32,149 nucleotides of DNA, taken from assembly GCA_021789555.1 (NCBI GenBank), contig JAJYJK010000014.1:1-32149 (forward strand), given 5' to 3'. A program made the translations under genes and the position numbers. Below, one piece after another: positions 1 to 32,149 of the stretch (its first letter is position 1; every line of letters begins with the position of its first letter). The notes under the pieces were generated by a model. The model was given only the letters and a program-made list of their open reading frames with translations, ran no database searches and had not been told where the DNA came from. This stretch comes from Nitrospirota bacterium. GTDB lineage: Bacteria > Nitrospirota > Thermodesulfovibrionia > Thermodesulfovibrionales > JdFR-88.

Positions 1-20
1 AAGGATTAAAAAGATATTCG

Positions 21-1244
21 TTACTCGTACCTGAGCGGCTCCACCGGATTGAGCCTCGCCGCCTGCCAGGCCGGATAGATCGTCGCCGAAAGCGATATTG
101 CGATGGCGGCAAACGAGACCGTGACGAAATCCCATGGGTTCATCTTTACGGGCAGGTGGCTTAGGTAATAGACGTCGGCCGGGAGTTTCACTATCTGGTA
201 GGTATTCATCAGATACCCGAGCAGATACCCGCCCGCCACCCCCATGGCCGTGCCCACCAGGCCTATGAGCAGCCCCTGGATGACAAAGACCGCCATTATG
301 CCGCGGCTGGTCGCGCCCATCGCCTTCAGTATCGCTATCTCCCGCTGTTTTTCGACCACATTCATCATTAAGGTGCTCACGATGTTGAAACTGGCCACAA
401 GTATTATGAAGGTAAGTATTATGAACATCGTTATCTTTTCCAGTTTCAGGGCGGAAAACAGGTTTTTGTTCATCTGTATCCAGTCCCTCACGAAATAGGG
501 GAACCCCAATTGCTTGTTTAATTTTTCCCTTACCTCCGGGGCCCGGTATATGTCGTCGAGTTTCAGCTCTATGCCGGAGACCTTGTCCCCCATGCCGAAA
601 AACCGGGCGGCGGGCCCAAGCCCGGTAATCGCCAGGTTGGAGTCGTACTCGAACATGCCCATCTCGAAGATGCCCGCGACCCTGAACTGGCGCATCTTCG
701 GCAGCATGCCGAAGGGGCCTATCTCACCCGTCGGGGAGAGCACCGTGACATTGTCGCCTACTACAACCCCAAGCCGGCTTGCAAGCTCCGAGCCAAGCAG
801 GATTCCCGGCTCCTGCCCCGACAGCGTGAAAAAAGAGCCGGCCTTCATGTGCCGGTCCACATCGGTCACGTTTTTTTCCAGCGCCGGGTCTATGCCCCTG
901 ATGTAGACGCCCTGCGATGCGCTGCCCGCGGACAGCATCACCTGCCCCATCACAAACGGCGAGGCGGCCAGGACGTGGGGTTGTCTCTTCAACCTCGCCA
1001 GAAGACCTCCGTAATCGTCTATCGTGCCGTTGGCCGAGAGCACCACGGCGTGGGCGTTCACGCCCAGGATCTTTTTTTGCAGGTCGTTTCTGAAGCCGCC
1101 CATGACGGACAGCACCACCAGGAGCGTCATCACCCCCAGGGCGACACCGCTTACGGAGACGGCGGCGTTGAAGGATATGCCTTTCTGTTTCTTTCTGGAC
1201 TTCAGATACCTGAAGGCGATAAACAGGGTATAAGGCAAGCGCAT
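21..1244 (-). CDS. LolC/LolE-family lipoprotein-releasing ABC permease
   Basis: 407-residue inner-membrane permease of the LolCDE system, which extracts mature lipoproteins from the inner membrane for transfer to LolA. The sequence shows the family layout: a first membrane segment near residues 25-48, a periplasmic MacB-like core to about 250, then three C-terminal FtsX-type membrane segments (about 270-400). The EKQREIAILKAMGAT stretch between them is the coupling helix typical of this family. Length matches LolC/LolE (about 400-415). The ATG at 1244 gives the usual N-terminus (PYTLFIAFRYL). An AAGGG lies directly against the ATG, so the ribosome site is poor. The cognate ATPase (lolD) would be expected beyond position 1. 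LolC and LolE cannot be separated by eye, and many non-gamma-proteobacteria carry one fused-role copy. Confidence 0.93.
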   Translation of the reverse strand: MRLPYTLFIAFRYLKSRKKQKGISFNAAVSVSGVALGVMTLLVVLSVMGGFRNDLQKKILGVNAHAVVLSANGTIDDYGGLLARLKRQPHVLAASPFVMGQVMLSAGSASQGVYIRGIDPALEKNVTDVDRHMKAGSFFTLSGQEPGILLGSELASRLGVVVGDNVTVLSPTGEIGPFGMLPKMRQFRVAGIFEMGMFEYDSNLAITGLGPAARFFGMGDKVSGIELKLDDIYRAPEVREKLNKQLGFPYFVRDWIQMNKNLFSALKLEKITMFIILTFIILVASFNIVSTLMMNVVEKQREIAILKAMGATSRGIMAVFVIQGLLIGLVGTAMGVAGGYLLGYLMNTYQIVKLPADVYYLSHLPVKMNPWDFVTVSFAAIAISLSATIYPAWQAARLNPVEPLRYE

Positions 1245-1310
1245 CCCTTAATAATAATCAATCGGGGCATGTTTTGCCAGAAACACCGGCATTTTTAATT
1301 CGGAAGCCCA

Positions 1311-1380
1311 CCCGCCTCCCTCACCCCAACCCTCTTCCATTGGGAGAGGGAGAAACGAAGAGGGTGAAGGGCGGGCGGGT
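1311..1380. repeat. Intergenic nested palindrome
   Basis: The divergent spacer between the lol permease and the phosphoesterase contains nested complementary arms: CCCGCC/GGCGGG outside, CTCACCC (1320-1326) with GGGTGAAG (1362-1369), and inner CCCTCT (1330-1335) with AGAGGG (1345-1350). It resembles the short GC-rich palindromic intergenic elements scattered through many bacterial genomes. A related purine/pyrimidine-rich block lies at 4265-4376. Function unknown; no promoter can be read with confidence in this spacer. Confidence 0.5.
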
Positions 1381-1399
1381 TTTATGATATAAATACATT

Positions 1400-2536
1400 A
1401 TGTCCCCGTTCGTCTTCATCATAGCCCTGTTCCAGCTCATCGTATTTCTTGGCCACTGGCTCCTCTATAAGACGCTCGTCAGGTTTTTGGGGCTCCAGGG
1501 TTCTACGGCCCTGGGGTCCGCGGCCCTGAAACTCCTCTTCGTGTCGCTGTCCATCAGTTTCCTGGCCGCCTCGGTGCTTGCCTTCAGGCAAAGCGGCCCG
1601 CTTGTGCGGGCCTTCTACACGCTTTCGGCCTCATGGCTCGGGGTCTTTCATTTCCTCTTCTGGGCCTCCGTCCTGTGCTGGATTTCGTTCTGGGCGCACA
1701 GGGCGTTTGGGTTGCGCTTTGATTCCGCCACCTGGGCGACGGCCCTTCTCTCATTGGGGTTAATCGCCGGCCTCTACGGTATCGTCAACGCCCAAAACCC
1801 CGGGATAAAAAAAATCGACATCGCCCTTTCCGGCCCGGCCGCGGGGCACAATCCGCATAATCTCTGGAGGGGCAAGACCGCGGTCTTCATAAGCGACCTC
1901 CACCTGGGGCCGGTCAGGAATACGGGCTTTGCCCGCCGGATGGCCGACAGGATAAGGGGACTCGGCCCGGACATCCTCTTTATCGGCGGGGACCTCTATG
2001 ACGGCACAAAATCCGACGCCAAAAAACTCGCGGAGCCTTTCGCGGAGATTGCCCCCCCGCTTGGGGTCTACTTCATAACAGGCAACCATGAGGAGTTCTC
2101 CGCAGGCGCAAAGGAAAGATACATCCGGGCCGTAAGCGAGGCGGGCATAAAGGTGCTCGACAACCGGATGGTTGTGGTGGATGGCCTCCAGATAGTCGGG
2201 GTCGACTACATGGACACCTTCACAAAAAAAGCGTACGAGCGGGTGCTGGAAAAGATAGGTTTTACACGTGGGGGGCCGGTGCTGCTGCTGAAACATTCGC
2301 CCATGTACCCGGATGTCTCATACAGGCAGGGCGTGACGCTCGAGCTCTGCGGCCACACCCACGGGGGGCAGATATTACCCGTCAACTTCATTACCCATTA
2401 TGTTTACAAGGGGTTTGACGGCGGTCTGAAAAGGCTCGGCAATCTCACCGTCTATACATCGGAGGGGACCGGCACCTGGGGGCCGCCGATGCGCGTGGGC
2501 AGCGAGCCCGAGATCACAGTCATCCGCTTCTTATAG
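1400..2536 (+). CDS. Membrane-anchored metallophosphoesterase (calcineurin-like, YkuE-type)
   Basis: 378 residues. The first ~135 residues form about four hydrophobic segments. A calcineurin-like phosphoesterase domain follows from about residue 160. All metal-ligand motifs are visible in order: SDLHLG (DxH), GGDLYDG (GDxxD-like), GNHEE (GNHE), LLKHSP and CGHTHGG (GHxH). This architecture matches the membrane-bound phosphoesterases typified by YaeI/YkuE, which act on lipid-linked or cell-envelope phosphoesters; the substrate here is unknown. The ATG at 1400 has no clear Shine-Dalgarno. The gene stands alone between the divergent lol permease and the convergent lysS. Confidence 0.9.
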   Translation: MSPFVFIIALFQLIVFLGHWLLYKTLVRFLGLQGSTALGSAALKLLFVSLSISFLAASVLAFRQSGPLVRAFYTLSASWLGVFHFLFWASVLCWISFWAHRAFGLRFDSATWATALLSLGLIAGLYGIVNAQNPGIKKIDIALSGPAAGHNPHNLWRGKTAVFISDLHLGPVRNTGFARRMADRIRGLGPDILFIGGDLYDGTKSDAKKLAEPFAEIAPPLGVYFITGNHEEFSAGAKERYIRAVSEAGIKVLDNRMVVVDGLQIVGVDYMDTFTKKAYERVLEKIGFTRGGPVLLLKHSPMYPDVSYRQGVTLELCGHTHGGQILPVNFITHYVYKGFDGGLKRLGNLTVYTSEGTGTWGPPMRVGSEPEITVIRFL

Positions 2537-2733
2537 TCAGGCCCCGACAAAGGCAGGAGGCGTACGGGGACGGCCAAAATAATTATCTGCCTGGTCCTGA
2601 GAGAGGAAGCTATGCGGACGGACACACACCGCCGCATCTTGATAACTGTTTGCCCTTCGCCCTGAAGATGGATTCAATAAAGCCGTTCGGACACGCCCGG
2701 AACCGCGCGACCGAACGAAAGGGCAGGCAGATA

Positions 2734-4218
2734 TTATTCGGGTTTCATCTGCGGGAAGAGGATCACGTCCCTTATCGACGGGACATCGGCCAGCAGCATC
2801 ATGAGCCTGTCTATCCCCACGCCCTCGCCTGCCGCGGGGGGCATCCCGTATTCGAGCGCCCTGATGAAATCCTCGTCCATGGGGTGGGTCTCCTCATCGC
2901 CCCGGGCCTTCTCCTCGAGCTGCTTTAAAAACCGCTCGCGCTGGTCCAGGGGATCATTCAGCTCCGAGAAGGCGTTTGCGATCTCCCGGCCCGCGATGAA
3001 AAGCTCGAACCTGTCCACAAGCGACGGGTCGGAGGCCTTCTTTTTGGCAAGCGGGGAAAGCTCCACGGGGTAATCCGTTATGAAGGTGGGCTGAACGAGA
3101 GAGGGCTCCACCGTCTCCTTGAATATCTCGTCCAGGACTTTCCCAAAAGAAGCGCCGGGGGCCAATTGTATTTTATTTGACACCGCCCATGCCCTGGCGG
3201 CGCGCTCGTCCCGTAGCGCATCGCCGGGCACGCCTTTTTCCTCCATGATGCCCAGCATCGGGTAGCGGGGCCAGGGCGGGGTCAAATCAATCTCCACATC
3301 CCCGTATGGGAATTTCAATTTCCCAAGCGCCTTCATCGCTATTTCCGAGAACATCCTTTCGGTAAAGGACATCAGAAATTCGTAGTCCTTGTTTGCCATG
3401 TAGAATTCGAGCATCGTGAACTCCGGGTTGTGTCTTGTGGATATGCCCTCGTTCCTGAAATTCTTGTTCAGCTCGAAGACCCTCTCGTAGCCGCCGACGA
3501 GGAGCCGCTTCAGGTAAAGCTCCGGGGCTATTCGCAGGTAGAGGTCCATGCCCAGGGCGATGTGATGCGTCTTGAAGGGTTTAGCGGCGGCCCCGCCCGC
3601 GATCTGGTGCATCATCGGGGTCTCGACCTCTATGAACCCCTCTTTTTCGAGGAAATCCCGTATCGCCTTGATCACCGAGCTTCGGAGACGGAAGGTCTCC
3701 TTCACCTGGGGATTGGCGATAAGGTCAAGGTAACGCTGGCGGTACCGGGTCTCCACATCCTGAAGCCCGTGCCACTTTTCGGGCAGGGGACGGAGGGCCT
3801 TGCTGAGGAGGGCGAAATCCTGCACCCCTATGGTCAGCTCGCCCGTGCGGGTCTTGAAGAGGAGCCCGGAGACGCCGATGATGTCTCCCATGTCGATATA
3901 TTTCTTGAAAAAGGAGTATTTTTCAGCGCCGATTATGTCCTTCTTGAAATAGAGCTGTATCTTCCCGGTGGCGTCCAGCAGATGGGCAAACGAGGCCTTT
4001 CCGAAATCCCTCACGGTTATCAGCCTGCCCGCGACGACGGCCGGGGGCGGCGCCGCCTCGAGCTCTTCCCTGGATTTCGGGGCGTAGTCCGAGATGAGCT
4101 GCAGGGCGCGGTCTTCGACCTCGTAAGGCCCGCCGTAGGGCTCGACTCCAAGGGCCTTCAGCTCCTTGAGTTTTTTGAGCCTCTGCTCCATGAGATCACC
4201 AATGGTCTCTTCGGCCAT
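2734..4218 (-). CDS. lysS: Lysyl-tRNA synthetase, class II
   Basis: Charges tRNA-Lys with lysine. 494 residues from the ATG at 4218, a normal length for bacterial LysS. An N-terminal OB-fold anticodon-binding domain (about residues 60-140) is followed by the class II catalytic core: motif 1 around FIEVETPMM, motif 2 FRNEG (about 254-258) in a NKNFRNEGISTRHNPEF context, and motif 3 GIDRLMMLLA near the C-terminus. A longer reading with a TTG start at 4257 is possible, but that TTG is the -35 box of a near-consensus promoter, so I choose 4218. No Shine-Dalgarno precedes 4218, and the transcript is predicted to start only 2-3 nt upstream. The gene is convergent with the phosphoesterase. Confidence 0.95.
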   Translation of the reverse strand: MAEETIGDLMEQRLKKLKELKALGVEPYGGPYEVEDRALQLISDYAPKSREELEAAPPPAVVAGRLITVRDFGKASFAHLLDATGKIQLYFKKDIIGAEKYSFFKKYIDMGDIIGVSGLLFKTRTGELTIGVQDFALLSKALRPLPEKWHGLQDVETRYRQRYLDLIANPQVKETFRLRSSVIKAIRDFLEKEGFIEVETPMMHQIAGGAAAKPFKTHHIALGMDLYLRIAPELYLKRLLVGGYERVFELNKNFRNEGISTRHNPEFTMLEFYMANKDYEFLMSFTERMFSEIAMKALGKLKFPYGDVEIDLTPPWPRYPMLGIMEEKGVPGDALRDERAARAWAVSNKIQLAPGASFGKVLDEIFKETVEPSLVQPTFITDYPVELSPLAKKKASDPSLVDRFELFIAGREIANAFSELNDPLDQRERFLKQLEEKARGDEETHPMDEDFIRALEYGMPPAAGEGVGIDRLMMLLADVPSIRDVILFPQMKPE

Positions 4219-4227
4219 AAGATGAGG

Positions 4228-4257
4228 ATTATAAAAAGCCCCGCGTTTTTTAGTCAA
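4228..4257 (-). promoter_or_regulatory. Near-consensus sigma-70 promoter of lysS
   Basis: On the minus strand TTGACT (4257-4252), an 18-nt spacer and a perfect TATAAT (4233-4228) lie directly before the lysS ATG at 4218. Counting six or seven bases from the -10 box puts the transcript start at about 4221, so the mRNA would be essentially leaderless. This agrees with the lack of a ribosome binding site. Confidence 0.75.
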
Positions 4258-4307
4258 GGAGATATGGATTTCCCGCCCCCCCGCCCTAATCCCCCGAACG
4301 ACAAAAA

Positions 4308-4376
4308 CCTATCCGCCCTCACTCCTGTCCCCTCTCCCTTTGAGGGCGTATCGCAATTCAGCCAAACCGTGATAGG
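4308..4376. repeat. Nested intergenic hairpin
   Basis: Between the divergent lysS and kinase genes, CCTATC (4308-4313) pairs with GATAGG (4371-4376), and inside it CGCCCTC (4314-4320) pairs with GAGGGCG (4342-4348). The flanks are pyrimidine-rich (run of Cs at 4272-4282). It looks like the same class of short palindromic spacer element as that at 1311-1380. No function can be assigned. Confidence 0.45.
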
Positions 4377-4425
4377 ATTAGAATCTAAAGAAGGCGAAAG
4401 CCGGGAAAAATAAGGCAGGGGGCCA

Positions 4426-5073
4426 ATGGGAAAGATACTGATAACCATCTCCAGACAGTTTGCAAGCGGCGGCGCCTATATCGGGCAAAGCCTCGCCAGA
4501 CGGTTTTCCTACGCGTATTTCGACAGGGAGATACTCCGGCGGGCCGCGGAGCAGTTGGACGAGGAGGAGGCCCGGATCGAGAAACGCGAGGAAAGGCTCT
4601 CGGGTTTTTTCGAAGACGTAATCAGGCCTTTCATCTTCGGCTCCCCGGAGACGGCCTATATGCCCCCGCCCCTGCGCCCCGTCGATGACCGGGACCTCTT
4701 CCGGGCCGAGGCGGCGATAATCCGCCAATTCGCCAAAAAATATGACGCCGTCTTCGTCGGGCGCTGCGCGTCCCACGTGCTGCGGGAAGAGCCCGGCCTT
4801 GTAAACATATTCCTCCACGCGCGGATGGAGTTCCGCGTGAAGCAGGCCATGGAGGCCTACGGCGTGAGCGCCGATGAGGCCGCCGGGCTCATCGAGAAAT
4901 CGGACCACGACAGGAGGAAATTCATAAGCGCCATGACAGGCGCCGATTGGACCGACGTGAGGAATTACCATCTTGCCATCGATACCGGAAGGACCGGCTT
5001 CAAGACCGCGGAGGAGATGGTCCGCCTTTTGGTCGAAGAGGTGCGCGCCAAAATCGGCGGCGCGAAAAGCTGA
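4426..5073 (+). CDS. Cytidylate kinase-like family protein
   Basis: 215 residues, P-loop kinase fold. The start ITISRQFASGG matches the N-terminus of the 'cytidylate kinase-like' family, in which a degenerate Walker A is followed by a YFDREIL element (about residues 35-41). VFVGRCASHVL (about 106-116) and the DHDRRKF lid-like segment (about 164-170) also fit. True Cmk makes CDP from CMP; members of this looser family have unproven substrates. GGGGG seven to three bases before the ATG serves as ribosome site. It is followed by a 122-nt spacer holding tandem repeats and then by the glucan dikinase gene on the same strand. Confidence 0.8.
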   Translation: MGKILITISRQFASGGAYIGQSLARRFSYAYFDREILRRAAEQLDEEEARIEKREERLSGFFEDVIRPFIFGSPETAYMPPPLRPVDDRDLFRAEAAIIRQFAKKYDAVFVGRCASHVLREEPGLVNIFLHARMEFRVKQAMEAYGVSADEAAGLIEKSDHDRRKFISAMTGADWTDVRNYHLAIDTGRTGFKTAEEMVRLLVEEVRAKIGGAKS

Positions 5074-5098
5074 CGGAGCCCCGCCGGATAAAATTTCA

Positions 5099-5185
5099 CT
5101 AAAACATAAAGACGGGTTTTTGCTGGAACATAAAAACGGGCATTTGCTAAAACATAAAGACGGATTTTGCTAAAATATAAAATAG
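5099..5185 (+). repeat. 24-bp tandem direct repeat in the leader of the glucan dikinase gene
   Basis: Three near-identical units and one partial unit: 5099-5122, 5123-5146, 5147-5169 and 5170-5185. The shared core is CTAAAACATAAAGACGG followed by a T-rich end. The repeat is AT-rich in a GC-rich neighbourhood and lies immediately before the ATG at 5196. It is not in frame with either flanking gene. It could be a protein-binding array or a replication-slippage product. Confidence 0.85.
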
Positions 5186-5195
5186 TGAAGAGATC

Positions 5196-8100
5196 ATGAC
5201 CCCGACCGAAAAAATCAGCACCGAAAGCGGCATAGTGCTTTTCATCCAAAAGCGCATCTGGGAAGACCAGGCGGAGATGGCCATCAGGGCGGAGGGCGGG
5301 CAGGAGCGATTCGTCCTGCACTGGGGATTTAAACGCGAACCCGGAGGGCCGTGGGAGGTGCCGCCCGAGCGGAACTGGCCCATTGGCAGCAACCCCTTCG
5401 ACCATGCCGCCATCCAGACCCTCCTGGACCCTTCAGGGGGAGAGATCACGATAAAAATCGACCTCCGGGCAGGTTTCAGGTTCCTGGACTTCGCACTGTT
5501 TTTCCCGGCGGAGGGCCACTGGGACAATAATCTGGGCAGAAACTACCGTATCGAGCTGCCGGGGCCAATCGCGCCGCCCGCATCACCCGGCACTCCAGCA
5601 CCCGGCCCTCTGGAGGGCCGGATGGGGGACATCGACTTCCTTGCGCGGGAGATCATCCAGAAAGAGATGGGCCAAAATTCCTGGACCCTCATGCACAGGT
5701 TTAACCTATGCTGCGATCTTCTGGACAAAGTAGGGGAAAACGATATCGAGGGGCTCGCGCTCATCTATGTGTGGCTGAGGTTCTCGGCCTTAAGGCAGCT
5801 CGACTGGCAGCGAAACTACAACACCAAGCCGAGGGAGCTCGGCCATGCGCTGGACAGGCTCTCCACGAAACTCGCCGTCAGATACCAAAACGCGCCCGGG
5901 GGGAAAGAGCGGGAGATGATAAGGCTCATCATGGGCACGCTCGGCCGGGGCAGCGACGCCCAGCGCGTCCGGGACGAGGTGCTCGCCATCATGCACCGGC
6001 ACCACATAAAAGAGGTCTCCGGCCATTTCATGGAAGAGTGGCACCAGAAACTGCACAACAACACAACGCCCGACGACATAGTGATCTGCGAGGCCTATCT
6101 CGATTTCCTCCGAAATGACGGCAATACGGAGGTCTTCTACCGGAGGCTCAGAGAAGGCGGGGTCACAAAGGCGAGGCTCGAAAGCTATGAGAGGCCCATA
6201 AAATCCCCTCCCGACTTCATACCGGCACTGAAGGACGCCCTTATACACGAATTCGGGAATTTCCTGAACATCCTGAAGGCGGTGCACTCGGGGACCGATC
6301 TGGATGCCGCCATCGCCGGGGCAAGGGGCCTTCTTGACCCCGAGACCGCTGGCGTAATCGACTCAATCCGCCAACCGGTTGGCCTGAAGGACCAACCAGT
6401 TCGCCCGGAAGGCAAGACATCGGAAGGCAGAACAGAACGACCTCTTTTAGTAAAAGGAGTAAAAGAACTTGCGGAGAAGATAATCAGGGCAAGAAGGCTG
6501 CTTGCGGAGAGGCCGGGAAAACATTTTTCCCCTGGCGAGATGCGAAATCTCCTTTTCCTCGACATGGCCCTTGAGGACCATCTCAGGGTCTTGATAGAGC
6601 GCAATCTCGAAGCAAAAATAGGGCCGGAGGATATGGTGTCTCTTATTTCTCTTGCCCTGGAGAACGTCTGCCTTTCATCCTCCGACGCCGAGCTGGACTA
6701 CAGCCTGAAATTCTGGAGGCGCCTGGAGAAAGGAGAGCTGCCCCTGCTGAAAAAGGCATGGGCCCTTCGGGCGGAGGCGGCCCGCGAGCGCATCGGGCGG
6801 GCAATCGGCGCCTTTGCCGCAAGGATGTATGACCTTCTGGACCCGAAGGCGAGATACCTGGGGGAGGCATTCCGCGCGGAGCCCTGGACGATAAAACTCT
6901 TCAGCGAAGAGGTGCTCCGCGGCAGACCCGCTTTCGCCCTGTCCGCCTTAATCGGCCTCATAGACCCGGTCCTCAGAAAGACAGCCGATATAGGCGACTG
7001 GCAGATTATCAGCCGGGGGCATGGGGAGAGGGGCCGGGCTTCCGGAGAGGTAATGGTCGTCAGGGCGCTCAGGGACATACAGGGGCAGGATTTCCCTTCC
7101 CCGAAAGTCATAGTGACAGATGAGATCCACGGCGATGAGGAGATACCTGCCGGCGTTTCGGCCATAATCACCTCTTCTTTTATCGACAGGCTCTCGCACC
7201 TCGCGATAAGGGCAAGAAATGCGGGTGTGTTTTTCGCCACCTGCTTCGATCAGCAATTGATGGGGGAGATAAAATCGGCGGAGGGCCGCAATGTGGGGGT
7301 ACGCCTTGCCGCCGCCGGCCTTGTGAGCTTTGAGGCTGCCCAGGCAGAGCCCGCCCAGACAGTGCCCGCCCAGGCGGCCCAGGCCGCCCTTAGAAATCCC
7401 GTCCGGCCCCGCGGGATGACGGCCGTATCGCCGCCCGAATACGCCGTCGCGTTTGCCGATTTCACCGAAAAAAACGTCGGCTACAAGTCCATCAATCTAA
7501 GACGCCTGTTTGGAAAACTACCGGACTGGATAAATCTTCCGGCCTCGCTTGCCATCCCCTTCGGGGTCTTCGAAAAGACGCTCGGCCTCGGGGAAAACAG
7601 GGAGGCCGAAAAAAGATACCGGCAGCTTGAAGAGGCGCTCAATAGCCGCGGCGAGGGCTATGAAAGGACGCTTGAGGGACTTAGAAAGACCACACTGGAG
7701 TTATTAAACCCTCCCGCGGGGCTTGAGGCCGCTCTGAAAGACAAGGCGTCACAACCGGGGCTCGCCCTTCCCGCATGGGACGAGGCATGGACGTGCATAA
7801 AGCGCGTCTGGGCCTCCAAGTGGAACGACCGGGCCTATCTAAGCAGAAAAACCAACGGCATCCGGCACCAGGACATCTTCATGTCCGTCCTCATACAGGG
7901 GGTCGTGGAGGCGGAGGCGGGCTTCGTGATACACACGGTAAACCCATTTACACTAGATCCGGATGAGATATACGCCGAGGCCGTGCTCGGCCTGGGCGAG
8001 ACCCTGGCGGGCAGTTATCCGGGCCTGTCGCTGGGCTTTACCTTCAGGAAAGAGGCCAGGCGGGCGCGCATACGCTCGATACCGAGCAAGAGCGCCGGCC

Positions 8101-8432
8101 TCTTCGGGCAAAAGGGCGGCCTCATATTCCGCTCCGATTCAAACGGCGAGGACCTGGCCGGTTATGCGGGGGCTGGGCTGTATGACAGTTTTATATTGCC
8201 CCCCCCGAATAGGGCGACGCTGGATTACACCGGCAGCCGCTTCGTTTGGGACGAGGAGTTCCTCATGGATTTCACACATAAGGTGGCCAGGATCGGCCTC
8301 GAGGTGGAAAAGGCGATGGGGGGCGCACAGGACATCGAGGGGGCATTCGTGGACACTGGCGCCCCCGGCACTGGTGCCCACGGCGCTGGTGCCCGGTTTT
8401 ATGTCGTCCAGGCCCGCCCCGAGGTGCTTTAA
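5196..8432 (+). CDS. Alpha-glucan, water dikinase (GWD-like, PEP-synthase superfamily)
   Basis: 1078 residues. GWD transfers the beta-phosphate of ATP to glucosyl units of alpha-glucan through a phosphohistidine, which loosens the polymer for hydrolysis. The N-terminus (about 15-120; HWGFKREPGG and NLGRNYRIELP) resembles the carbohydrate-binding region of plant GWD. A long helical middle follows. The swivelling phosphohistidine domain contains RLSHLAIRARN with His668 as the expected phospho-acceptor. An Ala/Gln/Pro-rich linker (about 712-740) precedes the C-terminal ATP-binding domain, where GFVIHTVNPFT, GLGETLAGSYPG, FRSDSNGEDLAGYAGAGLYDS and VVQARPEVL are very close to plant GWD. The ATG at 5196 has a weak GAAGAG site. 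The GH13 gene downstream supports a role in glycogen turnover. Confidence 0.88.
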   Translation: MTPTEKISTESGIVLFIQKRIWEDQAEMAIRAEGGQERFVLHWGFKREPGGPWEVPPERNWPIGSNPFDHAAIQTLLDPSGGEITIKIDLRAGFRFLDFALFFPAEGHWDNNLGRNYRIELPGPIAPPASPGTPAPGPLEGRMGDIDFLAREIIQKEMGQNSWTLMHRFNLCCDLLDKVGENDIEGLALIYVWLRFSALRQLDWQRNYNTKPRELGHALDRLSTKLAVRYQNAPGGKEREMIRLIMGTLGRGSDAQRVRDEVLAIMHRHHIKEVSGHFMEEWHQKLHNNTTPDDIVICEAYLDFLRNDGNTEVFYRRLREGGVTKARLESYERPIKSPPDFIPALKDALIHEFGNFLNILKAVHSGTDLDAAIAGARGLLDPETAGVIDSIRQPVGLKDQPVRPEGKTSEGRTERPLLVKGVKELAEKIIRARRLLAERPGKHFSPGEMRNLLFLDMALEDHLRVLIERNLEAKIGPEDMVSLISLALENVCLSSSDAELDYSLKFWRRLEKGELPLLKKAWALRAEAARERIGRAIGAFAARMYDLLDPKARYLGEAFRAEPWTIKLFSEEVLRGRPAFALSALIGLIDPVLRKTADIGDWQIISRGHGERGRASGEVMVVRALRDIQGQDFPSPKVIVTDEIHGDEEIPAGVSAIITSSFIDRLSHLAIRARNAGVFFATCFDQQLMGEIKSAEGRNVGVRLAAAGLVSFEAAQAEPAQTVPAQAAQAALRNPVRPRGMTAVSPPEYAVAFADFTEKNVGYKSINLRRLFGKLPDWINLPASLAIPFGVFEKTLGLGENREAEKRYRQLEEALNSRGEGYERTLEGLRKTTLELLNPPAGLEAALKDKASQPGLALPAWDEAWTCIKRVWASKWNDRAYLSRKTNGIRHQDIFMSVLIQGVVEAEAGFVIHTVNPFTLDPDEIYAEAVLGLGETLAGSYPGLSLGFTFRKEARRARIRSIPSKSAGLFGQKGGLIFRSDSNGEDLAGYAGAGLYDSFILPPPNRATLDYTGSRFVWDEEFLMDFTHKVARIGLEVEKAMGGAQDIEGAFVDTGAPGTGAHGAGARFYVVQARPEVL

Positions 8433-8483
8433 AAACTGGTGTGGTGTTTCAAAAATTATTCGCATATTGTTCAAGTGTTTTTA

Positions 8484-8567
8484 GCCGTCATTCCCGCGAA
8501 GGCGGGAATCCGGAACTCTTGTTTTTTAAGACAATGGATTCCCGATTAATACCTTGGGAATGACGGC
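8484..8567. repeat. 84-bp MITE-like palindromic element, copy 1
   Basis: Bounded by perfect 12-bp terminal inverted repeats, GCCGTCATTCCC (8484-8495) and GGGAATGACGGC (8556-8567). Inside are two hairpins: ATTCCCGC/GCGGGAAT with a four-base loop, and ATTCCC/GGGAAT at the right end. A second copy lies at 15865-15953 with the same layout. The element is non-coding, sits between the glucan dikinase and the GH13 gene, and resembles the common CGTCATTCCCGCG repeats of other genomes. Confidence 0.85.
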
Positions 8568-8636
8568 AAGCAGCTTTTTTCAAAAAAATTTTATATAAGG
8601 AATTTCTGAAACACTACACTGGAAGGAGGGCAAAAA

Positions 8637-9932
8637 ATGCGGCCGCCTGAAAAGACGCTCATTTACAATCTCTTTCCTCTCCTGGCGGGGAGGTTCAACG
8701 ACTGGAAAAGACATCTCGAAAGGGCGGCGGAGATGGGTTTCAACTGGATATTCGTAAATCCCCTCCAGAGACCGGGCGCCTCGGGAAGTCTCTATTCCGT
8801 CGCGGATTATTTTTCACTGAATCCGGCCTTCATCGACCCCGCGGACAAGAGGCCGCCCGAAGAGCAGTTGAAGGCGATGCTGAAGACGGCCCGCGGGACC
8901 GGGCTCAGAATGATGACGGACCTTGTGGCCAACCACTGCGCCGCCGATTCGGAACTTTTAAAGACGCACCCGGAGTGGTTTCTCTGGAAGTCTAAAGGGC
9001 GGGTGGAGCATCCCTTCGCGTTCGAGGACGGCAGGAAGGTGGTATGGAAGGACCTCGCTAAATTCAACCATGCAAAGACAAAAGACCCGGAAGGGCTTTT
9101 CGCCTATTTCAAGTCCGTCGTGGAAGACCAGATAAAAACCGGCTTTGAGGGGTTTAGGTGCGATGCGGCCTACCAGTTGCCAAACGCGTTCTGGCAGAGG
9201 CTCATACGGGAGACGAAGAAAAGGCGCCCGGAGGCGCTTTTCTTCGCCGAGACCCTGGGCTGCCCGCCCGATCAGACAAGAAAGACGGCAAGCGCCGGGT
9301 TCGATTACATCTTCAACAGCTCCAAGTGGTGGGACTTTCGGGGCCATTGGCTGCTTGAACAGTACGTCCTTACCAGGGAAATAGCGCCTTCCATCAGCTT
9401 CCCGGAAAGCCACGACACGCCGAGGCTCTCGGAGGAGCTCGGGGGCAACCTTGACGGGCTAAAGCAGCACTACCTGTTTTCGGCCCTTTTTTCCACGGGC
9501 GTAATGGTCCCCATCGGCTTTGAATTCGGCTTCCGAAAGAGTCTCCACGTCGTCAGGACAACCCCGCGGGACTGGGAGGAAACAGGGGTCGACCTCAGGG
9601 ATTTCATAAAGAGAGTCAATGATATAAAGGCCGCGCATGCAGTTTTCCAGGAGGAGTCGCCGACGGCAACACTCCCCTACGACAACCCAAACGTGCTTGT
9701 GATGTGGAAGGCCTCGGTCGCCACCCAGGAAGAGGCCCTCCTTATTCTCAACAAGGACATCCAGAACAAACAGCACATCTGTGTTGAGAGCATCCAGAGG
9801 TTTTTGCAGGCAGGCGCGCCGACCGTCGACATCTCGCCCGAATACCGGCTGGACTACATACCCGCCCCCTTCCGGTACGACCTCAGGCCCGGCCAGGGCA
9901 TCGTGCTCATAACTAAAAGAGATATCTATTAA
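8637..9932 (+). CDS. GH13 (alpha-amylase family) glycosidase
   Basis: 431 residues, no signal peptide, so probably cytoplasmic alpha-glucan hydrolase or transferase. A TIM-barrel begins at once, with a conserved region I-like [11 protein letters not shown]. The nucleophile lies in GFRCDAA (Asp176), the acid/base in FFAETLG (Glu205) and the third catalytic residue in SHDTPR (Asp260). FNSSKWWDF and GFEFGFRK flank the active site. It is shorter than GlgE or branching enzyme, and the product specificity is not readable. AAGGAGGG ends six bases before the ATG. It follows the glucan water dikinase on the same strand, which suggests joint action on phosphorylated glycogen. Confidence 0.87.
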
Positions 9933-9962
9933 CCCACCCCCGCCCCTCCCCATCTTTGTCCC

Positions 9963-9991
9963 TTGACTTTTCGCACTTTTTTGAAAATAAT
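9963..9991 (+). promoter_or_regulatory. Sigma-70 promoter of the nickel operon
   Basis: TTGACT (9963-9968), a 17-nt spacer and AATAAT (9986-9991, five of six consensus bases). Transcript start would fall at about 9998, two or three bases before the nikR ATG at 10001, which has no Shine-Dalgarno. This is the same near-leaderless layout as lysS. I see no clear GTATGA-type NikR palindrome. Confidence 0.6.
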
Positions 9992-10000
9992 AACACTGAA

Positions 10001-10417
10001 ATGGGAATAGTCAGGTTCGGGATTTCGCTTGAGGGCAATCTGCTGAAGAATTTCGACAGGCTCATCGGGGGCAAGGGATATTCGAGCAGGAGCGAGGCGA
10101 TCCGCGACCTGATCAGGGACGCGCTCGTAAAAAAACAATGGGAGGGCGGCACGGCCCAGGCCGTGGCGACCGTCACGCTCGTCTACGACCACCATACGCG
10201 GGAGCTCTCCGACACGCTTACCGACCTGCAGCACAAGTTCCACAAGGAGATACTCTCCAGCATGCACGTCCATCTGGACGCGCACAATTGTCTGGAGGTC
10301 GTCGTCTTAAAGGGCCCGGGCCGGGACCTCCAGGCCATATCGGACAGGCTCATAGGCACGAGGGGCGTAAAGCACGGCAGGCTCACGATAACCACCACGG
10401 GAAAGGGACTTGAATGA
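10001..10417 (+). CDS. nikR: Nickel-responsive transcriptional regulator NikR
   Basis: 138 residues from the ATG at 10001, the usual NikR length. A longer reading from a TTG at 9956 would overlap the promoter, so I reject it. The N-terminal ribbon-helix-helix DNA-binding domain (about residues 1-45; [16 protein letters not shown] and [15 protein letters not shown]) is followed by the ACT-like metal domain. The high-affinity nickel ligands are recognisable as a His in the HKE segment, HVH and the Cys of [11 protein letters not shown]. It should repress or tune the downstream transporter when nickel is plentiful. cbiM begins 12 nt after its stop. Confidence 0.93.
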
Positions 10418-10429
10418 ATGGAATAAAAA

Positions 10430-11134
10430 ATGCACATCCCTGACGGATATCTGGGCCCGCCGACATACGGGGGGCTGTGGGCGGTGATGGCGGGCATCTG
10501 GTATTTCGCTTCCAGGCGTGTTAAAAAGACGCTGAAGGCCACCGAAGTGCCGCTCGTTGCCCTGGGCGCCGCGCTTTCTTTCGTGATAATGATGTTCAAT
10601 GTGCCCATAGTGGGAGGCACAACGGGGCACGCGACGGGCACGGCCCTGCTTGCGATAACACTAGGCCCGTGGGCTGCCATAATAGCCGTCTCCATAGCCA
10701 TTGCCGTCCAGGCCGTCCTGTTTGGCGACGGAGGCATAACGGCCCTCGGGGCAAACTGCTTCAATATGGCCTTCACGGACGCGATGGTAAGCTACGCCGT
10801 TTACAGACTGATAGCGGGCGGCCTGGGAAAGCGCAATGCGCCGGGGGGCCATAATCCGGGGAAAAGGACGATCCTTGCCTCGGCCCTGGGGGGCTATGCC
10901 GGCTTGAACGCCTCCGCTTTTCTGGCCTCAGTGGAACTGGGTCTCCAGCCGATCCTCCACAGGGGGCTGGATGGAAGGCCGCTTTATTGCCCTTTCCCGC
11001 TCAAGGTGACCATCCCCGCTATGATGGTGGGGCATCTTGTCGCTTTTGGCCCGCTGGAGGCGGCATTCACCGCGTTCGCGGTCGCCTACCTGGGGAAGGC
11101 ATATCCGGAACTGCTTGGAAAACGGGCAATATGA
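10430..11134 (+). CDS. cbiM: CbiM/NikM substrate-binding subunit of an ECF nickel (cobalt) transporter
   Basis: 234 residues, integral membrane S component that captures the metal ion. The N-terminus MHIPDGYLGP carries the conserved His2, whose N-terminal nitrogen and side chain bind metal in this family. GGTTGHATGTALLAI and the FGDGGITALGANCFNMA segment are further signatures. About six or seven membrane segments can be traced. The neighbouring nikR and PDGLE genes favour nickel over cobalt. Its TGA overlaps the next ATG (ATGA), so translation is probably coupled. Confidence 0.93.
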   Translation: MHIPDGYLGPPTYGGLWAVMAGIWYFASRRVKKTLKATEVPLVALGAALSFVIMMFNVPIVGGTTGHATGTALLAITLGPWAAIIAVSIAIAVQAVLFGDGGITALGANCFNMAFTDAMVSYAVYRLIAGGLGKRNAPGGHNPGKRTILASALGGYAGLNASAFLASVELGLQPILHRGLDGRPLYCPFPLKVTIPAMMVGHLVAFGPLEAAFTAFAVAYLGKAYPELLGKRAI

Positions 11135-11466
11135 AGAAATGGTGGAAACTCTGGGCGCCTCTGGCCCTGCTTGTAATCCTTACCCCGCTTGGGCTCTGGA
11201 TACCGGGTCTTTTTGGCGCGGGCGGGGCCTGGGGCGAATGGGAGGCAACGGAACTTAAAAAAATAATCGGCTATGTCCCACGGGGCATGAAAGGTCTTGG
11301 CGGGCTCTGGCATGCGCCCGCCGCAAACTACGGGATAGGCGGCCTGCCGGACGGGTTGGGTTATGTGGCTTCGGCCGTAATGGGGGTGGCCGTAATCGTG
11401 CTTGCCGGGTTTGCAATCGGACGGGTCCTTTCGAAAGATGGAAGAAAAAGAAAAGATCAGAGGTGA
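11131..11466 (+). CDS. PDGLE-domain protein (NikN/CbiN-like accessory subunit)
   Basis: 111 residues with an N-terminal membrane segment (about 8-28), a short periplasmic loop and a C-terminal membrane segment (about 82-103). GGLPDGLGYV is the PDGLE signature of the small subunits that accompany NikM in Ni-type ECF transporters. It overlaps cbiM by four bases and the cbiQ start by 29 bases, showing tight operon packing. Confidence 0.87.
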   Translation: MKKWWKLWAPLALLVILTPLGLWIPGLFGAGGAWGEWEATELKKIIGYVPRGMKGLGGLWHAPAANYGIGGLPDGLGYVASAVMGVAVIVLAGFAIGRVLSKDGRKRKDQR

Positions 11467-12364
11467 AACCGTGCTGCCGGAGTGGCTGACCACCCCGCAG
11501 GCCATCAGGGCTCCGCAGGCCGCCGGGGCGCGGGGGCGAGGCAGGAGGCCCCTGCTGGAGCGCACCCTGCACGAGGCCGTGCGCTTTCTCGACGACGCGC
11601 TTTTCAATGAGGCCGTATCGGCAAGAAACGGCTTCTTGCAAAAGGTCGACGCGCGGATAAAGATAGCCGTCACGCTGGTGCTCATAGTGGCGCTTAGTTT
11701 CAGGCGCAGTCCGCTTGAAATGCTGCCCTTTGCCGTATTCGCGCTCCTGCTGGCCGTGCTTTCGCGCGTGCCAATCGGCGTTTTCCTGAAAAGGCTCCTG
11801 CCGCCTGTCCTGATGACGTGCGCGATCGCAATCCCGGCCTCCCTGAACCTGGTGGTAAAAGGCCAAAAGGTCTTCACGATCTTGAATACGGGCGGATGGC
11901 ACGGACTTCCGCCTGAGGTGTATCTGACCAGGCAGGGGCTATTGTCGGCCATCGGGCTTGTCATCAGGGTCCTTGCCTCGCTGGAGCTGGTCTTCCTGGT
12001 GAGCTTCACCACGAGGCCCGCGCGGCTTGTAAAGGGACTCGGCTCGATGCTCCCCGGCTTTCTGCGCACGCTGGCCGGGATAAGTTACCGGTACATCTTT
12101 TTCCTTGTGCGCAGGCTGGAGGAGTTTATATTGGCCCAAAAGGCGCGCACCGCCGGGGGCATATCCGGCGCTCAGGCGAGGGCGTGGACAGGCTCCCGGG
12201 CGGCCTCGCTCCTGCTTCTGAGCCTGGAGCTGAAAGACGACCTGAAGATGGCGATGGAGGCGCGCGGGATGAGCTACGGGCTCAGGGACACCGAGGGGAA
12301 GCTCCGGCCCCGCGCGGCCGACCTTGTTTTCATTGCGCTTAGCGCGGGGGTCTTGCTGATATGA
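11438..12364 (+). CDS. cbiQ: CbiQ transmembrane (T) component of the ECF transporter
   Basis: About 308 residues if it starts at the ATG 11438. A GTG at 11471 after AGAGGTGA is a plausible alternative, and the TTG at 11402 is unlikely. The first ~60 residues are a charged, Arg-rich extension beyond the usual CbiQ N-terminus. Then VDARIKIAVTLVLIVALSF opens the standard EcfT fold. LKDDLKMAMEARGMSYG near residue 275-291 contains the Ala-Arg-Gly coupling motif that docks on the ATPase. The stop TGA lies in a short sequence that is repeated at the start of cbiO. Confidence 0.9.
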   Translation: MEEKEKIRGETVLPEWLTTPQAIRAPQAAGARGRGRRPLLERTLHEAVRFLDDALFNEAVSARNGFLQKVDARIKIAVTLVLIVALSFRRSPLEMLPFAVFALLLAVLSRVPIGVFLKRLLPPVLMTCAIAIPASLNLVVKGQKVFTILNTGGWHGLPPEVYLTRQGLLSAIGLVIRVLASLELVFLVSFTTRPARLVKGLGSMLPGFLRTLAGISYRYIFFLVRRLEEFILAQKARTAGGISGAQARAWTGSRAASLLLLSLELKDDLKMAMEARGMSYGLRDTEGKLRPRAADLVFIALSAGVLLI

Positions 12365-12427
12365 ATGTACCCGAAGTTATATGTAAGCTGATATGCCCGA
12401 AGTTACATTTAAGCTGATATGAATGTA
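12355..12427 (+). repeat. Local duplication at the cbiQ-cbiO junction
   Basis: GCTGATATGAATGTA occurs at 12355-12369 and again at 12413-12427. Between them CCCGAAGTTA-type units occur twice, each ending in GCTGATATG (12387-12395 and 12413-12421). The first copy holds the end of cbiQ, the last copy the start of cbiO. The compact overlap TGATATGAATG thus appears to have been duplicated, separating the two genes by about 54 nt. Confidence 0.75.
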
Positions 12428-13552
12428 TTCGAGCTGCAAGACGTAACCTATCTCCACAAAAACGGCCATAAGGCCCTGGACGGGATTAATTTTTGCGTCG
12501 CCCGGGGCGAGGCCGTGAGCATACTGGGGGCAAACGGCTGCGGCAAGAGCACGCTGCTTTATATCATGCAGGGACTCCTGAAACCGGCCTCGGGCAGCCT
12601 CCGGGTGTTCTCCGAAGACGGCTTCACCGATGGCTGCCGAGCGCGGATAAGCCTGCTTTTTCAGAACTCCCAGGCCCAGCTCTTCTCCCTGAGCGTATGG
12701 GACGAGCTGATGTTCGGCCCCCTGCACCTCAGGGCAATGGAGCTGGAGGCCGCAAGACAAAGGGCGGGCGAGGTGATGGAACTGCTGGGCATAGAGCGCC
12801 TGAAAGACCGGTCCCCGTGGCAGCTAAGCGGGGGCGAAATGAAGAAGGTCGCCCTGGGCGCCTGCCTCAGCACAAACCCGGACGTCTTTCTGCTGGATGA
12901 GCCCACATCGGGGCTGGACCCCAGGAGCCAGGTGGAACTGGTGGAGCTTATAGCCGCGCTGAAAAAGGCCGGAAAGACCATAATCACCGCGACCCACGAC
13001 CTGCACATAATCGCCGATATCTCGGACAGGGCCATAATAATGGGGGAAACCCACAGGGTGCTTCTGGAGGGCGGCCCGCGGGAGCTTTTGAGGGAACACG
13101 ACCTCCTTTTAAACGCAAACCTCATCCACGAACACGTCCACGCCCACGACGGCTATGAGCACGAGCACACCCACTACGGCCCTCATGAACACCACGAGCA
13201 CGCGCACGGCCACGGCGGACATGAACATGAGGCCGGACATGACCATGAGGGCCACGGTGAAGAGCACGCCCATGAACACGCGCATGAGATCGGGGAAACC
13301 GGGACCGGGGAGGACAAGGTCCGTGAAGATGGACAAGATGCCCGATTGACCGAAGTCAAAGAAAAGCTGAAGATCCTGCTGCCCCACTGGGCCGAACACA
13401 ATATTGAGCACGCCCATACATATATGGAGTGGGCGCAAAAGGCCCAGTCGGCCGGGGCGGACGAGCTTGCCCTGACCCTGAGGGAAATCGCAAAGGAGGG
13501 CGAAAGGTTAAACGCCCTCTTTGACAGGGCGAAAAAGATGTTGCAGGAATGA
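12419..13552 (+). CDS. cbiO: CbiO ATPase of the ECF nickel/cobalt transporter with His-rich tail
   Basis: 377 residues, about 100 longer than ordinary CbiO. The ATPase core (about 1-230) shows Walker A GANGCGKST, Q-loop LLFQNSQAQLF, signature LSGGEMKKVALG, Walker B VFLLDEPTSGLD and the H-loop ATHD. Residues 237-289 contain 22 His among 53 residues mixed with Glu, Gly and Ala, a likely nickel-binding store. A charged linker leads to a final helical domain (about 310-375; LLPHWAEHNIEHAHTYMEWA) that I do not recognise with certainty. There is little ribosome-site signal; the start lies in the duplicated junction. Confidence 0.92.
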   Translation: MNVFELQDVTYLHKNGHKALDGINFCVARGEAVSILGANGCGKSTLLYIMQGLLKPASGSLRVFSEDGFTDGCRARISLLFQNSQAQLFSLSVWDELMFGPLHLRAMELEAARQRAGEVMELLGIERLKDRSPWQLSGGEMKKVALGACLSTNPDVFLLDEPTSGLDPRSQVELVELIAALKKAGKTIITATHDLHIIADISDRAIIMGETHRVLLEGGPRELLREHDLLLNANLIHEHVHAHDGYEHEHTHYGPHEHHEHAHGHGGHEHEAGHDHEGHGEEHAHEHAHEIGETGTGEDKVREDGQDARLTEVKEKLKILLPHWAEHNIEHAHTYMEWAQKAQSAGADELALTLREIAKEGERLNALFDRAKKMLQE

Positions 13553-13560
13553 GAATTTGA

Positions 13561-13585
13561 AAAAGGGCCGCCATCTGGCGGCCTT
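13561..13585. terminator. Bidirectional hairpin terminator between cbiO and gene A
   Basis: GGCCGCC (13566-13572), loop ATCT and GGCGGCC (13577-13583). On the minus strand the stem is followed by CTTTTTC, a good U-tract for gene A. On the plus strand it is followed by TTCTATAT. The hairpin lies between the convergent stops at 13552 and 13610. Confidence 0.8.
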
Positions 13586-13609
13586 CTATATCCGGTTTTT
13601 ACCTAAACC

Positions 13610-14476
13610 CTAATAGCCCGGCACGGAGACGTTCACGTTGGCCACGCTGCCGCTGACGCTTATCGGGCAGTTCCAGTAGGCGGGATTGTAATTATCGATG
13701 AATGCGACCTGCACATTCACGGCTGTCGAACAGGTCGGGAAACCGCCGTTATAATTGAGATAATTGGCTGCGGTATAGGGGTACTGAGGATAGCCCCTGC
13801 ATGTGTCTCCGGGGCCGGGGCATGCATAGACGTAATAGGTCCCGGGGGTTTTGATCTTTATGGTATAGTTGCCGTTCGAGTCAGTGGGAGACAGGGCGGC
13901 ATATTTTACCGGACCGCAATCATTGGCTGCAGCGGTATTCTTGAATTCCCATTTGCATGGCGCTATTGTGGCCTTCACGAACCAGCCCGCCAGGGCTTTG
14001 CCCGAAGCGCCCTTCACCGCTCCTGAAATCGTGACCGGCTGGCCGAATATGGATGCGTAAAGAGTGCCCATATTAATGACGGAACCGGTGGTGATCGTTA
14101 CGGTGGAACCGACGGAATACCACGTATAATCCCCGCCTCGGGGCGGGCCGTACGCCTGCGCCTGGGTGGGGGTGGCCGAAAGCGGCGCCCTCCGCATGAT
14201 CATCATTCGATAAGTCCCCTCCGGGACGCTTACGGAAATGTTGCCGTTCGCATCGGAGGGCCCCAGGACGTACTGCGCGTTCCTGAAATACTCCTGCATT
14301 ATCGGGGTCCCTTGCGGATATGCGTGAAGATATACGTAGGCCCCCGAAAGCGGCTGGCTGACCCCGCTTCCGTTATAAACAAAAGTCGCGGCAAGCGTGC
14401 CGTCCGCCTCGGCAATACCGGCAAAAAGCGCCGCCCAAAGTGCTAAGACTGAAAGAATTACAAGCCATTTTTTCAT
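13610..14476 (-). CDS. Exported two-module beta-sandwich protein, type 1 (gene A)
   Basis: 288 residues. A signal peptide ends near residue 24 (MKKWLVILSVLALW...AEA). Module 1 (about 25-150) has the pattern LSGAYVYL ... DANGNISVSVPEGTY ... YGPPRGGDYTWYS. Module 2 (about 150-230) starts VTISGAVKGASGKALAGWFVKA and has DSNGNYTIKIKTPGTYYVYA. These are the strand patterns of carboxypeptidase-regulatory/Cna-B-like domains, which usually serve as extracellular structural or adhesive modules. No enzyme motif, heme CxxCH or sorting signal is seen. It is second in the B-A pair. GGAGGG precedes the ATG. Confidence 0.78.
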   Translation of the reverse strand: MKKWLVILSVLALWAALFAGIAEADGTLAATFVYNGSGVSQPLSGAYVYLHAYPQGTPIMQEYFRNAQYVLGPSDANGNISVSVPEGTYRMMIMRRAPLSATPTQAQAYGPPRGGDYTWYSVGSTVTITTGSVINMGTLYASIFGQPVTISGAVKGASGKALAGWFVKATIAPCKWEFKNTAAANDCGPVKYAALSPTDSNGNYTIKIKTPGTYYVYACPGPGDTCRGYPQYPYTAANYLNYNGGFPTCSTAVNVQVAFIDNYNPAYWNCPISVSGSVANVNVSVPGY

Positions 14477-14570
14477 GGCGTTATCTGCCCTCCTTTAAGG
14501 CATTGGTCTGTAACATCTCACCTGCCGTCTTTCCTGCGCGGCCTCCGGTGACTTTCACTTGTCACCTGCT

Positions 14571-15394
14571 CTAATAACCGGGGACAACGACGTTCACCCC
14601 GGTTGCCCCCGCGGAAGCAACGCTTGTCGGGCAGTTGTAATAGAAATAGCTGCCGCAGGCCTCGCACCCAACGGCCGTGGCGCATGTGGGATAGCCGCCC
14701 GGATAGCCGGCGTTTGCGAAATTCAGGGCCGGGCTTGCGTAGACGTAATAGGTCCCCGCGTCTTTGATCGTGATGGTATAGTTGCCGTTGGCGTCGGTGA
14801 AGGCCGGGTATTTCGCCGCTCCGCACTCGTTGAAGGAATGGGCGTAGCTCCAGTTGCCCGATTCGCAGGGCACGGTCGCGGCCTTTACCGCCCATCCGGC
14901 CAGGACCTTGCCGGAGGCCCCCTTCACCGTCCCGGTAATCGTGACCGGCCGCCCGTATATGTCGGCATTCACCGCGCCCAGGCTGACTGCGCCGCTGGCG
15001 GGGACACTCACGGTTCCGGTCGAATGCCAGATATAATCCCCGGTATATGGGGGACCAAGCAGCCCGTAATTGCCGCTGCAATAAGTGTATGGGCATGCGG
15101 TGGCCCTCTTTATGACCCTGACATAATAGACACCCGCCGCCACGCTTACCGAAATATTCCCGCTTGCGTCGGAAGGCCCGTAAATGCAGGCAGACGGGTC
15201 GTTGGACTGGCAAGACACGCTCTGATAGTATTCTGCCGGGTGGGCTGGGCGGTGTTTTGCAGATATATGTAAGCCCCCTGAAGCGGCTGGCCGTTATAAA
15301 GGACTGTCGCCGTAAGCGTGCCCGCTATTGCCGTCCCGGCAAAAAGCGCCGCCGCAAGCGACATCAAGGCAAATGCGACAATAGTTTTCCTCAC
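14571..15394 (-). pseudogene. Exported beta-sandwich protein, type 2 (gene B), frameshifted
   Basis: Reads as a signal-peptide protein from the GTG at 15394 (MRKTIVAFALMSLAAALFAG) to about residue 54. The frame is then lost near 15233: the sequence needs one added base (CAG-GAA-TAC) to continue EYYQSVSCQSNDPSACIYGPSDASG. With that base the product is 274 residues, parallel to genes D, G and I. The downstream part keeps YGPP-type and GDYIW motifs, CESGNWSYAHSFNECG, and CATAVGCEACGSYFYYNCP. AGGGAGGTGATC before the GTG matches the 16S 3' end over ten contiguous bases (GGAGGTGATC). A one-base assembly error is as likely as true decay. Confidence 0.75.
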
Positions 15395-15490
15395 TTGATC
15401 ACCTCCCTTCGCTGATTTACGTAAACCCTCGCCTCTATTTGAACCATTATCCCTTGTTATTTGTCCCGCTACAGACGGGTGCGCATGCCC

Positions 15491-15550
15491 CTAGCAGGGG
15501 TGCACGCAAACGGAGCCGATCACGCGAGGCCTTACATATCTCTTCTTCAT
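15491..15550 (-). CDS. CVHPC short peptide, copy B (19 aa)
   Basis: Unannotated small ORF: MKKRYVRPRVIGSVCVHPC then TAG. GGAGGAGGG lies nine bases before the ATG. It starts about 54 nt downstream of the predicted sigma-54 transcript start and ends 96 nt before gene B. It is one of five copies in the window whose codons differ mostly synonymously (CCT here, CCG or CCC elsewhere; CAC against CAT), which argues for selection on the peptide. It has no signal peptide of normal length. The RYxRPRVxG segment resembles the YxxP leader element of some modified peptides, and two cysteines sit in CVHPC at the extreme C-terminus. Function unknown. Confidence 0.75.
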   Translation of the reverse strand: MKKRYVRPRVIGSVCVHPC

Positions 15551-15614
15551 CTGTTCCCTCCTCCTTTCAGGATTGTGGGAATGAATCTTCCCCCTTTTCC
15601 ATGCAACTTCGAGA

Positions 15615-15630
15615 AGCAATTTTTATTCCA
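15615..15630 (-). promoter_or_regulatory. Sigma-54 type promoter of peptide B / genes B-A
   Basis: Minus strand TGGAATAAAAATTGCT: GG and GC are separated by ten bases, exactly the -24/-12 spacing of sigma-54 promoters (consensus TGGCACGNNNNTTGCW). Transcript start would be near 15604. Shared with 18334-18349, 19641-19656 and 26834-26849. Confidence 0.72.
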
Positions 15631-15735
15631 GTACCCGATAAACGCCATATAGAATAATCAAACCAAACGTTGAATTTCAACTTTTTTTAAGTAGTTAGCC
15701 CCTCTTTTTAAATTTGGAAATTACAGGTTGCAATA

Positions 15736-15750
15736 TGCGAAATAACGCTG
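15736..15750 (-). promoter_or_regulatory. Conserved upstream element (candidate activator site), unit B
   Basis: Plus-strand TGCGAAATAACGCTG, lying 106 bp upstream of the sigma-54 -24 element, the normal place for an NtrC-family activator site. It matches 18468-18482 (one difference) and 19772-19786 (three differences). The AT-rich stretch between it and the promoter is also shared with unit D (AATTTCAACTTTTTTT). Confidence 0.6.
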
Positions 15751-15864
15751 GCGGGATTATGAACAAGAGGGATATAACGCAGGCAGGCGACGAATGAACC
15801 ACCCGAGTAAGAAGGGCGCGTCACAGGCATTATTAATAGTCTCAAAATAGTCTGAACATTCTTT

Positions 15865-15953
15865 GCCGTCATTCCCGCGTGTCTTTAGCGGGAATCCAGG
15901 ATAAAGGGCAATCTTAAAATGGATGCCCGATTAAGGTCCTCGGGCATGACGAA
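15865..15953. repeat. MITE-like palindromic element, copy 2
   Basis: Same element as 8484-8567: GCCGTCATTCCC at the left, and CGGGCATGAC (15941-15950) at the right. The left hairpin ATTCCCGC/GCGGGAAT is kept with a nine-base loop. In the right hairpin ATTCCC/GGGAAT has become ATGCCC/GGGCAT, a paired change on both arms. It lies in the 460-bp gap between gene C and promoter B. The rest of that gap (15651-15860) holds only the AT-rich leader and the upstream element. Confidence 0.8.
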
Positions 15954-16002
15954 CAAAGGAAGAAACCGGTAAATACTATTATGAGACAGTTAATGGGAAC
16001 CG

Positions 16003-16030
16003 GAGAGGGCCGCCAAACGGCGGCCCTCTC
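16003..16030 (-). terminator. Strong hairpin after gene C
   Basis: GAGAGGGCCGCC (16003-16014), loop AAAC and GGCGGCCCTCTC (16019-16030): a perfect 12-bp stem located 62 nt beyond the gene C stop. No U-tract follows on the minus strand, so it may act as an mRNA-stabilising or Rho-assisted end rather than a classical intrinsic terminator. Confidence 0.65.
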
Positions 16031-16092
16031 ATCGTTGCGCACTGACAAAAAACTTCCCAAAAGAGGTTTGCAGTCCGCTTGCTGCCAAATCC

Positions 16093-16959
16093 CTAAAAAT
16101 TGCCGCTTATGTTGACCCCCGTCAGGCTCTGCCCGCTGCCGACGGTTATGGCGGAGATAGCCCCGCCCGAACCGGTGCCAAATCCGCCCGCGTTGCTGCA
16201 CCCCCCCCCCCCCACCGCCTGCCAGCACAAGCCATAGCAGATGCCGGGAGTCGAGCATGCATAGATGTAATAGGTCCCCGGGTTTTTGAGCTTTATGGTG
16301 TAGTTTCCGTTTGCATCGGTGAGGTTCTGCGCCGGATATTTTGTCCCGCAGTTGGCAGTTGGCCCATTAGGCCTTTCACACACCCCAGAAGCCTGAATAG
16401 AGTGGCAGTAGTTGTAATATAATTCCTGACAGATCTGCGTGGTAGCCTTTACGAACGCCCCAGGCACGGGTGTTGAGCCGTCAGATTTGAAGACCCTTCC
16501 CGAGACCGTGATAGGCTCGCCGAAGAGCGTGGCGTAGACCGTGCCCAGGTTGATTACGGAGCCGGTGGTGACGGTTATCGTGGGGGCCACCGGGGCGCCG
16601 TAATTCCAGGTATAGTCCCCGATGTTGGGCCGGCCGTATGTCTGGGCCTGGGTCGGGGTGCTTGTAAGCGGAGCCCTGCGTGTGAAACGCACGTAATATT
16701 TGCCTTCAGGGACGCTGGCCGAGATGTTCCCGTTTGCATCGGTGGGCCCCAGTATCAACAGGGGACTTGAAAAATACTTTTCTTTCGGGTTTATCTTTGT
16801 GCCGCTCTGCAGATAGACATAGGCGTGGTCGAGCGGCTGGTTCACCCCGCTTCCGTTATAGAGAAACGTCGCCGTGAGCGTGCCGTTCGCCATCGCCACT
16901 CCGGCGGAAAGCATTACCGCGAACATTGATATGATAAAAACAGCAGGCCATCTTTTCAT
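16093..16959 (-). CDS. Exported two-module beta-sandwich protein, type 1 (gene C), with poly-G tract
   Basis: 288 residues from the ATG at 16959. The upstream in-frame ATGs give no signal peptide, whereas this start gives MKRWPAVFIISMFAVMLSAG...AMA with GGAGGG upstream. Module 1 (about 25-150) has LDHAYVYLQSG, DANGNISASVPEGKYYVRF and YGRPNIGDYTWNY. Module 2 has ITVSGRVFKSDG and DANGNYTIKLKNPGTYYIYA. About nine Cys lie in the second half. A run of 13 G's encodes GGGG near residue 252. A slip would replace the last ~35 residues by an unrelated tail ending near 15914. Second gene of the D-C pair. Confidence 0.77.
   Translation of the reverse strand: MKRWPAVFIISMFAVMLSAGVAMANGTLTATFLYNGSGVNQPLDHAYVYLQSGTKINPKEKYFSSPLLILGPTDANGNISASVPEGKYYVRFTRRAPLTSTPTQAQTYGRPNIGDYTWNYGAPVAPTITVTTGSVINLGTVYATLFGEPITVSGRVFKSDGSTPVPGAFVKATTQICQELYYNYCHSIQASGVCERPNGPTANCGTKYPAQNLTDANGNYTIKLKNPGTYYIYACSTPGICYGLCWQAVGGGGCSNAGGFGTGSGGAISAITVGSGQSLTGVNISGNF
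16201..16213. repeat. Homopolymer tract (C13 / G13) inside gene C
   Basis: Thirteen consecutive C on the plus strand, G on the coding strand, in codons GTG-GGG-GGG-GGG-GGG-TGC. It is the only homopolymer this long in the window and keeps the frame open at its present length. Tracts of this length are classical slipped-strand (phase-variable) sites and are also error-prone in sequencing. Confidence 0.9.
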
Positions 16960-17126
16960 GGCATCACCCACCCTCCTTTTCATGGTGATGTTTATACGCC
17001 TTTCGGCAGCGCGGCGACAGGCAGGCGACAAAACCTTTTTCACCCCTTTCTGCCGCCTGACCCGCCACCTGCCGCTCATCACAAATCCGGGGCTAGGCAA
17101 GCCCCGCCCTTACAATTCCCTCTGCG

Positions 17127-17189
17127 CTAGCAGGGGTGCACGCAGACTGAGCCCACTATGCGCGGCCTTGCATACCTCATCTTCTTCAT
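17127..17189 (-). CDS. CVHPC short peptide, copy C (20 aa)
   Basis: MKKMRYARPRIVGSVCVHPC then TAG. GGAGGG lies eight bases before the ATG. It sits inside the D-C unit, beginning 60 nt after the gene D stop and ending 167 nt before gene C. There is no promoter of its own, so it should be co-transcribed with D. Codons differ from copy B at R (AGG/AGA), P (CCG/CCT) and V positions without changing the motif. The region between it and gene C holds the GC-rich inverted repeat GGGGC...GCCCC near 17091-17106. Confidence 0.75.
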   Translation of the reverse strand: MKKMRYARPRIVGSVCVHPC

Positions 17190-17249
17190 ATCAAACCCTC
17201 CTTCCTCTTCTGGAATTCCAAATCCGCGACTTCTCTCTCTGTTTAAGGC

Positions 17250-18038
17250 CTAATAACCGGGGACAACGACGTTCACACCGGTTACCCCCGTGGAAGCGAC
17301 GTTAGTCGGGCAGTTGTAATAGAAATAGCTGCCGCAGGCCTCGCAGCCGACGGCCGTGGCGCATGTGGGATAGCCGCCCGGATAATTGGTGTTCGCAAAA
17401 TTCAGGCTGGGGCTCGCGTAGACGTAATAGGTCCCCGTGTTCATCAGCGTGATGCTATAGTTGCCGTTGGCGTCCGTGACGGCCGGATGTTTACCGGTCC
17501 CGCACTCATTGAAGGAATGGGCGTAGCTCCAGTTGCCCGATTCGCAGGGCACAGTCGCGGCCTTTACGGCCCATCCGGCCAGGACCTTGCCGGAGGCGCC
17601 TTTCACTGTCCCGGAGATCGTAATGTTTTCGTATGCGGTGGCGCTCACCGTGCCGAGTGCGACCGTGCCATTGTCAGCGACGGTGACCGTCGGAGGATTT
17701 GCCGCGTAGATCCAGATGTAATCCCCGGGATAGGGCGGCCCCAGATACGAAACCCCTGAACCCGTCCTCTTTGTGATACGCACATAATAGGCGCCAGCGG
17801 GCACGCTTGCCGAGATGATTCCGCTCGCATTGGAAGGCCCCAGGATATAGGACGCGTTGTGATAGTACAACTCCCTGGGGGAGAGCTGGGAGCCGCTCTG
17901 CAGATACATATAGGCCCCTGAAACAGGCTGCCCACTATAAAGGACTGTCGCCGTGATCGTGCCGTTTGCCTCGGCCGCCACAGCCGAAAGAACTACCGTG
18001 AACATCAAGACTACAAAAAATGCCAGCCGTTTCTTCAT
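17250..18038 (-). CDS. Exported two-module beta-sandwich protein, type 2 (gene D)
   Basis: 262 residues from the ATG at 18038, chosen because it opens a clean signal peptide (MKKRLAFFVVLMFTVVLSAVA) behind GGGAGGG. Module 1: GQPVSGAYMYLQSGSQLSPRE, SASVPAGAYYVRITKR, LGPPYPGDYIWIY. Module 2: ITISGTVKGASGKVLAGWAVKA, then the type 2 signatures CESGNWSYAHSFNECG, DANGNYSITLMNTGTYYVYA and CATAVGCEACGSYFYYNCP, ending VNVVVPGY. The five or six conserved Cys suggest disulfides outside the cytoplasm. It is close to gene B along its whole second module. Confidence 0.8.
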   Translation of the reverse strand: MKKRLAFFVVLMFTVVLSAVAAEANGTITATVLYSGQPVSGAYMYLQSGSQLSPRELYYHNASYILGPSNASGIISASVPAGAYYVRITKRTGSGVSYLGPPYPGDYIWIYAANPPTVTVADNGTVALGTVSATAYENITISGTVKGASGKVLAGWAVKAATVPCESGNWSYAHSFNECGTGKHPAVTDANGNYSITLMNTGTYYVYASPSLNFANTNYPGGYPTCATAVGCEACGSYFYYNCPTNVASTGVTGVNVVVPGY

Positions 18039-18197
18039 GGCATCATCTACCCTCCCGTCAGGCGATTTCATCGCCGTTTACCCCGTCTTTTTCCGTTTCT
18101 GCCTGCCACCAGCTGCTTGTCTCACATACGGGCGGAGCTACTTGTCAGCAGCCTTCCCCCTTGCCTTGCACATTCCAGCCAGTCTCCAGTTTCCGGG

Positions 18198-18260
18198 CTA
18201 GCAGGGGTGCACGCAAACGGAACCGATCACCCGGGGCCTCGCGTATCTTGCTTTTTTCAT
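18198..18260 (-). CDS. CVHPC short peptide, copy D (20 aa)
   Basis: MKKARYARPRVIGSVCVHPC then TAG, with GGAGG 8-12 bases before the ATG. It begins about 63 nt after the predicted sigma-54 transcript start and ends 159 nt before gene D. It uses CCC, CGG and TAC where other copies use CCG, CGC and TAT, so the protein sequence is better kept than the DNA. It is the first ORF of the transcript. Confidence 0.76.
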   Translation of the reverse strand: MKKARYARPRVIGSVCVHPC

Positions 18261-18333
18261 CTGTCTGTCCTCCTTTCAAGATCGGGAAAATTTATCTTCC
18301 CCTTTTTTTGCCTTCCTTCCACAACCGTATAAA

Positions 18334-18349
18334 AGCAATTTCCATTCCA
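18334..18349 (-). promoter_or_regulatory. Sigma-54 type promoter of peptide D / genes D-C
   Basis: Minus strand TGGAATGGAAATTGCT, with GG and GC ten bases apart, including the TTGCT -12 box. Predicted transcript start near 18323. It is nearly identical to the site at 26834-26849 (CGGAATGGAAATTGCG). Confidence 0.75.
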
Positions 18350-18467
18350 GATATAGGAAAAACCCCAAGTAGTATATTCAACCTTTCATTTAATTTCAAC
18401 TTTTTTTCAAGCAGTTATCGCACTATTTAAAATTGAAATTTTAGAAACCTTTATATTGAGATTTAGG

Positions 18468-18482
18468 TGCGAAATGACGCTG
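18468..18482 (-). promoter_or_regulatory. Conserved upstream element (candidate activator site), unit D
   Basis: Plus-strand TGCGAAATGACGCTG, 119 bp upstream of the -24 element. It shares 14 of 15 bases with the unit B element. GGTGCGAAATGACGC contains a small GCG/CGC inverted pair. Confidence 0.6.
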
Positions 18483-18519
18483 CCGGGTTGTGATATGAGT
18501 GTGATTTAACACAAAAAAA

Positions 18520-18563
18520 CCCCTCTTTAAAACAGGCGCAGCAACCGCGGGCTCCTGCGCCTG
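18520..18563 (-). terminator. Intrinsic terminator after gene E
   Basis: On the minus strand CAGGCGCAG, a 13-base loop and CTGCGCCTG (18563-18533) is followed by TTTTAAAGAGGGGTTTTTTT. It separates the E transcript from unit D. The 195 bases between it and the gene E stop (18564-18758) hold a small CTATATG/CATATAG inverted repeat (18674-18689) and nothing I can assign. Confidence 0.75.
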
Positions 18564-18758
18564 CCTGGGAAAATGGCAGTCTATCTAAAATATGCGTGGG
18601 GGCTGCATTGCCATGATTACAGCTCTCTAATTCGCCGGAGGGTCCTCCCAATCGTGCGGCTTTAATCCCTTCACTATATGCACATATAGCGCATTTGTGC
18701 CGGCCTGTGCCCGCCTGAGAATCGGGGAGATTTTCGATTGCATCACTTGGGGCGGTAT

Positions 18759-19432
18759 TTAGGTTCCGGCATATCCCGCGAATTTCTCGCCGTAAAACTC
18801 GATACCCGAGACAAAAAGCTGCGGTTTTGTGCCGATAATCATTAAATCGGGCCCGCATTTGATGTTAGTCGTCTCCCGGTCGAACCGGCAGGGCCCGCCG
18901 TCGGTCGTTGCCCGAACCTCCATGTTCCGGATTGTCGGGTTTTGGATGTTTTTTATGGCTCTTTGTAGAGCCCCCTGAGCCAAGGAAACAAAATCATCAT
19001 ATCCCATACCCCTGACATCGATGTGGCCGCTCCTATCCTTCCGGACACTGCCCCGGATGCTGTCGAGGTCCTCGGTAAGATAAAGATAAGCTTGGCCGAT
19101 TATGGCACCATAGTTGGCAAGGCAGTCCCGATATTTCCGGACCGCCCCCTCATCCGCCAGGCCCACCGGATAAAAATCCCAGACGCACGGCTCCTCAAAA
19201 CCGCAATACCAGTTATAAGACCACTGGGTAACGTGCCGCCCGGATCGAATTTTTCGATGCGGGCGTTGCCTGTATCGGAGACGTAAATGTTGCCGGATGA
19301 GTCCACCGCCACGCTATTTGGATGATTCAATCCGCCCCATGAAAGACTATACGAATAGACCGCCTCCGCCGCCCCAGCGGAAAACACGGCGCCAAACATC
19401 AAGACAGAGATTGCCAAAAGCCACTTTTTCAT
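18759..19432 (-). pseudogene. Exported NHL-repeat-like protein (gene E), frameshifted
   Basis: Starts at ATG 19432 with a signal peptide (MKKWLLAISVLMFGAVFSAG) behind GGAGGGG. One NHL beta-propeller-type repeat follows (NHPNSVAVDSSGNIYVSD and ARIEKFDPGGT). The frame breaks near 19229-19232. With one added base it continues TQWSYNWYCGFEEPC and runs on to a stop at 18759, giving 224 residues. The second half (IGQAYLYLTEDLDSIRG ... MIIGTKPQLFVSG) matches no family I recognise. WSYNWYC...C faintly recalls the NWSYAHSFNEC motif of the type 2 proteins. The peptide, promoter and upstream element before it are intact, so the frameshift may be recent or an assembly error. Confidence 0.65.
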
Positions 19433-19528
19433 GGCACCATTTCCCCTCCTTTGGTGCCAGCCCCCCTTTGCCTGCCTGCGAAGCAAATACGGGCGGGGCA
19501 AGCCCCCGCCCCTACAATTGTGCGCTTG

Positions 19529-19591
19529 CTAGCAGGGATGCACGCACACAAAACCGACTACGCGCGGCCTTACATATCTTGTTTTTCTCAT
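19529..19591 (-). CDS. CVHPC short peptide, copy E (20 aa)
   Basis: MRKTRYVRPRVVGFVCVHPC then TAG, with GGAGGGG ten bases before the ATG. It starts about 39 nt after the predicted transcript start and ends 96 nt before gene E, the same spacing as peptide B to gene B. It is the most divergent intact copy at both DNA and protein level (K2R, S to F), yet RY-RPRVVG and CVHPC are unchanged. Here the downstream gene is not a paired beta-sandwich protein, so the peptide is not tied to one protein family. Confidence 0.75.
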   Translation of the reverse strand: MRKTRYVRPRVVGFVCVHPC

Positions 19592-19640
19592 CTGCCTGCC
19601 CCTCCTTTCGACCTTGATGATGAATTCCCCAACTTTGGCT

Positions 19641-19656
19641 AGCAAATTATATTCCT
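19641..19656 (-). promoter_or_regulatory. Sigma-54 type promoter of peptide E / gene E
   Basis: Minus strand AGGAATATAATTTGCT: GG and GC at the exact ten-base distance, with a TTTGCT -12 box. Transcript start near 19630. Confidence 0.65.
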
Positions 19657-19771
19657 GAGATGGAAAAACTCCAGATAGCCGACAAATGCCGCCGATTTGG
19701 ATTCTAATCTCAAAGAGTTAGATTCTTTTTTAAATTTAACAATTTTAAAATTTTAATATTCGAGGTTGCTG

Positions 19772-19786
19772 TGTGAAATGACCCTG
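19772..19786 (-). promoter_or_regulatory. Conserved upstream element (candidate activator site), unit E
   Basis: Plus-strand TGTGAAATGACCCTG, 116 bp upstream of the -24 element, differing from the unit D element at two positions. The remaining gap to the yedE-like stop (19787-19992) contains GC-rich inverted repeats but no ORF or RNA I can name. Confidence 0.55.
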
Positions 19787-19992
19787 TGAAAGCGCGATAT
19801 ACCGCCAGCGGCGAATTCAAAAATAAAAAATGCTCTTGCGCATGCAAAAAGGGCCCCCAACCCGGTGAGGCATTTCAAACCAAGAGAGAGAGGGGAGAGT
19901 CCGTCAAGACAGCCAGAAAGACGGCGGCCCGGCAACCACCCGGGGGCAACGCCTTAAGCAGCCTTTACCCAGAGGTTTTCAGTCCGGGGGCG

Positions 19993-21141
19993 CTAATCGA
20001 GTCCCGCCTGATACTCGGGCGCGATGCCCATGCCCCTTTGCCTGTATGCCACGCCGACGGAAAGAAAGAATATGAGCCCCACTATTATTGCGACCTTTCC
20101 GCCAAACGGCGTGCCGTCGGGCGTGCCGGCGATGCCCCAGTTGTTCACGAGCGCGCCCCCCACAATCATGCCCAGCACGGCCGCGCCGGCATCCGTGTCC
20201 CCCTGGCCGGAGAGGATAAGCTGCCTTAAGGGGCAGCCGCGGATGAGGACGGAGCCGAACCCCACGATGACCATCCCCATCGCGTTCCAGAAGTAATCCT
20301 CGTTCGAGCTTGGCTGCCCGTGGATGCCCGGGTGAAATTGCCCGGTGAGCAGATTGGCAATGAAGGCGGAGATTATAAAGGCCCCTATGGCCAGCAAGAG
20401 CCCCGTCGATTTGGGGCATCCCTTTACCTCTTTGGGGCCCCACAAAAATAGGCGCGAAAACCCGCCCGTTATGCAAAAACCGGTCTTCTGGGCGAGCCCC
20501 CCGATTGCAAGCCCGGCGACCAGGGACATCCATATGGGGGCATGCAGGGCCGCCGACCCCTTGACGCTGCCGCTTATAAACGGCGCGCCGAAAAGGACGA
20601 GCAGCAGCAGGGCAAGCATCGAGCCCGGCACCAAAAGCCCGTTGGCCGAAGGCATCGCAACCGGCTGGCCGAGCCTGAAGCCGCCTTCGAGGAATTTCAG
20701 GCCCAGCCAGACGCCGGCCATTATCCCCGCCACCCCCGCCAGGGCCGTAAAATCCCCCGCGGACAGCTTGATGAGCATCTTGACCGGGCACCCGATGAAG
20801 ACCGCGCAGCCTATGATGAGGAATATCCCCGTAAAGAATTTCAAAAGCGGGGAACTCCCCCCGGTCGCCCTAAACCCCCCGCTCCTTACCGCGCCGAAGA
20901 AGGAGCCCAGGACCAGGCCGATTATCTCCGGCCTTGCATACTGCATCCTGAAATTCTCATGGAGCCGCAGCGCGCCGGCTATGTTTTCAAGGAAGCAGGA
21001 TATGCAGATGCCCGTATTTGGAGGATTGCCGAAGTATGACAAAATCGGCGCGGCGACCCCGAGCGAGACACCCGCCAATATGAAGAGCCATCTGTCCTTC
21101 CGGTTGAGTTTGAAAAAATTATCCGCAGCGGGGTTACCCAC
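19993..21141 (-). CDS. YedE/YeeE-family membrane transporter (putative selenium/sulfur species)
   Basis: 382 residues, about ten membrane segments. Two homologous halves carry the family's conserved Cys motifs: IGCPVKMLIKLSAGDFTALAG in the first and IRGCPLRQLILSGQGDTDAG in the second, with a further TGFCITGG. Family members move thiosulfate or have been proposed to move selenium compounds. The start is GTG at 21141, overlapping the TPR gene by eight bases. It is the last gene of a seven-gene operon. No selD, tusA or rhodanese is seen nearby, so the substrate is open. Confidence 0.85.
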   Translation of the reverse strand: MGNPAADNFFKLNRKDRWLFILAGVSLGVAAPILSYFGNPPNTGICISCFLENIAGALRLHENFRMQYARPEIIGLVLGSFFGAVRSGGFRATGGSSPLLKFFTGIFLIIGCAVFIGCPVKMLIKLSAGDFTALAGVAGIMAGVWLGLKFLEGGFRLGQPVAMPSANGLLVPGSMLALLLLVLFGAPFISGSVKGSAALHAPIWMSLVAGLAIGGLAQKTGFCITGGFSRLFLWGPKEVKGCPKSTGLLLAIGAFIISAFIANLLTGQFHPGIHGQPSSNEDYFWNAMGMVIVGFGSVLIRGCPLRQLILSGQGDTDAGAAVLGMIVGGALVNNWGIAGTPDGTPFGGKVAIIVGLIFFLSVGVAYRQRGMGIAPEYQAGLD

Positions 21142-21697
21142 AGGAACCGGCGAGCCTCCTCAGGAGATAATAGATGTCGCTTTTGGCCTTTTTAAGGCCC
21201 TCGTTTTGAGGGTTTCCGCCAAGGGCCGCCAGTTTGCGTCTGGCTTCCCGCAGCGCCACCCTGATCTTGCCGCCCTCGAAGGAGTGCGAAGTCTTGTCCG
21301 TGAAGTCCGGGTTCAGCTCCACGGCCTGCCTGTATTGGGCGACGGCGCTGACGGGTTTTTGCAACCTCATGTAAACGTCCCCCATCAGCATGTAGAATTC
21401 GGCCTCATAGGGGTATTTGGCCAGGGCGTCCTTTGCGAGCGCCTCGGCCTTGACCGGATTGCCGCCCCCGTTGAGGATATTTTCTATCTGCCTTATCCGG
21501 GCCCCGGCCTCCTCCGGTATGGCCTGCCGCACGGCCCCCCCCCGGAATCCGCTTGCCGGCGCTGCGCCGGTCGTCGTCCCGCCGCGGAAGAAGACCGTCA
21601 AGACGACGATTGAGGCGCAAAGCGCAACTATCCCGGCGAGGGCCGCCTTGTCCAGCCCGTCCGGATTGAATTTGAAATTGAAAAAGCTACCACGCAT
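21134..21697 (-). CDS. Membrane-anchored TPR protein
   Basis: 187 residues. One membrane segment (about 18-37; AALAGIVALCASIVVLTVFF) is followed by a periplasmic-side domain. About two tetratricopeptide units lie at residues 75-130 (AKDALAKYPYEAEFYMLMGDVYMR and AVAQYRQAVELNPDF). TPR proteins act as scaffolds. Its place between the PhnD-like lipoprotein and the transporter suggests it joins parts of one envelope assembly. It starts nine bases after the PhnD stop. Confidence 0.72.
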   Translation of the reverse strand: MRGSFFNFKFNPDGLDKAALAGIVALCASIVVLTVFFRGGTTTGAAPASGFRGGAVRQAIPEEAGARIRQIENILNGGGNPVKAEALAKDALAKYPYEAEFYMLMGDVYMRLQKPVSAVAQYRQAVELNPDFTDKTSHSFEGGKIRVALREARRKLAALGGNPQNEGLKKAKSDIYYLLRRLAGSCG

Positions 21698-21706
21698 TGA
21701 GAAATC

Positions 21707-22615
21707 TCAGTATTTCTGATAAGGCGGCATATTGGTCCTCTTCGCCATGTCCCTCACGACGTCGTAATCCTTGTCCGTGACCGGGTGAAAGCCGTCCAGC
21801 CAGGCGCTCTTGAGCACTTTCACGACCTCGCCGTCGATTGAAACGGTGGTGTCCTTCGTTATGGAGAGAAGGGCCTCCTTGAATTTTTCCGCCAGCTTGT
21901 CATCCACTTTCTGTGAGGCCGCGAAGGTGCAGTAGGGTATCGGCTGCCCCGTAGCGATTATCCTGAAATCCGCCGGGTTTATCCTGCCGTCCTTGATCAT
22001 CTTCTCGTAATCCAGCATCGGGAAGGCCCCCGCGTCGTATTTCCCGTAAAGCACGCCGTATATCAGGGCCTCATGCTTATAGGTGCCGGGGGGGATGGTA
22101 TAGAAGGCCAGGTCCCTTTCCGGGTCGATGCCGCCCTTGAGCATCAGGTCGTACTGCTCCATATAGCCGGTAGGGGCAAGCATGGGGCCAAAGACCATCG
22201 TCTTGCCCTTGAGGTCCTTTATGCTCTTGATGGGGGAATCCTTCAGCGTGACGATCGCGCCGGCGGACTTGTAACCCATCGAGCCCTGGATGTCGGCCGT
22301 AAGCGCCCTCGCCCCGAAATACCGGTTGAGGATAATGTAGAGCAGCGAATTGGCATGCATGAAGTCCAGGTCCCCCGCCTGCTTCTGGAAATCTATCGTG
22401 TCAATCGGCACCGCCACCATTTTAATGCCCAGTTTCTTGCTCAGGTAGGCGGTAAGCGGCGTAAACCGATCAAGTGTCTCCTGCCTGCTGTTGCATATCA
22501 TGAAGCCCACCTTGTAAACCTTGCCCGCTTCCTGCGTGCCCCTGCCCGCATTGCTGCAGGAAAGAAGGGCCGCGCCGGAAAAAATAATCAAGATGATTGC
22601 GGCGAGACGCCTCAT
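21707..22615 (-). CDS. PhnD-like periplasmic solute-binding lipoprotein
   Basis: 302 residues with a lipobox LLSC (Cys20). VYKVGFMICNSRQETLDRFTPLTAYLSKKLG opens the phosphate/phosphite/phosphonate-binding family fold. HANSLLYI, LKDSPIKSIKDLKGKTMVFGP and SATGY-like APTGYMEQYDL follow in the normal order. Relatives bind phosphonates or similar anions, or feed ligand information to sensor kinases. No permease or ATPase gene is adjacent, so a sensory or chaperone role is possible. ATG overlaps the preceding TGA by four bases. Confidence 0.85.
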   Translation of the reverse strand: MRRLAAIILIIFSGAALLSCSNAGRGTQEAGKVYKVGFMICNSRQETLDRFTPLTAYLSKKLGIKMVAVPIDTIDFQKQAGDLDFMHANSLLYIILNRYFGARALTADIQGSMGYKSAGAIVTLKDSPIKSIKDLKGKTMVFGPMLAPTGYMEQYDLMLKGGIDPERDLAFYTIPPGTYKHEALIYGVLYGKYDAGAFPMLDYEKMIKDGRINPADFRIIATGQPIPYCTFAASQKVDDKLAEKFKEALLSITKDTTVSIDGEVVKVLKSAWLDGFHPVTDKDYDVVRDMAKRTNMPPYQKY

Positions 22616-23370
22616 TTCTCCTCCATTACAGGTTCATTTTTTTTGGACAAAACGATGCTGACACCCCTGAGGTCCTCCCCGGCCGCGCTGACATCCCCGC
22701 GCCAGCCCATGATCCTAAACCCCCCGGGGCCGACTTCCGCCGCGCCCAGGGCGACTTTGCTTCCGGCCGGCACATAAATCTCATAGCGGCCTTTTTCATC
22801 GCTGGGCGAAGAGATATAGTCCGGCATTCCCGCGGCCGCGCCCTTGAAGGCGACCGCGCAAAGGCCCACTGCCGGCCTCCCGCCGGCCTCCCGTATAATG
22901 CCTTTGATAACGACGAGTCTCTTTAGCTCCGGGTTGAGCATGGAAAAGGCCTCTCTGAGGCCGTAGAGCCTGAAATCCCTTTTCACCATCCCGCCCGCGA
23001 TATCGACGACGGGTCTTTCGGTGGAGGCGAAGTCGTCCTTGTCCAGCGGCCCGAAGCGCTCGCCGTCGGCCTTTTTCCTGGCGAAGGCGACATATGTGCC
23101 CTTGGGCAGATAGACCATGAACCTGCCGTCCGCCCCGGTCCGGCCGGAGACGAAATCCGGCGGCGTCCCCAGGGCGGGGAATTCCCCCGTGTAGACATAA
23201 ACATAGGCCCCTTCGACCGGACTGCCCGAGGGGCCGGTCACCACTCCGTCGAGGCCCGCCGCACTTTGTGCGGCGGACAATGCACCCTGTGCGGCGGCCG
23301 TCCCGGCCTGTGCGGCAAAAACCGCGCCCGACGCAAGGAGAGCGGCGGCAAGCGCCAGGGCCAATTTCAT
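22612..23370 (-). CDS. Exported beta-sandwich protein of the beta-helix operon
   Basis: 252 residues with a signal peptide (MKLALALAAALLASGAVFA). A first carboxypeptidase-regulatory-like module (about 38-140) reads LDGVVTGPSGSPVEGAYVYVYTG, GADGRFMVYLPKGTYVAFARK and FGPLDKDDFAS. A second (about 155-245) reads VIKGIIREAGGRPAVGLCAVAF and DEKGRYEIYVPAGSKVAL. The FGPLDKDD element corresponds to the GPPxxGD element of the paired exported proteins, so this is a distant relative inside a different operon. Four-base overlaps on both sides. Confidence 0.78.
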   Translation of the reverse strand: MKLALALAAALLASGAVFAAQAGTAAAQGALSAAQSAAGLDGVVTGPSGSPVEGAYVYVYTGEFPALGTPPDFVSGRTGADGRFMVYLPKGTYVAFARKKADGERFGPLDKDDFASTERPVVDIAGGMVKRDFRLYGLREAFSMLNPELKRLVVIKGIIREAGGRPAVGLCAVAFKGAAAGMPDYISSPSDEKGRYEIYVPAGSKVALGAAEVGPGGFRIMGWRGDVSAAGEDLRGVSIVLSKKNEPVMEEK

Positions 23371-23984
23371 ATAAGTCTTCTTTCCTTGAGGAAGTTCTCG
23401 GCCGCCCGCTTCAGCCCGGCCTCCGACGACGTCTGCGCGGCCAGCCGTTCAACACTCCCCGTGTTCAGGAACCTGGCCAGCATGTTCAGCACGCGTGGGA
23501 GCGCGGGGAAGTTCTGGAGCGCCTTTTGCCGGATGACCGGGGCGCCGAGCGCGCTCCTGCCGTTAAGACCGCGCATCGGGAAGGGCGCCAGCCATATCAG
23601 GCCGAGCCTCTGCTCGAACGCCCCCTTCAGCGCGAGATATGTCTTTTCCGGGGCGGATGAGCGGCCAACCCTTACGCCGATTGCGTCCGCCTCCGCCATC
23701 GCCTGCTCCGTGTCGTCTATCAGGAAATCCAACTGGCCTTTTGCGGCCGCTTGATACATGAGCTGATCGTTCTTGAAAAATACGGGCTTGGCGGTCGTCC
23801 CCGTCCGCTCCGCGATAAGCACGATATAAAGCTCGGCGACGGCGCGCGAGCTGCGCCCGTCCACCACCCCCATCCGCAGTATCCTTCCCACGCAGGCCTG
23901 GCTCACCCCGACCCCGCTAAACGCCGCCAGCAGCGATGAGGCGAGCGCGAATACCAGAAAGAAAAAGAAAAAACTCTTTTTCAC
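23367..23984 (-). CDS. Exported small solute-binding-like protein
   Basis: 205 residues starting at GTG 23984 behind AGGAGG. Signal peptide MKKSFFFFFLVFALASSLLAAF. LRMGVVDGRSSRAVAELYIVLIAERTGTTAKPVFF recalls the first lobe of ABC glycine-betaine/OpuAC-like or PhnD-like binding proteins. KNDQLMYQAAAKGQLDFLIDDTEQAM would be the ligand-reading segment. It is about 100 residues shorter than complete binding proteins, so the second lobe is reduced. Assignment is tentative. Confidence 0.55.
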   Translation of the reverse strand: MKKSFFFFFLVFALASSLLAAFSGVGVSQACVGRILRMGVVDGRSSRAVAELYIVLIAERTGTTAKPVFFKNDQLMYQAAAKGQLDFLIDDTEQAMAEADAIGVRVGRSSAPEKTYLALKGAFEQRLGLIWLAPFPMRGLNGRSALGAPVIRQKALQNFPALPRVLNMLARFLNTGSVERLAAQTSSEAGLKRAAENFLKERRLI

Positions 23985-24847
23985 TTGAAATCCTCCTTTT
24001 GCCCGTTCTCTTTTTGGATAATGGAGCCGGCCGGCCCGGGCATGCTGACCGCGGGGCTGTTTTCCACCGGGGCCGCAAGAAACGGCCTGTAAATGGCCTC
24101 CCCGACATGGCTGTCCCGCCTCTTATCGTAAATCCTCGATTCTATAGCAGACTGCTCCGGGCTTCCCCACCAGTTGCCGGAGACCCGCACCGGCTTCGGC
24201 TCAAAATCCCCAATCCGCAGGTTGTACCAGTCGTTGCCCGCGATGTTGTTGCCGGAGATCTGAAGCCCTTCCGGGCCCTGGCTTACGAAGATGCCTATAT
24301 TGTTGCCGGAGATTGTATTTCTCCTTATCATCGCCTCGCCGAAATAGGCCCTTATGCCTATATGGTTTCCGGTGAACAGGTTTTCCTCTATCAGCATGGG
24401 GCCGCTCCGAAACCTGATGCCGCCCTCGTTGCCGATAAACCTGCAATGGCTTATCTCCATATGCGTGAAGTGCACGTGCATGCCCCATGTGGCGTGCCTG
24501 AAATCGGCCCAGGAGATGACCGAGGGGCCCGCGGAATTGATGTATATCTCATCCCACGCCTCCTGCCCCTTCTTGTCCGAGGTAAACACGATCCTCTGCC
24601 CCTGCGTGCCCCGGGCGACAATCCTGCCGAAGATGTTCAGCCCCCCTTTTTCATCGCCCTTATCGCTGAATTTTATTACCGTGCCGGGCGCGATGCTCAG
24701 GGTCGAACCTTTTTGGACGGTTATCTTGCCCTCCACCCGGACGACCCCGCTCCAGAGCGTATCGGAAGCGATAAGCCCGGAGCCGGCCGCCGGACGGGGC
24801 GTTAAAAGACAGAGCAATATAAAAAGCGCAGCCCGTTTCATTTTCAT
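23981..24847 (-). CDS. Exported right-handed parallel beta-helix protein (NosD-like fold)
   Basis: 288 residues, signal peptide to about residue 22. DTLWSGVVRVEGKITVQKGSTLSIAPGTVIKF is the cap sequence that opens many PbH1 beta-helix proteins. Rungs follow: ISHCRFIGNEGGIRFRSG, IEENLFTGNHIGIRAYFG, IRRNTISGNNIGIFVSQG and ISGNNIAGNDWYNLRI. VSGNWWGSPE near the end is another typical element. Such folds bind polysaccharide or, in NosD, serve metal-site assembly. It overlaps the next gene by four bases (GTGA). Confidence 0.83.
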   Translation of the reverse strand: MKMKRAALFILLCLLTPRPAAGSGLIASDTLWSGVVRVEGKITVQKGSTLSIAPGTVIKFSDKGDEKGGLNIFGRIVARGTQGQRIVFTSDKKGQEAWDEIYINSAGPSVISWADFRHATWGMHVHFTHMEISHCRFIGNEGGIRFRSGPMLIEENLFTGNHIGIRAYFGEAMIRRNTISGNNIGIFVSQGPEGLQISGNNIAGNDWYNLRIGDFEPKPVRVSGNWWGSPEQSAIESRIYDKRRDSHVGEAIYRPFLAAPVENSPAVSMPGPAGSIIQKENGQKEDFK

Positions 24848-24865
24848 TAATTTACACCCTCTCCC

Positions 24866-24931
24866 AATCCCGCCTGGGCGGGATTTTACAAAAGGCCTTT
24901 AGTTAAATCCCCTCCTAGAGAGGAGGGGATT
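24866..24931. repeat. Two adjacent hairpins between the beta-helix genes
   Basis: AATCCCGCC/GGCGGGATT (24866-24885), then AATCCCCTCCT, loop AGAG and AGGAGGGGATT (24906-24931), whose right arm ends in the stop codon of the upstream beta-helix gene. These are common palindromic spacer elements and could adjust expression within the operon. Confidence 0.7.
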
Positions 24932-26810
24932 AGGGGAGGTTGATACTTTCCTCCCTTCCCTCCTCTTTATCCGGCCCGAGCCTGAACGGCTTGAACCTGA
25001 CCTCGCCCAGTTTCGGGTCGTTTTTCCGGTCGAATATGGTCTTTCCAATATCCTGCTCCACCCCTGTGCCCCACCAGTTGTCCGCGGCGTCCACTGTCTG
25101 AGAGGTCTTCAGACCGAGATTGTATTGGCCGTTTTGATAGATGGAGTTGCCGGCGATGAGGCTTCCCAGTCTTTTGACCGAGACGCCGTTTTTCCCGTTC
25201 CGGGTGATGGCATTGCCGAAAATCCTCCCCTTGAAACCGTCAAAGGATATTCCGTTTACGCGGTTGCCTGATATGTCATTGCCCGAGAGCGTCCCGGTGC
25301 ATCCCTCGACGGAGAGCCCGTTTGCGCCGTTTTCCGAGAGCCTGTTTGCGGCCGCACGCACCTGAGAGTCTTTCAGGTAAAGCCCGTTTTCCCAGTTTCC
25401 CGCGATGCGGTTGCCGGAAAGGAAGACCTCGGAGTCCTCAAGCGATATGCCTCTCCGGTTGGCGCGGGCCCGGTTGTCGCGGGCGGAGAGCTTCGATTCC
25501 TTCGCCTTCAGCCCGTCGATTATATTGCCCTCTATGACATTGCCGTCCAGCTTCGCCTTAGCCCTCAGAAAGTTTATGCCGATGTAATTGTCCGTAATGG
25601 TGTTGCCCGTCATCTCTACGGAGGAATCCCTGAACTGGACGCCGGTCAGGTTTCGGGTCACGAGGTTTTGGTCCATCTGCACCTGGGAGCTTTGGAACTG
25701 GATGGCCCTGAGATTGTCCCTGAGGACGCTGTTTTCAATCTTAAGGGACGAGAAGTGCGAGTGTATGCCCCTGTAGGCATATTCGACGACGCAGTGATCG
25801 AATATGCTCTGGGCGGCATCGCTGCCCATCAGGCTCACGCTGTCCCAGGCCCCCTTCCTCCTGATATCTTTCGAAGTGAAGGTTATGGGCGCCTCCCGCG
25901 TGCCCATCGCCCAGATGGTCCCCTGCGAGGTAATGCCGCTTTCCCCTATGCCGTCCTTGTTGGTGTCCATGAACCCGAACCTGACGACCGTACCGGGCAA
26001 TATCAGGAGTTTCACCCCCGGCGATATCTTCAGCCCCCGGTTGATTGTGACCCTGCCGCTCCAGATAGTGTCGTTTACAAGGGTCTCTTCGCTGTTAAAA
26101 ACTATATCGGAACTATTTAACTTTGGCTTTAGGAGCGCCTTCCCGCCTGGGGGCGGCGGCTGCTCGGGGCGGGCGCCGTCTGAGGCGGAAAGCACTTTTG
26201 CGTAAGCGCTCTGCTCGTCTTCGTTATTTTTGAGCAGGACGGCCTTTCTCTCAAGCAGCGGGTCGCCCAGCAGCAGGAGCCCATGCCTGTTGCCCTCTAT
26301 CCGCACGTCCTCAAGGCGCGCCTCCGGCGCAAGCCCGTACAGGACCACCCCGTAATTATTGGAGGAAAAAGAGCTTTTTTTGATATTCGCCCGGCACGCT
26401 ATGCAGTAAAAACCGGTCTCGGCGCCTTCGACGCTCGTATTTTCGATGCTGGCCTGGCCGCCGTCCACCTGTATGCCCGCCCATTTGCCCCCGTCAGCCG
26501 AGACGAACCGGACGGGACGCCCCGGCGCGCCGGCTGCGCGCAACCTCCCCCTGACCGTTATTTCCGTGAATGCCGACAGGTATTCGGGGTCCGTTTTGGA
26601 GGTGAGGGCGGTGCTCACCTTGACGGTCGTGCCGGGGGCTATATCGAGTGTCGCACCCTTTGAGACTATGACACCGCCCGTCACCAGGACATTGCCGCTC
26701 CAGGCAGTGTCCTTCAGGATTACGCCATGCGCCTCAAGCGCCCACGACCCCGGAGGCAGAACAAGAAATAGCGAGACAAAAACAAAATAAAGATAAAGAT
26801 ATCTTTTCGT
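24930..26810 (-). CDS. Large exported parallel beta-helix protein, probable ACG start
   Basis: About 626 residues if translation begins at the ACG at 26810. No in-frame ATG, GTG or TTG exists between the upstream stop (about 26867) and the GTG at 26684, which would remove the signal peptide. From the ACG the sequence is (M)KRYLYLYFVFVSLFLVLPPG followed by SWA and LEAHGVILKDTAWSG, a convincing signal peptide and beta-helix cap, with AGAGGG at the right distance. Cap domain 1 lies at about 40-230 and an acidic/proline linker at about 200-225. A second cap (DTIWSGRVTINRGLKISPG) leads into about a dozen rungs (SGNRIAGNWENGLYL, SGNDISGNRVNGISF). It ends with DNWWGTG. First gene of the operon. Confidence 0.78.
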   Translation of the reverse strand, partial: TKRYLYLYFVFVSLFLVLPPGSWALEAHGVILKDTAWSGNVLVTGGVIVSKGATLDIAPGTTVKVSTALTSKTDPEYLSAFTEITVRGRLRAAGAPGRPVRFVSADGGKWAGIQVDGGQASIENTSVEGAETGFYCIACRANIKKSSFSSNNYGVVLYGLAPEARLEDVRIEGNRHGLLLLGDPLLERKAVLLKNNEDEQSAYAKVLSASDGARPEQPPPPGGKALLKPKLNSSDIVFNSEETLVNDTIWSGRVTINRGLKISPGVKLLILPGTVVRFGFMDTNKDGIGESGITSQGTIWAMGTREAPITFTSKDIRRKGAWDSVSLMGSDAAQSIFDHCVVEYAYRGIHSHFSSLKIENSVLRDNLRAIQFQSSQVQMDQNLVTRNLTGVQFRDSSVEMTGNTITDNYIGINFLRAKAKLDGNVIEGNIIDGLKAKESKLSARDNRARANRRGISLEDSEVFLSGNRIAGNWENGLYLKDSQVRAAANRLSENGANGLSVEGCTGTLSGNDISGNRVNGISFDGFKGRIFGNAITRNGKNGVSVKRLGSLIAGNSIYQNGQYNLGLKTSQTVDAADNWWGTGVEQDIGKTIFDRKNDPKLGEVRFKPFRLGPDKEEGREESINLP

Positions 26811-26833
26811 AAACCTGCCCTCTCGCCTATAAA

Positions 26834-26849
26834 CGCAATTTCCATTCCG
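26834..26849 (-). promoter_or_regulatory. Sigma-54 type promoter of the beta-helix/YedE operon
   Basis: Minus strand CGGAATGGAAATTGCG with exact GG-N10-GC spacing; 13 of the central 14 bases equal the unit D promoter. Transcript start near 26823, about 13 nt before the ACG start. No copy of the TGYGAAATRACSCTG element is evident upstream, and no CVHPC peptide lies in this leader. Confidence 0.62.
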
Positions 26850-26950
26850 AGTTGTTAAAAAACAAAGATATCATAAATAAACTTTTGTCCCTATTTCAAG
26901 AAAATAATATTAGTTTTTAAATTGAAAAATTGAAAAACCCCGAGGCTTAA

Positions 26951-26972
26951 GGGGACTAGTCCCCCCGCGGGG
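26951..26972. repeat. Palindromes in the leader of the beta-helix operon
   Basis: GGGGACTAGTCCCC (26951-26964) runs into CCCCGCGGGG (26963-26972). They stand about 100 bp upstream of the sigma-54-like site at 26834-26849, in the 245-bp gap after gene F. A similar GGGGACCAGTCCC lies at 31197-31209. They could be operator-like or only spacer palindromes. Confidence 0.4.
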
Positions 26973-27047
26973 AATCTAATGCAAGGAATTTCCTCCATTA
27001 TATTCGCTCGCTTGACCCCGCGGAAAGTTTTTAGCCGATACAGGGGT

Positions 27048-27071
27048 CCCCGGAAAACTTGTTTTCCGGGG
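27048..27071 (-). terminator. Hairpin after gene F
   Basis: CCCCGGAAAA (27048-27057), loop CTTG and TTTTCCGGGG (27062-27071), a perfect 10-bp stem 26 nt beyond the gene F stop. No U-run follows on the minus strand, but the stem base itself is A/T next to the loop. Likely the 3' end of the G-F transcript. Confidence 0.55.
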
Positions 27072-27096
27072 CGGGGGCAATGCGCTCGCTATCCAT

Positions 27097-27972
27097 TTAA
27101 TAAGTGGGGGTGTAATTGATATTCACGCCGGTCAGCTGCCCGCCGCTGCCAACGGACACCGGGCAGTAAGGGTAACATGCAATGGCCCAACTCCCCGTAG
27201 TAATGCATTGGCTGCAACTGGACCAGTAGGTCCCATACATATCCATGCAGGACGAGCAGGTGGCGGCCGGGAATGCCTGCCATGCGTTATAGCCATAGGC
27301 GGGGCTCGGCATGGCATATAGATAGTAGGTGCCCGGACTGCTGAGCTTTATCGTATAGTTGCCGTTTTGGCCGGTCAGTTGCGGGGCCGGATGTTTTATG
27401 CCGCACTGGGTTGCCACACCCCAATAATAATATCCCGCTATGCAGGGTGACTCCGCGGCAATCACAAACCATCCCGCCCGGGGAGTCCCCGAGGCATCCG
27501 TGACTTGTCCGGTGATCGAAACCGGGGGGGCGGAAGGGGCCCCGAATATAGTGGCATATATGGCGCCCAGGTTACTGACGGAACCGTTGGAGACGGTTAT
27601 GGTGGACCCGGGGGAATACCAGGTGTAATCGCCCGGGTTTGGCGGGCCGTATACAACTGTGGGCGTCGAGCCGAGCGGCGCGCGGCGGACAAGGCGGACG
27701 CGATAAATGCCATTGGGGACGCTGGCCGAAATGCTGCCGTTGGCGCCGGTCGGGCCGAAGACGTACTGCGCATTCCTGAAATATTTTTGCATGATCGGGG
27801 CCCCGAGCGGCGGGTACGCATGGAGATAGACATAGGCGCCTGAAAGCGGCTGGCCGACCCCGCTCCCGTTATACATGAAGGTCGCGGTGAGCGTGCCGTT
27901 TGCCTCGGCCATCCCGGCAAAAAGCACGGCAGCCAGCATCAAACCGATAAACACAGGAAGCCGTTTTTTCAT
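27097..27972 (-). CDS. Exported two-module beta-sandwich protein, type 1 (gene F)
   Basis: 291 residues from the ATG at 27972. Signal peptide MKKRLPVFIGLMLAAVLFAG is the same, residue for residue, as in gene H. Module 1: LSGAYVYLHAYPPLGAP, FRNAQYVFGPTGANGSISASV, YGPPNPGDYTWYS. Module 2: VSITGQVTDASGTPRAGWFVIAA and NGNYTIKLSSPGTYYLYA, then a Cys-rich end (CSSCMDMYGTYWSSCSQC and ACYPYCPVSVG). None of the Cys pairs is CxxCH. Second gene of the G-F pair, 46 nt after G. Confidence 0.8.
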   Translation of the reverse strand: MKKRLPVFIGLMLAAVLFAGMAEANGTLTATFMYNGSGVGQPLSGAYVYLHAYPPLGAPIMQKYFRNAQYVFGPTGANGSISASVPNGIYRVRLVRRAPLGSTPTVVYGPPNPGDYTWYSPGSTITVSNGSVSNLGAIYATIFGAPSAPPVSITGQVTDASGTPRAGWFVIAAESPCIAGYYYWGVATQCGIKHPAPQLTGQNGNYTIKLSSPGTYYLYAMPSPAYGYNAWQAFPAATCSSCMDMYGTYWSSCSQCITTGSWAIACYPYCPVSVGSGGQLTGVNINYTPTY

Positions 27973-28018
27973 GGCGTCAATTGACCCCCTTGAAGAGATT
28001 ATCATTCCGTTATTCACC

Positions 28019-28849
28019 CTAATATCCTGGGACGACGATATTCTCTCCGGTCACGGCCCCGGTGACGTTTACAGGGCAGTTGTAATAGAAATAGCCGCCG
28101 CAGGCCTCGCACCCGGCACCCGCCTGGCATGTGGGGTAGCCGCCCGGATAGTTGGGATTCCCAAAGTTCAGTTTCGGGCTTGCATAGACGTAATAGTTCC
28201 CGGTGTTATAGACGGTGATGGTATAGTTGCCGCTGGAGTCGGTGAAGGCCGCGATTTTCGATTGCCCGCACTCGTTGAAGGAATGGGCATAGGCCCAGTT
28301 GCCGGATTCGCAGGGCACGTTCGCCGCCTTTACGGCCCATCCGGCCAAAAGCCTGCCCGAAGCGCCTCTGACCGTCCCCGATATAGTCATGGGCTGGCTG
28401 GACTGGACCCCGTATATCGTGGTATTCACCGTGCCCAGGTTGACCGCTCCATTGGTGGTGATAGTTATAGTGCCGGGATAGAACCAGGTGTAATCCCCGG
28501 GATACGGGGGGCCAATGGCGGCAAGATCGTGTGATACGGGAGATAAATACCCGGACGGGTTCGGCGTGAAATTCGCCCTCTTTATTATTCGGACGTAATA
28601 GGCGCCTTCGGGCACGCTTGCCGAAATGTTCCCGCTCGAATCTGAAGGCCCAAGCAGATAAGCCGCGCTCTGATAGTATTGCTCCCTGGGGGAGAGCCGG
28701 GAGCCGCTTTGCAGATACGCGTAGGCATTTTGAAGCGGCTGGCCGCTATAAAAGACGGTAGCCGTGAGCGTGCCGTTTGCCATTGCCATGCCGGCGGGAA
28801 AGACCGCCAACGACGCGAAGATAAAAAAAACAGTCAGCCACTTTTTCAT
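28019..28849 (-). CDS. Exported two-module beta-sandwich protein, type 2 (gene G)
   Basis: 276 residues, signal peptide MKKWLTVFFIFASLAVFPAG. Module 1: GQPLQNAYAYLQSGSRLSPRE, YYQSAAYLLGPSDSSGNISAS, IGPPYPGDYTWFY, with a local insertion (NPSGYLSPVSHDLAA) absent from D and I. Module 2: MTISGTVRGASGRLLAGWAVKA, CESGNWAYAHSFNECG, CQAGAGCEACGGYFYYNCP, ending ENIVVPGY. GGGAGG precedes the ATG. The leader upstream contains a decayed peptide gene and promoter, so expression may now depend on read-through from H. Confidence 0.82.
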   Translation of the reverse strand: MKKWLTVFFIFASLAVFPAGMAMANGTLTATVFYSGQPLQNAYAYLQSGSRLSPREQYYQSAAYLLGPSDSSGNISASVPEGAYYVRIIKRANFTPNPSGYLSPVSHDLAAIGPPYPGDYTWFYPGTITITTNGAVNLGTVNTTIYGVQSSQPMTISGTVRGASGRLLAGWAVKAANVPCESGNWAYAHSFNECGQSKIAAFTDSSGNYTITVYNTGNYYVYASPKLNFGNPNYPGGYPTCQAGAGCEACGGYFYYNCPVNVTGAVTGENIVVPGY

Positions 28850-28935
28850 GGCGCTACCTCCCTCCTCTCAGGTGACTTCGACCTTTAACCTGCCCCCTAT
28901 CGCTTCCCTCCCAAATAACTTGCTGCCGGCCACCT

Positions 28936-28990
28936 GCACCGGCAGGGATGCGCGCACCAGGCATCCGATGACGCGAGACCCCATTTCATG
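28936..28990 (-). pseudogene. Decayed CVHPC peptide gene upstream of gene G
   Basis: Minus-strand CGCGTCATCGGA and TGCGCGCATCCCTGC align with the RVIG and CVHPC codons of the intact copies. One extra base between them shifts the frame, and the stop codon has become CGG. From the ATG at 28989 the reading is MKWGLASSDAWCAHPCR, which keeps CxHPC only. No good ribosome site remains. The gap 28850-29369 holds this relic, the decayed promoter and upstream element, and nothing else I can assign. Confidence 0.6.
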
Positions 28991-29110
28991 ACTGAGGTAA
29001 TGAGCTTCCCACGTTTCCGTCACAACCCTGGATAGCAAGTAAGTAGCAATTATCACGCCAGCGTTGGAGGCGCCGGACAGGGCAATTGACAGCCGGTTGG
29101 ATTTCATCCA

Positions 29111-29126
29111 TTTTATTTCTATTCCA
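29111..29126 (-). promoter_or_regulatory. Decayed sigma-54 promoter, unit G
   Basis: Minus strand TGGAATAGAAATAAAA keeps the -24 TGGAAT of the other units, but the -12 TTGC has become AAAA. A sequence resembling the upstream element (TGTGATATGGCGCAT on the plus strand, 29205-29219) lies only 79 bp away, so spacing has also changed. Confidence 0.5.
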
Positions 29127-29369
29127 ATAAGTTAGGAGCGCTCTCTTTTTTAAAAGTAAAAATTTATAAAATTAGAATGGCTTGCGGGGGATAGCGCATG
29201 GTGGTGTGATATGGCGCATTTTGCACGCGATATTCTGTTAAAACCTGCTGCGGGGTCTCCCCGGTTTTCCGCCCCATTAAAGTGGCGAGATGACGAGTCG
29301 GGCGTTGCTGGCTGGCTTTTTTTGCGCCTGACCGGTCACCCGCCACTTTTCCAAATGCGGTCGTCAGAA

Positions 29370-29432
29370 TCAGCAGGGATGCACGCATGCAAAACCGACC
29401 ACGCGCGGCCTTGCATATCTCATCTTCTTCAT
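29370..29432 (-). CDS. CVHPC short peptide, copy H (20 aa)
   Basis: MKKMRYARPRVVGFACVHPC then TGA (other copies end in TAG). GGAGGAGGG precedes the ATG by nine bases. It starts 34 nt after the gene H stop and is probably co-transcribed with I-H. The next intact gene (G) is 520 nt away, so here the peptide does not act as an immediate leader of a coding gene. That makes an independent function of the peptide more likely. Confidence 0.74.
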   Translation of the reverse strand: MKKMRYARPRVVGFACVHPC

Positions 29433-29466
29433 ATAAAGCCCTCCTCCCCTCCGGTATTATCAGATA

Positions 29467-30282
29467 CTATTGGGCAATGATATTCAACCCGGTCAGATAG
29501 CTCCCCGCGCCAACCGTCACCGGACAGACCGGGACTTGACCGCTATTATACACGCCGCCCGTGTACGGCGGGCATGTGGTATAGGGCACCTCGTCCTGGA
29601 ACGCCTGAAAATAAGCCGCATAGGGCTGGGCATAGACATAGTAGGTGCCGGGATTGCCCAGATTTATAGTATAGTTGCCGTTCGAGTCGGTCAGCTCCCG
29701 CGCCGGATATTTCATGCCGGGACAGCCTCCGACCTGTCCTCCCGCCCCGACCTGGCAGGGCGCCGTCGTCGCCATTACAAACCATCCCGTCTGGGGAGTC
29801 CCCGACGAATTCGTGACTTTCCCGGAGATGGAAATCGAGGCCGTCTGCGGGGCGAATACCGTGGCGTACACGGCGCCCAGGCCGATGAGGGAACCGGCGG
29901 TGACGTTTATGGTGGAGCCGGCGGAATACCAGATCAAATCCCCCCGGCTTGGCGGTCCGTATTCATTTGTGGAAGTCGCGGCAAGCGGCGACCTGCGAAT
30001 GAAGACGCGATAAACGCCGTTTGGGACGCTCACCGAAAAATTACCGTTTGCATCGGACGGCCCAAGGACGTACTGCGCGTTCCTGAAATATTTTTCCATG
30101 ATCGGCGAGCCGCTGGGCGGATAGACATGGAGGTAGACATAGGCGTTGTCAAGCGGATGGATGGCCCCGCCTGGGTCCTTATACAGGAATGTGGCCGTGA
30201 GCGTGCCGTCCGCCATTGCCGACCCGGCAAAAAGCACGGCAGCCAGCATCAAACCGATAAACACGGGGAGCCGTTTTTTCAT
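29467..30282 (-). CDS. Exported two-module beta-sandwich protein, type 1 (gene H)
   Basis: 271 residues from the ATG at 30282. Signal peptide MKKRLPVFIGLMLAAVLFAG. Module 1: LDNAYVYLHVYPPSGSP, FRNAQYVLGPSDANGNFSVSV, YGPPSRGDLIWYS. Module 2: ISISGKVTNSSGTPQTGWFVMA and DSNGNYTINLGNPGTYYVYA, then a shorter C-terminus with few Cys, ending LTGLNIIAQ. It is closest to gene F and lies the same 46 nt after its type 2 partner (I). Confidence 0.8.
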   Translation of the reverse strand: MKKRLPVFIGLMLAAVLFAGSAMADGTLTATFLYKDPGGAIHPLDNAYVYLHVYPPSGSPIMEKYFRNAQYVLGPSDANGNFSVSVPNGVYRVFIRRSPLAATSTNEYGPPSRGDLIWYSAGSTINVTAGSLIGLGAVYATVFAPQTASISISGKVTNSSGTPQTGWFVMATTAPCQVGAGGQVGGCPGMKYPARELTDSNGNYTINLGNPGTYYVYAQPYAAYFQAFQDEVPYTTCPPYTGGVYNSGQVPVCPVTVGAGSYLTGLNIIAQ

Positions 30283-30328
30283 GGCGTCATCTGACCTCCT
30301 TAAAGAGATTATCATTCCGTTATTCGCC

Positions 30329-31117
30329 CTAATATCCCGGGACGACGATATTCTCTCCGGTCATGGCCCCGGTGACGTTTATCGGGCAGTTGTAGTAGAA
30401 ATAGCCGCCGCAGGCCTCGCACCCGACACCCGTGGCGCATGTGGGATAGCCGCCCGGATAGCTGGTGTTTGCAAAATTCAAGTCCGGGCTGGCGTAGACG
30501 TAATAGGTCCCCGTGTCTTTGATCGTGATGGTATAGTTGCCGTTAGAGTCGGTGAGGGCCGGATATTTCGCTGCTCCGCACTCGTTGAAGGAATGGGGAT
30601 AGGCCCAGTCGCCCGATTCGCAGGGCGCGGTCGTCGCCTTTACGGCCCATCCGGCCAGCGGATTGCCCGAAGAGCCTTTCACCGTACCGGATATCGTGAT
30701 CGACTGACCGCCGTATATTTCGGTATTTACCGCACCCAGGGCGACTACGCCATTGGTGGTGACGGTTATGGTGGCGGGGCTGCCGGTGTAGAACCAGGTA
30801 TAATCCCCCGTGTACGGGGGGCCAAGACGCGACGAGCTATTCGCCCTCTTCGTTATCCGGACGTAATAGGCGCCTTCGGGCACGCTTGCCCGGATGTTGC
30901 CGTTTGCATCTGAAGGCCCAAGGATATCAGCCGCCTGCATATAATACATTTCCCTGGGCGGCAACTGGGAGGCTCTTTGCAGATATATGTAGGCATTTTG
31001 AAGCGGTTGGCCGTTATAAAGGACCGTCGCGGTGATCGTGCCGTTTGCCATTGCCATCCCGGCGGAAAAAAATGCGGAAATCGTAAAGACGATAAAGAAA
31101 GCAAGCCATTTTTTCAT
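30329..31117 (-). CDS. Exported two-module beta-sandwich protein, type 2 (gene I)
   Basis: 262 residues from the ATG at 31117, behind GGAGGG. Signal peptide MKKWLAFFIVFTISAFFSAG. Module 1: GQPLQNAYIYLQRASQLPPRE, DANGNIRASVPEGAYYVRI, LGPPYTGDYTWFY. Module 2: ITISGTVKGSSGNPLAGWAVKA, CESGDWAYPHSFNECG, DSNGNYTITIKDTGTYYVYA, CATGVGCEACGGYFYYNCP, ending ENIVVPGY. No sigma-54 site with correct spacing is seen in the 130-bp leader, so it may be read from the gene at 31247 or from further right. Confidence 0.82.
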   Translation of the reverse strand: MKKWLAFFIVFTISAFFSAGMAMANGTITATVLYNGQPLQNAYIYLQRASQLPPREMYYMQAADILGPSDANGNIRASVPEGAYYVRITKRANSSSRLGPPYTGDYTWFYTGSPATITVTTNGVVALGAVNTEIYGGQSITISGTVKGSSGNPLAGWAVKATTAPCESGDWAYPHSFNECGAAKYPALTDSNGNYTITIKDTGTYYVYASPDLNFANTSYPGGYPTCATGVGCEACGGYFYYNCPINVTGAMTGENIVVPGY

Positions 31118-31246
31118 GGCATCCACCCTCCTTGTAAGGTGACTTGGAGGCTCTGACCTGTCGCCTGCCGCTTGTCATTTACAACCCGCGCCTGTGGGGA
31201 CCAGTCCCTTTGACGCAGGGAAGAGCAATTATGCGGAAAGCAATAA

Positions 31247-32149
31247 TTATCTGGCCGCTCCATTTATAATGGCGCTGTTTGTTGGGGCAGCGGGATTGCT
31301 TCCGGGCGCGGGAGGGGTATTTTGTCCTGGCAGGGCCCCATTCACCTGCCTTCTTTCAGGCACTTTCAGGACCTTGATATCCCTCGGGCTTACGACCTGC
31401 CCGGTTTTCACGGCAATGCCTATGCCTTTTTTCTTCATCGCATTCAAGTCCGAGTAGCCGTAGCTGCCGATAAGGGAGCCGCCCTTCGGCTTGCCGCCCC
31501 CGTACTGGTTCCTCGCCCTCAAATAATATACGCCGCCCGCACAGACCCTGAGGATGTATTTGCCGTCGGGCCCGGTTTTGTCCGAGACGAAAACGGGTCT
31601 GCCCGTCATCGAAGACACGGTATATGCAAAGACAATCGCACCCTTTACGGGCTTGCCGTCCTGGCCGTAAATCCTGCCTTCAATCGCCGTTATGTCCTTA
31701 ACCCCTTTGGTCTTCCGCTTGAAAGGGACTGCCTGGGCAATGGTGCCGATATCGAGCACTCCGTCTTTTTTTATCTGGAATTCCCTGGGCCGCCCGTTTC
31801 TTTCCTGCGCGCCGTAGAAAAGGTCCCCATCGTGCGGCGGGCCCATGTCCTTTTTGCCGGAAGCCCTCTCGACCGCGCCCATAAAATATCTGCCCACAGG
31901 CAGCTCCACGGAAAACTTCCCATCCGCATCTATGGGGGCCGTCTTGTCGGGGACCCGCCAGTACCTGTCTCTGGAGGGCGGAGGACCGGCTGCATTGAAG
32001 AAATAGGCCATCCCTCCGGACAAGGGTTTATCGCCATGGAGGCTCAACAATCTCCCGGTAATCCGGCCGAGGTCCACCGGCTTTTTGTTTTCAATTTTAC
32101 CCGGCCCCCCCGGAAAAGCACCCGGCGGCGCCACCGACACTGGTGTCAC
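31247..32149 (-). CDS. Beta-sandwich (carboxypeptidase-regulatory-like) protein, 5' end outside the window
   Basis: 300 residues visible and open at the right edge, so the N-terminus and any signal peptide are missing. Module 1: LGRITGRLLSLHGDKPLSGG, DADGKFSVELPVGRYFMGAVERA, MGPPHDGDLFYG. Module 2: AIEGRIYGQDGKPVKGAIVFAY and GPDGKYILRVCAGGVYYLRARN. A proline/asparagine-rich tail ends the protein. The GPPxxGD element links it to the paired proteins to its left, of which it may be a larger relative. Confidence 0.75.
   Translation of the reverse strand: MTPVSVAPPGAFPGGPGKIENKKPVDLGRITGRLLSLHGDKPLSGGMAYFFNAAGPPPSRDRYWRVPDKTAPIDADGKFSVELPVGRYFMGAVERASGKKDMGPPHDGDLFYGAQERNGRPREFQIKKDGVLDIGTIAQAVPFKRKTKGVKDITAIEGRIYGQDGKPVKGAIVFAYTVSSMTGRPVFVSDKTGPDGKYILRVCAGGVYYLRARNQYGGGKPKGGSLIGSYGYSDLNAMKKKGIGIAVKTGQVVSPRDIKVLKVPERRQVNGALPGQNTPPAPGSNPAAPTNSAIINGAAR

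Follow-up and report, generated by a model that had tools for sequence, protein, structure and literature searches.

A run of 13 G's near the end of a gene for an exported protein, here called gene C, probably expanded recently and specifically in this lineage, within a tolerant glycine loop close to the C-terminus. The run lies in a stretch of 32,149 nucleotides from an uncultured Nitrospirota bacterium, to which we refer as the window. An earlier note on this DNA had proposed gene C as a candidate phase-variable exported protein. The indirect tests mostly argue against its being maintained as a switch.

Gene C and the frame effect of its G tract

Gene C occupies positions 16093–16959 on the minus strand (stop codon 16093–16095) and encodes an exported protein with two prealbumin/CarboxypepD-like beta-sandwich modules. 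The likely start is the ATG at 16959, supported by the preceding AAGGAGG and by the MKKW/MKRW beginning typical of the family; the longest ATG-started frame begins at 16983 (16096–16983, 296 aa). From 16959 the N-terminus reads MKRWPAVF...AMA/NG, where we recognize a signal peptide by eye, followed by the two modules that are seen in the AlphaFold model and in the Foldseek matches. The model (mean pLDDT 78) consists of a helix at residues 12–27 and then two beta modules, and Foldseek relates it to Gram-positive pilin and adhesin beta-sandwich proteins with E ~1e-7 at a whole-chain TM-score of only ~0.25; the shaft pilin SpaA and Bacteroides adhesins are among its closest known counterparts. 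Weak Pfam matches of the gene C family point to CarboxypepD_reg (PF13620) and to SpaA/CNA_B-type prealbumin-like modules, but gene C itself scores only 27.2 bits against CarboxypepD_reg, below the cut-off of 32.3, whereas its paralog D scores 34.6 bits and exceeds it. A sequence profile search of solved structures with gene C gave no significant match.

The tract is found at 16201–16213, where the plus strand has 13 C's with an A on either flank and the minus strand accordingly has G13 within gene C. It is read in frame as GTG GGG GGG GGG GGG, encoding V-GGGG, and corresponds to nucleotides 771–783 of the 888-nt frame 16096–16983, or residues 257–261 counted from the 16983 start. With 13 bases inside a coding sequence, it exceeds the ~8 from which homopolymers in genes or promoters are long enough to slip. 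The structure model places the residues encoded by G13 in a low-confidence loop (256–267, with pLDDT below 50 at residues 256–260 and 263–267) ahead of the module 2 strands 269–271 and 278–281. The tract is located 87% along gene C, and because of this late position it is unlike a classical early on/off switch.

We computed the products expected for different tract lengths n, counting from the 16983 start. The present length yields 296 aa, and the gene C frame is also kept with n = 10 or n = 16. The products are 356 aa for n = 14 and 355 aa for n = 11, both ending at ~15914, and 278 aa for n = 12 and 279 aa for n = 15. The earlier note had described G13 as in frame, had stated that a one-base change would swap the last ~35 residues, and had noted one alternative frame open to 15914; the sequence and the computed frames agree with it on all three points.

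The tail that follows the tract (16096–16200, minus strand) reads CSNAGGFGTG...VNISGNF, comprises the last beta strands, and is conserved. Over 33 codons it differs from its counterpart in the best ortholog (described below) by 7 synonymous and 5 non-synonymous changes (dN 0.10, dS 0.46, dN/dS ~0.22), and third codon positions hold 10 of the 16 base differences. The tail is thus under purifying selection in the frame set by n = 13, which makes this the ancestral, selected frame.

One extra G or two fewer would instead lead into a 95-codon tail (15914–16200, minus strand), which crosses a hairpin. Its codon-position bias is weaker than that of the real tail, its counterpart in the ortholog ends elsewhere (70 versus 96 positions including the stop), and the two resemble each other only where they overlap the real coding region. 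We consequently rejected the possibility of a conserved alternative tail; neither codon bias, nor the hairpin, nor the ortholog comparison gave any sign of coding function. The hairpin itself is a 12-bp GC stem-loop at 16003–16030 on the minus strand (fold z -3.9), ~60 nt past the gene C stop, and is likely the end of the gene C transcript; it is missing from a consensus terminator scan because no T run follows it. Beyond gene C, the window contains at 15850–15950 an intergenic inverted-repeat element (CCCGCGTGTCTTTAGCGGG ... GATGCCCGATTAAGGTCCTCGGGCAT), relatives of which are found at window positions 8535–8569 and, in another genome of the genus (G001), next to another run of ten G's.

The tract in relatives and the gene C family

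The best ortholog of gene C (G002:C29:99396-100160) comes from a metagenome-assembled genome (MAG) of the same genus and is 76% identical over the second module. At the tract the ortholog has CAG GGG GCG TGC AAT, and gene C has CAG GCG GTG GGG GGG GGG GGG TGC AGC AAC; the respective protein segments are CWQGACNAGG and CWQAVGGGGCSNAGG. A G5 in the ortholog thus faces the G13, and gene C is 15 nt longer in total with the frame kept. A second close homolog in the same MAG lacks the tract segment altogether. The comparison of tract length with relatives that the earlier note had suggested therefore yields, from one ortholog in one MAG, a much shorter run and not a conserved tract of varying length. 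A scan of named genomes for a second strain found only the sister species. We also surveyed run lengths in 47 ORF matches of the family, gene C included, from both genomes and two others, and none of the remaining 46 has a run longer than 8.

The family is large: this genome has 21 matches and G002 has 27, a number of which are fragments of a single gene. It was not detected in G001, the other same-genus relative (82% complete). Viral contigs contain no relative. Within the window it forms two clusters, genes A–D at 13610–18071 and four genes at 27097–31126. Genes A (13610–14476) and D (17250–18071, upstream of gene C) are paralogs on the minus strand without a long tract. Gene B (14571–15409, minus strand) is a paralog whose reading is split across two frames; compared with its G002 ortholog it differs by one base near 15170–15180, outside any homopolymer, and it represents either a pseudogene or an assembly error. 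An exported NHL-repeat frame at 18463–19501 (minus strand), which follows one of the micro-ORFs described next, stops near 19110 and is continued by an unrelated-looking frame, so that the gene may be damaged; G002 has NHL repeats in fusion with a gene C family module. No Rfam elements were found in window positions 13000–20000.

Many genes of the family are preceded by a micro-ORF of 19–20 codons that ends in RPRVVGSVCVHPC and a stop codon. It reads MKK-x-RYARPRVVGSVCVHPC-stop and has AAGGAGG as a strong ribosome-binding site; its C-x-H-P-C codons lie on the minus strand of the window at ~15497–15517, 17133–17153, 18204–18224, 19532–19549 and 29373–29390. The two genomes contain ~26 copies (27 DNA pieces were collected, of which all but ~1 seem true). 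Variation is higher at third codon positions than at the first two, which are almost invariant; the final Cys, His, Pro and Cys, however, were specified in the search pattern and are hence fixed by construction. Conservation of the peptide despite changes at wobble positions points to a translated product, which may possibly be a modified-peptide precursor or a leader peptide. With a strict DNA pattern, the micro-ORF is detected nine times in this genome, each time at a gene C family locus, and is absent from a sample of 197 other genomes of the phylum (G002, which has copies, was outside this sample). Neither Pfam nor NCBIfam contains a match to the C-x-H-P-C peptide, and a literature search for it returned no hit. 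In a separate observation on G002, its contig C15 (L058:6957-12328) and the 5372-b contig C156 of G008, a MAG of a different genus, are 99.93% identical over the entire 5.4 kb of the latter; a recent transfer could account for this, although mis-binning of the contig is the simpler explanation.

Long G runs in the genome and in the order

The G13 is the only G/C run of at least 10 in the window. It contributes 4 overlapping G/C 10-mers, compared with a mean of 0.69 in shuffled sequences, and only 1 of 100 shuffles reached 4. A model of independent bases predicts 0.33 runs of at least 13 in 2.85 Mb at 57% GC. The same model over-predicts runs of at least 9 (51 expected versus 16 seen in the genome), and rescaling from the 16 observed runs lowers the expectation for at least 13 to 0.03–0.13. 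On either estimate the G13 is unusual, though not extreme, for one genome.

The other long runs in the genome comprise one G16, three G10 and eleven G9. The G16 (G000 contig C86:51771-51786), which is longer than the tract in gene C, seems intergenic and lies within an inverted repeat of high GC content (TGACCGGGG...CCCCGGTCA). With host frames judged by eye, runs of at least 9 G's occur mostly in housekeeping-looking genes (including lipoyl synthase, asparagine synthase and response regulator types) or between genes. Because the shorter runs are spread over genes of many kinds, surface genes do not stand out in this genome as preferred sites of G tracts. A mismatch-repair defect was considered as a cause of instability and rejected, since both MutS and MutL are encoded.

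Across the order, 29 runs of at least 12 G's are present in 21 of 121 genomes, several of them intergenic or at contig ends; runs of this length are thus known in the order without a phase-variation role. Runs similar in length to that of gene C are associated with chemoreceptor (MCP) genes of genus g14, of the same order (G16 in G118 and G15 in G077). The chemoreceptor genes in question are orthologs, 84% identical, and have the run immediately 5' of their conserved start; at the G118 locus an open frame also passes through the tract. The g14 run, unlike that of gene C, is kept in both species with differing lengths, which is the pattern expected of a maintained contingency tract. The g14 chemoreceptor runs are consequently better phase-variation candidates than gene C.

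Origin of the tract and its possible use

A young, mutable expansion is the most likely of the explanations considered. Under this explanation a short run resembling the G5 of the ortholog would have grown to G13 by replication slippage, and the site would be hypermutable now because runs this long slip often. In-frame steps (n = 10 or 16) would merely alter the number of glycines. All other steps would cost the protein its last 35 residues, and with them the final strands predicted for module 2; the unrelated tail gained instead, 18 or 95 residues long, would probably impair or unfold module 2.

Alternatively, gene C could be a true phase-variation (contingency) locus in which slipped-strand mispairing switches between full forms (n = 10, 13, 16) and C-terminally altered forms, producing surface heterogeneity. 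This is possible but rather unlikely. Much of what the earlier note relied on stands: the tract is real and in frame, as an ON state would require, the protein has a signal peptide and pilin/adhesin-like modules and belongs to a large family of exported paralogs, and slippage would change its C-terminus. The G13 is also within the length range of known contingency loci, and selection on length would be consistent with the finding that a 15-nt insertion has been kept in frame. As in the poly-G/C contingency loci of Campylobacter, Neisseria, Helicobacter and Bordetella, a long in-frame G run in a gene for an exported protein allows slippage to shift the frame. The tract of gene C differs from those loci in that it is 1) not conserved in the ortholog, 2) the only one in a large family and 3) late in the gene. 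The location of most of the genome's runs of at least 9 G's in housekeeping-looking genes or between genes, the presence of MutS and MutL, and an alternative tail that passes through a strong hairpin and is unconserved likewise argue against the proposal. A narrower version, in which gene C is a recently born phase-variable surface protein and its tract a contingency locus caught before spreading to other family members, is somewhat less probable still.

It is less likely that the length of 13 is a consensus or assembly error of the metagenome-assembled genome and that the true run differs. Homopolymer length calls are prone to error (PMC8808543), gene B in the same array is frame-broken, and the sister genome is a MAG. 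Against such an error, no break is seen in the window's large genes, and a length of 13 keeps the frame of the ortholog's tail, as random errors would do in one third of cases. Slippage of RNA polymerase or the ribosome on the G run could produce a fixed mix of tails from unchanged DNA, given that transcriptional slippage can arise at long homopolymers and that one alternative frame is long, but this is highly improbable given the strong hairpin within that tail, its weaker codon-position bias and its lack of conservation in the ortholog.

At present the G13 is best regarded as a mutable site of unproven biological use. A literature search found no dedicated report of slippage-driven surface variation for the phylum. 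If variation were demonstrated, it would extend this type of surface variation to an environmental phylum, and gene C would illustrate how a contingency tract can originate from a short G run.
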